Assembly (NCBI GenBank): GCA_949358305.1
Contig: OX442314.1
Coordinates: forward strand, 39,936,581-40,000,580
DNA length: 64,000 nucleotides
Source of the DNA: Strigamia acuminata
Taxonomy: Eukaryota > Arthropoda > Chilopoda > Geophilomorpha > Linotaeniidae
Direction of reading: 5' to 3'
The notes below the pieces were generated by a model, which was not told the origin of the DNA, did no database searches, and worked only from the letters and a program-made list of their open reading frames with translations. Both the position numbers and the translations under genes were made by a program. Below, one piece after another: positions 1-64,000 of the stretch (the stretch's first letter is position 1; each line of letters begins with the position of its first letter).

Positions 1-1483
1 ATTGGATGTCGTTGAACATCTGCGAGGCCTTGAAGACGTACTCGGCCGGCATCCCGATCTCTTTCAACCACCCGATCATCTCTTCTTCCTTGTCCAGATC
101 GGCCGACGTGTCCAAGAGCAAACGCCGCGTCAAATGCGACTTGTAATAGATCATGTAAACGTCGACGTTCGATACGAATTTGAGCAGCTGAACGGCGTCT
201 TTCAACTTGCTGTCGACGTCCGCCGAAGTGAGTTTCCTGCTCATTGGCGTTTTCCGTAACAACAAGTCGCAGTAGTTGGCCAACAACTCGGGGCATTTTG
301 ACTCGGCCGAAGTTTTGTTTCTCACCCGCAGTTCCAACTTAAAGATGGTCGTGTCGTTGACGATTATTCTGAACGCCCTGTCTCTTGAAGTAAGAAATCG
401 CGCGTCGGCTTCAAAAGCCACCTCGATCAATTCGCCGAACCGGTTGAACAGGTCGATGAGTCGTTGCACGTACTTGTCGGAATTGTCGACGACCGTTTCG
501 GCCGCGACCAACAAGTCCGCCAAACACGTGTCTACGGTGAACTTTTCCAGTTCCTTTAACATGGCCGCGATGCCGTCGGTCGTGCGATGCATCAAGCGAA
601 ACATCCGCTGAAGATTCTCGATGTCGTTCTGCTCGACCATCGACACGAATTCGGATAGAATCGTGTCCTGGACGGGCACCACCAACAGATCGGCGCACAC
701 TTTCGTCAGCGGAGTTTCCGAATCCCAATCCAACTTCAAATATTTGTCCGCGCGCTTTATTTCTTCGACGAATCTCCCATCCGCATATTTCATGTAATCC
801 ACGACTCCGCTGGCCATCGACACCTCGGCCACTTCTTTTTGATAAAACGCCCGCGTCGTGTCGATGTATGCTTTTTCGAACATTTCTCGGTAATTAAAAT
901 ACTTGTCGCCATCAACAGTGCACGCGTCTATGTCGGATACGCGTAAGTTCGTTATTAAGATTGGATCGCCCACTTTGCCGTTCCTTTCTGCGTCGATTAG
1001 ATTCATCGCGCTCGTGTGCACGCTGGGCGCAATTTTGATGAAAATATCGTCGTTCCATGAATCCAGCATCAACTTGCGCACACTGAAGTCATTCGCATCG
1101 TGTTCCCACTTCTTAATCGTCAACGGATTAAACGGTCCTGACAGAATTACACTATCTTTCAAGAATTTTTCCCATTCGGCGACGTACACTTTGACCGACG
1201 CTTCGTCTTCGCGATGGATTTCGATTTTTTCCAGCGTACAGTTAATGATCGATTTAACGTTTTCCGCCGCGATGTCGTACATTGATTTTTCAAGATCGTA
1301 CTGCACACAACCTTCGTGCACCATATGAAATAAATCCAACCACTCCTCGTGAGTAAAAGGTTCTCGCTGCAACACTTTAAAAACGGTCTCGCTAATCAAC
1401 GGAAGCTTCATGCTTTTGAATTCAGTTTCAGATGCTTCGTATGCCAATTCAGTTTCAGATTTTTCGTATGTAGAAGTTGCCAT
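1..1483 (-). CDS. Cullin-5-like protein, copy A (5' part; runs off window)
   Basis: About 494 codons are visible from an ATG at 1481-1483, without stop or intron, and the frame continues past base 1. Reverse-strand translation shows cullin-5 landmarks: a YMKYAD block, ESKCPELLANYCD, and LTRRLLLD near the left edge. Cullin-5 is the scaffold of an E3 ubiquitin ligase: the N-terminal repeats bind Elongin B/C-SOCS adaptors and the C-terminal part binds the RBX RING protein. The N-terminus has one copy of a 13-residue EKSETEL-type unit where copy B (25371-27755) has three. Unlike copies B and C, no premature stop was found in the visible part, so this may be the functional member. Absence of introns suggests a retrogene origin, but the promoter region is shared with copy B, so later copies arose by DNA duplication. 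The family call is firm; whether it is expressed cannot be seen here. Confidence 0.88.
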   Translation of the reverse strand, partial: MATSTYEKSETELAYEASETEFKSMKLPLISETVFKVLQREPFTHEEWLDLFHMVHEGCVQYDLEKSMYDIAAENVKSIINCTLEKIEIHREDEASVKVYVAEWEKFLKDSVILSGPFNPLTIKKWEHDANDFSVRKLMLDSWNDDIFIKIAPSVHTSAMNLIDAERNGKVGDPILITNLRVSDIDACTVDGDKYFNYREMFEKAYIDTTRAFYQKEVAEVSMASGVVDYMKYADGRFVEEIKRADKYLKLDWDSETPLTKVCADLLVVPVQDTILSEFVSMVEQNDIENLQRMFRLMHRTTDGIAAMLKELEKFTVDTCLADLLVAAETVVDNSDKYVQRLIDLFNRFGELIEVAFEADARFLTSRDRAFRIIVNDTTIFKLELRVRNKTSAESKCPELLANYCDLLLRKTPMSRKLTSADVDSKLKDAVQLLKFVSNVDVYMIYYKSHLTRRLLLDTSADLDKEEEMIGWLKEIGMPAEYVFKASQMFNDIQ

Positions 1484-1755
1484 TTCGATCGAATATTAGA
1501 GCAAGTACTGACGATGCTGAAGATACTGAACAAGAATGATTTGATATTTGATTCTTGTTCTTTATATACGTCAACTTAAAGAGAACGTTATTAAAACGAT
1601 ATCAACCTAAACGTTCACTGTTCGATTCGTCAAGTTCATTTATTACTGACTATTAAATACGTGGAGATAACGTTGTGAGAGACGCATGGTGAACTTTATT
1701 CATTAATTTCTTTTAAACAACTAATTGAGTACGATATGTTATTTGACTTGAAAAA
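1484..1755 (-). promoter_or_regulatory. Cullin copy A upstream region with TATA box
   Basis: On the minus strand a TATA sequence (CGTATATAAA, 1561-1570) lies about 80 bp upstream of the cullin ATG. The whole stretch to about 1755 is close to the sequence upstream of copy B (27756-28015), with the same spacing. The region therefore looks like a promoter carried along with the gene when it was duplicated. No other site was recognised. Confidence 0.55.
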
Positions 1756-1839
1756 AATTCAATATTTTTAATGTTGGCAATTAATTACACTGCAGCTTGT
1801 AAACAAATTCTTATTGACAGCTTCCATCGGTTATTTTGG

Positions 1840-2710
1840 TCAAGTTTTCAAAACCAAAAGCTCAAAATAAATCGAAGGTACTGCCTGTTTCGGACCAGGG
1901 CGTCGAGTGTAGAGCCGTGGTTTTACTGTCAATCTAGACTTCTGAAATTTCTCAACCGTAGCCTCTAATGTTACATTGTAGTTGACTTTGGTTGCCAATT
2001 TATTTTTCAAGATTACTTCACTTTTTTCATGTTGTTGGACTTGTTCCGTAAGCTGTTGTATCACTGAGCGTTTAATCTTGATTTCATTCTCCAGTGATGC
2101 TATTTCATCGCTCAGCTCTTGCATTAATCCAATTGGAGATAACCCTTTACTCTCAGTTTCTATCAGCGTCTCGACATCATTTCTTTCATGACCTTTCATG
2201 ACCTGAAATAGAATAAAAAAATCAAAATTTAAATTTAAGCAACGGTATTACGAGTATTCTTACATTGGTTGAGTCTTTAAGGATTTCATCATTAGTATTA
2301 GAGCTGTTTAAAATTTTATTATCGCTTCTTCCTCTTAAACGATTTCCACGAGCAGTAGCTTCAGCCATCTAAAAAATATTCAAAATTAGCTTTAAAAATA
2401 TATCTAGAATGCCATTTTTTACCTTAGTTTTTGATGACCATGGAAATATTGAAGGAACTGCATTACGCTTCAAATATACTCTTTTTGAATGCAAAAGAGG
2501 GCGGAAATCACTTTTCTCAAAGTGAACTGAACAGACTTTGCTCGCTGTTCCTAATTTAAATTTAGGACCTAAATCACGTCTGATTTTTACAATCCATTCT
2601 TTTCTCACAGCTATATCACTTGGAAAAGCATGCCAAGTTACCCCAATCGGCCTTTTTCTACCATTATTAAAACACAGTGGAACAGCGCACGAAACACCCG
2701 AAACTGCCAT
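1840..2710 (-). CDS. THAP-domain protein with C-terminal coiled coil (3 exons)
   Basis: Exons on the minus strand are 2710-2423, 2368-2264 and 2202-1840 (stop at 1840-1842), all joined in phase 0 at GT-AG sites by introns of 54 and 61 bp; predicted 251 residues. Exon 1 is a THAP zinc finger of the C2CH class: CAVPLC near residue 8, WHAFPSD, CSVHFEKSDF, then an AVPSIF box. THAP domains bind DNA in a sequence-specific way and occur in host transcription regulators and in P-element transposases. Exon 3 is heptad-rich (about residues 140-220) and likely forms a dimerising coiled coil, as in small THAP1/2-type proteins. No transposase catalytic domain follows, so I favour a host regulator. The ATG at 2710 was chosen because upstream in-frame codons are not ATG. 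Confidence 0.8.
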
Positions 2711-3160
2711 TGTAAATAAGCTCTCAACGCCACCTTCAGTCAATATTCGACAGTACTAATTTCGCTCAACAGATGGATCTTGTCTGTCGACCACATTGTC
2801 CAGTTAAGTGACCGGGCCAAGACTGATGTCATTAAATCTCAATGCATTTTTATTTTACATGGAAGATAAACTAAACTGAAGGGAAGTTTTTGTGTGTGTG
2901 ATATTGGATTGTGTCATCTGGTGGAGAGATTTAGAAATAATAATGAAAAGAAAACAACAAAACAAATGTTATACAATTTTTTTTAATGGTAATAATAATG
3001 CAACGGTTATTTTTTTTTTTTAAATAAAAATAAATTAAATACAACATTTGATTACATGGGTAAACTCAATTTAACTTCAGTTCAACTTGATTTTTAAAAA
3101 TTGGATTAAACAAATTTAAAAGTGGCTTATATTTATGAGTAGCATCAGTTGTGTAAGCAA
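2711..3160. other. Intergenic, A/T-rich
   Basis: Between the THAP start and the stop of the MYND gene. It contains homopolymer T runs near 2980-3025 and no ORF, repeat or RNA gene that I can support. It probably holds the THAP promoter and the 3' UTR of the MYND gene. Confidence 0.4.
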
Positions 3161-6149
3161 TTACCCATTTAGTTGTTGCTGCTTTTCCAAATACTTGGCA
3201 TGTTCTTGTTGATGGAGCTGAAACCAGTGTTCCACTGTGGACAAGTGCAAAGAAAAATTATACTTGAAGTCAAACATGCATTTGTGAATGAGTCTACTAA
3301 CCACAAGACATGAAAACGGACGGATCAACTTACTTTTACAAGTATCGCTACAATAATATCTTGCATCTTTCCATCTTTCCTCAATACAACTGAAAGTTTA
3401 TGGCGTTTTAATAAAAGTAAATTATAAAGATTAGATCATCCTGCTAATACGCAGAATGTAAATTTATAGAGATGTATTTATTGGCACTTCAATTTTATTT
3501 TTAAAAAAACCCCAAACTATTTATTTTCCAACATTTATTTTCTTTCTCACTAAAAGAAATTAGTGTTAAGTGATCACACTTAATTTTAAACGTTTTTCTT
3601 TCACACGTTTTTGTCACGTTTGAACGTGTTCACGTATGCCCAAGCAGGTTGATCACTTGCCTAGAACACAGGGCACTCAATACAGCTCTCGCGCATCATG
3701 TGTGTCTCGCTCGCGCGACAACATTTTGTTTTATTTTGTTTTATTTGATTTTATTTTGCATGTTGGCAGGTTCAAGTCCATCTATGGAAATATTACTAAC
3801 CTGGGACATTTTCGGAAATTTATGCAGTTGTACATACTTATTGCTGTGGAACAATAGGAGCACGTGTGATAAAAGTCTCTCTTTTTTGGATTACCATTCC
3901 TTTCGGCTTTTAATCTGCTGATAGACTCACCGAGCAGCATATTTGCTTTTTCTTTTGCAAACTTTGGTGAACATTAGACAAGAATGATGTTATTGAGCTT
4001 GCAAAGTATATTTGCTTGCTTTAATGCTTACCGTTTTAGCAATATTCCATATTTTTTCTAAATTTGGTTTTTCATCAACGTATTCGATGTCGCGTCTTCG
4101 TTCGTCTCTGCTGATTTTTAATTTATCCGTCACCTGTGCTATGAACATCATGTAGGGACACGTATTATCGTCCGTGATCTCTTTCTCCATATCCAAATAT
4201 TCTTCGGACGAAGACGATCCATATATTAGCTTCAACACCCATGGAATATGTCGTAGTTTGACACCGCACAACGACACTAAATTATCTTCCCAATAATCGA
4301 CCAGATATCTTTCCAATGGTCCTGGCCGGTATTCTGCGTCCAGATATTGTTTCGGTATTGTCCAATAAATCTGCGATGTGTCGTCCATTTCGGGGGCTGT
4401 CAGCCATCTGTAGAAAATGTCACAAAGAGCAGCACCAAATGCCATCTCGCAACATTTCTGCAGCTGAAAGCAAAGGAAGTAGTAAAGTGAGCCTGGCTTC
4501 TAACAGAATTGTTAATGTTGTAGGCATTTTTAATTTTTTTAATTTTTTTGTTTAGTTTTAGGGTTTCAGGGTGTATAAGAAATTATTTGCTTATTGTGCT
4601 TACAGAGCCTTGGTCTAATGACCTATATACAGAGTGCACCAGAAAAATGTATACACACATGCCGTATTACCTCACATTAAGCCGCATGCCGGTGTAGTTC
4701 GAGTTTTACCGGCATGCCGATAAACCTCGTTGTTAACACCACGTCGGTGGGAGTTACTTTAGAATATGGCCCGCTTCGGAATGAGCCAAAAATTTGTTTA
4801 CATACCAAACAAACCTCCCCCCCCCCCCAAGTCCAAAAATGACACTTAAAATGTCGGAAATGAACCTAACCTTAACCTAACTTAACCTAGACTAGCCTAT
4901 CCTTAACCTAACCTAACAATACCATTAAGATTAGGTTAGGTTAAGGATAGGCTAGTCCAGGTTAAGTTAGGTTAAAGTTAGGTTCATTTCCGACACTTTT
5001 GAGTGTCATTTTCGGACTCAGGAGGCTTTATTTGGTAAGTAATCAAATTTTGGGCCCATTCTGAAGCGGGCCATATTCTAAAGTAAACCCTCGTCGGGGT
5101 AAGCGATTAAGAATTTTTATAAATGAGGATTCAGCCAAAACAACCATAAAATCCTTTTTAGATCTCCAAAATGTAGGAAATTGGCTTAAATTTCTATAAA
5201 TTTAACCAGATTTTAGCAACAATCTGCAGAAAATTATGAAAACTCAAATTTTCGGCCCAAAAACCAACATAATTATTCATCCGGGCTCTTTAAAGTAAAA
5301 AAAAAGAACAACCGCTTTTTCACTTATACCGGCATGTTTCGCTTTATACCAGCATGCCGGTAAAAACTTTTTGTATAAAGTTGTAAAAAACCTGTATGCC
5401 GCTTAATGTGAGGTAATACGGTGCATAGAAAGTTCAAATAAATGTGTATATATTTTTCTGGCGGATTCTGTAAAGTCCTCTTTCAATAACATACCACATG
5501 TGCAAATTGTTGCTTTATTCTCTTCGTTCTAACCCATGATTTTGATCCTTCTGTAGAGAAAGAGAACATGTTATTGTAACATAAACAGACGATGAAACTT
5601 TAGGAACCTACTTTGGCTTTTTAATTGAACAATTGCTTTCTCTAGACAATATTTAATTGCATCTTCCGCTGAACCTGTAAAGGATTAACTAACATTTGAA
5701 TTATTAAGCTTTATCATCACCTTATCTGCCATCACCTCTATCAAAAGCTTACTTTCAAGGAATTGCTTGTGTATTCCAACATTTATTTTATTAAGAACGT
5801 CTGAACATTTATCTTGAATCTGCGCTAAAATAGTCACATTGAATATACTATTGAAAATTATGATCATACTTACCACAACAATGTCGTCGCAACCAGGATA
5901 GAAACAAAATTTCAACCAAAATCTAAACCAAAAGGTAAAACCCTGAAACGTTGCACACAGTTTATTAGTAATACTTAAGGAGAAAGTTTTTTTGTTCAAT
6001 TATTTTTTGTATGTTTTCAATACTTGTTCTTTGATCATCGTTTCAAACGAGTCGATCCGGTTGAGTACGAAGTTAGGGCCACAGCCTTTTTTGATTACAG
6101 TGGCATACGGCGAATGCTCTGTATCTGTGGCCAGATCAATAAATCTCAT
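3161..6149 (-). CDS. MYND-type zinc-finger protein (9 exons)
   Basis: I assembled nine minus-strand exons with GT-AG borders and compatible phases: 6149-6024, 5942-5874, 5819-5753, 5674-5612, 5550-5495, 4463-4032, 3961-3801, 3389-3334 and 3234-3161 (TAA at 3161-3163). Lengths sum to 1104 nt, giving 367 residues with no internal stop. The C-terminus carries a MYND-like cluster: CSYC, YNC, KCPSC, YYCSDTC, then HWFQLHQQEH. MYND fingers bind proline-rich partner proteins. The remaining ~290 residues (acidic, helical, with a WRFWLKF-like hydrophobic patch in exon 2) match no family I know. Intron 5 (5494-4464) is enlarged by a transposon, and the other introns are mostly 50-90 bp, except those near 3800-3390 and 3333-3235. 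The acceptor of exon 7 is not pyrimidine-rich. Phase closure across nine exons supports the model; transcript data would confirm it. Confidence 0.72.
4630..5470. mobile_element. Tc1/mariner-type MITE in intron 5 of the MYND gene
   Basis: The element starts CAGAGTGCACCAGAAAAAT and its right end, read in reverse complement, is CAGAATCCGCCAGAAAAAT; TA dinucleotides flank both ends. Inside both ends a second shared block (CGTATTACCTCACATTAAG) continues the inverted repeat. About 841 bp, no transposase ORF, so non-autonomous. It lies wholly within the intron, so the coding frame is unaffected. Confidence 0.75.
4748..5091. mobile_element. Palindromic MITE nested in the intronic MITE
   Basis: Two arms of about 170 bp are near-perfect inverted copies separated by a very short centre around 4920. 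Arms begin with TTACTTTAGAATATGGCCC and run into degenerate CCTAACCTTAACC units. CGTCGG occurs directly on both sides (4742-4747 and 5092-5097), the probable target duplication. Transcribed RNA would fold into one long hairpin. Confidence 0.7.
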
Positions 6150-6460
6150 AATAATTTGGATGTTCAATTGAAATGATTCAGTTTCTTATAAATTTGGATA
6201 ACTTAGAGCCAAAACATTATTTCATATTAGGATACGAGTTACATCAAAGTTTTCTACATCGAATTTATTTACCCATAAACCACTAATTTAGTTTGCCGTC
6301 TGGTGGTGCAAATCGTCATTGTGGTACTCAATTATTAGAGGTTTCAACATTATTTTTATTTATGTTTTTGCTTTCTTGTGCTACAATCACAGAATCTTAG
6401 ACTTTCACAATTTTACGTATGTTTTTATTTTCCAACTGTAGTACCACGTGATTCCATATT

Positions 6461-6553
6461 GGATACGTAAATCAGTGATAACCGTTCTCTACAGAACGAA
6501 TCTTTCATCCCCCACCGTACGTATGGTAGCCTAGAAGGGCCGTTAAAACTGAC
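6461..6553. repeat. Dispersed ~93-bp repeat, copy 1
   Basis: Matches 42042-42134 along its length, including the exact blocks CCGTTCTCTACAGAACGAAT and TATGGTAGCCTAGAAGG. Copies differ at scattered sites. The class is unknown; no clear tRNA A/B boxes and no hammerhead core were found. Confidence 0.6.
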
Positions 6554-6555
6554 TG

Positions 6556-6966
6556 AAAAGAAGATATCAAAGAAAAAAAATAAATAAATAAATGGAAGTA
6601 AGCTTCGCCAAGAAAAAACCAAAATTAAAATGTACACGAGCACGATGTGGTATGTAAAACATTGCGACTGAATTTTATTTATCTGGAAAACCGTGTAGTA
6701 AACATGACTAACTTCAAGAACAACAAAATGGCGTTCTGTAGGAGGCGAGTGAAGTTAACACCAGTAAATTCTTTCAAAATAATGATTTGCTGTAGTTACA
6801 TGCAACCCAAAAGAACATAGAAACAATAACACGTCCCATTCTAACCTAAACCAAGAGACCCAGATAATGCAAAAGAAACAGCATCGGATTTCTACAACTG
6901 CGCTGTCTCGGGGATAATAAAATTAATTAATAAAATATAAAAAGAATTTCCAGCAAATCCGACATT
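6556..6966. other. Unassigned stretch downstream of the TFIIF-like gene
   Basis: A/T-rich sequence between the dispersed repeat and the stop codon at 6967. It probably includes the 3' UTR of the TFIIF-alpha-like gene. I saw no other supported feature. Confidence 0.35.
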
Positions 6967-8031
6967 TTACGATTTTACCTTCTTCGGTTTTGGTGCCAAT
7001 TTTTTTGGTGAGTGTTTTCCTTTCTTCACCTTTTTGGGACCATTATCAGAGACATTTTCTTTCTTTTTCTTTGCTTCCACAGGTTCCGGCGAAGTGGGCC
7101 GTTTTCGCTTCTCACCAATCTTCTCCTCTACCTCCGTCGTTTGCACCCCTTTTTCCTCTTCCGTTTCCCTATTCGCTACCTCGTCTTCGACGCCTTGCAT
7201 CAATTCCACCGGATCCTCATGCCCTTCGTCGTCCGAGTCTGACATGTAATCAAACTCGACTCCGTCACCAACATCATCTTCACCATTTTCTTCACCACAA
7301 CCAACCACGTCGTCCATTTTGTCTTCCCTTTCTTTATCCTTCTTCGATTTCTTCTTCACAACTTTCTTCCGCTTGGTAACTCCATCTGCCTCCATATCCT
7401 CGTCCGAACTATCTGCTTCTTTCCCACTTCTAATCTTAAGTTCTCTTCCTCCCATCCCTTTGTAACCGATCTTCTCGTCTTTCTTCTCCCCATCCAACTC
7501 TTCGTCATCGACTTGCGCATTCTTCAAATTCTTCATCACCTGAAAATAATTCAGGACTTTCTCCCGCCCCTCAAACGCAGCATCCGCCTGCTCTGCATTC
7601 AGGGTTTTATAACTCGGTACGCATGTAAAGTTATACCAGTCTGTGACTGGGTAGGCGTCGAACGTTCCGTCGGCCGCTTCAATGAAAGCGTAATAATTAC
7701 TGCTAGCGCTGCCCTGTTTAACCCCGCGGTATTTTTTTCCGTTTGCTCCGTCCGGTTTTAGAATCCACGGTTGTGCTTCGGGATTATATTCCGGTTCGTT
7801 ACGTTTTTTGCCGTTTAACCTCCTTCGCGCCACCGCTATTTCACGCTTATCGCCAATTGGTTTCGTCGTTTGGTCGGCGGTCGCGTCCTTGTTGTTCTCC
7901 CGCTTCATTTCACTTCTTTTCGACCATTTATTGACATTCACCGAACTGGGAAGATTCATAACATTGAAACTTTTTTTCGTGTTCTTCGAAATTCGGACAG
8001 TTATCTCTTGCGTTGATGTATTGCCGTTCAT
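6967..8031 (-). CDS. TFIIF alpha (RAP74)-like protein, intronless, no winged helix
   Basis: Single exon, 354 residues from the ATG at 8029-8031; an upstream in-frame TTG could extend it by seven codons but is a poor start. The N-terminal dimerisation domain of TFIIF alpha is recognisable: ISKNTKKSFNVM, then QPWILKPDGANGKKYRGVK, AYPVTDWYNFT and REKVLNYF (about residues 15-165). It is followed by a highly charged linker with the conserved VEFDYMSDSDDE element, and a lysine-rich tail. TFIIF alpha binds RNA polymerase II with its beta partner in initiation and elongation. Typical animal proteins are ~500 residues and end in a winged-helix domain that contacts FCP1; that domain is missing here. 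Intronless and truncated, with a good TATA box, it looks like a retrogene paralog that kept an open frame, rather than the main housekeeping gene. Confidence 0.85.
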   Translation of the reverse strand: MNGNTSTQEITVRISKNTKKSFNVMNLPSSVNVNKWSKRSEMKRENNKDATADQTTKPIGDKREIAVARRRLNGKKRNEPEYNPEAQPWILKPDGANGKKYRGVKQGSASSNYYAFIEAADGTFDAYPVTDWYNFTCVPSYKTLNAEQADAAFEGREKVLNYFQVMKNLKNAQVDDEELDGEKKDEKIGYKGMGGRELKIRSGKEADSSDEDMEADGVTKRKKVVKKKSKKDKEREDKMDDVVGCGEENGEDDVGDGVEFDYMSDSDDEGHEDPVELMQGVEDEVANRETEEEKGVQTTEVEEKIGEKRKRPTSPEPVEAKKKKENVSDNGPKKVKKGKHSPKKLAPKPKKVKS

Positions 8032-8098
8032 TTTCACGATTGTGTACGACAATGCTTAAGACAATTGAATTGATAGTTTATTCAATAATGGTTGGGGG

Positions 8099-8110
8099 TT
8101 TATATACCCC
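8099..8110 (-). promoter_or_regulatory. TATA box of the TFIIF-alpha-like gene
   Basis: Reverse strand reads GGGGTATATAAA, about 70 bp upstream of the ATG at 8031. The spacing resembles that of the cullin copies. The flanking sequence up to 8170 contains repeated TGTCACG/ACGTGAC words of unknown meaning. Confidence 0.5.
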
Positions 8111-8616
8111 AATAATGTCACGTTCTGTAAACGTGACGATGTCACGTCTTATATACATGACAAGTCACTCGACCAATCAGGGTTGAGTTGACCAATACAT
8201 TCCAAATGTGTTTTGTCCGATCCAACACGTGCCAATCACGTCTGTCTTACGTAACGTTTTCGTAAATGCATCGACGACGTGCCGAAATAGAATTCACGCA
8301 AGAATATTCTTGTTAATTGCTAAGTCCGTTATTGGTAAACTGGAGTGCCTGTTGGAGTAATTTTGACATCTGGTGAATCAGAAAAAAGCATCACAGAAGG
8401 ATTTAAACTTTGGCAGGTGTGTAAAAAATGTTTTTATTTTTATTTTTTTTATTTTACAAATTCTTAAATAATTAGAGTATTATTCTGGAAAATTCATTTG
8501 GAGGACGTGGACAATCATTGGGAGTTGGGACCAGCCATAATAATGATTGATGACAGCACTGCAGAACAAAATGCTCTAAGTAACATTTGTTTTCATACCT
8601 GCCTATCTGGCAAAAT
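8111..8616. other. Unassigned upstream region
   Basis: Contains several ACGTGAC/GTCACGT words near 8118-8160 and a T-rich tract near 8430-8455. No gene or transposon end could be supported. Confidence 0.3.
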
Positions 8617-8723
8617 GCTTTCTTTATCTTGGCCTTAACATTCTCGATGATGTCAGGCAAAAGTATCGGAAAAAGGATTCCATCCTTTTGCTGGATTTTC
8701 GACTTTACATTTTCAGCTATCCG
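8617..8723 (-). pseudogene. Two ubiquitin-like fragments in one frame
   Basis: In one reverse frame the residues IAENVKSKIQQKDGI and IIENVKAKI occur about 23 residues apart. Both resemble the ubiquitin segment TIENVKAKIQDKEGI (residues 22-36). The spacing is far shorter than the 76-residue ubiquitin repeat, so this is not polyubiquitin; it is either debris or a chance/derived motif. A third ENVKAKIQ occurs at about 10511-10534 on the same strand. The evidence is limited to these short matches. Confidence 0.3.
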
Positions 8724-8828
8724 CCCACACCACCAGACCCTTGGTGGACAACAAACAAATCGTCGCTTTTGTGGCGTTGCGATTGGGCGAGGGATGGCGT
8801 TAGAGGTGTGGCACTTGGCAAAATTCAC

Positions 8829-9640
8829 GTGTACAGTATTATGATTTTTTTTAAAAAATTAAATTAGTATTTATGATTTATGATGATGACTTATAAAAAG
8901 TGGTTTGGATGACAAAGTAAAATAAATCTGTATTATAGATGCATTCATATTGTTGTTTGTTTCACTTGTCGTTGTTTGGCGAACAAAAAAAGGACTTCGG
9001 ACTAATTTTTTGCTTTATCGGTTTGTAGCTTTTGGAGATGAACACAACACAATTACAACAGTAGCTTTTTGGGATGTGATTAGTTTTCGTACGAGTTCAC
9101 TGTCGAACATCCAGCTCCAAATGAAGTCGTCTCTCGGGCCATCCGTAACAAAACCCCAGTTGTCGGCTCGTCGTGGGTAACAGAGACATGGCCCACCATG
9201 TTTTAGAAATGCGGTAGCAGTTTCTCGACAAAGCAATCTCTCGACAGTCTATCCCTCGACACCTGTGCCAGGCATTCTCTCGACAGTCTATCTATCGACA
9301 CGTCCCAGACAGGCTCGACAACAGCTTAAAGACCATCTGTGGTCAGCCTGGGGCCTCCACCCTCTCTGCCTCAATTTTTGACCTCCAAATGGGTTTTTAT
9401 TTTTATTTTGTTATTTAATTAATTCAATGTAGAAGTGGCTAAATTGAAGTTTGAAGAGAAAGTGTAGGCGGCAACCAAGCGAGGAAAAGAAGGCGGCCGC
9501 GTTGTTGAAATACGAATAAAAACGGATCAAAAATGTAAAGTTTTTGTTTTGTTTTGGTTTTATTTTGTTTTTTGAGCATCGCCCCAATTCCTCGTAAACA
9601 AACAAGTCAATCTTATTGGATTGATTGCTGGCAACAATCA
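8829..9640. other. Unassigned; short CTCGACA-rich patch
   Basis: 9220-9330 repeats the word CTCGACA (and ATCGACA) about seven times, often as TCTCGACAGTCTATC. A reverse-strand open stretch at 9015-9236 has no recognisable domain. No transposon ends were identified. Confidence 0.3.
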
Positions 9641-9644
9641 ATCA

Positions 9645-10200
9645 TTAAAAATGATGATGGCATTGACATTGCTTCCCCAAGATAAAATTGCTAATGGACT
9701 GCATGATATTAAGGTTAGAAGACCTCATATGGAATTTGATTGATTTGTATGCATTATTTAATTTTCTACTCAGACTGCATTTGCAACCAGAGCCAACAAT
9801 TACTCAAGAGATGTTCAAGAACAAATGGATGACTTCTTCCAGTATTACACCATTAACTGGATTAACCAAATTGGACCAAACCGAATAAGTGTCTACAAGC
9901 AAAAAAACAGGACCAACAATCTACAAGAAAATTTCCAACGTACATTTAATGGCATGGCTCCACCAAACATTTGTTTGTAAGTATACTATTTCATTGTACT
10001 TATTTAATATTTGCTGTCATCGAATTTTTATAACACAGCCAAAATACAAACAATCAATGAAGCTAAAAGCATTTGACCTGGAACCATTGAGACAAGACAG
10101 AGAAATATCCCGCCGGTCCAATCGTAGGATTCACAACTTAAAACAAACAATGATATATTTTTGGCAAGCTTGTGAGATATATCGTCCAGCTGAACGAAAA
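9645..10200 (+). pseudogene. MULE-type transposase fragment with introns
   Basis: A forward-strand exon at 9774-9976 encodes a segment typical of the end of MULE transposase domains in animals: WINQIGPNRISVY followed by RTNNLQENFQRTFN. A preceding exon end (to 9713, MALTLLPQDKI) and a following exon (from 10039) are bounded by GT-AG sites. The DDE residues themselves lie upstream and are not present, so the fragment is incomplete and presumably inactive. Confidence 0.5.
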
Positions 10201-10672
10201 GTCGACTAACCAATTGCCCCTTATAGCGTCACCCGCTTGGCATGCATAATTGTCCCTCACCTTACGTGGACACGTGGTTATGTGGCACCCATATGCTGTC
10301 CTAGGTTTCACTCCTCGTCCTTTGGTTTTGACGTTAGGTCTCACTGCTAGTGCGACATGTTTAGCCTGGTGCGGTTAGGGCCCGTAGCCGGCAGAAGCAG
10401 TAGCGGTGGTGAGACTCCCTTATGCCACGCTGATGGTGGCTGGAACCCTTTTAACATCTTTTCTGTGGCGACAGAACCCAGATTGTAGCCGGAATGATGC
10501 AATCTGATATTTTGGATTTTCGCCTTCACGTTCTCGTGAGGCGAAAGTACACATGCGAGCTGCCACGGACCTTTTCGCAGCGTCCATGCTGGGCCCATGG
10601 ACTGCAAAACCATCCGACTCAGGGGTCCGACTCTTTTCTCCCTGACTTTTGGAAGTCCATTCATAAATTGGA
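10201..10672. other. Unassigned, locally G/C-rich
   Basis: Includes the third ENVKAKIQ-like codon run (reverse strand, about 10511-10534) and otherwise nothing I can assign. The strand with the ubiquitin-like word is open from 10347 to 10664 but shows no domain. Confidence 0.3.
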
Positions 10673-10748
10673 GTTGGTTATAATTCCTTTGGCAGTAACT
10701 TTACATCGTCATTTATAAAATCAAATGTTTGGACTTAAATACCAGTCC
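10673..10748. repeat. Repeat that is the empty-site paralog of the gypsy insertion
   Basis: This stretch (TTGGTTATAATTCCTTTGG ... GTTTGGACTTAAATA) matches the two flanks of the large gypsy element, 12633-12662 joined to 24963-25010, with no interruption. It therefore shows the uninterrupted sequence, including a single CTTT where the element has two. Confidence 0.8.
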
Positions 10749-10796
10749 GAAAAATTCTAACAAACTGGCGTTCAAGAAGATCGGACCGATCCACCC

Positions 10797-11448
10797 CAAA
10801 TTGTCTAATGACAAAATGTCTAATACCAAAATGTCTAAGCCGAAATGTCTAATGGCCAAAATGTCTAATCCAAAATGTCTAATGACAAAATCAAATAATG
10901 TCTAATGCCAAAATGTCTAATAATTTTATTTTTTATGAATCTCCAAATTTGACATAAAAATTTTTGTTTTCCACTTTTATTCCGCAGAAGAAAAACAATT
11001 ATCAATAGAAACAATAAAAAACAATTTTTTTTTATAATTAATTCGTTTATTATTTTAAGAAAACATGAAATGCAATTATAATTTCACATTGTGAGCAATA
11101 CCACGCAGATAATCTAAAGTAATAAATAACAAGTTCACAACACCATTGATTCGATACAACACACGTGTTATTGTTATACAACATAACAAAGAACGTGATT
11201 ACGAGGACATTATCTGCGTGGTATTGCTCACAATGTGAAATTATAAAATGTGAAAATGTGGAAATGGAAAAAAAAAATTTGTGATGAAATAAAATTATTT
11301 GACATTATTAGTCATTAGACATTTTGGATTAGACATTTTGGCATTATACATTCCGACTTAGACATTTTGTCCATTAGACATTTTGGATTAGACATTTCGG
11401 CTTAGACATTCTGGGATTAGACATTTTGTCATTAGACATTTTGGGGGC
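10797..11448. mobile_element. Foldback element with AAATGTCTAAT iterons
   Basis: Left arm (10797-10925) repeats AAAATGTCTAATGNC-type units about eight times; the right arm (11300-11448) has the same units inverted (GTCATTAGACATTTT). Inside is a second, perfect inverted repeat of about 37 bp (11076-11112 and 11209-11245, core TTGTGAGCAATACCACGC). No ORF. CCAC occurs at both outer borders, a possible target duplication, but the C-rich context makes it ambiguous. Confidence 0.7.
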
Positions 11449-11761
11449 CACCCTTGCAGATAATATTACATAGCAAAAATCTATAGAATAACGAACGAAG
11501 CAAAATACCACGTGTTTTTAACCCTAGACAAACAGCAGAAGACCACGAGTAAGTCTGAACAATTAAGGAATTAATTGAACGAGCAACAAATCGTATCCGC
11601 ACGAGAATCCGAGACCAAGATACCAATTATAAATTCTAAATGATATTGTAACTTTAACGGTTTAATAAAAGAACTTAATTTTATTTTTAAAGTATAGTAA
11701 TTATTCCCAGGTAAAGTATTGTTCTCTACGTTTATTATTAGCCATAAAGTTGAATCACGAC
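11449..11761 (+). mobile_element. Ty1/copia LTR fragment
   Basis: From about 11560 the sequence matches 32640-32819 (CAACAAATCGTATCCGCACGA, AATTATAAATTC, GTTTATTATTAGCCATA) and ends TCACGACA, the same 3' end as the copia LTR near 32819 and 54167. It is therefore a partial or solo LTR. The 5' limit is not resolved. Confidence 0.5.
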
Positions 11762-12117
11762 ATCCAAGACATTTAGATTCGAAATTCTAGCAATGAATTA
11801 CTCCGTAATTGCGAGCGAGGACGCACGCATTTTCTGTCCGGCCACGTGTGACGAGATAAACTCTCATAAAGCGCTTAGTATAATACAAACTAATTATTCT
11901 AGCACTACATTATGGGCCTGTTGGTGTTATTCCATTTGAAAGTTTCAATGGTATTTTAATTCTAAAAAAAAAAACAAACAAGAAAAATATGGAACCAAAA
12001 CATAAAAAAATTTCTTCAGAGTATTTCAATTTGCAAAGCGAAGTATAAACTTGTAACTTATTTCCGCAAGAACAAAGAATTTGGAGAAATGTTAAATGGT
12101 CCACTACAGATCGAGGA
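11762..12117. other. Unassigned
   Basis: A/T-rich sequence between the LTR fragment and the 27-bp minisatellite. No supported feature. Confidence 0.3.
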
Positions 12118-12465
12118 ACGTTGCTAGAAATAAAAACCAAAACCAATTTGCTAGAAATGAAAACCAAAACCAATTTTCTAGAAATGAAAACCAAAACCAA
12201 TTTGCTAGAAATAAAAACCAAAACAAATTTGCTAGAAATGAAAACCAAAACAAATTTGCTAGAAATGAAAACCAAAACCAATTTGCGAGAAATGAAAACC
12301 AAAACCAATTTGCTAGAAATAAAAACCAAAACAAATTTGCTAGAAATGAAAACCAAAACCAATTTGCGAGAAATGAAAACCAAAACCAATTTTCTAGAAA
12401 TGAAAACCAAAACTAATTTCCTAAAAATAAAAACCAAAACTAATTTGCTAGAAATGAACATCCTA
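12118..12465 (+). repeat. 27-bp minisatellite (about 13 units)
   Basis: Unit TTGCTAGAAATGAAAACCAA plus AACCAAT, with variants at the GC/TC/GCGAG position and at AAA/AAC. Since 27 is a multiple of three, several frames stay open on both strands; the forward frame reads a nine-residue FARNENQNQ-like repeat. I see no flanking domain, so coding is not supported. Confidence 0.85.
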
Positions 12466-12662
12466 CGATCATCCCAAGTTTGTAACATCACAAATGCTGA
12501 CTAGTCAATGGATTCTTTTAATCTCATTTTGAAAAAGAACAAAATTAAACATTACAACGTAAACGAAGCAGAGGAAAAAATTATTTCAACAATGTCTAAG
12601 GATTTATACCCAAATCAAGATATCAAATTGGGGTTGGTTATAATTCCTTTGGCAGTAACTTT

Positions 12663-13600
12663 TGCTGCGATCCGGGTTGATATCAGGCAAATTACTAATT
12701 AATAAGCCTGAAACCGCAGGTGAATGCTTTTCAAGACTTACAATCGGCGGCCTTAAACTTGTCTAGGGTTAAGTTTAGTAAATAGGAAAATCAAGACACA
12801 ATTTATTATGGTAATAAAAATCACACAATTATTTATTCGTTAAATTACAATATATATTAAAATATGATAGAAATATCACAGAATGCGACAAGTCGCGAAA
12901 TAAAAGAGCGGGAACAATGGAAGGGCTTGCAACGACTGTTGCAAGCTACAAAGCGCGGCGAATGCGCTTGACAACCAAAGTTGTTAGGAAAATGGCTTCC
13001 GCTATTTTCCTCGTCTTCACTCACACGTACGATGATCCTCGGATGATGGTTCACGGTGAGTCTTCCACACGAAGTACGACGGCACGGGGCGGTGGTTCAC
13101 GTTCGGGCAGGCGTCCGTTCACGTCCGATGGCGGTGGCAGCAGTTCGCGCTACTGCGACGGCGATGGTTCACGCGACACGGGAACTTCTCTTCTCGATTG
13201 CTGGCTTTGTGCGTTTGTTGCACAAAGATAGCAGGTGAAACTGAAGAACACGAGTCCACTATCAATACTTTTTGTCAGGAGCAGAAAAGCAGTGATGTTT
13301 GTGGTTGTGTGTTTTATTTCAGAGTCCCGATTTGAGCCAAGGCGCGAGCCCAGCACGCTTCAATATTGCGCAGAAAACCTGCGCACTTAGCTCAAATGGG
13401 TGCAACTAGTGGTTATTACACCATATTGCACCATAACGGCTAATAACCGTCTTCACCCCGGACAACCTGGGGTGATATGTGCCTAGAGAGGATTTCTCCC
13501 CTCGGTCACATGATCTGACTTGGCGTGTGCCACAGTCAAATTAATTAGAAGACAATTAATTTTACCTTCTAAGTTGGTGAAATATTTTGAGATCACCACA
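12663..13600 (-). repeat. 3' LTR of the gypsy element
   Basis: 938 bp; plus-strand ends TGCTGCG...ACCACA, i.e. TGTGGT...CGCAGCA in element sense. Near-identical to 23991-24962 but lacking 34 bp that are present there at 24533-24566. Confidence 0.93.
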
Positions 13601-13616
13601 CATCCCCCCATTTAAG
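13601..13616 (-). promoter_or_regulatory. Polypurine tract
   Basis: In element sense the sequence just before the 3' LTR is AAATGGGGGGATG, a purine-rich run at the position where plus-strand DNA synthesis is primed. Confidence 0.65.
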
Positions 13617-13652
13617 ACGAATCTTACATGGAGAGAAAATGAACGAACCAAT

Positions 13653-16272
13653 TTATGATTCGTCCATGTTCTGAGTTCGCTCAGGCGTCAACGGGCGCAT
13701 CATATCCGTGGCGTCGTCCCTCGGATTGGACCGCTCATTGACGATACACAGGTCGCGACCTGCGTTTGGTCCGGAGACCATTCCAGGGTTGACATGAAGC
13801 CAAACCTGGATGATTCTTGCCGAGTTCGCTCGGTTGAAAAATCCTAGCGCCGCAAACTCAATTGGATCCTCTGGCGCCAATCGTGCCCTCAGGAGCCGGT
13901 CGTGGAGCACTGATGGTGGGCTTAACACCCGAATGTGGTCTTCGAGCCACATAAACACCTGCCTCGACAACTTGTGATTGTTGCTTAGCAGTGTTCTTGT
14001 ATCCGGCGTCAGGTAGAAGTGTGGATACAGGCGCATCAATGTTTTGAAAGCCGATTCTTTCTTCAGCGGCTTCGCCGTCTTCTCCGGCTTGGCTGGTGGC
14101 GGCGGCGGTGGCGGCGGACGCGAGTCTTCCGTCACGGCGTCGTCGAAGTGGCTCGGCGAGCCAGCAAAAACCAACGCGGGTGCGGAGGTTGACGGGGGTA
14201 TGACGCCTCGTCCCTGCGCTCGACCTACACCAGGGAGCTGACGGGGTTCGACTGCCCGTTGAACTCCGGCTGGAGTTGGAGAACTTCTCGGGTTCTCTTG
14301 CCAAAACGAGCATCCAGGCGCCTCTTGGGCCGCCTGGAAAGCAGCTAGGGACGCGGCTGCTGTGGCACAGGTAACAGGAAGCGATATGCCTCGAGCTAAC
14401 TGCGCCGTGGTCTTTGCGATTGACCATTCGGTTCTTAACCGAACTGCGGCTTCTTCCTCGGTCTCGCAGTGGGCGACCAACTGCTTAATCAGTTCCGCCA
14501 GGATCGTAGGCGGATGTGGCCGGATGTGGTACCACAATTCGACTTTCTTCTCAGAAAGTCCCATTGGAGCCGTCCACAAATAAGTGAGCGCCGCCAACGC
14601 TTGCCCGACTGTTGGCAAGACACCAGGGTACAACACCCTGATCATCTCCGGAATTAATAAACGTTGGAGTTCAATTAACCGGGGATCGTCAACATTCTCG
14701 ATGTCCGAGCTCTCCAATCGGGCGGCTACTCGTTGCCAACCTTTTTGCATTTCGCAAATCTGGGCGTTCTGGTAGGCGTCCAGTGTTCCAAGCACTTCTT
14801 GTTGTGCTTTGATGGGTTGTTGCTCGTAATACACCCATTGAGGCCCGAAGGACTCATCGAAGTACGGCTTCAGCTGCATTCTGCGAGCTCCCGCTGGTGG
14901 GCGGCTAGCGTGGCCTGGGACTGGCACGCTATAGTCGGTGGATAAATCACCGACGACACGTCGCATGGCGTATGGAGTAGCCGGATTATCCACTTTGTAG
15001 GTGGAGGCGGTTCGACTACTGCGCTCGGACTTCATCGTGGAATCCGACTCGAAACTCCGCGAAGATGACGAACAGAATGATTCGGGAGTCCGTCCTCTTC
15101 GTGACAACGGGCGTGGTGGCGGTGCGTCAGTCGTGTACGGGCGCGATCGCCTTTGACGTTCCTCTCGATCGCGGCTTGACTCTCGGAACATCGGGCGGAC
15201 TGGAACCGGCGGAGGGGGTTGCCCCACCCTCAAATCCTCGTCTTGCGGCGGAGGATTGATGGCCGCTGGGGCCGGAATTTCGTCTTCCCGATAAAACGGG
15301 AGAGCGCATCGCGCTTGCTCCTCTGCCTCGTGTTCTTGAGCCAGTTGTCGATTTTCGTCGACGCGAAGCTGCACTGCGGCAGCTCGGAGTGCTTTGGACG
15401 GGAAGAATCCCGGAAAATCATTAAAACACCCGGCGAGCGCCAACTGGTGGAGCTCGGTTTGTGTGACGGGAAATTGCGGGTTCCCGTCACGCACGGACTT
15501 GCGGTGCCGTTGCACGACTTCTCGCTGTGTCGTCTTGAGGTTTTTCCTCACTTGGGTGAGAGCACCGTAATTGATTCCGGTACTCCTGAGCACTCTTCTG
15601 CGCTCGTGACGCTCTCGAGGCGTCACTGGCCACTGGTTGTGTAGCAAATCGGCTGCAAGCGGTCCTGGGGGCTCTCGTCGAGCGTCCACTCGATTTCGTC
15701 GACACCATCCACGTGAAGGCGCTCGATGAACCGGCCTTTTGCTCCAAGATTTTGCAGCGCTGCTTTGCTGAAATCGTGTCTCAGCTTCCACCACGTGTTA
15801 TTCGCCGTCTTCAGCCGACGAATCTTTTCGGGCAGCACGCCACGGAAAATCAGCGGGTGCTGCGTAGGCACGTGATCGGGGAGCGCAAACGGCGTTTCCC
15901 GATCCCTCTCGATCTATATTCGAAAAAATAAATAAATTAGTTTATTTTAAAAATAAACAAATAATTTCTTATTTGAAATATTTTTTAAGCTTAACGCTTG
16001 TGGCTGTGAGCCACTAAGGGATGTTGGTTGTCATGGCAACTCCCTTCGCACATGCTCGAAGCACGTGACTTTTATAGCCGCCATTTTCATTTTTTTAGCG
16101 GCTTGTGTTTGAAGTCAGGAAAAGTGAATTTATTCAATTTTTCTGACTTAAACACTTGGTAAAATTTATTTTAATAATTTACCCGTTGCTGAAGCGTCAA
16201 TTGTACGTCTTCATTTGCCCCTTCCATGGGCATTTCTCCATCCGCATGGAGTTGAACTTCGTCGTCTGCCAT
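13653..16272 (-). CDS. Third ORF of the gypsy element (env position, spliced, unknown)
   Basis: Exon 1 (16272-16183, starts MADDEVQL, 30 codons) ends at a GTAAAT donor; exon 2 begins at 15913 after an ATATAG acceptor, in matching phase. A further intron (about 16378-16312, GTAAGT to TTTCTAG) appears to lie in its 5' leader. Exon 2 begins ERDRETPF and carries a long proline/arginine-rich stretch and a helical region (residues roughly 350-520), with no signal peptide, transmembrane segment or fusion peptide, so it is not a recognisable envelope. One frameshift is needed in a run of five G (15667-15671); after it the frame is open for over 650 codons to 13653. No family recognised. It may be an accessory or captured host gene. 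Confidence 0.6.
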
Positions 16273-16616
16273 TCTCCTTCTTTTTCGCGTCGAAAAAGAA
16301 ATTCTTTCGGCTAGAAAGAATTAATAAATTATATTAAATATATTTATCAAATTTTTCTTTCAGAAAAATAACTTACAGTTTGCTGAATCAAGAAAAACTG
16401 TTGTGCTGTATCGGAGTCGATGCATCCACTTCAAAACTTATCGGAAAAGTGGCTAAGTTCGTTGATTGGAGAAACGAACTTGTTTCGGTGACACCGAATG
16501 ACGTCACAAATTATAACGCATTGTGAACGTTGTCATTCGAGTGTGGACTACGAATGACGTCACGAGATTGCTCTCTCGGATCTTTTTTGGGTAAACCCAA
16601 AAGGTGAAAGTCAACG

Positions 16617-19600
16617 TTATGTCTTGACTCGCGGAACGCGAGATCTCAAGTTGTACTTTGACTTTCGCGAAGTACAATCCAACTTGTTTAGATTGTCATC
16701 AGCATCGTCTCCAATGTCAGATGAGTTATTTACTTCATTGTTTGAAATTTTTTCTTTTTCTAAAAACATTTCCTTTTCTAGATTTTCATCCAGAGAAACA
16801 TTTTCAAGTCGCTTGTTTATTTCATCGACTTCGTTATTTTTGAGTTTCGATTTTTCACTCGATTCCGTGTTTTCGACAGGAATTTTGGATAATTCAACAT
16901 CATCCAAGGTATTAACAATATTTTTTGTTTTTTGACCCACTTCCTCCCCTTCCAGCCAAATTTCTTGGTTGAAAACGGGAAAGTACGGCATTAATTCAGT
17001 GCCGTGAACGGCTGGATAATTTTTATTATCGCTCAGCCGTCGAAGTTGAAAGGCGCCTCCTTGTAACCTTTTGACAATTACATAAGGCCCATTCCTTTTC
17101 GGTGAAATGCCTGCTGCTATTCCTTTAGCGGCATTTGAGAGAATATGCGACTCTCGCCAGACTAAATCATTCTGTCTGAAATTATCGAATCTTTTGTCTG
17201 ATTTTTCAGCTTCGACACGGCGTCTCAAATCTAAGACGTGAGACATCATATGCTGATACGTCTCTGCAATTATTGCTTCTAATTTCTGAACATATAAATG
17301 CGGATTTTTTGGATCAATGACCAAGATTCCTTCCGGAATTCTTGGATCCCAAGGAATTCTTAATTCTCGGAAAAAATTCAAGAAAGCTGGAGAATAATCT
17401 CTGCCTCTTGTTACAGTTGTTCTTAAACTGAATGCGAATTCGCGCAGATATTCATCCCATTGGTCGTGAATATCTAAATAAATCGAAACTAAATATTTAA
17501 TATCTCGATTGGTTCTCTCCACAGGATTGCTTTGTGGCCGATAAATTGATGTCGGTGTTCGCGACATGTCGAAGTTTTTGCAAAATTCTTTATAGACCTG
17601 TGATCGAAATTGAGGTCCATTATCACTTATAATTTGTCTTGGAAATCCAAAAGTTATTGATAAGTGATAAATTGTGTTAGCAACTTTCATTGCCGTTGGA
17701 TTACACATTGGAAATAATTCGGGCCAATGTGTAGCGACATCTACGATGACGCAAATGTGGGTATTGTTTTTTCTGGTTCTGGGTTTTGGGCCAGACAAAT
17801 CCACACTGAGGCAGTCAAATGGTCCAAATGGTCCAATTTGAGCGCCTTCTATTTCTGTCTTCGATCTGGGCTTACAGGCCTGACATCCTTGACAATGTTG
17901 AATAAAACGTGTAATATCACATTTCATACCTTTCCAGGTATAAACTCTTCGAGTTCTGTACATTGTCCTCGCAATGCCTGGATGGCCGGACAGTGGATGT
18001 CCGTGCATCAACCAAATGATTTTATAAATCAATTTTCTTGGCACAATAACTTTAAGTGCCCTACCATCCTCTCCTAATTCATCTGTGGAGGTAGGATGAT
18101 AATGGAGTAACATATCTTCTTCAACGAGATAAGTACTCGCGTGTCTTTCAAAATTTCTTCTTTGAAGACGAGTTACTATGTAACTTGGATATTGCTTGTT
18201 TAACAAGTAATTGCGAATATGTTGGCAAAATTTGTCTGCTTTTTGCCCTGCAATAATGTCATCTCTCGTTGGAGGATCACATTCTAATTGCTTAGCAATT
18301 TTAGCTGCAAATGCTTTGATTAAAACATTAGTTGTTGGCAGCTCGAATTTTTTAGCCATCATAGCTCTTAATTCGACGTCAGGGGTTCCTGACGGATCAT
18401 GCATGTTAATACAAAAATTAATTAATGCTTGATCGTCTTAATTAACTATTATTGACTTGGGTAATTCGTTCAATTTTCCCATTTGCCAACTTCGGCAAGG
18501 AGATGGACAATATGATAATAAATCATCATTATCGCCATCGTCTTCTGGTTCGTCAGGTGCGCTAACAGGTGCACGTGACAAGGCGTCTGCTATTACATTT
18601 AGCGGACCTTTGACGTACTGTATTTCGAACGAATATGCCATCAGCTCCATTTGCCAACGAGCTAATCTGCCCGACGGGTCAGATAACGACATCAACCATT
18701 TTAAGGCTTGGTGATCCGTTTGTACAGTGAATGTAGTGTACTCTAAGTATGGGCAAAATTTGCGCAATCCCCATACTACTGCGAGACATTCCAATTCTGT
18801 CACAGTATAATTTTTCTCTGCGGGCTGCAAGCTTCTGCTTGCATACACGCATGGCATTTCGACTTCTTGGCCATCCACATTTTTCTTTTGTGTAAGGGCT
18901 GCACCCAACCCTTGTCTACTGGCGTCAGTATGAACAATGAATGGCATGTACAAGTCAGGCATCTTCATTGTTTCAGCATTCGTAAGTAAGTCTTTTATTG
19001 CGTCGAATGCTGCCTGATGATGCAGTTCCCAATCGAACTCCGCATCCTTCTTCAAGAGAGGCCTTAGTGGTTCTGCCACTGTGGCCAAATTCTTGATTAG
19101 GCGGTGAAAGAAATTCACCATGCCTAGAAATCTTTGTAATTCCTTAAGATTGGTAGGAGCCGGAAATTGCGTAATTGCAGCGACTTTTTTAGGGTCTACT
19201 GCAAGTCCTTCTACTCCTACTTTGTAGCCTAGAAAAATTAATTCCTTTCTACAGAGATGCGTCTTGCCAGGATGCGCGTGTAAATTAGCTTCTGCCAATT
19301 TTTTAAACACTATATCTAAATGTTTAATGTGTTCTTCGAACGATTTAGATACAACAATTATGTCATCCAAATATGCCCATGCAAATTTTCTATAAACGTC
19401 ACCCTAAACTTTTTCCATCAATTCTTGGAAAGTAGTTGGTGCGTTTACTAATCCGAAAGGCATGACTAAAAACATTAGTCTTCCCATTGGGCTCCAGAAG
19501 GCAGTTTTTTCTCTGTCTTCAGGTCGCAATTCTATCTGCCAATATCCCTTGGTCAGATCTATAGTACTGACCCATTCGAATTCTCCGATTTCTCGCAGAA

Positions 19601-20870
19601 TTTCCTCAATTGTTGGCATTTGAGGTGGGTTGTACTTAGTATGTGTATTGATGGGGCGAAAATCAATACACAGACGTGGGTCGTTTCCTGGTCGCATGAC
19701 TAGGACTGGCCGCATTCCGTAATCGCCTTCAGCTTTGACGACTACGCCTTTGTCAATCATGTCTTGACAAAGTTGTCTGATTATTTCCCTTTTTTGAGGG
19801 TTTATGCTCTTAAAGGGGACACGAATAGGTTTATCCGTGTCAAGCTCAATTTTGTGCTTAACCAGGTGTGTTTTACCTGGATCTTTAGAAATAATCCTTT
19901 TATGTTTGGATAACATCTTTTCTAATAATTTGGATTGCTCCAAATTTAAGTTAGCTTCTTCGACTAACTTTTGGATGAAATTCTCTTCATCTATTTTGCT
20001 TTGAGTTACACTTGCAGCGTAAGCTTTTGCAAAAGTCACAAATGAGGAATCGGGTTCCTCTATTTTCTCCAAATAACGATCCAGCAACGCTTGTGGGATG
20101 TAGGGTAAATCTGCATCCACAGGTTGCGTAAAATTCCAAGACATCGTCTGTGGATTAGGTTGGATTTTTAATTTATTCATAAAATCGCAACCCAATAGTA
20201 CCATTGGATACTTATTTGGTATTACGATGAACGGATGACGTAACGTGCCATGTGTCCATCGAAATGAAAGATGGATGGTTCCATCTGGAGTGACTTCTTC
20301 ACTTGCCGTCGTAACTCTGACACCAGGTCCGATAGGTCGTAGATATTTTTCTAGACCTAATTGATTAATAACTGAAGTGGCTAGGAAGCTTTTATTTGCT
20401 CCTGAGTCCAACATTCCAGTTATTACACCTTTTAACGTTTCTAACTTTAACGTCGGAAGGTCTTGGCTGTTTGGTATTCCAGCCAGTTTGCACTCAAACT
20501 TGCGCAATTTATGATGAATTGTAATTGGAGGCTCCAAAGGCAATTCATCTAATAACTCATTGGTATCAAGAGTTGTAGCTGCAAATAACTTAATGCATTC
20601 CTCAATTCCAGGTGTCTCTGGAACTGAGCTTGGTCTATCGTCTTTAAATTCGACTTTATCTTGAATATTGGAAGTGTCTTCTTCGGTCGGGGTTTCGCCG
20701 ACAATCTCCTTTTTTACATCAAGAGATCCATTTTCTTTTAGTTCTTCTTGACGAATTAATTCATCAATAACATCTCCAACATCTTCCAGTATTTTCAGAT
20801 TTTCTTTCTCTGATTCCGATTTCGGAGAAGACGCAGCGTCCACTAGACCTGATGGATCTGCGTCTACAAG
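16617..20870 (-). CDS. pol of the gypsy element: PR-RT-RNase H-IN (two in-frame stops)
   Basis: Domains in order: acidic linker; aspartic protease with MLDSGANKSF (near 20400); reverse transcriptase with CIDFRPIN, WVSTIDLTKGYWQ, FGLVNAPTTFQ and the catalytic AYLDDIIVV (near 19360); RNase H with HTDASRQGLG and TELECLAV; integrase with an HHCC zinc site (HPGIARTMY ... CQGCQAC), then catalytic D (VDLSG), D (SDNGPQF) and E (NPVERTNRD), and a GPY/F motif (NGPYVI). No chromodomain is visible. It is translated from gag by -1 frameshifting. TAG at 19404 interrupts RT just before the YLDD box, and TAA at 18438 separates RNase H from integrase; both are in frame with the reading on both sides. Apart from those two codons all catalytic motifs are intact. 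Confidence 0.92.
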
Positions 20871-23800
20871 TTTTTTTGAAACATGTCAGTTATGATCTTG
20901 ACTGCTTTTTCAAACTCAGCTGTTGACACTGGTTTGTCCTTTTTAGAGGAAGGGCAGTCTTTTTGCCAATGCCCTAATTTTTTGCATAAATTGCATGGAT
21001 CAGTGGCAGGCGATTTCTTTTTAGTTGCTGCTGGTGAGGCAGAACGAGAACGAGCGTCAGACCGGCGCTCAGGCGACACCGCAGGTGACTTTGAATTCCT
21101 TTCGGTATTCACCTTTGATGCGTCAAATGAAACATTTTTTGGTTTCATTCTTGGCTTCCATTTGCCTGCAACGGGGTTATTTTTTGCTAACAACGCCGCT
21201 GCTTTGGCCAATAAAGCCAACGTCTCGTCTCCTGTTTCCTCCTCCTCTTCAGCTTCTTCAGCTTCAGATGGCGGAGTTTCAGCTCCAGTTATATTTGCAT
21301 GTAACTTAGGGACTGAATGAGGATTTTTGACGTCCTTTTTGGAAGATTCTTTTTTCGAACTCTTCCCTTCCACCTCGTCTAGAAAGTCTTCGTAACTAGG
21401 TGGCTGCAACAATTTCAAACCATTAAAGGTTTCATTGTTTTGCTCAGCGAGTCTTTTCTCTCGCTTTAAGTACGCTGACCTTTCGGCATCTGTAAGGTAA
21501 GCTTTGTACTTTTCGTCAATGCGCAATTGATTGACCTCCATGAACTCGTTTAACTCGGAGAATTTCCCCGGGTCGGGAGCGTCCGACATCATCAGAATAT
21601 TTTTACTATATTCTGTGAGACCAGCTCTAAACTGATCATCTGCTGTTGCATCAGTAACAGCATGTGGCATTCTGCCAAGCAGATTCTCTGCTCTTAGCAT
21701 GTACGAATGTAAGCTTTCGCCTTTTCGTTGCTTAAGACATCTCCAGAGCGTCTTGATGTCTTCGCTCGATTCACCAAATTTAAACATAAATTGTTTAACG
21801 AAGTCATCCTACTTCGTGAAGTCTTTCCTGCGAAACCACTCCTTGACATCGCCAACCAGTATTCTCGGTACTAGATGGGCCAATGCACCTTCACAGCTAA
21901 AACTGTTAACCTTGCCTAGTTCGAATATTTCCAGCAAGAGGTTTGACCCTGCTTGCCAACTTCCATTATAGGCATGTGGGATAACTCGATCCCATCTAAT
22001 GAACTTTTCATCTGTTGTTTGATGAGTCCATTTATCAGAAGTAAATTCATTTATTTTTTGCAAAATAATTTTATCCCTTCTGTTTTTTCGCTGTTGTTGA
22101 GCATTTTGCCTCAACAACTGGTCAATCTCATCTTTCGTGTAAAAATCGGGTCTTTGAGTTCTACTACGTGTTCTATGACGAGATCGCCCTCTCACACTGG
22201 GGTGTGAGGAATCTGTATCTGACGCAGATTCATGATTCGGATTTGACGGCGGATCGGGGTCCGGAGGATCGTCGCCATCTGGCGGACGACGGTCTCTATT
22301 TGGTGGTCCCCTTCCACCTCGATTGCCATTCGAATTGTGGTCACGTGAGTGGCCACCTCCATGTCCATCTGAACTATCTCCACCTGGTGGGTCACCACCT
22401 GGTGGATTTCCACGGTATCTCGGCCCATCACGGATGTCGTTATGACAATCTCGTTTTGGTGAGCCTTCTCGCGGATTATCGTGTGCGCGTCCACGATCGT
22501 GTGGTTTCTCACGTTCTTTATTCTTTTTCGCTAGCAATCCAATTAATCGGTCGCTATTGCTAAAGAATCGATCCGAATTTTGCGGAACTTTTGGGGGATA
22601 ATATTCGGTCGGGTCCGGTTGTCGCTTTCTCTTTTTGCGACTGTGATGGCTACCACGACTACTGCGTGAGTCATCACTGTCAGTCCAGCTTGATTGTCGA
22701 CTGACTTTTGGTTTAGCTGATGTTAAATCAACCAACTCAGGTGATTTGGAAGCACCTTTTTGCAAAACTGGGGCTGGCTTTGCAAAATTATCTTCGCCGC
22801 AAACGTCTTGTACTTTTTGTACGACTACTGCAAAGTTTTCTTGCACCGTCAATAGATCTGCGCGAAGAATTTCGTTTTCACGAGCTTGCGCAGCTAAGTC
22901 GGCACGCAATAACTGTTCTGCAGTGCTTTGACTTTTGGCGGCTTGACCAGCATCAATTACTGACTGCTGTCGAGCGAGAAATACTTCGTTTTCTCGTTGT
23001 GCTAATCGCTTAGCTCTTGCTGCTTGTTCTGCAGCATAATTCTCTACATTGTGAGAAGAAGAGGGGATTAATTCCCTCGCTCGAACTGGGGCGGTTAGTT
23101 CGGCAGTCATTAAATTTGTGTTGGCTTCTCGCAAATTTGCGTTAGCCAATCTCAAATTATCATTAGCAATTTCTAAATCTTTTTGTGCTTGATTTAGTTG
23201 CTCGAGCCTTTGTTGATGCTCTTCGTCAGTAATTAGCCAGGAAGCTTTTTCCTGCTCTAATTGTAACAACTTAACATGGTCATTCGCACGTTGTTGTTTT
23301 AGTTCGGCATTTTGCTGCTGCATTTCTGCATGCATTCGCTCGAACTCTGCTTGTAAGCTTGTTCTGACGATTTCAACGTCTTTTTGGCTTTGTTTGCGAA
23401 CCATAGCTTTGTGGATTTGTTCCACAGTCATTTCGCTAGTGACTTTTACTCCCTCGAGCCTAGCTTGCTCACGGAGTGCGTCCATCATGGTGACACGCAC
23501 GGGAGAATGAGAAACTTCCATATTGGAGTTCTCAGAATCTTGATGCGCTGCACCTTGAACTGGTGATGAACTCAGCGAGTGTTCTGCACTTGATGATTGA
23601 ATTCGTAAATTTAAATCATCGTTTTGCGACTTGGAACGGCCACTTCCAGTTGGGTTATTTAAGTCCAACTGGCCGCTTGGCGGGGATGGCTGTTGTCGCT
23701 CCATCGCTTGCGTGAATTCATTCACGATTAACTGTGCCGAGTTACAGTTAGCTGTTTGATCCATGGCTTCAAACAGTTCTTGTGACTCAGTCACTTCTTG

Positions 23801-23878
23801 ATCCACGACTGGTAGATCGATCGCCACTCGTCTCTTCGCCGGCCTTCCTCTCGGTCTCTTCTCTGAAGGAGTCGCCAT
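20864..23878 (-). CDS. gag of the gypsy element (one in-frame stop)
   Basis: Starts at an ATG (23876-23878) about 95 bp inside the primer site. Order: basic AT-hook-like RPRGRPAKRR (residues 8-17); a conserved MMDALREQAR ... MTVEQIHKAM module; a long coiled coil (about 180-300); Arg/Ser/His- and Gly/Pro/Asp-rich linkers; a capsid-like region spanning the break; and a CCHC knuckle CNLCKKLGHWQKDC near the end, which packages RNA. Such a long pre-capsid region is unusual for gypsy Gag. The frame is broken by a TAG at 21809-21811; the other element in this window has a tryptophan codon at the aligned place (WNHF), so a TGG-to-TAG change is likely. The upstream part is 689 codons and the downstream open part begins right after the stop in the same frame. 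It ends in the frameshift site. Confidence 0.85.
20870..20876 (-). promoter_or_regulatory. -1 ribosomal frameshift heptamer A AAA AAC (gag-pol)
   Basis: In gag frame the codons are CAA AAA AAC TTG TAG; the heptamer A_AAA_AAC sits exactly in the X_XXY_YYZ phase, and the gag stop (20864-20866) is one codon further. Shifting back one base opens the pol frame (CTT GTA GAC ...), which is continuous into the protease ORF. Confidence 0.75.
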
Positions 23879-23970
23879 TTTTCAATGAGGATTTAGAAAG
23901 GATAGAGAAGAAAGATAAGCAAGATAAAAATGGCGGGTAAATTTTAACTGTCAAAATTTATACAATGACT

Positions 23971-23988
23971 ATCCCGGACGGGCCCCCA
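23971..23988 (-). promoter_or_regulatory. Primer binding site, tRNA-Pro type
   Basis: Two bases inside the 5' LTR the element reads TGGGGGCCCGTCCGGGAT. This is one base from the well-known tRNA-Pro primer site of murine gammaretroviruses. The second gypsy element has a near-identical site at 61888-61905. Confidence 0.8.
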
Positions 23989-23990
23989 CG

Positions 23991-24962
23991 TGCTGCGATC
24001 CGGGTTGATATCAGGCAAATTACTAATTAATAAGCCTGAAACCGCAGGTGAATGCTTTTCAAGACTTACAATCGGCGGCCTTAAACTTGTCTAGGGTTAA
24101 GTTTAGTAAATAGGAAAATCAAGACACAATTTATTATGGTAATAAAAATCACACAATTATTTATTCGTTAAATTACAATATATATTAAAATATGATAGAA
24201 ATATCACAGAATGCGACAAGTCGCGAAATAAAAGAGCGGGAACAATGGAAGGGCTTGCAACGACTGTTGCAAGCTACAAAGCGCGGCGAATGCGCTTGAC
24301 AACCAAAGTTGTTAGGAAAATGGCTTCCGCTATTTTCCTCGTCTTCACTCACACGTACGATGATCCTCGGATGATGGTTCACGGTGAGTCTTCCACACGA
24401 AGTACGACGGCACGGGGCGGTGGTTCACGTTCGGGCAGGCGTCCGTTCACGTCCGATGGCGGTGGCAGCAGTTCGCGCTACTGCGACGGCAATGGTTCAC
24501 GCGACACGGGAACTTCTCTTCTCGATTGCTGGAATTAGCTACGGCTAATTCAAGCAGAATTGCTGGCTTTGTGCGTTTGTTGCACAAAGATAGCAGGTGA
24601 AACTGAAGAACACGAGTCCACTATCAATACTTTTTGTCAGGAGCAGAAAAGCAGTGATGTTTGTGGTTGTGTGTTTTATTTCAGAGTCCCGATTTGAGCC
24701 AAGGCGCGAGCCCAGCACGCTTCAATATTGCGCAGAAAACCTGCGCACTTAGCTCAAATGGGTGCAACTAGTGGTTATTACACCATATTGCACCATAACG
24801 GCTAATAACCGTCTTCACCCCGGACAACCTGGGGTGATATGTGCCTAGAGAGGATTTCTCCCCTCGGTCACATGATCTGACTTGGCGTGTGCCACAGTCA
24901 AATTAATTAGAAGACAATTAATTTTATCTTCTAAGTTGGTGAAATATTTTAAGATCACCACA
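23991..24962 (-). repeat. 5' LTR of the gypsy element
   Basis: 972 bp. The extra 34 bp contain a perfect hairpin (GAATTAGC, loop TACG, GCTAATTC on the plus strand) and sit between two ATTGCTGG copies, which suggests gain or loss by slippage. This is the upstream LTR in element sense and would contain the promoter. Confidence 0.93.
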
Positions 24963-25370
24963 CTTTACATCGTCATTTATAAAATCAAATGTTTGGACTT
25001 AAATAACAATCCGAAAAATCGGATTGTTATTCCTCCGTTTAAACCGAAAAAGAGAGTTGCTGTTGTATGAAATAGTGGAAAATTAGTCTGCCAGTGTGCA
25101 CCGAAAAAACACCAATGTTACCACGTTTTGGCTGCAATTATATATTTGGGAGATGAAATACCAAAAATTAAAACGGCCGCCATACTGGGCGTATCAGAAA
25201 ACTATTACGATTGCTGATCTTTTGTTAATTCCATAAGATGGAAATTCCTTTTTACTTATCGAGTGTGATCTTTGAAATGTATGGTATATATTTTTTTAAA
25301 TTTTATTAATTTATAAAATGTGATTCAATTAAAAATGTCGCAAAAATGTAAAAAACAAACAAAACAGAAT
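24963..25370. other. Flank of the gypsy element, right side
   Basis: The first ~48 bp continue the interrupted repeat (see 10673-10748). The rest, up to the cullin stop, includes a reverse-strand AATAAAATTTAAAAAAA at about 25289-25306, a candidate poly(A) signal and A-tract for cullin copy B, which is shared with copy C. Confidence 0.45.
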
Positions 25371-27755
25371 TTAAGCAATGTACAATAATGTGTTGAAATC
25401 GGACGGATCTCTCGCCAAGTAATTATTCTCGATGCACCATTCGACTTGTTCCTTGATCATCCTCTTGGTGGGCAAAAACATGTTTTTCAACAATACCACC
25501 AACTCCATCTGCAACTGATCGCTCGCAATAGTCTTCCTTGTTTTCGCAACACGGATGAGCGCTTCTTGCACCCTCAGCTCCCTCAATTGCACGATCTCTT
25601 CGTTCTCCGCCTCTCTACTCTCCATCGACAGCTGCAACCGCCCGATCAAGTTCACTTTACCTCGTTTCTGCTCTTTCCCGTTCCGAAACAATGCGAACTC
25701 GTCGTTTATCCAAAACTGCGACTCACGATTGAAACCCGACGGCGACTTCACTTCCGGGTCACACAACACAACGTTCCGTTTCAAACTCGTCGTCGTCGCA
25801 ACCAAAGACCACATGGTTTTCTGCAGCTGAGCTTCGGGCAGCTCGGTCGCCAGTCGCAGATCCTCGAACGAAATTCTGCCTTTCGGACGCTCGTTCCACG
25901 CAAACAGCACCGCCATTTGGAACGTCGTGACGTCCAGATCAAATTTACCCACCGGATTCAAGAAAGTAATCGTCGCAGTCGACAATTGATGGTCCCAAGT
26001 CAATTTCCTTCCATTGAACTTGCTATTGTAAAATTTCTCCATCTCGCACACGTAATCCTCCAATTCGAGCGGCAGCGTCACGGCCATCTTGTTTCCCGGT
26101 CGCGACAAAGCGGTGGAAGTGAAAATCTTGACGTTGATAGAGTCTCTGATTTTCGGATTCGATTCTTTCAAGTCTCGATTGAAATCGACGCTCAATTGAA
26201 TGTCGTTGAACATCTGCGAGGCCTTGAAGACGTACTCGGCCGGCATCCCGATCTCTTTCAACCACCCGATCATCTCTTCTTCCTTGTCCAGATCGGCCGA
26301 CGTGTCCAAGAGCAAACGCCGCGTCAAATGCGACTTGTAATAGATCATGTAAACGTCTTTGTTCGATACGAATTTGAGCAGCTGAACGGCGTCTTTCAAC
26401 TTGCTGTCGACGTCCGCCGAAGTGAGTTTCTTGCTCATTGGCGACTTACGTAACAACAAGTCGCAGTAGTTGGCCAACAACTCGGGGCATTTCGACTCGG
26501 CCGAAGTTTTGTTTCTCACGCGGAGTTCCAATTTAAAGATGGTCGTGTCGTTGACGATTATTCTGAACGCCCTGTCCCTCGAAGAAAAAAATCACGCGTC
26601 GTCTTCGAAAGCCACCTCGATCAATTGGCCGAACCGGTTGAACAGATCGATGAGTCGTTGCACGTACTTGTCGGAATTGTCGACGACCGTTTCTGCCGCG
26701 ACCAACAAATCCGCCAAACACGTGTCCACGGTGAACTTTTCCAGTTCCTTCAACATGGCCGCGATGCCGTCGGTCGTGCGATTCATCAAGCGAAACATCC
26801 GCTGCAGATTCTCGATGTCCTTCCGCTCGACCATCGACACGAATTCGGACAAAATCGTGTCCTGGACGGGCACCACCAACAGATCGGCGCACACTTTCGT
26901 CAGCGGAGTTTCCGAATCCCAGTCCAACTTCAAATATTTGTCCGCGCGCTTTATTTCTTCGACGAATCTCCGATCCGCATATTTCATGTAATCCACGACT
27001 CCGCTGGCTATCGACACCTCGGCCACTTCTTTTTGATAAAACGCCCGCGTCCTGTCGATATAAGCTTTTTCGAACATTTCTCGGTAGTTAAAATACTTGT
27101 CGCCGTCAACGGTGCACGCGTCTATGTCGGACACGCGTAAATTCGTTATTAAGATTGGATCGCCCACTTTGCCGTTCCTTTCAGCGTCGATTAGATTCAT
27201 CGCGCTCGTGTGCACGCTGGGCGCAAGTTTGATGAAAATATCGTTGTTCCATGAATCCAGCATCAACTTGCGCACACTGAAGTCATTCGCATCGTGTTCC
27301 CATTTCTTAATCGTCAACGGCGTAAACGGTCCTGACAGGTTTCCACTATCTTCGAAGAATTTTCCCCATTCGGCGACGTACGCTTTGATCAACGCTTCGT
27401 CTTCGCGATGGATTTCGATTTTTTCCAGCGTACGCTTAATGGTCGATTTAACGTTCTCCGCTGCGATGCCGTACATTAATTTTTCAAGATCGTACTGCAC
27501 ACAACCTTTGTGCACCATATGAAATAAATCCAACCACTCCTTCTTAGTAAATGGTTCTCGCTGCAACACTTTAAAAACGGTCTCGCTAATCAACGGAAGC
27601 TTCATGCTTTTGAATTCAGTTTCAGATGCTTCGTATGCCAATTCAATTTCAGATTTTTCGTACGTAGAAGTAGTTGCCAATTCAGTTTCGGATTTTTCGT
27701 ACGTAGAAGTAGTTGCCAATTCAGTTTCGGATTTTTCGGATGTAGAAGTTGCCAT
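25371..27755 (-). pseudogene. Cullin-5-like gene, copy B: full length with one premature TGA
   Basis: 794 codons from ATG (27753-27755) to stop (25371-25373), no introns, no frameshift, but codon 388 is TGA (26592-26594) where copy A has CGA. The sequence matches cullin-5 from end to end: EWGKFFEDSG, YMKYADRRFVEEIKRA, ESKCPELLANYCDLLLRK, LTRRLLLD, GNKMAVTLPLELED, KRGKINLIGRLQL-like block, and a C-terminal IKEQVEWCIENNY. The NEDD8-acceptor lysine context (AKTRK, about residue 738) is kept. The N-terminus holds three copies of a 13-residue EKSETEL unit (39-nt tandem repeat). The stop removes the cullin homology and RBX-binding half, so unless read through this is a recent pseudogene or codes for an N-terminal adaptor-binding fragment. 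The change is C-to-T at a CpG. Confidence 0.88.
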
Positions 27756-28015
27756 TTCGACCGAATATTAGAGCAACAAGTACTGACGATGCTGAAGATA
27801 CTGAAGAAGAATGATTTGATAAGTGATTCTTGCTCTTTATATACGACAACTTAAAGAGAACGTAATTAAAACGATAACAAAATAAAAGTTCACTGTTCGA
27901 TTCGTCAAGTTCATATCTCTAATAAATACGTCGTGAAAACGTTGTGAAAGACGCACGGTAAACTTTATTTATTAATTTTTTTAAACAAGCAATTGAGTAC
28001 GATATGTTCGTTGAT
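27756..28015 (-). promoter_or_regulatory. Cullin copy B upstream region with TATA box
   Basis: TATA sequence CGTATATAAA (27836-27845, minus strand), about 81 bp upstream of the ATG. Near-identical to 1484-1755 upstream of copy A. Confidence 0.55.
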
Positions 28016-28129
28016 TCCCGCAATATTAATGCTAAATTCAAACTGCATGACTTTGGTTTCGGACCTTGGGCCTAAACATATGCACTTATATGTTCCTCAC
28101 TTGTGGCTTGTGAGGAATACCTCAACCGA

Positions 28130-30075
28130 AAATAACACCAGAAAACACAATGAAAAATCGAAGTGAAATGATATGTGACATCAAGCAAGGACATATCATT
28201 GGAGTACAATTTCCACTGAGAAGAATGTCTCCACTTCTTAAACCAGATGAAATTCTCCAAACAGATAAATCCTACTTTACAGCAGAAGTAACAGAGGCGT
28301 TAAAAGATGTAAAGTTAGAGAAACAAAATAAAGCGACAATTTTCTGGTCAAGAGTCAAAGAAACTTGTGAAAATTCCCCTACGGAAGCCGCTTGGAAGAT
28401 GGAAACTCTAACCAAACCAGTGGAATAGGATGAATTTTTAAAGGAATTAACAATCCTGGAACCAGACGAGAAACCAAGAATTAGAGTCTTTAATGCGTTA
28501 GTGCCAGAGCATGACATCTTAGACGGAATGACTACCATGGAGGTACTCACTGAGCAAGGAACAATCATGACGAATTTGGATTCTGGTGCTAATCGCAGCT
28601 GTATCTCCTGGTTGAAGCCCCTTGTGTATACGTCAGCAGATGTTTGCAGCAAGCAGAATTAAACTACAGTGCCACAGATCTGGAGTGCCTAGCAGTGATC
28701 TGGGCACTCAGAAAATTCAGACCCTATCTGGAATTTACCAGTTTTGTTGTGCAAACAGACCATGAAGCCTTAAAGTGACTGATGAGATTGGAGGAACCAG
28801 CGGGCCGTCTTGCTCGCTGGCAGATGGAATTGATGTTGTATAACTTCAAAATCCAATATCTCAAGGGTCCTTTAAACGGATTGGCCGACACGTTATCCAG
28901 AGCGCCAATAGAATTGATTTGTGATGCTGAAGACACTGGGGAAGCAGACAGAGATCTGAGATATTGCCCAACACAACCAAGAAAATGGGTCGTAGGAAAT
29001 TGGAATCAACTTCCAAGACCATTGACGGAAGACGAGCAACTCGTGTCGTATTGGTGCAACGCTTACACTACGCGAATTGAAGGATCAGAAATGCTTCCGG
29101 AGGATAAGAAATGGCGATATATGCCATCTTCAAACAATGAAATAGTAACTGCATTTATCACCAAGGTTACGGAACATTCGGATTGCATGCCTCCCACACC
29201 GAAAGAGTTTATCGACCACCAAATAAAGGATAAACAATGTCAAGTGTTGAGGTATTATCTCGAGACTCAACAGATGCCCTGCTACGTCACCAGCCCATTA
29301 CAGAAGAGAAACTTCAGAACATTGGCTTCAAAACACATTCTGGAGGACAATTTACTCATGCGGTACAACCCCACGATGTCCGACGATTTGACTGAAGATT
29401 CCCGTGCATTAAAAGTCGTTGTACCAAAAACATTGCGGTTTCGAGTGTTATGGCTAATGCATGGTCATCCACTCGCCAGTCACTGCGGAATCGCAAAGAC
29501 ACTGTACAGAATGAGACAGATCTACCGGTATACGTGGGTAGGAATGAAACGAGACACAGCAAAGTTCATAAAACACTGTACCAGATGCCAAGCATGCAAG
29601 GCCACGCATAAAAACACGTGTAGAAGCTGCAGAATCGATCCCTACGCACCGTTCGAATGTCTAGAGTGTGGATTTGATTGGGCTCAAACCTCGAACGAAG
29701 GAGGGCAATAATTACATTTTGGTAATTCTCGATATAGCAACAAGATGGCCCAAACTACCCATTGTCCGATCCGATAGCGCAAGACATAGCCAACTGTTTG
29801 TATGATACTTGCATGGATTGGGGTTTTCCTTTCCGAGTTGTGTCGGATAACGGACCACAATTCAAAGCTCGAATCTATCAAGAGTATTGCAAGAAATTCA
29901 AGATTTTGCCACGATTTACTTCACCTTACCATCCGCAGGCAAATACAGTCGAAAGGACGAATCGCGATTTGAAATACATCATCGCAATCTACTATACAGA
30001 TATTCACCGAAGATGGGATGAATATCTCAGGGAAATTGCTTTTAGCATCCGCACGACGGCAACCACCGCAAAAAT
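28130..30075 (+). pseudogene. Ty3/gypsy pol relic (PR-RNase H-IN, RT deleted)
   Basis: Forward-strand relic related to the 12-25 kb element but diverged. It has a protease motif NLDSGANRS (about 28575), then jumps directly to RNase H ([15 protein letters not shown], about 28680), so the whole reverse transcriptase is missing. Integrase follows with a zinc site (HCTRCQACK), SDNGPQF and ANTVERTNRD. Stops at 28426 (TAG) and 28777 (TGA replacing the tryptophan of the LKWL motif), and two frameshifts near 29700-29765, make it dead. It ends within integrase at about 30075, where a hAT-like frame begins. Confidence 0.85.
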
Positions 30076-30259
30076 GGCTGGCCAATATTATGGTCTACAG
30101 GCACATATACAAAAAGTAAATAAATTTGCCATATACACACCTTGTGCGGCACATAGTTTAAATTTAGTTGGAGTAGAAGTTGTCAATGTAGTAAGTGAAG
30201 TTGTTTCATTTTTTGGTGAGATTCAGCAATTATTTGTATATTTTTCCACTTCAACATGA
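30076..30259 (+). pseudogene. hAT-like (ZMYM-type) transposase fragment
   Basis: Fused in frame to the gypsy relic, residues MAGQYYGLQAHIQ ... YTPCAAHSLNLVG and FFGEIQQLFVYFSTS match the catalytic-domain segment of ZMYM1-type hAT transposases. It is a short internal fragment ending in a stop at 30257-30259. Confidence 0.6.
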
Positions 30260-30295
30260 AAATGGGGTATTTTGATGGCTAATTTAAAATTAAAC

Positions 30296-30560
30296 GAATC
30301 ACATCAGATTTAGACATGCACTGTGGAAGATATGACCACATGAAATGGTTGAAATTCTTTCACCGTCCATCATTTGAAATAAATATATTTATATTGCACA
30401 TTCCAATTCGAGTGGGGAAGAATGTTATTAACACAGTGTAGTTGTGCTGGTTCTGCTACATGATTTACCTCAACAAGCTGTTCCTGTTGCTCCAATTCTT
30501 CTTCTAATTCCTGATAATGTGATGAGCACATCTTGGTCGTTCTAAAACCAACATTGTGGA
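30296..30560 (-). pseudogene. Decayed coiled-coil/RING fragment
   Basis: Reverse strand encodes a Glu/Gln-rich segment (EELEQQEQLVEV), then NNILPH, a broken C-x2-C, and in another frame SCGHIFHSAC, the middle of a RING-H2 finger. It is a paralog of the ORF at 57061-59030 and preserves, uninterrupted, the site where a solo LTR entered that copy. Confidence 0.6.
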
Positions 30561-32290
30561 CATTGTGGAGCCTCGGGCTATCTTCAAGGTGACCACAAAC
30601 GAGGTGGTCGCTGAAGCAAAAGCTTCAGCCTCCACCGTCCCAGTGACCACTCAACGACCGTCTCAGCCCGCTCCACTTGCTCCTGTGTTTGTACCACCGC
30701 CTCCCCCCGTCGACCCGAAGGTTGTTCTTGCCGAGGCCGCAATTCAAGTGAATCCCACAACAGTAGACTTGGAATCGGAAGGGCGATCCAACCTCCTTTC
30801 GCAGCATTTTAAGACAGTGGGGGATGGTCCAGTCTGCACGTCGGTAAGCTCCCCCCCTTTTTTTTATTAGTCTTTTTGTGTCTTCATTTTGTCAAGTTTT
30901 TCGCTTTATTTTTTATTATTTTTTTTTGTTATTCCTCTCCATTAGATTTTACAACCTGTCATCAAATGGGCCAGTCGCCTCGGCTGGTTAGGAGCTACAA
31001 ATGCCCTATTAATTATGCTGATGAAAGTCCTTCCCCAGCGTCAGCCTTTAGCCACTCAGTCTGAGATCACTTCATTTCGTCGCCATTCATTTCGTCGCCC
31101 TCTTACTTTTTTTGCTAAATGTTTTTTTGGAAAATTTTTTTTCATTTCGTCGCCCTCATTTCATCAACATATCATTTCGTCGCCTTATCACTTCGTCGCC
31201 ATATCATTTCGTCGCCATGTCATTGTTGTGGCCAGAATTTAGCCACAATATGGCCACAAGTTTGCCAGAATTTTGCCAGTATTTCGCCACAAGTTTGTCA
31301 GAATTTTGCCAGTATTTCGCCACAAGTTTGTCAGAATTTTGCGATAATTTTGCCAGAATTTTGCCTTAACTTGGTCACAATTTTGCCAGAATTTGGCAAC
31401 AATTTTGCCATAATTTGGCCACAATTTAGGCACAAGTTGGCTACAATTTAGCCACAAGTTGGCCAGAATTTGGCAACAATTTTGCCATAATTTGGCTACA
31501 ATTTAGCCACAAGTTGGCCAGAATTTTGTCATAATTTGGCCACAAATTTGCCAGAATATAGCGATAATTTTGCCTGAATTTTGCCATAATTTTGCCATAA
31601 TATTGCCATAAGTTTGCCATCATTTCGTTTTTTAATCCCATCACTTCGTGTTCGGTTTGGGTTGTTTCGGTTACTTAGCCGTATCATTTCGTCGCCCTTC
31701 ATTTCGTCGCCGTGTCATTTCGTCGCCCTTCTGTTCGGTTTGGGTTGTTTTGGTGGTTCAACCGTATCATTTCGTCGCCATTCATTTCGTCGCCCTTTTT
31801 CCGTTTTGGGTGTCATTTCGTTGCCCTTTTTCCGTTTTGCGTGTCATTTCGTCGCCAAAAACGGCGACGAAATGACACGGCGACGAAATGAAGGGCGACG
31901 AAATGAAGAAACCGCACTCAGTCTGAGTCTGGGGCAGAACTGGCATCGGCTGGGTTTGTTCCAGCCGGCCATGTTTCGTCCTTCAAGGTGAATATTATTA
32001 TTATTCTTCACCTTTCCTTCACCACCTATAGAGGTTTTACTACTCCTTCTTCGATTTGGTACGGAGGTCTGTCCCATTGCGGTGCAACCCAGCTCCACCA
32101 GGCGCAATTGAGGCCCGCGGCCAGTGTTGTCGGTTGTGGCGATGAGACAGGCAGCCTAGACGTGGCGTCCCTCTGTCCAGCAGCATTGCTTCGCCAGGCG
32201 CGGTTGAGGCCCGTGGCCGGTGCAGCCCGCTGCGACAAGGAGACAGCCCCGGACCATGCCGAGGGCAGGCGTGGTTTAGTCGGATGGCCG
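30556..32290 (+). CDS. Hypothetical multi-exon ORF interrupted by a foldback element
   Basis: Exon 1 (about 30556-30843) is proline/valine-rich (VFVPPPPPVDPK). A GTAAGC donor and TTAG acceptor (exon from about 30947) lead to a short exon with a hydrophobic stretch (WLGATNALLIMLMK). Its frame runs to 31065, resumes in phase after the inserted element at 31928 (SGAELASAGF), and reaches an AAGGTGAAT donor near 31988. A later part (32037-32290) has two imperfect ~20-residue repeats around LRPAASVVGCGDETGS. No domain recognised; exon borders are provisional. Confidence 0.35.
31066..31914. mobile_element. Foldback element with ATTTCGTCGCC iterons, 13-bp target repeat
   Basis: Exact 13-bp direct repeats CACTCAGTCTGAG lie at 31053-31065 and 31915-31927. 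Left end and subterminal zones carry many TCATTTCGTCGCC units; the right end carries them inverted (GGCGACGAAATGA). The middle (about 31225-31625) is a minisatellite of TTTGCCAGAATT/TTGGCCACAATT units. No ORF with a recognisable domain. The target repeat is longer than the 2-9 bp typical of most cut-and-paste families. Confidence 0.7.
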
Positions 32291-32299
32291 GAGCCCGGT

Positions 32300-32445
32300 T
32301 TCCGGCGACGAAAAGACCGGCTACGAAATGACCGTACAAGAATTCGAAAACAAAAAGGGCCAACGCCAAAAACTGCGATCGTTTCGTCGCCACTTACTGC
32401 GACGAAATGATCGCCTACGAAACGTAGGCGACGAAATGATCCGCC
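32300..32445. repeat. Second cluster of CGACGAAATGA iterons
   Basis: GGCGACGAAA, GCTACGAAATGA, GTTTCGTCGCC and GCGACGAAATGA words occur again, with a short palindrome CGCCTACG AAA CGTAGGCG at about 32411-32429. Probably part of a related foldback element whose limits I could not set. Confidence 0.5.
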
Positions 32446-32639
32446 TTGATATTTGACCTATACACTTTTGATTGATATCTTTTTGGTTGAAACAATATGT
32501 TGTGCGTCAATTTCATTGACGCGCAGTTAAGCGCTGCTGTTTTGCCCCGCACGCAACGGCACAAAAGTGAGATGAGTAAACTAGTACTCACTTTAACCGT
32601 AATGACTCCGCTGCCTGTCTGTACAATTAAGCAATTAAT

Positions 32640-33185
32640 TGTTTTAGCAACAAATCGTATCCGCACGAGGATCAGAGACAAAGAAACCAATTATAAATTC
32701 CAATAATATTATAACTTTAAAGGTTAAATAAAAGAAACGTAATTATGTTTTTAAAGCATAATAATTATTTTCAGGTAAAGTAACGTTTATTATTAGCCAT
32801 AGTCGGATCACGACACGTGGGTCACAGATTACACGAGATTTTGACAAAAGCCAAATGAACTTGAAAGGATTTGTGTGATTTGGATGAATGCACACACACC
32901 AGAGGAGAAAAAAGCACAACTAGCAGATTACGCATTACTATTCATGTTCGTGCCATTTCTAGGAAGTTGGGTTCAACCTGTAGCTTGTATACAGGAAGCG
33001 CTTGGTGACTGTTGCCTAACCCCTTACGAGTTGGTTATTTGCAAGTAGAACTAAGCCTCACAGTTGGTTGGATTGAAAGCAGACCGCAGCCACCTGAAAG
33101 AAACCTGCACGTAGTCCGGTGTTCACTCCGACAACCACAAAATACCGGATTGACTGAAACCCAGCTTGATAAGAACAGTAAAAAT
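32640..33185 (+). mobile_element. Ty1/copia 5' LTR end and leader, copy 1
   Basis: LTR part (to about 32819, ending TCACGACA) matches 11560-11761. The following leader (GTGGGTCACAGATTAC ... GATAAGAACAGTA) matches 54165-54525 nearly base for base. The copy is interrupted after about 33180 by Harbinger sequence. Confidence 0.65.
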
Positions 33186-33297
33186 TATACATGGTGGGAT
33201 AAAATTGCGGCAGCATTTACACCTACTTTACACCTAGATTTGAAGTTTATTTTATTGAATTTATGAAGTTAATGATGAGAAATATTTCAGACTGTCC

Positions 33298-34247
33298 TTG
33301 GACACGCTAAATTGTTTAATATCAGCCCTTAAATCGAGAATGGAACGCGAAAACACAAACTATCGTGAATGCATTTGGGTGAAGAAACGAATTTCAATGT
33401 GCGTTTTCTTACTGGGATCGTCGGCTGAATTGCGTACGGAGTTGTGTACGGAGTTGCATGAATTTTGTTTTCATGTGGTTGACATGTTTATGTCAACTGT
33501 AATTTCAATTCCGAAAAACTCCGCGAAAGTAGCAGAATTAATACTGTACGTGGATTTGACGAAAACTGTTCCTTTCCACAATGTATTGGTGCCGTCGATG
33601 GAACACACATAGCTGTGTCACCTCCTAAAGAACATTCATGTGACTATTGGAACTATAAATCTCATTATAGTGTCGTTCTTTTAGCAGTTTGTGACAGCTT
33701 ATATAAGTTTTGGTATATTAATGTGGGGTCACCTGGGGGAAATAAGGATTCTCATATTTACAAGAATTCTAAATTATACTCATTTCTTGCAACTGAGAAT
33801 TTAAGTTTTGTGGGTAATTCGAAAGTTGTGAATGGAATTAATATTTCTCCTTTGATACTGGGAGATTCAGCTTTCCCATTACAAATAAATTTAATGAAAC
33901 CATATCCTAAAAGTAGCTGTTTAACTGATAAACAGAAGTATTATAATTACCGCCAGGCTAGAACACGTAGAGTAATTGAAAATGCCTTTGGTAGATTAAA
34001 GGCTAGATTTCGAATTATTGCAAAAAGAAATGAATACGAAATTCCAAATGTAACCAAAATTATTCAAGCGTGCTGTGTTTTGCATGACCTGTGTGAAGAA
34101 AAAAAAGATTTTTCTGAGCCACATTGGCTGGAGAATATTCCAATACAAAATGTAAATTCAACATCACTAGTTGGTAATAATAATACACAAGCCAAAATTG
34201 TTCGTGATACTCTGTCTGATTACTTTCAGGCAAATAAACTTGATTAA
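33298..34247 (+). pseudogene. PIF/Harbinger transposase (frameshifted)
   Basis: The DDE_Tnp_4 type catalytic core is readable: first D in CIGAVDGTHIAVSPP, second D in LGDSAFPLQ, and E in VIENAFGRLKARFRI. The C-terminal half is open from about 33550 to a stop at 34245-34247. The N-terminal half (KRISMCVFLLGSSAELRT ...) is in another frame, so at least one frameshift lies near 33540. PIF/Harbinger transposases cut and paste at 3-bp targets. No terminal inverted repeats were found, nor the second MYB-like protein of these elements, so I consider it dead. Confidence 0.8.
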
Positions 34248-34259
34248 AAATTAAAAATG

Positions 34260-34639
34260 TGTCACGGTCCAGGTTTTCACGCGTTAAATATACGGGCTTT
34301 TCCCTGTTTGTTAAATCCCAATTGTTGTATTTTGTTCGCTAAATAACCCTATTTCTTGCTTGGTTTCTTTCTGGCTGGTGGAAAAATTAAGATAGCTTGG
34401 GAGTACAAAGGTAATTATTGTTTTTTAATGTGTAATTTTTTTGGGGTTTTAGAAATTATATAATTTAATTTTAATTTTAATTTTTATAATTTAATTTTAA
34501 TTATATAATTAAAAAATGTCTCATATTTTGTCTCCCACACACCGTCTCAGCACTAGGGGAGATTAGCTTTTCGCTCAACTCAAATCGAGCAAGGAACCTG
34601 AGGTAATTTAAGCTCAGTGGTAATTAACCTATTATTTGA
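34260..34639 (+). mobile_element. Possible solo LTR
   Basis: Starts TGTCACGGTCC and ends TATTTGACA. The 3' part (GCAAGGAACCTGAGG) resembles the 3' end of the LTR at 57444-58886 (GTAAGGAACCTGAAGG) and a stretch near 50770. There is no matching target duplication, as the two flanks belong to different elements. Confidence 0.35.
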
Positions 34640-34689
34640 CAGGGCCACGTGACATTTGTTTGTGTTCAGTTGCAGCTGATATGTAGAGT

Positions 34690-35608
34690 CGTGTATGTTT
34701 ATTCGGAAAAAAGACGACCATGGAAAATTTACACAACTGTACCTACAACAGAAGAAACTTTAAAAAACGTTCCCAAAACCCCCGAAATTGTAAACATTGC
34801 CAGTTTTGAGGATCCGAAAACCGCCAGAGAAGCACTACAAAGTTCGGACGATGATGAATGGAAAAGTGGCAAAGAAAAAAAAAAAAAAAAAAAAACACTA
34901 CCTGCAGGGCACCAAAAATTTGGGATAAAAATTTATGAGGTCAAAAGACGAGCTGACCGGTTATGCGGATGCCGATTGGGCTGGCGATGCCTGCGACCGT
35001 CATTCACACACCGGATTCGTCTTCACACTGTCAAACGCCGCCATTTCCTGGGAGGCACGAAAACAGAGAACTGTTGCCCTCTCCAGCACAGAAACGGAAT
35101 ACAAGACATTATCCGATTGCTCACGAGAAGCCGTCTACCTTGGAAACGTACTTCACGAACTTGGATTCATCAGGGACGAGCCCATCGTGATTTTCAACGT
35201 TGCTGGAAAACTTGTCGAAAATCCTGTTTATCCTTCGCGCACCAAACACATACAGTCAAAGCTGTGTAGACCGGACATAGCACCGTCCGGACAGCTGTGT
35301 AGACCGGACAGTTTGGAGGGCCTAATTTGGTCCCGCCCTATACCCAGCAATGTTAAATCGCCTCTCTCATCCGGACATTCCCTAGACCGGACAAGTTTCT
35401 GGGACCCGTCCTATGTCCGGGCTACACAGCTTTCACTGTAGATGTAAGATACCACTACATCCGAGAGGAGAACAAAAACGTCCTAATTGATGTCAAGCAC
35501 ATGCAGACAGACGAAATAATTGCCGACGTGCTGACCAAAGAGTTGTTCAAACCAAAACACACCGGATTTGTTCGAGCCCTTGGATTAGAAAGGATTGACT
35601 CTGAATAA
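34690..35608 (+). pseudogene. Ty1/copia pol relic (RNase H end) with MITE insertion
   Basis: 34720-34870 resembles the pre-RT linker (FEDPKTAREALQ). From 34935 comes a copia-type RNase H: LTGYADADWAGD, then SWEARKQRTVALSSTETEY, and after the MITE (35253-35438) the conserved end IDVKHMQTDEIIADVLTKEL ... LGLERIDSE with stop near 35606. Reverse transcriptase is almost entirely deleted. A second copy of the last part is at 54545-54730. Confidence 0.8.
35253..35438. mobile_element. 186-bp MITE with TA target, empty site known
   Basis: Terminal inverted repeats CAGTCAAAGCTGTGTAG and CTACACAGCTTTCACTG, flanked by TA at 35251-35252 and 35439-35440. The paralogous copia copy at 54560 reads ACACATAGATGTAAG without the insert. 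Internal GTCCGGAC-rich words add secondary structure. Tc1/mariner-type by its ends and target. Confidence 0.9.
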
Positions 35609-35663
35609 AAAGATACAGGGTATTTTTTATTCTTTTTTCCCCTATCACTGTTTGAGGGGGTGT

Positions 35664-36806
35664 GTTAAAATATATATACTTTTATGGGGTCACCCACTGT
35701 GAGGGTGTCTTGGAACCCACATCTGGGTTGTCTACTTTTCACATCTGTTTTCACGAACAACCAAGCACACTTGTCTTAACTGTGCTCATGTCTCATCACT
35801 TCCATGTTTATCTGACGATAGATACGTAAAATAACATAACATTTCCTCAGAGCATGTGGAAATATATCTCAAAATACCATTACAAAAACCCAGGAAAAAA
35901 GTGCTGAGAAGTTGTTGAGGATATGATGGAGGGAAAAGAAGATGCAAACATGAAAGATCAAGAAACCAAAGTTACAATTAATCAACCTGCTTGCTCCTCG
36001 TTAGTTGCTAGCACCTCGCTTGCTGCTAGCACTTCAATACCTACCTACCTGCATCCCAAACAACAATACGAGCAATAAAACGAAGAGGTATCAAACGACA
36101 TCCACATCTGCAACTGATGAAGCCTTCTTAAGAACTTTAGGAAATCTTGATAGGTAATGAAGAAACCAATTTTACATCGCAAATCAATATTTGTATAATA
36201 ATCTGTACTGTTGCTGTAGGGAGTTGAAACATGTGTCTGGAGCTGAGATATCACCATTCTGACAAATGATGGCCGATTTAATGACGGTTCCAGACAACGC
36301 AAAGCGGAAGTTGAAAAAATGTTTTGCAGTTGTTATACGGGGTTATACGTAGCAGTGCAGCACCTAATTGAATGTGGCCAGACACCGGCCGCATTTGTGC
36401 GATCAAATGTGGCCAAACACCGGCCGCATTTGTGATCAAATGTGGCCAAACACCGGCCGCATTTGTGCGATCAAATGTGGCCGATGTTCGGCCGATTTCC
36501 CGTTTTTAAATAAATAATAATAATAATATTAATTAAAATAAACTTTCATTTGGACGTGCCTATTGTAACCTGGTAAGTTACGTGTCAGTGGAAATATTCA
36601 TTTTCATTTTCAGTGTCTCGAGTTGTTTCCAAAATGTCTAAACTGCAAGATTTTGATCACATTATTCGCCATCTAATTGTTTGGGGCAAATATACTTATA
36701 AGCAAGTAGTGGATTATTTAAACAGACAAATATTATTTAAAGCCAACTGTTCAGTTGTTTGTTTTTTCCTTAAATCCACGTGTATACTGCAGAAACAGAT
36801 ATAAAC
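35664..36806 (+). repeat. Module shared with 55265-56440 (BESS-like and HTH fragments)
   Basis: From 35705 the sequence follows 55265 onward. Coding remnants: TDEAFLRTLGNL then a spliced ELKHVSGAEISPF ... MADLMT (BESS/MADF-like, low certainty), and at 36613 an HTH start MSRVVSKMSKLQDFDHIIRH that breaks off after KQVVDYLN. A copia 3' LTR start (TGTTAAAATATATA, after a GGGGG tract) is at 35664. The copy is truncated relative to the one at 56160. Confidence 0.65.
36372..36490. repeat. Tandem ~35-bp repeat with GGCC palindromes
   Basis: About three units of AATGTGGCCAAACACCGGCC plus GCATTTGTGCGATC. The paralog at 55958-56045 has fewer, more varied units, so copy number differs between the two modules. 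Confidence 0.75.
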
Positions 36807-36810
36807 CGAT

Positions 36811-38361
36811 ACCATCATTTGCCCTACTTCCTTGGTGGGATCCAATGAAACGAGATCTTAAAGAGGAAAAAGAATAAAAAGAAGAAAAAATAACCAAATA
36901 TTATCAAGATTTTCTCATTTTCTCAGGATATGAAAATCTGTATAAACTTGAAATAAATTGAATTTGACCAAAGTTATTTCTGTTGTTGCTGTAATATGGC
37001 GGACACGTTGCGACCCCTGCGAGAATTGGCGAAGAGGTCGAAGGTGACATTCGAGTGGAAATCTTTGAGCATTAAGCATGCAAATCCTTTATTTAAAAAT
37101 TTAGCAAATCCAAATGATAATGTGTGGGTAATTTCCTGATTTCCAGGATGTCTTTCTCCATATTTTGGGACGCGTTAGAGAATCATAGTCTAAGAAAAAG
37201 GTGTGTCATACCGAATCATCTTATTTGGAAGAATTGGACATCTTCATTTCTAAGGTGATTGTACTAATTTCAAATGTAACAGCGAGAAAGTGTGTAAAAG
37301 GGCAGCGAGGGAACGCGCAAGCGAGTGATATAATTAAAAGAATTTCATTTGTGAGTGACAATTAAGAAACAATTTAATTTGTGTCTTTTTTTAAAAGAAA
37401 ATCTTACAAGCCTTTTTAATAGACAGAAGATGTGAACCGTTTTACTCTAAAACTAATTTCATATAAAGTTTCAAGCTAATAGCAATTAAACCCAAACCAC
37501 AAGGTATAGTTCCTTCCAGTTAATTTGAAAATTCAACCTACGGACATGGTCAAGAAAACAGTTCAAAAAGCTGTGTGGCATCAAAACTGTTTATTAGATG
37601 TATAGCCTTGGACATAAAAACGTCCCAAGTTTGTCTTCTCTTAGAAGGATAGATCCAGGGAGGAATGTTTATTTATTTCGCCTTCTAAGTGTTAGGAGTG
37701 AAGTGATCACATAAGTGCTGTGAAAGTTCATTTATTTTTAGTATTGCGCCACGGGCAGTAAGTAAAGTGGGAGCTGGAATTGACAGAAATTGATCAGTGT
37801 TATTGTGTAGGACATGTTGTGACCCGCCTTAATGTCATGATACGAGTCCTTTGAATCTAGTTTTCTCTCACCAATGGGAGTCCTTAATATTGTTTTTGTA
37901 TATATTTTGTAAATTTTATAAAATAAATCAGTTGTAGTAAAAAAAAGATCATGGTATGTGTGTGTGCTATTGTGCCAGCCTACACTTTTGTTAAGAGTCC
38001 ACCCAAACAAGACTTGAGAAAAACAAGTCTTTGCCACATTTCATACACAGAATCAAAACGCCTTGAAATACAAACCCCCCTTCTTTTACGATAAAGATTA
38101 TTGTAATTTTTTTTATTTTATTTATTTTATGTCAGTGCCGGCATATCACTTGAAGAGACCAGCTGAAACTGGTGGACGCAGTGTGTTAGATGTCTTTGGT
38201 TTAAACTGGACCAGGGGAACCCGCCCAAAAAACTTTGGGAGATGGCTAGGCCGCGAAGCAATAACTGTGGCCTGCAGGTGGCGAGCGCACACGGTGCGGC
38301 CACTTATGGATGAGGCGTATGCATTTTTTGTTTTAATTATGATTATTTACGCGTTGCATAC
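36811..38361. other. Mostly unassigned
   Basis: A short forward ORF near 36998 starts MADTLRPLRELAKRSK and is soon closed. TGTTGTGACCCGCC at about 37814 followed by AATAAATC at 37921 has the look of an LTR start with a poly(A) signal, but no end or second copy was found. Nothing else can be supported. Confidence 0.3.
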
Positions 38362-39718
38362 TGTAGTGGCCTGATGGTCACTAGGGGTTTTAAGAGTGTT
38401 TTTGTATACAATATCGTGGTTTTAAAGCGTTTTAAATATTTAATGGACAAAGCAAATCGTGATAATTAAAAAGAGACAATCAAACCGTTTTTCTTAAATA
38501 TTTAACCCATGTATCTTACAAGAATAAATATTTCTGTGTTTTATTTCCTATAAACATAACCTCTCTATTTATTCAAAGAAACATTATATTGCACCACATT
38601 GAGTCACTAGGAACCAGCTGCTTGGATTGCTATGACAACCAGCCCTGGATGTTGCACAGGACGTGCATCCTGCCTTCTTATAAGGAGTTGAGAGTAAGGA
38701 TGCTGGGAGAAATCACTTTAAAAGACCAGTTCGAGTCTCCCATTCAACCAGTTAAGTCATGTCATGCAATTGGTTCAGTGTTTCAACCTAACCATTGTTT
38801 GATGTGATAATTCTGCCAAAGGAATATTTGGATTCACCTTGCTGTCAGGGAAAAGCAGCTAGGTTTTGTCTTGCTACTCAGGATTTGGTAGCTAGATCTT
38901 ATTCTTACTCAAACAGCCAGTTTGAGTTGAGAATTTATTTGAGAGTTTGGACGCCATCTTGGTTCACCCAAGAAGGGAGTTTATCTTTGCACTCAAAGCA
39001 AGGGAGTTTTAGCCTTGTACTTGAACAAGCGGGCGCTTATCCTTGAGCGTTTAATCAAGAAGAGTTTTTTCCCTTAGGACGCTGTGTTTCACAGAACTTT
39101 TGGAGTAATTCTATTGTGTGAAGACGAGGACGAGAAGCGACATCGCCGCAGCTTACGGGATCATCACGAGACCCGAATTGCGAGACGTCGCCGGAACGAG
39201 ACAACGACGACCAGCCGCCTACGGAATTTCCCGTGAGAGGAGAAATTACCCGAATAATTAGCCGTCGCGGAGAGGAGTTTGCAGAGTCGTGAGTAGTATC
39301 GAATTGTGTGAAACACGTTTTCTCCGAGCATTTCGGTCCTGTTCTCGCCTTTTGCGAGGTTTATTTATCGCCGTTTGCGATAAAAGAAGAAGCACGACGT
39401 TGCCAAGCCAGCCACGTCGCGAGAGAAGTGGATTGTTTATTATTTCCATTATTACTAACATTGCTTTATTTAAACGAAGTATTGTATAATTTAATCGTAT
39501 TATTTGTAATATTAACATAATTCCCCGAATAAATAATAATTATTCATTTTAAAGTAGACAAAGTGTATTTTATTAACGAGATTAGTGTTGGAAAGAGGTA
39601 TTAATATTTATATTAATATTTCTTCCGTTTTAGCATTTATTAGAGAAGTTATTTGATAAGACCCGTCGCGGCAACCGTTGCGACCTTATTTGTAGAGGTA
39701 ACATTCGAGATCACAACA
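38362..39718 (+). mobile_element. Solo LTR (1.36 kb), target ATAC
   Basis: TGTAGTGGCC...GATCACAACA, flanked by ATAC at 38358-38361 and 39719-39722. Related along its length to 45414-46828 (shared AACCAGCCCTGGATGTTGC, GAGACCCGAATTGCGAGACG and others). AATAAATAAT near 39527 fits a poly(A) signal. No internal retrotransposon sequence, hence a solo LTR left by recombination. Confidence 0.8.
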
Positions 39719-39902
39719 ATACTTATGTGAATTTCCTCATCAAAACTAGTGTGATAATCTTGAGCACGATATATTTTCTATTTGTTCGCCATGTGTGGTT
39801 CCAATGAGTTTAAATTGTTTTGTCCATGAACTTGAATGATTTCCTAATTTATTTGTCGATTGTTGAAATTACTTTTGTGATTCAGGAAAGTGAATTGCCA
39901 GG

Positions 39903-40286
39903 ATGTCAACGTCGGACGACGACGGCAACGAAAGTTTAGACGATGTTTCGACCGACGAGGAATTTTTAGACTACGAAGGAGCTGCCGGGGCCGAGCAATG
40001 TTCGGATTCGGGGCGACGCCCCTCAACGGGTCGTGGAACTTACCGCTCACCTTACCCAGTGCCAGACCTTTATGCGAAAGGGCCGCTCTTGCTCCCTCCC
40101 TACCATCCGGATCATCCCAGAGAGAGGGGTTTCCCAAATTTTGAGATTTACCCGTATTGTTCGGGTTGGGGACGCATCAATAACGCGTCCCGAGAGTGTC
40201 CAGCGTGCGAGGGAAAGGGAGCCTTTCCCTCGCACGCTGGACACTTTTCAAATGACCAGAGCTCTCTTCTAGAAAACTGTTGGTAA
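39903..40286 (+). CDS. Hypothetical short ORF containing a perfect hairpin
   Basis: 127 codons from ATG. The N-terminal third is very acidic (DDDGNESLDDVSTDEEF), the rest proline/arginine-rich. The codons ECPACEGKGAFPSHAGH coincide with the hairpin at 40195-40245. No family recognised; may not be a real gene. Confidence 0.25.
   Translation: MSTSDDDGNESLDDVSTDEEFLDYEGAAGAEQCSDSGRRPSTGRGTYRSPYPVPDLYAKGPLLLPPYHPDHPRERGFPNFEIYPYCSGWGRINNASRECPACEGKGAFPSHAGHFSNDQSSLLENCW
40195..40245. other. Perfect 24-bp inverted repeat, 3-nt loop
   Basis: Arm AGTGTCCAGCGTGCGAGG plus GAAAGG (40195-40218), loop GAG, and its exact complement (40222-40245). No mismatch. Confidence 0.95.
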
Positions 40287-40607
40287 ATTGGTGAAATTAT
40301 GAAACCGGGAACATTGTTATTTAGCCTGTATTGAATACATTCTTGAATTTATGGGCAAACTTTTAACACCAAACAAAACCCTTTCATATCTGGGCACATG
40401 TGGACTAAAACTTCTTTTTCCCACAGCACAACTCAACTAGGATGAGAAAAACCTCCGAAAACAACTTGAAAAAACATAGAAATAACGGTAGAAATATTTA
40501 ACCTAGAATACTGCATAAACTGGCAATACCTAATGACGGGTATCAAATCCGTAGCCGAGTTATCTAAACATCACCTCAGTTTTAAACATTAAAACACCTC
40601 AAACGAC

Positions 40608-40887
40608 ATGACCGAAGAATCCATCAACATCAACGTCACATTTGCCTTCGCCTGTGCACCATGCAACAAGAAATTCACCGGGCAAAGAATCATACAAACA
40701 ACTTTTGGCCAGTGCTATGCACTTGAAAAAAGCACATCGGAATTTGCGAGAACCAATTTCAACGAGTGTTACGGATTTGACGTTCCCTTATTGCTGTTTT
40801 GTTTGCAAAATGAAGTTTACAAGTGAAAAACCATATTGGCAGCACTTGGAGAGCATGTCGCATGCTAGGAAAGTTAATATGGACGTA
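40608..40887 (+). pseudogene. C2H2 zinc-finger exon with a frameshift
   Basis: Starts MTEESININV and enters a finger (CAPCNKKFTG) that continues in a shifted frame (KESYKQLLASAMHLKKAH); a second finger follows (CFVCKMKFTSEKPYWQHLESMSHARK). The frame change lies near 40682. The exon ends at an ATGGACGTAAGT donor. Fingers of this CxxC...HxxxxH form occur in RNA- or DNA-binding proteins; the rest of the gene is not visible. Confidence 0.55.
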
Positions 40888-40965
40888 AGTGGCATCAGGC
40901 AAAAACAAACAATTAATAATAATTACAGATAAAGAGAGAAATCATTCAAACAACGTCAATAATTG

Positions 40966-41185
40966 GTAATTGCTGTCCTCCAACATTGGACACAGGCTAA
41001 TCATACCAAAACTATTCAAATGGTAATTGCTGCACTCCTATATTGGACACAGGCTAATGATACCATTACTATTCAAATGGTAATTGCTGTATTCCTATAT
41101 TGGACACAGGCTAATCATACCAAAACTATTCAAATGGTAATTGCTGCACTCCTATATTGGACACAGGCTAATCATACCAAAGTTC
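40966..41185. repeat. 57-bp tandem repeat (4 units)
   Basis: Unit GGTAATTGCTGCACTCCTAT then ATTGGACACAGGCTAATCAT and ACCAAAACTATTCAAAT; 57 is a multiple of three, so one forward frame stays open (19-residue repeat around LYWTQANHTKTIQ), but no domain flanks it. Confidence 0.85.
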
Positions 41186-41611
41186 TCTCCAACTGGAAGG
41201 ACAACTGTCACGTAATGATGGTAAAAATGGAAAAAACAATGGGCAGAAATCAAACGGAAATGCGAAATTCCAAAATCCCAATGCCAGAGCTCTGTTTTGG
41301 CTTAGCTAGACTTTGGACGACACCAACTAGCTATCCCAGGGGTGACCACGAGAAGGTACAGAGTTGGACTTTACACCCCCAAATTAAAAAAAAAAAAAAT
41401 GTAATCTAAAAAAATTTTCAAAAATAACACGAGTCATTTTTAATCTCGTCGTTCTCAAATTACTCACCGTTTCTGTCCCACGACAAGAAAAAAAATGACT
41501 AATTAATTGAATACATAGATAATTCAATTAATTATTATTAATTAATATGACTTACAAACAACCTTCCCGCCCCTCGTAGCAAATTCCATATGGAGACAAA
41601 GTACTCCGTAC

Positions 41612-41990
41612 AAATAGCGACGGTTGGACCTGAAAAACAGACAAAAATACCTAAATTAACATCTATAAATATTGTCGCACTCACGATGTACATCGATTAC
41701 ACTCTTTAACGCATACTTTACCCATCCTTGACCGTTATTTTTGCGCATCAAAAATCAATCGCTTACGAGCGCTATCATGCCACGCCCTAAACTGCTCTGT
41801 AGCGATGGTTGCACCCGAAAAACTGACAAAAAAACGTGAATATCCGATAAAAAACCTAAATAAAAATCGGCAAATATTGTTGCACTTACGATGTAGTACA
41901 TCGATTATACTCCTTCATGCATACTTTAGCCATCCTTGCTTGTTATTTGCGCATCAAAGATCTAACGCTTACGAGCGCTATCATGCCACG
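41612..41990. repeat. Diverged tandem duplication of ~185 bp
   Basis: Two units end alike (CTTACGAGCGCTATCATGCC at about 41762-41781 and 41967-41986) and share GCATACTTTA, GATGTA-CATCGATTA and TTTGCGCATCAAA blocks. No coding sense. Confidence 0.65.
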
Positions 41991-42041
41991 TCCCCATCAA
42001 CGTCTCAGTGTGCTCGCAGAACTGATGTGGCTACGGGGTTC

Positions 42042-42134
42042 GGATACGTAAATCACGGTGAACCGTTCTCTACAGAACGAATCTTTCAGCCCTCACCATA
42101 TGTATGGTAGCCTAGAAGGATCGTTGAAACTGAG
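42042..42134. repeat. Dispersed ~93-bp repeat, copy 2
   Basis: Counterpart of 6461-6553; see that entry. Confidence 0.6.
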
Positions 42135-42344
42135 TGTGATGATAATGATTGAGATGATCACAAAGAAGAATTTAAACATTTCGTGCCAAATGGCCGTAAA
42201 CACTAAAATAAATACCGTAGTAAATAAAATAAAATAAATATGAATTTGTAATACAATAGTTAATTAAGGGTTACGGGTTGAAATTAATTAGTAATAATAA
42301 ATATACTATATATATATATAGTATACAATATACATACATCGTCG

Positions 42345-42610
42345 TGGTTTTGCCAGCGTTCTAATTTGCCAGCTTCTCCGGATTTTAGCGTTATTTTATT
42401 ATTATTATTATTTTTTTTTTTTAATAATATTTTGCCAGCTTCTGATGTTGCCAGCGTTTATTGTTGCCAGCGTTAATTGTGTATAGCATTTAATAAGGGT
42501 CGGGGCTTAAATAATTAAAAAAATAATAAGTAATAAAAAAAAATAAAAAAATTTATGTATTTAATTTTATTTGATTTTGCCAGCGTTTGTAATTTCAGCG
42601 TTTATTTAAA
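42345..42610. repeat. TTGCCAGCGTT word cluster
   Basis: TTGCCAGCGTT or TTGCCAGCTTC appears at about six places in A/T-rich sequence upstream of the RING exon. Resembles the short iterons of the foldback elements, but no inverted arrangement was seen. Confidence 0.4.
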
Positions 42611-42624
42611 TTCAGGGTTTCGGT

Positions 42625-43012
42625 TTGCAGGTTAATTCAACTGGTATGGTAATTGAGACAGAGAATCGAATGTGCATCGTGTGTGCTGATGAGGAGAAGT
42701 GCATCGCGCTTTTTCCGTGTAGACATGTGTGTTTGTGTCACAAGTGCCAATCACAGCTCCAAGTGCCAATCCAAGTGCCAATCCAAGTGCCAATCCAAGT
42801 GCCAATCCAAGTGCCAATCCAAGTGCCAATCCAAGTGCCAATCCAAGTGCCAATCCAAGTGCCAATCCAAGTGCCAATCCAAGTGCCAATCCAAGTGCCA
42901 ATCCAAGTGCCAATCCAAGTGCCAATCCAAGTGCCAATCCAAGTGCCAATCCAAGTGCCAATCCAAGTGCCAATCCAAGTGCCAATCACAGCTCATTTGC
43001 AGCAAATAATAA
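42625..43012 (+). CDS. C-terminal RING exon overrun by a 12-bp array
   Basis: Forward frame: [26 protein letters not shown] is the first two-thirds of an IAP/MULAN-type RING finger (E3 ligase module), with C-x2-C, C-R-H and C-x2-C in place. Directly after it, where the second zinc site should finish with CPxC, the sequence becomes an array of CAAGTGCCAATC reading VPIQ repeats, then a short tail and later stop. The final RING cysteines are therefore lost or displaced, so a ligase fold is unlikely unless another exon supplies them. Upstream exons were not found. Confidence 0.5.
42739..42990. repeat. 12-bp tandem array (about 20 units)
   Basis: CAAGTGCCAATC repeated about twenty times with almost no variation. 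It begins and ends with the variant unit GTGCCAATCACAGCTC, which shows expansion inside a once-short sequence. All six frames are open through it. Confidence 0.95.
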
Positions 43013-43569
43013 ATTTAAACCTGAAAAAACCTTTAGTGTTTTCTAGGGTGGAACAGTTACACAAGTTAACGACCACTCCCTTCTTATCAAACAGTAATAA
43101 CATCCAAAACATCGAACTGATAACATTAATTTCCTTAATTAAAAACTTCGTTTTTTTGAGTTAATTTCAAATATCATCCCCAGGTGTTCGCCTCGCCGCC
43201 ATTTTGTGAAAGTTGTTTTGATAAGAAAATGGAAATAAATTTTTTCTCTTCTTTTATTATCAAAAATCAGATTTAAAAAGAAAATCTTCACTTGAGAGGC
43301 GGATGACCTCGAATATAATCCTAATGAATGATATGCTTTCGGACAGTAATAATTGAGCTGGACGGCCATTTTTTTTTAAATTCTCTATTCAAAGGGGTCG
43401 CTATTTTAGTTTGATTAGACGTTGAATACATTAATTATAATTCTAGATATCTAAATGATGCTTGAGATTGAATTTATTTATTTATTTATTTTTTTTAAAT
43501 TTTATTAATTTATAAAATGCGATTCAATAAAAAAATGTTGCAAAAAGTGAAAATCCAACAAAAAAAAAA
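43013..43569. other. Unassigned; 3' flank of cullin copy C
   Basis: From about 43488 the sequence resembles the 3' flank of copy B (25290 onward), including a reverse-strand AATAAAATTT signal followed by an A-tract. The rest is unassigned. Confidence 0.4.
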
Positions 43570-44810
43570 TTAAGGAACGTACAATAATGTGTTGAAATCG
43601 GACGGATCTCTCGCCATGTAATTATTCTCGATGCACCATTCGACTTGCTCCTTGATCATCCTCTTGGTGGGCAAAAACATGTTTTTCAACAATACCACCA
43701 ACTCCATCTGCAACTGATCGCTCGCAATAGTCTTCCTCGTCTTCGCAACACGGACCAGCGCTTCTTGCACCCTCAGCTCCCTCAGTTGCACGATCTCTTC
43801 GTTCCCCGCCTCTCTACTCTCCATCGAAAGCTGCAAACGCCCGATCAGGTTCACTTTGCCCCGTTTCTGCTCTTTCCCATTCCGAACCAAAGCAAACTCG
43901 TCGTTTATCCAAAACTGCGACTCACGATTGAAACCCGACTGTGACTTTATTTCCGAGTCACACAACACAACGTTCCGTTTCAAACTCGTCGTCGTCGCAA
44001 CCAAAGTCCACATGATTTTCAGCAGTTCAGCTTCGGGCAGCTCGGTCGCCAATCGCAGATCCTCAAACCAAATTCGGTTGTTCGGACGCTCGTTCCATGC
44101 AAACAGCACCAACATTTGGAACGTCGTGACGTCCAGATCAAACTTACCCGCCGTATTTAAGACAGTAATCGTTGCAGTCGACAATTGATGGTCCCAAGTC
44201 AATTTCCTTCCATTGAACTTGCTATTGTACAATTTCTCCATCTCGCACACGTAATCCTCCAATTCGAGCGGCAGTGTCACAGCCATCTTGTTTCCCGGTC
44301 GCGACAAAGCGGTGTCGGTGAAAATCTTGACGTTGATCGAGTCTTTGATTTTCGGATTCGATTCTCTCAAGTCGCGATTGAAATCCACGCTCACTTGAAT
44401 GTCGTTGAACATCTTCGAGGCCCTGGAGAAGTATTCGGCCGGCATCCCAATGTCTTTCAACCACCCGATCATCTCTTCTTCCTTGTCCAGATCTGCCGAC
44501 GTGTCCAAGAGCAAACGCCTCGTTAAATGCGACTTCTAATAGATCATGTAAACGTCGACATTCGATACGAATTTGAGCAGCTGAACGGCGTCTTTCAACT
44601 TGCTGTCGACGTCCGCCGAAGTGAGTTTCTTGCTCATTGGCGACTTCCGTAACAACAAGTCGCAGTAGTTGGCCAACAACTCGGGGCATTTCGACTCGGC
44701 CGACGTTTTGTTTCTCACCCGCAGTTCCAATTGAAAGATGGTCGTGTCGTTGACGATTATTCTGAACGCCCTGTCTCTCGAAGTAAGAAATCGAGCGTCG
44801 TTTTCAAAAG
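43570..44810 (-). pseudogene. Cullin-5-like gene, copy C: 5'-truncated, premature TAG
   Basis: Holds the C-terminal half of the cullin (from AFENDARFLTSRDR to the end LLYVP), aligned with copies A and B. The 5' half is replaced at 44811 by a transposon end. TAG at 44536-44538 stands where copies A and B have a tyrosine codon TAC (VYMIYYKS). The RBX/NEDD8 region is otherwise intact. It lacks start and promoter, so it is a pseudogene. Confidence 0.88.
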
Positions 44811-44989
44811 CAGTGTTGGGCGCGGTACACCTAACGTGTACCGCGGTACAAGTGCGCCGTACTTGCTGCTTCCGCAAAAAGTACCGCGGTTCCGGTACAG
44901 TACCGGTACCGGGATTTTGTGGTACTCTCGCGGTACTCGGGAAAATGTGGGAAAACACGAGATTCTCGTGTTTTCTCCCGTTTTCCACT

Positions 44990-45250
44990 TTTTTTTTCAA
45001 ATTTGATGTTTACTAACACTCATTCAAAGTGAGTGTAAACATCAACCAGTTTGTACGACTTTACACGCAATAAAAAGACATTAAACTTAAATTTTAAGTT
45101 TTAACGTCTTTTTATTGCGTGATTTTACTAATTTACACGTGCGTCCACGAACTAAGTTTTGGTATTGCTATGATGGAGGCAAATAAGACTTTACAAACTG
45201 GTTGATGTTTACAGTCACTTCGAATGAGTGTAAGTAAACATCAAATTTGA
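44990..45250. repeat. Compound palindrome inside the hAT-type element
   Basis: Outer arms (about 44998-45060 and 45188-45250) share CAAATTTGATGTTTACT and CATCAACCAGTTTGTA in inverted orientation; an inner palindrome (about 45065-45122) is centred on ACTTAAATTTTAAGT and bounded by CACGCAATAAAAAGAC. Confidence 0.8.
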
Positions 45251-45413
45251 AGAAAAAAAATGGAAAACAGAAGAAAAAACGAGAATCTCGATCGACGCGG
45301 ATTTGTTCAACACCGATTTCAAACCGGTGCCACTTTTCCAACGCATTTAACTTCGGAAACCAATTATTGGACGAAAATTTCAAATTGAGGTCCTGAGCTG
45401 GCTAGAAAAGACG

Positions 45414-46828
45414 GTGAGATGAGGAGAAGTTTTATGTGTGATTTCTGCAGATTTGGACTGAAATTGCGAAATATTGAGCAATCATCGTGTTTTTTAAATA
45501 ACTAAACATTTTATATTTCCTATTCCGAGTGTTTTGAATATTTTAATATATAGCGGACAAAAAATTGCGAAAACTTAAAAAAGAGAGAATCATCATGTTT
45601 TTCATATTTATTGTATTTAAAATAATAAACGACATCCTGTTTTATTTCATTGCAAAACGTTTCCCTTATTTGGTAAATATTAAGTCATATGGAACCAAGT
45701 GTGAGAGCAGTTGCAGGGATTGTCATGACAACCAGCCCTGGATGTTGCACAGGACGTGCATCCTGCTTTCCTATAAGGAGTTGAGAGTGAAGATGCTGGG
45801 AGAAATCACTCCAAAAGACCAGTTCAAGTCTCCCATTCAACCAGATAAGTCATGTCATGCAATTGGTCCAGTGTTTCAACCTAACCATTGTTTGATTGTG
45901 ATAATTCTGCCAAAGGAATATTTGGATTCACCTTGCTGTCAGGAAAAAGCAGCTAGGTTTCATCTTGCTACTCAGGATTTGGTAGCTAGATCTTTTTCTT
46001 GCTCAAACAGCCAGTTTGAGTTGAGATTATTTGTGTGTTTGGACGCCATCTTGATTGTATCAATTTGGAAGTTTCAGCCTTGTACTTAACAAGCGGGCGC
46101 TTATCCTTGAGCGTAGAATCAAGAAGAGAATTTTCCTTAGGACGCTGTGTTTCACAAAACCTTTGGAGTAATTCTACTGTGTGAGACGAGGACGAAAAGC
46201 GACATCGCCGCAGCATACGGAATCATTACGAGACCCGAATTGCGAGACGTCGCCGGAACGTGACAACGACGACCAGCCGCCTACGGAATTTCCCGTGAGA
46301 GGAGAAATTACCTGAATAGCCAGCCGTCGCGGAGAGGATTTTGTAGGGGCGTAAGTAAAGTTAAACCAAGTGCGAAAGTACTTGCTCGCCAAATATCTCG
46401 GGCTCTTTCTCGCCTTTTGCGAGTTGTTTATCGCCATTTGCGACAATCACGAGAAGTAAACGAAGTCACGACGTTGCCAAGCCAGCCACGTCGCGAGAGA
46501 GGATTGTCATATCATTTCGATTATTTCCATTATTAATAACATTTCCTATTATTTAAAAGTAGTATTATATAACGTGACATTTATTTGTATTATTAACCCA
46601 TTTCACCCAGAATAAATAGCAATTAGTCATTTTAGTAAACAAAGTGTAGTTTATTGAGTGAGTTGGATTTAATATTCAAGTTTAGCCTTGAGAAGGGATA
46701 TTAATGTAAATATTAATATTCCTCCTCATTTATTTGTTACTAGTAGAGAAAGTTGTGTTGATAAGACCCGTCGTGGCAACCGTTGTGATTTATCATTTAT
46801 TTGTTGTGATAAATTCGAGGTCACAACA
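45414..46828 (+). mobile_element. Solo LTR (1.4 kb), related to 38362-39718
   Basis: Strong similarity to the copy at 38362 from about 45515 to the end (GAGGTCACAACA). GACG is found on both sides (45410-45413 and 46829-46832). The 5' end is less conserved, so the left border is less certain than the right. Confidence 0.65.
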
Positions 46829-47148
46829 GACGTTTTGGAACAAATGCGAAGAAGTCCGGTTTGGACGCGGAATTATCGACGTGCGTCAAAGCGGGAGACA
46901 TCTCGCGTTTTCCCTAGTACCAATCTGAGTACCGCAAATTCACGGTGCCGGTACTACAGGGCACCGAAAGTAACGCGGTACAAGTACGCGGTACTGCTGT
47001 AGACTACAAAAAGTACCGCGGTAAAAGTACGCGGTACTACCGTAGACTACGAAAAATACCGCGGTAAAAGTACGCGGTACTACCGTAGACTACGAAAAGT
47101 ACCGCGGTACAGTACCGGTACTGGGACTGTACCGTGCCCAACACTGCT

Positions 47149-47550
47149 CAATTCTTGCACAACTGTTGATACGGTGCATAACACTTCTCGAAAAGTCTGG
47201 TGCTATGATAAATGCCGTAGTTTGTGATGGTGCATCCACAAACAAATCAATGCTGAATCAATTAGGAATTAATGGGAAAATAGGAAAATGCAAAATAACT
47301 TTTCAAAATCCTAGTGACTGTAAGAGAAAAATTCATGCAATTATTGATGTTCCACACATTTTTAAATGCATTCGAAATAACTTGCTTGCTTCTGGCACTT
47401 TTGAGGTAAGCTTTGTAATTTATTCTAATCGTATCAATATTAATTAATACACATTATATAGTTTCCTACTGGTAAAGTACTTCTTGGCCACTATTGTGTA
47501 CTGCTAACAAATGAAGAAAAGTTAGCAGCTGGTTTAAGAATTGTACATTT
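47149..47550 (+). pseudogene. P-element-type transposase fragment
   Basis: Two exons: about 47149-47405 (ITLLEKSGAMINAVVCDGAS ... IIDVPHIFKCIRNNLL) and from 47462 (FPTGKVLLGHYCVLLTNEEK), joined by a 56-bp GT-AG intron. The VVCDGAS and D-PH-FK-RNNL blocks are typical of P/THAP9 transposases (RNase H-like core). It is cut on the left by the hAT-type end and fades out at a simple repeat. Confidence 0.65.
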
Positions 47551-47640
47551 TTGCCCAAATTCTGCATTTTTGCACACAAATTCTCCATTTTTGCACAGAA
47601 ATTCTGCATTTTTACACAGAAATTCTGCATTTTTGTGGTA
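47550..47640. repeat. ~22-bp tandem repeat
   Basis: Four units of CATTTTTGCACAGAAATTCTG with small changes. Confidence 0.8.
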
Positions 47641-47694
47641 GTTTTACGTCCAACTTTATTCAGATTTCAAATTAAACATTTTTTTTAATTTTAG

Positions 47695-48590
47695 GCTACA
47701 AGAGTACAAACCAACAAATTTCGGATTATTTTAACTGTAGTGTTAGAACAATCCAAAGGATTCGGAAACAGTGGAATGAAACAAATTCAGTGACCAGGAA
47801 AGAGGGCAGTGGAAGACCAATTGTTACATCCAATGTTGACAATGAAAGAATTTTTGCCCATTCTTTGCTCAATCCATTTCATCCGTCCAATAAGATAAGT
47901 CGACTTCTGGAACTAAGAGTGTCAGCCAGGACCATTAGGCGGCGTCTTGCCAGTATGGGACTTGGTGGACACATTGCTGCTGTTAAAGAACGCATTACGC
48001 AGCACCACAGAGATGCAAGATTGGAATTTGCAAATAATCATGCAAATTGGACAGTGTTGCAATGGCACTCTGTTCTATTTACTGATGAGTCATCAGTCCA
48101 AGTTGGAGGAAATGGGCAAATATGGGTTCGGCGTCCGGCAGGGGATCGTTTTGATCCTGCATTCATTGCTCCCAAAGTATAAAGTATAAACAATAATTTA
48201 AAATTATTTTTAATTTGTGCAAAACTTTTATAGATTTCAAGTGGTCGCTTTGCAGTGAACATTTGGAGTTGCATTTCCAGAACAGGACTTGGGCCTTTAC
48301 ATCGCATTGAAGGAAGGTTTAATTCCGAAAAATATACAGAAGTTCTGGAAACAGTCATGACTCATTATGCCACGGAAGTATTTGAGGGGACCAACTGGTT
48401 TTTCCAGCACGACAAACCTCCCATACACACATACACACATCACATTCTCAGAGTGGCAAAATGATAACTTAGACAAAATTGGTGCAGAAAACTTGATTTG
48501 GCCAGCAAAAGGAGCGGACATGAATCCCATGGAAAATGTTTGGGCCGTCCTGAAACGGAAACTGCGGTTTCAGGTATTGAAAGATTATTA
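47695..48590 (+). pseudogene. Tc1/mariner transposase (intron, one frameshift)
   Basis: Exon 1 (about 47695-48176) encodes the second half of the DNA-binding region (RTIQRIRKQWNETNSV, GSGRPIVTS, ARTIRRRL) and the first catalytic D in LFTDESSV. A 57-bp GT-AG intron separates it from exon 2 (48234 on) with WSCISRTGLGPL, second D in FFQHDKPPIHT, and a shifted frame giving WPAKGADMNPMENVW, which holds the third acidic residue. The frame change lies in a CACACAT run near 48430. N-terminal helix-turn-helix and inverted repeats are not seen. Inactive. Confidence 0.82.
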
Positions 48591-51584
48591 AATTAAATAT
48601 TTTAAATGCACACTGTGAATGTCAAGCGGGGTGAGTACATGAATAAAATTATTTAAGTATACTTTAAGTATACTTTTTAGAATTCAAGGTGCGGGAAGGG
48701 GGATAGATGATCAGGAAGAGGAAAAACTAGAAACTAAGATCAACTAACAGGGTGTAAAATAGGAGGTGAGGAGAAAAATGTATATATTTGGGTAGTAGAG
48801 AGATGAGAAAGAGTGGAAAACTTGCACTGAATCATAAAATACGGTCATAAGTAAAAATGGATATAGAATAAATGGAGATAGAATTAAATGACACAAAATT
48901 TGATCGTAAAGGGGTTTTGTACGATATCAATTTGGGATTGGGAGCACAGATAAATTCGGAACAAATATGGAACAAATTTTCGCGGAATACTCGAAGGGGA
49001 ATCAATAAAGACAAATTTGGAACACGGAACACGCGGGACAGATTTGCATGCAGAATCGTCGAGTGGAGACGAGTAGAAACAACTGTGGAACACGAACACG
49101 TCATGGCAACAAGAAAAAACGCGTTTCCATTTTAAAACAGACGAGGATTTAGGCCCATCATGAATTGCTCAATATGATATAATATGCTAGGTCAATACAA
49201 CTTGAAACCAGTCAAGGCACACACCTGTTATTCAAGTGTGCCATGTTCATCTTTTTTGGTTTCCATGTCAGGAAACAAGGGGTAGGGGAACTTGGGCATG
49301 ATTTTCTGGTTTCGGAAACATGATTTCTCGATTTCGGCAAGACATGCTGTCCTTAGGACAATTGAAGGGCAACTTAACAAAGCAAATTCGGTAGCGTTAA
49401 TAACATAAAACCACAGAGACTCCTTTTATCCAGGAATGAAGGGAGCGGCGAGAATCAGAACATAACCGAGCACGATGAGAGCGGAAGCATAACGGAAGCA
49501 TAACGCAAGGACAAAGGTGATCTTTGGTGGTGGATTTTGGATTTTGTATTATCAGAAATTAGAGAATTGTCCTTACCAGATGACCAAATGGTCAATTTGA
49601 TTAGTTTACTTTGGTAATAGTAGAAAGGGTTTAAAAGGTAAAGGGTTGACGAAGATAAATTGATTTTCTTTTGGATGGTGCAACCTGCTGGGGGTGAGGG
49701 GGGAGTAAATCTGCAAGGCCATGGCTGACGAGGGCAAGGATTATTCACCCTCATTGAAGTGGCCTTGTTTTTACATGGTGTTTAATAAAGGGAAAAGGTA
49801 TGTTGGAATCTTTACGCCAATTAAGAAGTAGAAAAAGGGTTAAAAAGTGGTATTTGCTGGTTTTACTTGTACTTTGTTCTGTCTTGACAGCCTATGGATT
49901 TTCCATGACTTTTATCTCAACTTATGGGTTCTGGTGCAGCTGGTGTTGAGAGAGTTTGGGATTACTGTGTTGAGTAAATATGTTTGGTGTATATGGTCTG
50001 AGTTTTATTTGTTGTTTTGTAATGGGGTTTGCAAGTTTGGAACCCTCGTGTGTGTATACCATCGGACTTGGAATGGCTTCATTAGCCTGGCATCGGACGG
50101 AGGCCATAGTGGGGTTGGACTAATTGGACAAGAGCCCCTGGCTAGAAAAGATTGAGGAAGTATGTGACCAATTATGGTGTTACTGAACTGAAAGGGGTGA
50201 AGAATTAGGAAAAATAACCCACTCGTGAGCAGGAGAGCAAGAGACGAAGAGCTGCCCTTGCTCTCACGGTGGCTAGAAGAAGACCGTAGCCCCCGCACAC
50301 CACTGCCCGAAGTCCGGTAGCTCATCCATCACCTCTACATTTTCCAAGCAACAACACCCCTGCAAGGAGAAGAGCCCCTGGGCGAATCCGGTTGTACACA
50401 GTTTGTTTTTATTGTTTGTTTTGGCTTGTAATTTTTGGGATTAGTTATTTTTGGAGGACTCGGGTTGAGAGTTAATACATCTAAGTGTTGTTGTGTTTTG
50501 GTGTCAGTATTTTCGGGGAATTCAGGTTTTGAGGGCTAACTTACCTTGTGGGAAATTGAGTTTTTTATGTTGATCTTGAATGTTGTTTTAATTTGTTCTG
50601 TTATGGGTAGAGTTCTTTCATTTACTATAACTTTTAAGGGTATCCGGGGTTAAATCAATAAATAAATATTTAAATTGTTCTGTTTTATCAAAAAACACAC
50701 AGTCTTTATTTCTTCCAACATTACACCGCGTTTAGACCTATTTTGCCTAATAGACAACGTCCATTCAGTTGGATAAGGAATCTGCGGGGAATTTTGTCCA
50801 TAGGTCAGCCATTTTGGAGTGGGACCCCGTATGCGACACAGAAAGTAACAATCGTGTTGACAATTGTGATTGGTCGTAATTTTTTTTTTAACCGGTCTCA
50901 AATATGGCAGCAATCAGTTCTGCCAACAAATGAAAACAAATTTATATTATATTTATAAAAATAGGTTATTAGTTGATAAATAAAATTAAAAATTAAAAAC
51001 AAACTAGCAATCCTATTCATCTCAACTCCAAAAGAAGCCTTACAATTTTTTATTGGCATCCATCTTGTTTCTTTTTCATGGCGTTTACCATTTCTGTTCT
51101 GTTGCATAGACCTGCGAGTACACAAAAAGTTTGGTGTGACAGACTAGCACATGTTCTGCTAGAAAATGTGAAAAATGTCAAAAAATGTCAAAAATGTCAA
51201 AAAATGTCAAAAATGTCAAAAAGTTGCGTAGAAAGGTACCGGTATGTGCAAATAGATGGAACTTTTTTACAAACTCAAAGACATAATTTCAATCCAAGTG
51301 GAATAACAACTTTTAAACATTAAAACAGAAATCAAATTCCAAACACAGAAAACCAAATGCAATGCACTAAACGCGCGACTAGTTAACTCTGTCTTTGAGA
51401 AAGAATTTTACTATTTTACTATTAATCACAAAATTGGTCAGTTTTGATGCCCATAAATTTAATCTCACGATTTTCCTTTTTTAAAATTTCTTGATCCTAC
51501 AAAGAATCATCAGTAAAATGAAAAAATTACAAATGATATGTTAAAAAAGAAGAAAATATTTTTAAAAAATACAAACACGGAAGT
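48591..51584. other. Largely unassigned; LTR-like tract
   Basis: 49265-50830 has the look of an LTR or leader: G-rich first half, AATAAATAAATATT signal at about 50658, and a GGATAAGGAATCTGCGGGG stretch resembling the 3' part of the LTRs at 34260 and 57444. No target duplication was found. 51167-51225 is a short AAAATGTCA tandem. An open frame at 48872-49135 has no recognisable domain. Confidence 0.3.
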
Positions 51585-52377
51585 TTAAAAGTTGGTGGTA
51601 AAACTTAGTTTTGCTTCCAAGAAAGCTGCATTTTGTAAAGTGTAGTTGCTGAATTTTGGAACCACAAAAAATTCACCACCTTTTAAAACAAACATTTCTT
51701 CGTCAATCGTAACTAAAATCTCGCCCTCAATCACATTAAAAATCTAAAAAAAAAAAAACAGACAATAATGTTAATACAAACATTTAAAAATGGACAAATG
51801 TACAATTTTGTTTACCACAGAATGTTGGCTTAGGTGTTCCAACCGTTTGCTGCAGTGCGGACGGACAATTAACTGGCCACATATTATGCCGTCTTCTTTA
51901 AGTTTTACTATCATGACATATGGATTGCTCTTCTTAGGTGGAGCGCTATCTGGCCCGCAAAATTCGTTATTTAAAAATGGAAACAAAATTATTAAAATCT
52001 TTATTTTTTCATTTTATAATTTTACTCTATAAAATCTAACCTGTAGCAATTTTGTTGGTTTTTGGATGAATTACTGGAAGATTTCCTACTTCATCACGTA
52101 ATTTCATCAAACCAAATCTCGCCTCATTACTCGACCTGTTTTCTACACTTGGTCTAGCATCCACCTTATTATTATTATTACTCTCATTTGGGCTTAATTT
52201 CTCCTCCTCGTCCACATTTGGGTTTTCCCCTAATCGGAGACTCCTCCTTAACCTATTGACGTCTCTTCGGTCATTTGCACTTTTAGTTGCTATTTTAGCC
52301 CAACTTGTTTTCTTACACAGCGGGCCCCTTCTCGACACCGGCTTCACACGTGCAGAATATGAGCAACATTCTGTAGC
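51585..52377 (-). CDS. CENP-C-like protein, C-terminal exons (cupin domain)
   Basis: Three minus-strand exons with matching phases: 52377-52041, 51949-51816 and 51743-51585 (TAA 51585-51587). The last two encode a cupin fold like the C-terminal dimerisation domain of CENP-C/Mif2: GIICGQLIVRP, VIFNVIEGEILVTIDEE, then FVLKGGEFFVVPKFSNYTLQN. The first exon contains RRSLRLGENP, reminiscent of the RRSxRxRxxP CENP-C signature but without its aromatic end. CENP-C links centromeric nucleosomes to the kinetochore. Upstream exons were not found before 52378, so this may be the tail of a longer gene, or a truncated copy. One acceptor (GGGCCAG at 51950) is weak. Confidence 0.55.
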
Positions 52378-53387
52378 CTACAAGATTAAATAAAATGGTG
52401 AATTTAATGCTGCAACCTTTGTGAAATGTGTGTTAAACTAGGCAAGTCTATGCTCGATAATGCAACTGAAGAGTTTCATATAAAGTTCAGTTCTTGATAG
52501 AAAGATCCCCACATTTTCTTCAGTGTTTACGATAAATGCCAAAGAATTTAAAACAAAGGATAAATGCCAAAATGAAGTCAAAGTTAACCGCCATAGAAGA
52601 TATGGCAAAAGAAAACAGCCTGAAAAATTAGAATTTCCCCCTGACTCGTGAACAACGATTACAAATACGAAACACCTTCAGGTGTCAATATGCTTGGGTA
52701 AGTAACTTTTTTAAATTATTATTATGAATTATCATATTTTTTTTTGGAAGGCAAAATGCAACGTCCAGTTTATCGTACCTGCTGTTCCTCACTTGTGACT
52801 TGTGAGAAATCCCTCAACAACTGCATAAATACCCGGGACGAGAACGGCGACTTCAGAGTATTTCAATGCCATAAAAACAACGAATAGTTAAAAGTTTTAA
52901 ACTATTTTTAACAGAAAATTCAAAGATTCATTCCTTGAAGAAGCCTTTTCACAAAACGTAGTTTGTTTTTGGTTGTTTTGGTTTACGTGTTTTAAATGTT
53001 ACATCAAAGTAGGATGTCACATTAAAGTGAACACCCAAAGAAAAAAAATGTCAAAGAAAAGCAGGAAGAGAAAACAGTCAAGAGCCAAATATCAACAACT
53101 GTATTTTTCAAATTCAATCAAAAGAAAACATTGCAAACAGAGCACACAGAAATGTTTTTGATGAAATGCAGGCTATTTTCAACAGAACAGAGCACAGAGG
53201 ACACCACCACCACCACAACCACCACAGAATCACCTGCCGCCACTTGCACCACACCAGTGGATGCACCGACAGCCAAGTGACAGGGAAATCCAGTTTGTGT
53301 ATGGCCATGTGCTAGAACCACTTGCCCCACAAACTGCACAGATAACATCATTAGAGAGACTTGGAATTCTCTCAAAACCATTTAGCA
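52378..53387. other. Unassigned
   Basis: 52789-52822 (GTTCCTCACTTGTG...CCTCAAC) matches 28091-28130, a short dispersed repeat. A histidine/CAC-rich patch near 53200-53230 precedes the RING-like ORF and may belong to its 5' exon. Otherwise no feature. Confidence 0.3.
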
Positions 53388-53768
53388 ATGGTGCAGGAGC
53401 GACTACGGATTGCAGAAACAGCATTAGCAAATCAACAACAGCAACAGTTTGTGCAACCAGAAGAAGTTATTCACATATCAGAAGATGAAGAGGAAGACCA
53501 TCAGCTGCCAGTACATCAGGTACCACCTCCACTTCCACATCAACCTCAAGAGTTAGACCCAAAAACACTAGAGGTAGATTCCACTGAAGATTGTGTCATC
53601 TGCCAGTATAACATGAAAAAAGATGAAGTTGTAGTGAAACTAAACTCTAGACACTCCTTCCACTATCAGTGTTTTTTGCAATGGGGTTGTGAGAACGAGA
53701 CATGCCCAATCTCTACTATAATGCCCCTTCTTCCTGGTTTGCTCGTTCCAAATCGCCATTTTTTATAA
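53388..53768 (+). CDS. RING-H2-like ORF with two missing zinc ligands
   Basis: From the ATG at 53388: a glutamine-rich helix (ETALANQQQQQF), an acidic stretch with EDEEED, a proline-rich linker, then DCVICQYNMKK ... LNSRHSFHYQCFLQW ... ETCPIST. This follows the RING-H2 pattern (E3 ligase), but the cysteine before the first histidine and the final cysteine are both serine. It may be a decayed or non-zinc U-box-like fold. It resembles the RING ORF at 57061-59030 in layout (Gln-rich helix then RING). The start may lie in an upstream exon. Confidence 0.5.
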   Translation: MVQERLRIAETALANQQQQQFVQPEEVIHISEDEEEDHQLPVHQVPPPLPHQPQELDPKTLEVDSTEDCVICQYNMKKDEVVVKLNSRHSFHYQCFLQWGCENETCPISTIMPLLPGLLVPNRHFL

Positions 53769-54109
53769 TCAATTACTTCCAGGTTGGATAAGTTTCATTT
53801 TAATTTTTTTTATTTTTTAAAGTAGAGGACGCACGATGATATCTATTTGACAGTCATAAAATTAGCTCAAATGCGATGTTGGATAATTCAGGATTATCAC
53901 AAATTAGCACTCCGAGTGCGTTTGTGCACAGTGGGAAGTCTTACATTAGCACTCCGAGTGCGTGTAAGTGAATATTTTAAATTTATCAGCGATTTTAGGC
54001 GAGGGACGCCGAAAAATCACGGCGTTGGATCCTGTGACAACTCGAAAACATCTTGTCATCACTTGTGTTTAGCTTTAGCTTGTCGCAATTACCTTTGTTA
54101 ATTTTTTGT

Positions 54110-54794
54110 TTGGGGTCCCAGATAAAGTAACATTTATTATTAGCCACAGTCGGATCACGACACGTGGGTCACAGATTACGTGTGATTTTGACAAAAGCCA
54201 AATGAACTTGAAAAGATTTGTGCGATTTGGATGAATGCACACATCAGAGGAGAAAAAAGCACAACTAGCAGATTACGCATTACTATTCATGTTTGTGCCA
54301 TTTCTAGAAAGTTGGGTTCAACCTGTAGCTTGTGTACAGGAAGCGCTTGGTGACCGTTGCCTAACCCCTTACAAGTTGGTTATTTGCAAGTAGAACTAAG
54401 CCTCACAGTTGGTTGCATTGGTAGCAGACCGCAGCCATCTGAAAGAAACCTGCACGTAGTCCGGTGTTCACTCCGACAACCACAAAATACCCGATTGACT
54501 GAAACCCAGCTTGATAAGAACAGTAAGCCACTGAAATATCCTTCGCGCACCAAACACATAGATGTAAGATACCACTACATCTGAGAGGAGAACAAAAACG
54601 TTCTAATTGATGTCAAGCACATGCAGACGGACGAAATAATTGCCGACGTGCTGACCAAAGAGTTGTTCAAACCAAAACACACCGGATTTGTTCGAGCCCT
54701 TGGATTAGAAAGGATTGACTCTGAATAAGAAGATACGGAGTAATTTTTATTCTTTTTTCCCCTATCACTGTTTGAGCGGGTGTGTTAAAATATA
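54110..54794 (+). mobile_element. Ty1/copia relic, copy 2 (LTR end, leader, RNase H end)
   Basis: LTR end (to about 54167, TCACGACA), leader matching 32820-33180, then a direct jump to the last RNase H segment (RTKHIDVRYHYI ... LTKELFKPKHTGFVRALG, ending near 54728) and the start of the 3' LTR (TGTTAAAATATATA at about 54782). Internal gag-pol is deleted. It preserves the empty site of the 186-bp MITE. Confidence 0.75.
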
Positions 54795-54798
54795 TACA

Positions 54799-55005
54799 CG
54801 TCCGACGCGCAGTTTGAGGACGTGGAGGAAATGATTTCGGTCATCGACTTCGTGTCAGAGCTCCTGGAGGATTTGCCTTTCCCACCTCCGAGTCCGGAAG
54901 AAGTAGAAGCTCCTGAAGAAGCTGTGTTTTCCGCCGTCTCGACTAAGGCGACCGAAGAATCTTCGGATTTTCTGACTTCAACCGAAGTCGAGAAGGAGTG
55001 AAAAG
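54799..55005 (+). CDS. Acidic C-terminal coding remnant with poly(A) signal
   Basis: Forward frame from about 54799 to TGA near 55000: acidic and proline-rich (FEDVEEMISVIDFVSEL ... FPPPSPEEVEAPEEAV), ending TEVEKE. AATAAA follows at about 55055. The ~470-bp segment (54795-55263) is absent from the paralogous module at 35680, so it is an insertion or the remains of another element. No family recognised. Confidence 0.35.
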
Positions 55006-55264
55006 AGACAAAATTAACTTTTGTTATTTTTTTTTTCCTGAGTGGGTATTTTATAAATAAAATACGCCAAGTGTTGTTTTGTTGTGTTGCAATTTCAAAA
55101 AATATTCTCAAGAGTATAAGTGTTGTGTTATTTCAAGAACTTGAACTAATCATTAATATTCGAAAGAATACAGTATAATTTAAAATTGGATTCAATTTGT
55201 TTAAATTCCGAATTCAATTTGGTTTTTTTTTGAATAATCATATTAATATATGTTTGTAATATAT

Positions 55265-56770
55265 GTCTTGTAACCCACATCTGGGTTGTTTACTTTTCAC
55301 ATCTGTTTTCACCAACAACCAAGCACACTTGTCTTAACTGTGTTACTCTCATGTCTCATCACTTCCATGTTTATCTAACGATAGATACGTAAAATAACAT
55401 TACATTTCCTCAGAACATGTGGAAATATATCTCAAAATACCATTACAAAAACCCAGACAAAAAGTGCTGAGAAGTTGTTGAGGATATGATGGAGAGAAAA
55501 GAAGATGCAAACATGAAAGATCAAGAAACCAAAGTTACAATTAATCAACCTGTTTGCTCCTCGTTAGCTGCTAGCACCTTGTTACCTGCTAGTACCTCGT
55601 TTGCTGCTAGCACTTCAATACCTTCCTACCTGCATCCCAAACAACAATACTAGCAATAAAACGAAGAGGTATCAAACGACATCCACATCTGCAACTGATG
55701 AAGCCTTCTTAACAACTTTAGGAAATCTTGATAGGTAATGTAGAAACAAATTTTACATCTCAAATCAATATTTGTATAATAATCTGTACTGTTGCTGTAG
55801 GGAGTTGAAACATGTGTCTGGAGCTGAGATGTCACCATTCTGTCAAATGGTGGCCGATTTAATGACGGAGGTTCCAGACAACGCAAAGTGGAAGTTGAAA
55901 AAATGTTTTGCAGTTATTATACGGGGTTATACATAGCAATGCAGCACCTAATTGAATGTGGCCAAACACCGGCCGCATTTGTGCGATCAAATGTGGCCGA
56001 TGTTCGGCCGCTTCAGTGCGATCGAATGCGGCCGATGTTCGGCCGATTTCCCGTTTTTAAATAAATAATAATAATAATATTAATTAAAATAAACTTTCAT
56101 TTGAACGCGCCTATTAATACTAAGTTACGTGTCAGTGGAAATATTCATTTTTATTTTTAGTGTCTCGAGTTGTTTCCAAAATGTCTAAACTGCAAGATTT
56201 TGATCACATTATTCGCCATCTAATTGTTCGGGGCAAATATACTTATAAGCAAGTAGTGGATTATTTAACCAGTGAATTTGGAGTCACTTGTACCGAAATC
56301 ACTGTTCGACAATATTGCAAGGCCAACAATGTGAAGCCAACAAAAATATCTAATGCAGATATTTCTGTCAGTGAAGCAGTTGCTGAGATAAGCCCTTTTC
56401 TTAGCATAAAAAAAGGTTTTCTGTATCAAATAAAATAATTTCATTTACAAGGTTGAGCCAACTTGTGGGCGAAAAATGATGTCTGGGTATTTAAGTAGTA
56501 AGGGAGTATCTGTCAGTCTAAGACGTATGGAAAAAGCGCTTCAAAATGCAAATGGACCATACTACAGACAGAGAAGAGAGGTTTGTAATCACATTGTTTG
56601 TGCATCCTTTTTTATTTATCAATTATAAAATGTTACACAATGTGTTCGTAATTTTAATCAGATTCCTTACTCCGCACATTATTTTGGCCACAAGCTCCAT
56701 TTGGACCAAAATGAGAAATTAGCTCCATTCGTGGTCACCCATGTAATAGCAGTAGATGGGTACAGCCCAC
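55265..56770 (+). pseudogene. Integrase-core (DDE) transposon-like gene with HTH
   Basis: Exon near 56160-56417: HTH region (MSKLQDFDHIIRHLIVRG, TSEFGVTCTEITVRQYC). Next exon about 56453-56580 (GRKMMSGYLSSKGVSVSLRR ... YYRQRRE), then from 56662 IPYSAHYFGHKLHLDQNEK ... THVIAVDGYS, which matches integrase-core proteins found in many animal genomes; the D of AVDGYS is the first catalytic residue. The rest of the core is lost at a junction near 56775-56799. The upstream part (55265-56150) repeats 35705-36600. Confidence 0.65.
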
Positions 56771-56798
56771 GCCATGGGTCTCGCCGATACATTGTGTT

Positions 56799-56948
56799 GA
56801 TAAGCCGAAGGATGCAGACCCGGACGCGATTCGCCTGTCCGTCGACGCGCGGGAGGTAAACTCGGCGATCAAAAGAGTGCGGCATACAGCAACTCGATTG
56901 GAGGATCTGATTGAGATGGCAAAGGGGGCGAAAGATTTTTCGCACTAA
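56799..56948 (+). pseudogene. Ty3/gypsy reverse-transcriptase fragment
   Basis: Frame DPDAIRLSVDAREVNSAIKR ... RLEDLIEMAKGAKDFSH ends in TAA. It matches the RT stretch that precedes the first catalytic aspartate (VDxRxxNxAIKRxRH ... GAKxFSxLDL) and is more G/C-rich than its surroundings. About 50 codons, joined to the integrase-core exon. Confidence 0.65.
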
Positions 56949-57060
56949 TTTTGAAAAAGAATGGGAAAATAAGTTTTCTGTTTTTTTTCTTTTTTAACTT
57001 GGAGAACTAACAAAAAAAAAAGGTATAAATTAAAGCAATGTTGAGTTGTTTTCATTTCAA

Positions 57061-59030
57061 CATGGAACAGTGGAGAAATCGTCCACTTCCACCGTTGCAA
57101 CAAATTCCTTTGTCGAATAGGTCGGAAGACTCCACCGATGAAATAGAAAGTATGCAAGGCATATTGCATCATTTAGGACGATTAAGTCGTTCAATTGAAC
57201 ATCGATTATTGAACATTAATAATCAACGCAGACGTCGTGCTGTACATATTCAAAGGAGAGAGCAACGACGTGTCGCCCAACAATTGCATCAACAACAAAT
57301 AAGACAGCAACTACAAGAACAACATCGGCAATTGGTAGAAGAAAATGAGCAATTAGAAGAAAATCTGCATCAGGAAATAGCACAACCTCATGACAAATTA
57401 GAAGAACAACATCATCAGGAATTTGAAGAATTGGAGCAACAGGTGTCACAAGATGACCTGAGAGCAGGTGTTGGGAAAGGGTTACATAGAAAAAGGAAAT
57501 AGGGTTAAAGTAGTTATTAGTAAAAGATTATGTAAGGAAAGGAGTAATAAATTCAAATTAGTTGTGGATAATAAACTTTATAAAGGAAATGGTTAGAGGT
57601 TAAAAAGTAAAATAAATAAACCCTGGGTAAAAAGGGGTCACTGGGAAAATAGAGTTAAGAAACAGTCTAGGGGTGAGGAATGTTAGGCAGCCCTGAGGCA
57701 TGTTAGGGAGGGGAGAGAGAAGAGGACGTGACTCAAATAGAAAATGGCCCTGATTAGACTTAGAGTGACAAGGCTAAGTTTGAGAAATGGGAGTGGGGAA
57801 TTAGAGTATTAGAAGGATTGGTGGAGGATTGGATTTGGTTGTGGTATCATTTCATTTCTTCTTTCCAAAGTAAACATATGTTTTGATTTCAGAGAAATGT
57901 GAGGTGTTTTAATTGTATTAAATCTCTTGAATGATTTGAATAAGAGAGAAAAGACAATGGATGATAAAAAACCTGTCACAAGGAGGATGTGAGGATAATG
58001 ATTCAAGTACACCCGGAGGGGAATATTCACAAGAAGGAGGTCACAAAGATGAGGGTCTTTGAACTTTTATGAAGGGTTGATGTTGGAGAAGGCGTGCACC
58101 GAGCTGACGAGGTGGGTGAAACAGACTTAGAGAGCACTCGTGTACCGGACTAGCCAAGTGTGTAGGTTGTCAACCAGCTGCTGCCAGTTTTGTGCTAAGG
58201 ACTATTTGACTATTATCGCTAAGAAAAGGAGAAACTACCGACAACTGAAAACAGGCACACACGAGTGAGAACATCACCCTATTAATTACGCCCGGCCAGA
58301 GAGGGGATCGACCCAAGAGAAGTTGAATGCCGACACAGCCCCTTACTTCACAGCCAGGTGCCACTCCATCATCCACCGAGACGGAAGCCTTTGACAGGGA
58401 CTAGCCGGCCCCCAGACCAACACCACCTCCATGGAGAAGAGAGAGAGAGAGAGAGAATACCACTTCAATTACCCAGGCAGTGACAGGTTGTAAACAAACA
58501 TCTATTTGACAACATTTTATATTCTTTCAAGTTATTATTTCTTTCTAAGTTGGTGGTTGGTTTTCCTTTGGATATTTTAGGGGATATTGTTATGTGGCAT
58601 TTTGGGGAATATTATTGAGTGGTGGAGGGTAATTTTGAGCAGACTCTAAGTGAGTCTGAACGTTGTTTTCACTACTGTATTTTTTGGGGGCTTTGTTGTG
58701 GGAATTTAATAAAGGTGTTTTTATGGTAATCACGCCTCTTATCTGTCCCGTACACACACCTCCGTACACACACCTCCGTGCGCTAAGAATACTAGAAAAT
58801 CACCCAACTCAATTGGGTAAGGAACCTGAAGGGGAAAAATAAGGTCAGTAATTAATTACTTGTTATTAATTTACATATTACGACACAGGAACAGCTTGTT
58901 GAGGTTAATCATTCAGCAGAACCAGTAGAACTACACTTTGTTAATAACATTCTTCCTCATCCACTCGAAGTGAAATGTGCAATATGTTTATTTCAAATGA
59001 TGGACAATGAAAGAATTTCAACCATGGTGA
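57061..59030 (+). pseudogene. Coiled-coil/RING ORF split by a solo LTR
   Basis: 57061-57443 starts MEQWRNRPLPP and becomes a long Gln/Glu-rich coiled coil. Beyond the LTR (57444-58886) the frame resumes (EQLVEVNHSAEPVELHFVNN) and reaches KCAICLFQMMDNERIST, the opening C-x2-C of a RING-H2 finger, then loses similarity at about 59030. The paralog at 30296-30560 carries the following SCGHIFHSAC piece, so the family probably encodes a coiled-coil E3 ligase. As it stands this copy is broken. Confidence 0.6.
57444..58886 (+). mobile_element. Solo LTR (1.44 kb), target CAGG, empty site known
   Basis: TGTCACAAGATG...TTACGACA, flanked by CAGG at 57440-57443 and 58887-58890. Removing the LTR and one CAGG gives TTGGAGCAACAGGAACAGCT, which is exactly what the paralog at about 30480-30530 (minus strand) reads. 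AATAAAGG at about 58709 and a GAGAGA microsatellite (58440-58457) lie inside. Confidence 0.9.
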
Positions 59031-60364
59031 TATTTAAAGCGGACTTAATGAGTGAGATTGTAAACTCACGAACAACTGGGAATTTTTTGTTGAAGATGGT
59101 TAGAAAGGAATAAAGCTTGGCATGTAATCACTTGGAGCATGGCTAACAATCATGGAGACATTAGAACAAATTTAGACGATGTGAGAGACGAGTTGACCAC
59201 ACTCAGGGCACCACCATGACGCCCAACCTTGTGGGGAGACGATTTACCCACACACGATGACTGACACTGGACAGCCATCCAGATGTCAATACATAAACCA
59301 GAAAGATTTCATTTTGTAGACTTGAAAGTGTAAATAAAGATTCAGTTTAACTTTTGCCACGCTCCAAACAAGTCCTTTCAAACCTCACAAAGAACTAGGG
59401 AAAACTCAGAAAAACCTGGAAAAAACCTGGACTAGCTCGGAGAAACTCCCACCAAGGTAAAAACCTATTTGCATGGTGTCTAGAATACTAGCCATGTTTG
59501 TAGCTAATCTTTTACACCGTTTCTCGTGGACTGTGAATGTGAACCTCATTTGCGGGTTCTGGTCGGGGAAGATGCAAATTCGACTGAACTACATACGAGA
59601 AGCAAGGTTAGGCTGGCTCATGGAATTGAACTTGAAATTTTGGGAAATCTAGACCAAGTGGTTCCTATTATTAATCGAGATTTGGTACAACATTATCTCG
59701 GAACCGTGGGAGGCTCATTTGGAGAGGGCAGCACCAGCTGGGCGCCCTCTGGCAGGAAGTTTGGGTGACATACAGGCCACTCATCCCTTAGACAGTAACT
59801 TCATTTTTGACAGTCACATGTACAAATGCCTCACTCAAGATAGAAACTTGAGGTGTTATACAAAGATGGGATATTTGGCAGCAATGAAGGAAAAACAATT
59901 GAACAGGATCCCGACTGTGATTGCCAATCATAAAATATTGATGAATAAGAAATATCAGATTTATTCAGAGTTACTTAAGAGTGCGCCTGTAGTTTTTTGG
60001 AGGTATTTGGATCTAATTAAATTAGTTATAAAAATAAAACAAGTGTTCTTTTCTGTCTGATTATACACAAATGTCCAAGCACTAAGAAGTAGTTTGTTTT
60101 CGTTCAAAACAAGTTGAACAAGGAAACCTAGTTTTCATTTTTCTTGCAAATGTTTTCATTTTTCATTTTTCAATTTTCACTATTCGATCTGGTGATCGAG
60201 TGATGAAATAAACTGCTTTGTGATAGCGTTACTTCGAGACAACCCACAGCCACAATGTACCCTTATTGGAAGAATTATTGGGTGAGAAAAAAGGAACACA
60301 TCGGGCAAGATATCGCCAAAGTTTGAGTAAGTTGTTTAAGTATACCTGTCGAGATTTTCCAATT
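59031..60364. other. Unassigned
   Basis: Open frames at 59526-59768 and 59719-60060 have no recognisable domain. No transposon end was found. Confidence 0.3.
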
Positions 60365-60525
60365 GGAAAATGGTAAAATTTTATCAAAATCAATTAAAAA
60401 ATGGTAAAATCTCAGCAAAATCAATTAAAAAATGGTAAAATTTCAGCAAAATCAAGTGAAAAATGGTAAAATTTCAGCAAAATCAAGTGAAAAATGGTAA
60501 AATTTCAGCAAAATCAATTAAAGTA
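60365..60525. repeat. ~32-bp tandem repeat (about 5 units)
   Basis: Unit AATGGTAAAATTTCAGCAAA followed by ATCAATTAAAA or ATCAAGTGAAA. Confidence 0.85.
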
Positions 60526-61271
60526 AATATCTGATAATGTTTTTGAAAAGTTAGCTGCAACTATAAAAATACACATTGCTAAAGTAAAGATAAAATAAAA
60601 GTAAAAAAAAAAAATTTGATGTTTTATTTTTTTCTTTGTTTGCTCAGGTAGGGAAGACGCCCCCTGTGGTAGCGTCATTCATAGGTGACCCACAACCACA
60701 ACGCACCGCTACTGACGCAACTACATGGCGAAAATATATTAACGAGTCTCCTAATAAAAGTTTCTATAGGAGCGCATCGAGCAAGGAATTGTCAAAGTTG
60801 ATGATGTTGTGGTGACCTCAAATATTCCTATTTGAGTGCGCACCATATTTCCAAATTGTCTTATAAACATATTCAACAAACTTATATGTTTTGTTTCAAT
60901 GTAAATTGAAATAAAACATACATTAATAAAATATAAAACAAGACACAATATTACCCAAATAATATTGTGTTTTGCAGCAAGTTTTGGCCCAGCAACAGCG
61001 TCAACCAATCGCGCTGCAGCGTGCATTGCTTTGATGATGCTGCTAGGCGTGTGCCTGGGCGGAGCATCCCTTCCCCTCGCGCGTGCCCGGCTCGATTGTT
61101 GCACACGACCCGAAGGCGGCCGTGTGTGATCTTCATGCAACTCGTCATCTGCGCAGCTTTTCTGAGCAGATTTAGAAGTGAGCCAAACGGTTTTGGCCCA
61201 CTCTTCCCGCACTCTTGATTCCACCTCCAAACTGTTCACAACCGTGTCAAACTTCTGCCAAAACTGCAAAG
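60526..61271. other. Flank of the second gypsy element; possible minus-strand exon
   Basis: On the minus strand a TTTGCAG acceptor (about 61263) opens a frame with FWQKFDTVVNSLEVESRV and continues to about 61100 without recognisable domain. The coding call is weak. Confidence 0.25.
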
Positions 61272-61885
61272 TGTGATCTGTGATTCTTGGACGAATTGAG
61301 TTTCATCGCTGGTCTGTACCCACTGTACGGAATAGCAACTTTCTAGCTTGAATTACTACGAGTAATTTAAGCCATTTCTGTGTGTGAAACTAACATCGAG
61401 TTTACTCTGTTAGTTTGAAGGCTTTGTGTCGAGTTTAACTCCACAAGGCGAATTGTGTTAAGACGGATTGTTACGTCGAGCTTGCTCCGTAATAATCAAA
61501 TCGCTGTGTGCAAGACGTATTCTCGTGTTGAGCTTGCTCCGCGAGGATTTTTAGTATATTTTAGCAAAGTATTTTAGCGTCGAGTTTACTCCGCTAAAAT
61601 CCCGCGCTCACACGACGCCATCGACGCCATTTTGGAGCCAACGGTCAACTGTGAGTGTCCAAGTACGAAGAGAAACCAGATCGACCCAGTCATTACACTT
61701 ATTATTTCGCATTATATTCGGGTGTATTTAAAACGATTAAAACAATCTAATTTTTCCTTTACTCTGTGTAAAATCATTCCCCTAGACAACCATTTGGCCA
61801 CAGAGTAGAAGTCCTGTACGGCATCTCACCGACGATTGCTTATTAAATTTATATAATTTAATAAGTAAAAACCCGGATCGCCGCA
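61272..61885 (+). repeat. 5' LTR of a second Ty3/gypsy element
   Basis: Ends in CGCCGCA two bases before a tRNA-Pro-like primer site. A plausible start is TGTGATCTGTG at 61272; the 3' LTR is outside the window, so the left border is unproven. Contains the hairpin string at 61346-61600. Confidence 0.65.
61346..61600 (+). other. String of six hairpins; five share an apical motif
   Basis: Hairpin 0: 61346-61372, 12-bp stem (GCTTGAATTACT/AGTAATTTAAGC), loop ACG. Hairpins 1-5: stems at 61387-61395/61408-61416, 61421-61428/61442-61449, 61466-61475/61488-61497, 61519-61527/61540-61548 and 61571-61579/61592-61600. The enclosed sequences are TCGAGTTTACTC, TCGAGTTTAACTC, TCGAGCTTGCTC, TTGAGCTTGCTC and TCGAGTTTACTC. 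Stems are 8-10 bp and differ in sequence, with only three non-Watson-Crick types of exception (G-T pairs). Confidence 0.85.
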
Positions 61886-61887
61886 CT

Positions 61888-61905
61888 TGGGGGCCCGGCC
61901 GGGAT
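61888..61905 (+). promoter_or_regulatory. Primer binding site, tRNA-Pro type (element 2)
   Basis: TGGGGGCCCGGCCGGGAT, two bases after the LTR end; one base different from the site of the first element. Confidence 0.78.
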
Positions 61906-61977
61906 TGTTTTGATTATTAAAATCCGATTTTTGCGAAAAAATCCTTTATTTCCATTGTTCTTTTTCAATTTGACAAA

Positions 61978-64000
61978 ATGGCGACGCCAATGCAAATTGT
62001 AAAACGACAACGAGGTCGACCAAGCACTCAGAAACGAGCAGCGACGGTTTTGCCGGCTCTCGAGCCTGAAATGCTTATGGAGAAAATTATTTCTGAAGAA
62101 ATAACACCAGTTCCAGATCCGAAACAACTTAAGGATGCTGAAAATGAAGTTGCTAGAGCATTAAGCGCTTCAAGTGCGAGTTCTAACGACCAAGAACTCC
62201 CGCCACTTCCACTGGAGGAAGTGGAAAATACGTTACGTGAAATGGAAAGTGAATCGTCTCACGAATCACCTCCTCGCATGACCATGTTGGATGCTTTGAG
62301 AAATCAAGCACGCCAAGATGGCGCCCAAATAACGGACGACATGACGGTGGAAGAGATTCATCGCGCCATGATACGACTTCACACTGACCGAGCCGTTTCA
62401 AATTTACAATTTGAAATGGAACGAAAAGAAGCTGAGCTTCAACAACAAAAAGCGGAGGTTGAGCTTCAACACATGGAACTCAATCGACAAAATGAGGAAT
62501 TTCTAGCCCAAAAAGCTAGAGAATACAGATTAAAAGGTGAAGTGGAAGATCTTTCTAAAATGAATACTAGAAATGAACTTTCAATTCGCTCACACCAAGA
62601 GGCGCGAAGACAGCTCGAGCTTACCAAAAGTAAGCTGGAGCAGAAAAATAAAGAATTGATTGATTTGGCAGACCACTACCAACGCAATCATAATCAACTA
62701 GTGAGATATGCTGCTGAATTAGACACACGTGCTAAAACACAGCGTACTCGCGAAAGCAAAATAGCTAAGCGTGAAGACGAGATTTTCCACTCGCTGGATC
62801 AACCCAGTACGAGCGGACAAGTCAAGTCTAGCGGCCCTGCTAAGCGATTACAACCAGAATCGCAAAATCAAATAAACGAGAATGAAATTCTCCGAGCTGA
62901 TTTGTTACGCGCTCAAGAAGAGCTTGCAGAAATGAAAGACCGTTTGCAAGCAAGAAATTATACTGACCAATTGGTGCAACCAGAAATGGCTGCGCCAACT
63001 GTCCCTATTTTGACTCCCGAAACAATAACAATTTCTGTTGTTTCAGAGTTAAGTAGCCAATCTGGATTATCGAGTGATGACGACCAACGTTCGCGTCGTC
63101 GCCATCGCTCAAAAAGAAAACGTCCTTCAGATTCTGAGGAACGGAGAGCTGATCGCAATCCGCTCCCTGGTAATCGAAACCCTATTTTTCACAACAGTGA
63201 CCGACTGTTGGGGATAGTAGACGATCGAAATAGACGGCATGAAACTGGTATTCATGTTACTCGAACGATACCACTGACTCAACAGCAAGACTCGTCAAAA
63301 AGAAGTCGACGAGACACCAATCCAACACGCGAACCGCCGGACGGACATGAAAGCCCGCCAGGTGGGGGTCAGTATAGAAGAAATCCACCAGATGGAGGAA
63401 ATCCAGATGGACATGGAGATGGACCACCTGGAGGTGGACGTCGACCGCCCGACGATGACGGCGACCCACCCGACCCACCTGAAACACCACATTTTAACAC
63501 GCCTTCAAATTCACAATCTGATTCAAGGTCGGATTCTGATGTGAATGCGCAACAAGAACGCGATAATCGACATCGATCTCATCGACGTCGACATCGAGGC
63601 CATTCTTCTCGGCGTAATACACATTATTACACTGCTGAAGAAATTGATCGATTATTAGCTGATCGTCGATCTTCCGATCGATCTGACGCTACTGCCGATA
63701 ATGCTGATATTGCATTACGACAAAAAATTGCACAATATACTGCCAACAACTGGACTCACGATCTAGTTGATGAAAGAACTATTAGATGGGATCACATCAA
63801 ACCCGCTTTATTCGATGGAGAATGGGAAGCTGGATCCACTCTTTTAGATGAAGTGTTACGAATTTCAAGGTTGAATGGCATTGCATGTCACACTGCTTTG
63901 AAAAGAGTAGTACCAAAAGCTCTTATAGATCGAGCTGAGAAATGGTTTTATTCTAAACAATTTCAAAACTGGAATCACTTTGTAGAGGAATTCATGACTG
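61978..64000 (+). CDS. gag of the second gypsy element (open to window end)
   Basis: ATG at 61978-61980, about 73 bp after the primer site; no stop in 674 codons to base 64000. Same architecture as the first element's Gag: AT-hook-like RQRGRPSTQKR (residues 10-20), the MTMLDALRNQAR ... MTVEEIHRAM module (about 100-130), a long coiled coil (about 135-260), a Lys/Arg cluster (RRRHRSKRKR), Gly/Pro/Asp-rich linkers, an Arg/His/Ser-rich stretch and the beginning of a capsid-like region (AEKWFYSKQF). Here the codon aligned with the stop of element 1 is TGG. Gag forms the particle and binds genomic RNA. The open frame suggests a younger or intact element. Confidence 0.82.
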   Translation, partial: MATPMQIVKRQRGRPSTQKRAATVLPALEPEMLMEKIISEEITPVPDPKQLKDAENEVARALSASSASSNDQELPPLPLEEVENTLREMESESSHESPPRMTMLDALRNQARQDGAQITDDMTVEEIHRAMIRLHTDRAVSNLQFEMERKEAELQQQKAEVELQHMELNRQNEEFLAQKAREYRLKGEVEDLSKMNTRNELSIRSHQEARRQLELTKSKLEQKNKELIDLADHYQRNHNQLVRYAAELDTRAKTQRTRESKIAKREDEIFHSLDQPSTSGQVKSSGPAKRLQPESQNQINENEILRADLLRAQEELAEMKDRLQARNYTDQLVQPEMAAPTVPILTPETITISVVSELSSQSGLSSDDDQRSRRRHRSKRKRPSDSEERRADRNPLPGNRNPIFHNSDRLLGIVDDRNRRHETGIHVTRTIPLTQQQDSSKRSRRDTNPTREPPDGHESPPGGGQYRRNPPDGGNPDGHGDGPPGGGRRPPDDDGDPPDPPETPHFNTPSNSQSDSRSDSDVNAQQERDNRHRSHRRRHRGHSSRRNTHYYTAEEIDRLLADRRSSDRSDATADNADIALRQKIAQYTANNWTHDLVDERTIRWDHIKPALFDGEWEAGSTLLDEVLRISRLNGIACHTALKRVVPKALIDRAEKWFYSKQFQNWNHFVEEFMT

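Follow-up and report, generated by a model that had tools for sequence, protein, structure and literature searches.

Why should five consecutive hairpins in one LTR of a Strigamia acuminata retrotransposon share almost the same apex, on lower stems that differ from one another and yet pair? The original prediction, made from the window (the whole 64,000-nucleotide stretch of DNA analyzed), was that selection had acted on the structure of RNA or of single-stranded DNA. To judge it one has to ask what the hairpins are, what element carries them, whether pairing has been kept while sequence changed, on which strand and in which transcript it would matter, and what might read the array.

Architecture of the hairpins

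All the hairpins are read from the forward strand. A 12-bp hairpin without the conserved apex, H0 (61346..61372), is followed by H1 (61387..61416; 9-bp lower stem, UC bulge, apex GAGU-UU-ACUC), H2 (61421..61449; 8 bp, UC, GAGU-UUA-ACUC), H3 (61466..61497; 10 bp, UC, GAGC-UU-GCUC), H4 (61519..61548; 9 bp, UU, GAGC-UU-GCUC) and H5 (61571..61600; 9 bp, UC, GAGU-UU-ACUC). H1–H5 follow one plan: 8–10 pairs make up the lower stem, 2 nt bulge out of the 5′ arm and none out of the 3′ arm, and in the apex, GAG-YUUR-CUC, the Y-R pair encloses a UU tip (UUA in H2). The five hairpins and the one preceding them form where they had been predicted, both singly and in the regional fold: the minimum-free-energy structure of 61340-61610 (−85 kcal/mol, z −4.90) contains H1–H5 together with H0. 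None of 200 shuffles folds as well. Folded singly, H1 to H5 reach −8.8, −13.0, −10.8, −11.4 and −9.7 kcal/mol, respectively (z −2.4 to −4.6).

Some of the predicted regularities need qualification. The shared apex of 12–13 nt is present as GAG-YUUR-CUC in all five, with one extra loop A in H2 (GAGTTTAACTC), and the covariation within it, GAGT..ACTC in hairpins 1, 2 and 5 versus GAGC..GCTC in 3 and 4, is as described. The bulge, said to be a constant TC, is TC in H1, H2, H3 and H5 and TT in H4, and across 39 unique hairpins it is TC in 23, TT in 15 and TA in one; since it varies between TC and TT (judged by eye), kissing-loop dimerization through the bulge was set aside. That the lower stems are unrelated is right for pairs such as H1 and H4 and too strong for H3–H5, where the surrounding 30-nt units are 67–80% identical at a spacing of 52 nt and so probably derive from one duplicated unit. 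Simple tandem duplication alone is nevertheless rejected, since the stems differ and yet stay paired. A covariance model finds only H1–H5 in the 64-kb window at E ≤ 10, its training set having itself included H1, H3, H4 and H5. Within the element its matches are confined to the LTR, with none in the window after the LTR, in the downstream sequences L009 and L010, or in L011 outside the LTR. Rfam has no match in the window at gathering score.

The element

The LTR that carries the array (60808..61885, forward strand) is 1078 bp long, runs from TG to CA and has the same sequence as the 3′ LTR (L011:643-1720), so the insertion is recent. Both are flanked on their outer sides by ATGT, a short target duplication, and a purine tract precedes the second; the copies are spaced 11,755 bp apart, making an element of ∼12.8 kb with one LTR included. 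The order of its pol domains by Pfam (RT, RNase H, integrase) is that of Ty3, the best match of pol among solved structures is Ty3 Gag-Pol (E 4e-112), and the best 120 protein relatives listed, out of 7979 candidates scored from a set of 5.8 billion, are 32–48% identical over the aligned part. Peptide patterns of the RT region gave no match among the viral contigs searched. The element is a young Ty3/gypsy (Metaviridae) LTR retrotransposon, and the gypsy assignment of the hairpin-bearing LTR is thereby borne out.

Directly after the LTR, by its place, stands a candidate primer binding site (61886..61907, forward strand); ARAGORN found no priming tRNA around three of its eight genomic matches. 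The Gag open reading frame begins at 61978, runs on the forward strand to the window's end at 64000 and continues into L009, where Pfam recognizes a CCHC zinc knuckle; residues 371–390 are arginine-rich. Its first 674 residues (window 61978-64000) have no Pfam match and no protein relative at E ≤ 0.001 among 7996 candidates scored, and part of this piece does match a copy of another LTR family, B (see below), in the same genome. A third open reading frame, ORF3, lies further downstream in the element, beyond the window (L010:1824-3500, the open frame continuing in L011:1-468). It has long arginine/serine-rich stretches, its main piece has neither a Pfam match nor a relative at E ≤ 0.001 among 7997 candidates scored, and since no 19-residue window exceeds 1.6 on the Kyte-Doolittle scale, that is, none is transmembrane-like, its product does not look like an envelope. 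AATAAA occurs at 60910 and again at 60925 and could place the poly(A) signal in U3; from the sequence we lean instead to ATTAAA at 61842.

As to the surroundings, a 31-bp tandem repeat (5.3 copies, 92% matches; 60360-60522) lies ∼300 bp upstream of the LTR. Elsewhere the window holds the C-terminal part of a Cullin with its neddylation domain (43570-44514, reverse strand), a RING-type zinc finger with a long tandem repeat of PIQV type after it (42625-43164, forward strand) and a fragment with a Tc3-type transposase helix-turn-helix (47790-48182, forward strand). The wider genome has 20178 overlapping matches of TTAGG/TCAGG type, in long telomere arrays, against 23 for the control; these, and a COX1 read with the invertebrate mitochondrial code, are as expected of an arthropod.

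Compensation among copies of the LTR

The original prediction was that pairing is kept while sequence changes, and that other copies of the LTR would tell. Nineteen copies of the window's own family (family A), hand-picked as representatives of its loci and 76–97% identical to the window, were compared at the same alignment positions for the 65 pairs of H1–H5, the rows not being chosen for pairing. After 14 of 1235 cells with gaps were dropped, 1211 of 1221 base-pair cells are kept paired; when the partners are shifted by 1–3 columns as a control, 36–45% of cells pair. Distinct differences from the window pairs comprise eight double Watson-Crick changes, four single Watson-Crick changes, eight single changes to G-U and eight broken pairs, four of the latter being A-C. 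Uncompensated stem mutations therefore exist and are few, and with eight double compensations the expectation of selected structure withstands the refutation that it had named. These counts exclude L031, whose LTR match stops after H2; including it raises the distinct broken types in H1–H5 from eight in all to 21 single and 10 double ones. H0 has five distinct single breaks and one double break among the copies (20 rows).

A second comparison took 32 of the 39 unique hairpins, namely those of 30 nt, omitting seven 31-nt forms of hairpin 2. Here 98.1% of cells are paired, a figure biased upward because a row needed seven or more of its nine lower pairs to be included. Cells changed on both sides number 118 against a shuffle mean of 39.9 (none of 500 shuffles being as high), and the covariation score is 0.746 against 0.244 in shuffles. 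The number of doubly changed pairs and the number of pair types are not above those in shuffles (154 and 118 of 500, respectively, being as high), so that two of five measures fail to exceed their controls. Shared descent of the copies and possible exchange among tandem hairpins also make the independent compensation events fewer than the counts. One LTR, L042, has both forms of H1 side by side, and such exchange may therefore explain some of the H1 difference; the differences in H5 and H2 sit at the same places of the LTR alignment.

The apex elsewhere in the genome

How widely does the apex occur? The pattern TCGAGYTTRCTC has 657 matches in the 237-Mb genome against 37 for the reversed pattern. 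Mixed closing pairs account for 37 of the 657, namely 5 of TCGAGCTTACTC (control 5) and 32 of TCGAGTTTGCTC (control 14), against 19 for their reversed patterns together; the other 620 thus have C..G or T..A as the apex closing pair. The first 100 places listed were grouped by hand, within 1 kb, into 62 loci, of which 51 were fetched (one, L079, being the same place as L015), the other 11 being copies already known, partner LTRs or a close neighbor. A stemmed hairpin is present in 37 of the 51 and absent from 14. The 37 resemble LTRs of one or other of three families, A, B and C, the LTR status of C being probable, and no host gene was recognized among the 51. The 14 stemless loci, six of them of the mixed form TCGAGTTTGCTC, fit chance or other repeats.

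Families B and C have no blastn match to the window LTR at E 1e-4. Family B (L035, L036, L039, L056, L063 and 12 further loci, two of which repeat L039 and L056) has LTRs of 1.4 kb, two copies of which, 99.4% identical over 1396 bp, stand 7.5 kb apart with Gag between them; pol was not seen in the 3 kb retrieved there, and B is classed by its Gag. Identity between the A and B Gag pieces is 48% across 97 residues and 33% across 284. Both families begin the LTR with TGTGGTGACC and have a common block towards its end, and in three loci the primer-site region is shared as well. Family C consists of L046 (the same as L094) and fragments, and only three of its 12 loci (L097, L100 and L101) have, with at most one error, both the start and the end block on the same strand. 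L046 aligns with B loci over up to 134 nt, its first hairpin included, and the two families are therefore not independent.

At E ≤ 1 the covariance model finds the hairpin in all 12 B loci examined, eight at 36.1 bits and four, with one extra loop T, at 27.3. Seven of the 12 C loci also give a match (20.4 to 39.6 bits), and L097, L098, L101, L102 and L105 give none at that threshold. As the model, R1, includes the hairpin of L035 and two from L046, matches on those or on identical sequences are partly by construction. The lower stems differ from those of A, examples being AGAGCGCCA/TGGTACTCT and TGAGTCCCG/CGGAACTCG, and 90.4% of their cells are paired over 17 distinct rows, which were fitted to the model; one pair is unpaired in 10 of 16 rows. 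The bulge is present in both families and is longer in L095. The same apex thus recurs in two more LTR families on different, mostly paired stems. By eye, a variant apex, GAC-UU-GUC, is found in C and, less exactly, in B, and when the variant-apex hairpin of L104 is folded singly its mini-stem does not form. The B and C regions fold better than 100 of 100 shuffles (z −4.76 and −4.10); taken singly, their hairpins exceed shuffles in stability only slightly (z −1.8 to −2.2), and other pairings sometimes take the place of one of the two hairpins when C copies are folded. Hairpin number varies: L042 has seven, the window five and the C copies L094, L099 and L100 two each, and a fixed number is thus not required.

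Family B has one hairpin of the GAG-YUUR-CUC kind and two with a second constant apex on differing lower stems. The second apex, CCTGCGAGCTTTACTCCGG, is seen in L039 in two hairpins at positions 868 and 1043, counted along its reverse strand, and their stems are altered on both sides in other B copies.

Strand and probable place in the transcript

Among the 19 family A copies there are 65 G-U cells against four A-C cells (eight against four among distinct single changes), which points to pairing kept in the sense RNA. The array also lies in a forward-strand stretch of 840 nt free of ATG (61138..61977) that ends at the gag ATG (61978), the last preceding ATG starting at 61135. Between 61140 and 61977 there is no ATG, where 300 dinucleotide shuffles average 11.3 and always contain at least one; the antisense word CAT occurs there 12 times. 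The part upstream (60808-61139), with five ATGs against 10.2 in shuffles, is also ATG-poor, which leaves the argument strong though not clean. In the matching part of the 19 family A copies there are no ATGs in seven, one in 10 and two in two, with 9–16 CATs. Among B copies L087 has 1044 nt without ATG before gag, and L092 has an ATG 35 nt past the start of its apex; around the C hairpins there are ATG-free gaps of 921 nt (L094), 540 nt (L100) and 564 nt (L095), and none such in L099. To judge by sequence, the pattern mostly resembles a scanned 5′ leader, and the CCAAT at 61005 and GGGCGG at 61057 would fit a promoter upstream of the array. With 840 nt lacking ATG before gag, the array is probably transcribed as part of the 5′ leader of the element's RNA. 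Of the two alternatives originally left side by side, RNA is therefore favored over single-stranded DNA, by the wobble asymmetry and by the ATG-free site before gag. Constraint on the hairpins at the RNA level is well supported, and we have little doubt of it.

What might read the array?

A constant bulge and tip on free stems, as in RNA phage signals, is the plan of a protein recognition head. Our main reading, to which we give a probability of about 0.4, is that the array presents several copies of one recognition site on the RNA, that the protein which reads them is most likely Gag of the element itself, and that they serve packaging. It would be a cis-acting element of a Ty3/gypsy 5′ leader in which near-identical heads, each a 5′ pyrimidine bulge and a GAG-YUUR-CUC mini-stem with a UU tip, are borne on interchangeable stems that need only pair. 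Several copies of one RNA-binding protein would dock there. If that protein is Gag, its zinc knuckle or its arginine-rich stretch would recognize bulge and tip, and several Gag molecules would collect on the full-length RNA and nucleate packaging. Gag heads the candidates because of the probable leader position, the CCHC knuckle and the arginine-rich stretch; what would tie it to the array is location and analogy. The RS-rich ORF3 product may be ranked second among candidate readers and a host protein third. As family B has one such hairpin and two with another apex, Gag would have to tolerate variants.

Could the reader be ORF3? The array might then be a trans-activation or nuclear-export site bound, in the manner of Rev or Tat, by this accessory protein. 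We think this unlikely: its RS-rich stretches, its unenvelope-like character and the lack of Pfam matches or relatives for its main piece among the 7997 candidates scored would suit such a role, as would the likeness in plan between a row of bulged hairpins close to where the RNA would begin and the repeated TAR stem-loops of HIV-2, but ORF3 is only a candidate binder. Rather improbable too is a site for a host RNA-binding protein concerned with stability, localization, export or silencing, whether hijacked by the element or aimed at it. Persistence of the same apex between families whose Gag pieces are 33–48% identical is what would be expected of a conserved host reader; against it, the 37 stemmed loci look like LTRs of the three families and none of the 51 fetched was recognized as a host gene.

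Translational control, with the array slowing or shunting scanning ribosomes in a long leader or acting as an IRES for Gag, would account for its place upstream of the gag ATG in an ATG-free stretch. The absence of ATG fits plain scanning, however, so that internal entry is not needed, and a mere barrier would presumably not need a constant apex sequence; this explanation we hold to be distinctly unlikely.

Is selection on structure needed at all? Quasi-palindromes could in principle be kept paired by template switching during reverse transcription, one arm being copied onto the other, which could produce linked double changes like the ones that H1 shows in L014. Arm-to-arm copying should, however, erase wobble pairs and bulge. 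The G-U cells persist, at 65 to four A-C, the bulge begins with T in all 39 unique hairpins (its 2-nt offset being part of the search) and is also there in B and C, and the apex is kept across families, which makes the explanation very improbable. A DNA-level element, either palindromic protein-binding sites or an insulator, is suggested by the repetition of a short motif within an LTR element, which the Drosophila gypsy insulator also shows, and is scarcely tenable, since constraint independent of strand and pairing was not what was found: the lower stems differ between hairpins yet pair with compensating changes, the excess of G-U over A-C is a strand asymmetry, and the bulge persists.

To return to recognition by a protein of the element, it is tentatively proposed, at somewhat less than even odds, that an arthropod Ty3/gypsy clade has a modular RNA docking array read by element-coded Gag or by the RS-rich ORF3, with a constant bulge-and-tip head, freely replaceable stems and two to seven copies in the LTRs seen, or in B one copy together with two of the second apex. 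If so, an MS2-like or Tat/TAR-like RNA-protein system would have evolved outside retroviruses. The five repeated heads, the natural variants and the many young copies are a ready-made mutational series for finding the reader of the array. If Gag is that reader, the array would be a compact, element-specific RNA tag, and would make it possible to ask whether retrotransposons, too, assemble capsids on repeated signals. A 2016 review describes Ty packaging sequences as not precisely defined and Ty3 RNA structure as uncharacterized (PMC4974528). Among the matches listed from the open-access literature, judged by title or the opening of the abstract, there is no such hairpin array; the original claim that no element of this form had been described is not contradicted there, and a description may exist elsewhere.

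Comparison with known systems

Several known elements share part of the plan. The Drosophila gypsy insulator is a short motif repeated near the 5′ end of a gypsy-class element; it is a DNA site, whereas the pairing and G-U use of the array point to RNA. In the constitutive transport element of simple retroviruses a constant unpaired motif is repeated on less constant stems, the motif forming internal loops within one long stem towards the 3′ end; the array is instead a row of hairpins and, as noted above, the window has no Rfam match. Lentiviral TAR has a pyrimidine bulge below a short apical stem and, in HIV-2, occurs as tandem copies near the RNA 5′ end. The array is like it in the first respect and probably in the second, and differs in having a UU tip in place of a larger loop and in that no Tat is known in the element; the likeness is one of plan, and no kinship of sequence or protein is claimed.

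With retroviral psi and the leaders of Ty1 and Ty3 the array has in common a structured 5′ region, probably the leader, beside a candidate primer binding site, and a Gag with a CCHC motif. Known psi hairpins differ from one another, whereas in the array one head is repeated.

RNA phages offer a further comparison. In their packaging stem-loops, as set out in one account (PMC6281560), the part recognized is a 5′ bulge base together with the apical loop, and there are several per genome. The array resembles the MS2 TR and the dispersed phage packaging signals in its repeated stem-loops with a 5′ bulge and an apical loop, and binding by a capsid protein, here Gag, would be the analogous step. The phage copies are dispersed through the genome, whereas those of the array are clustered in an LTR and have a 2-nt pyrimidine bulge and a UU tip.
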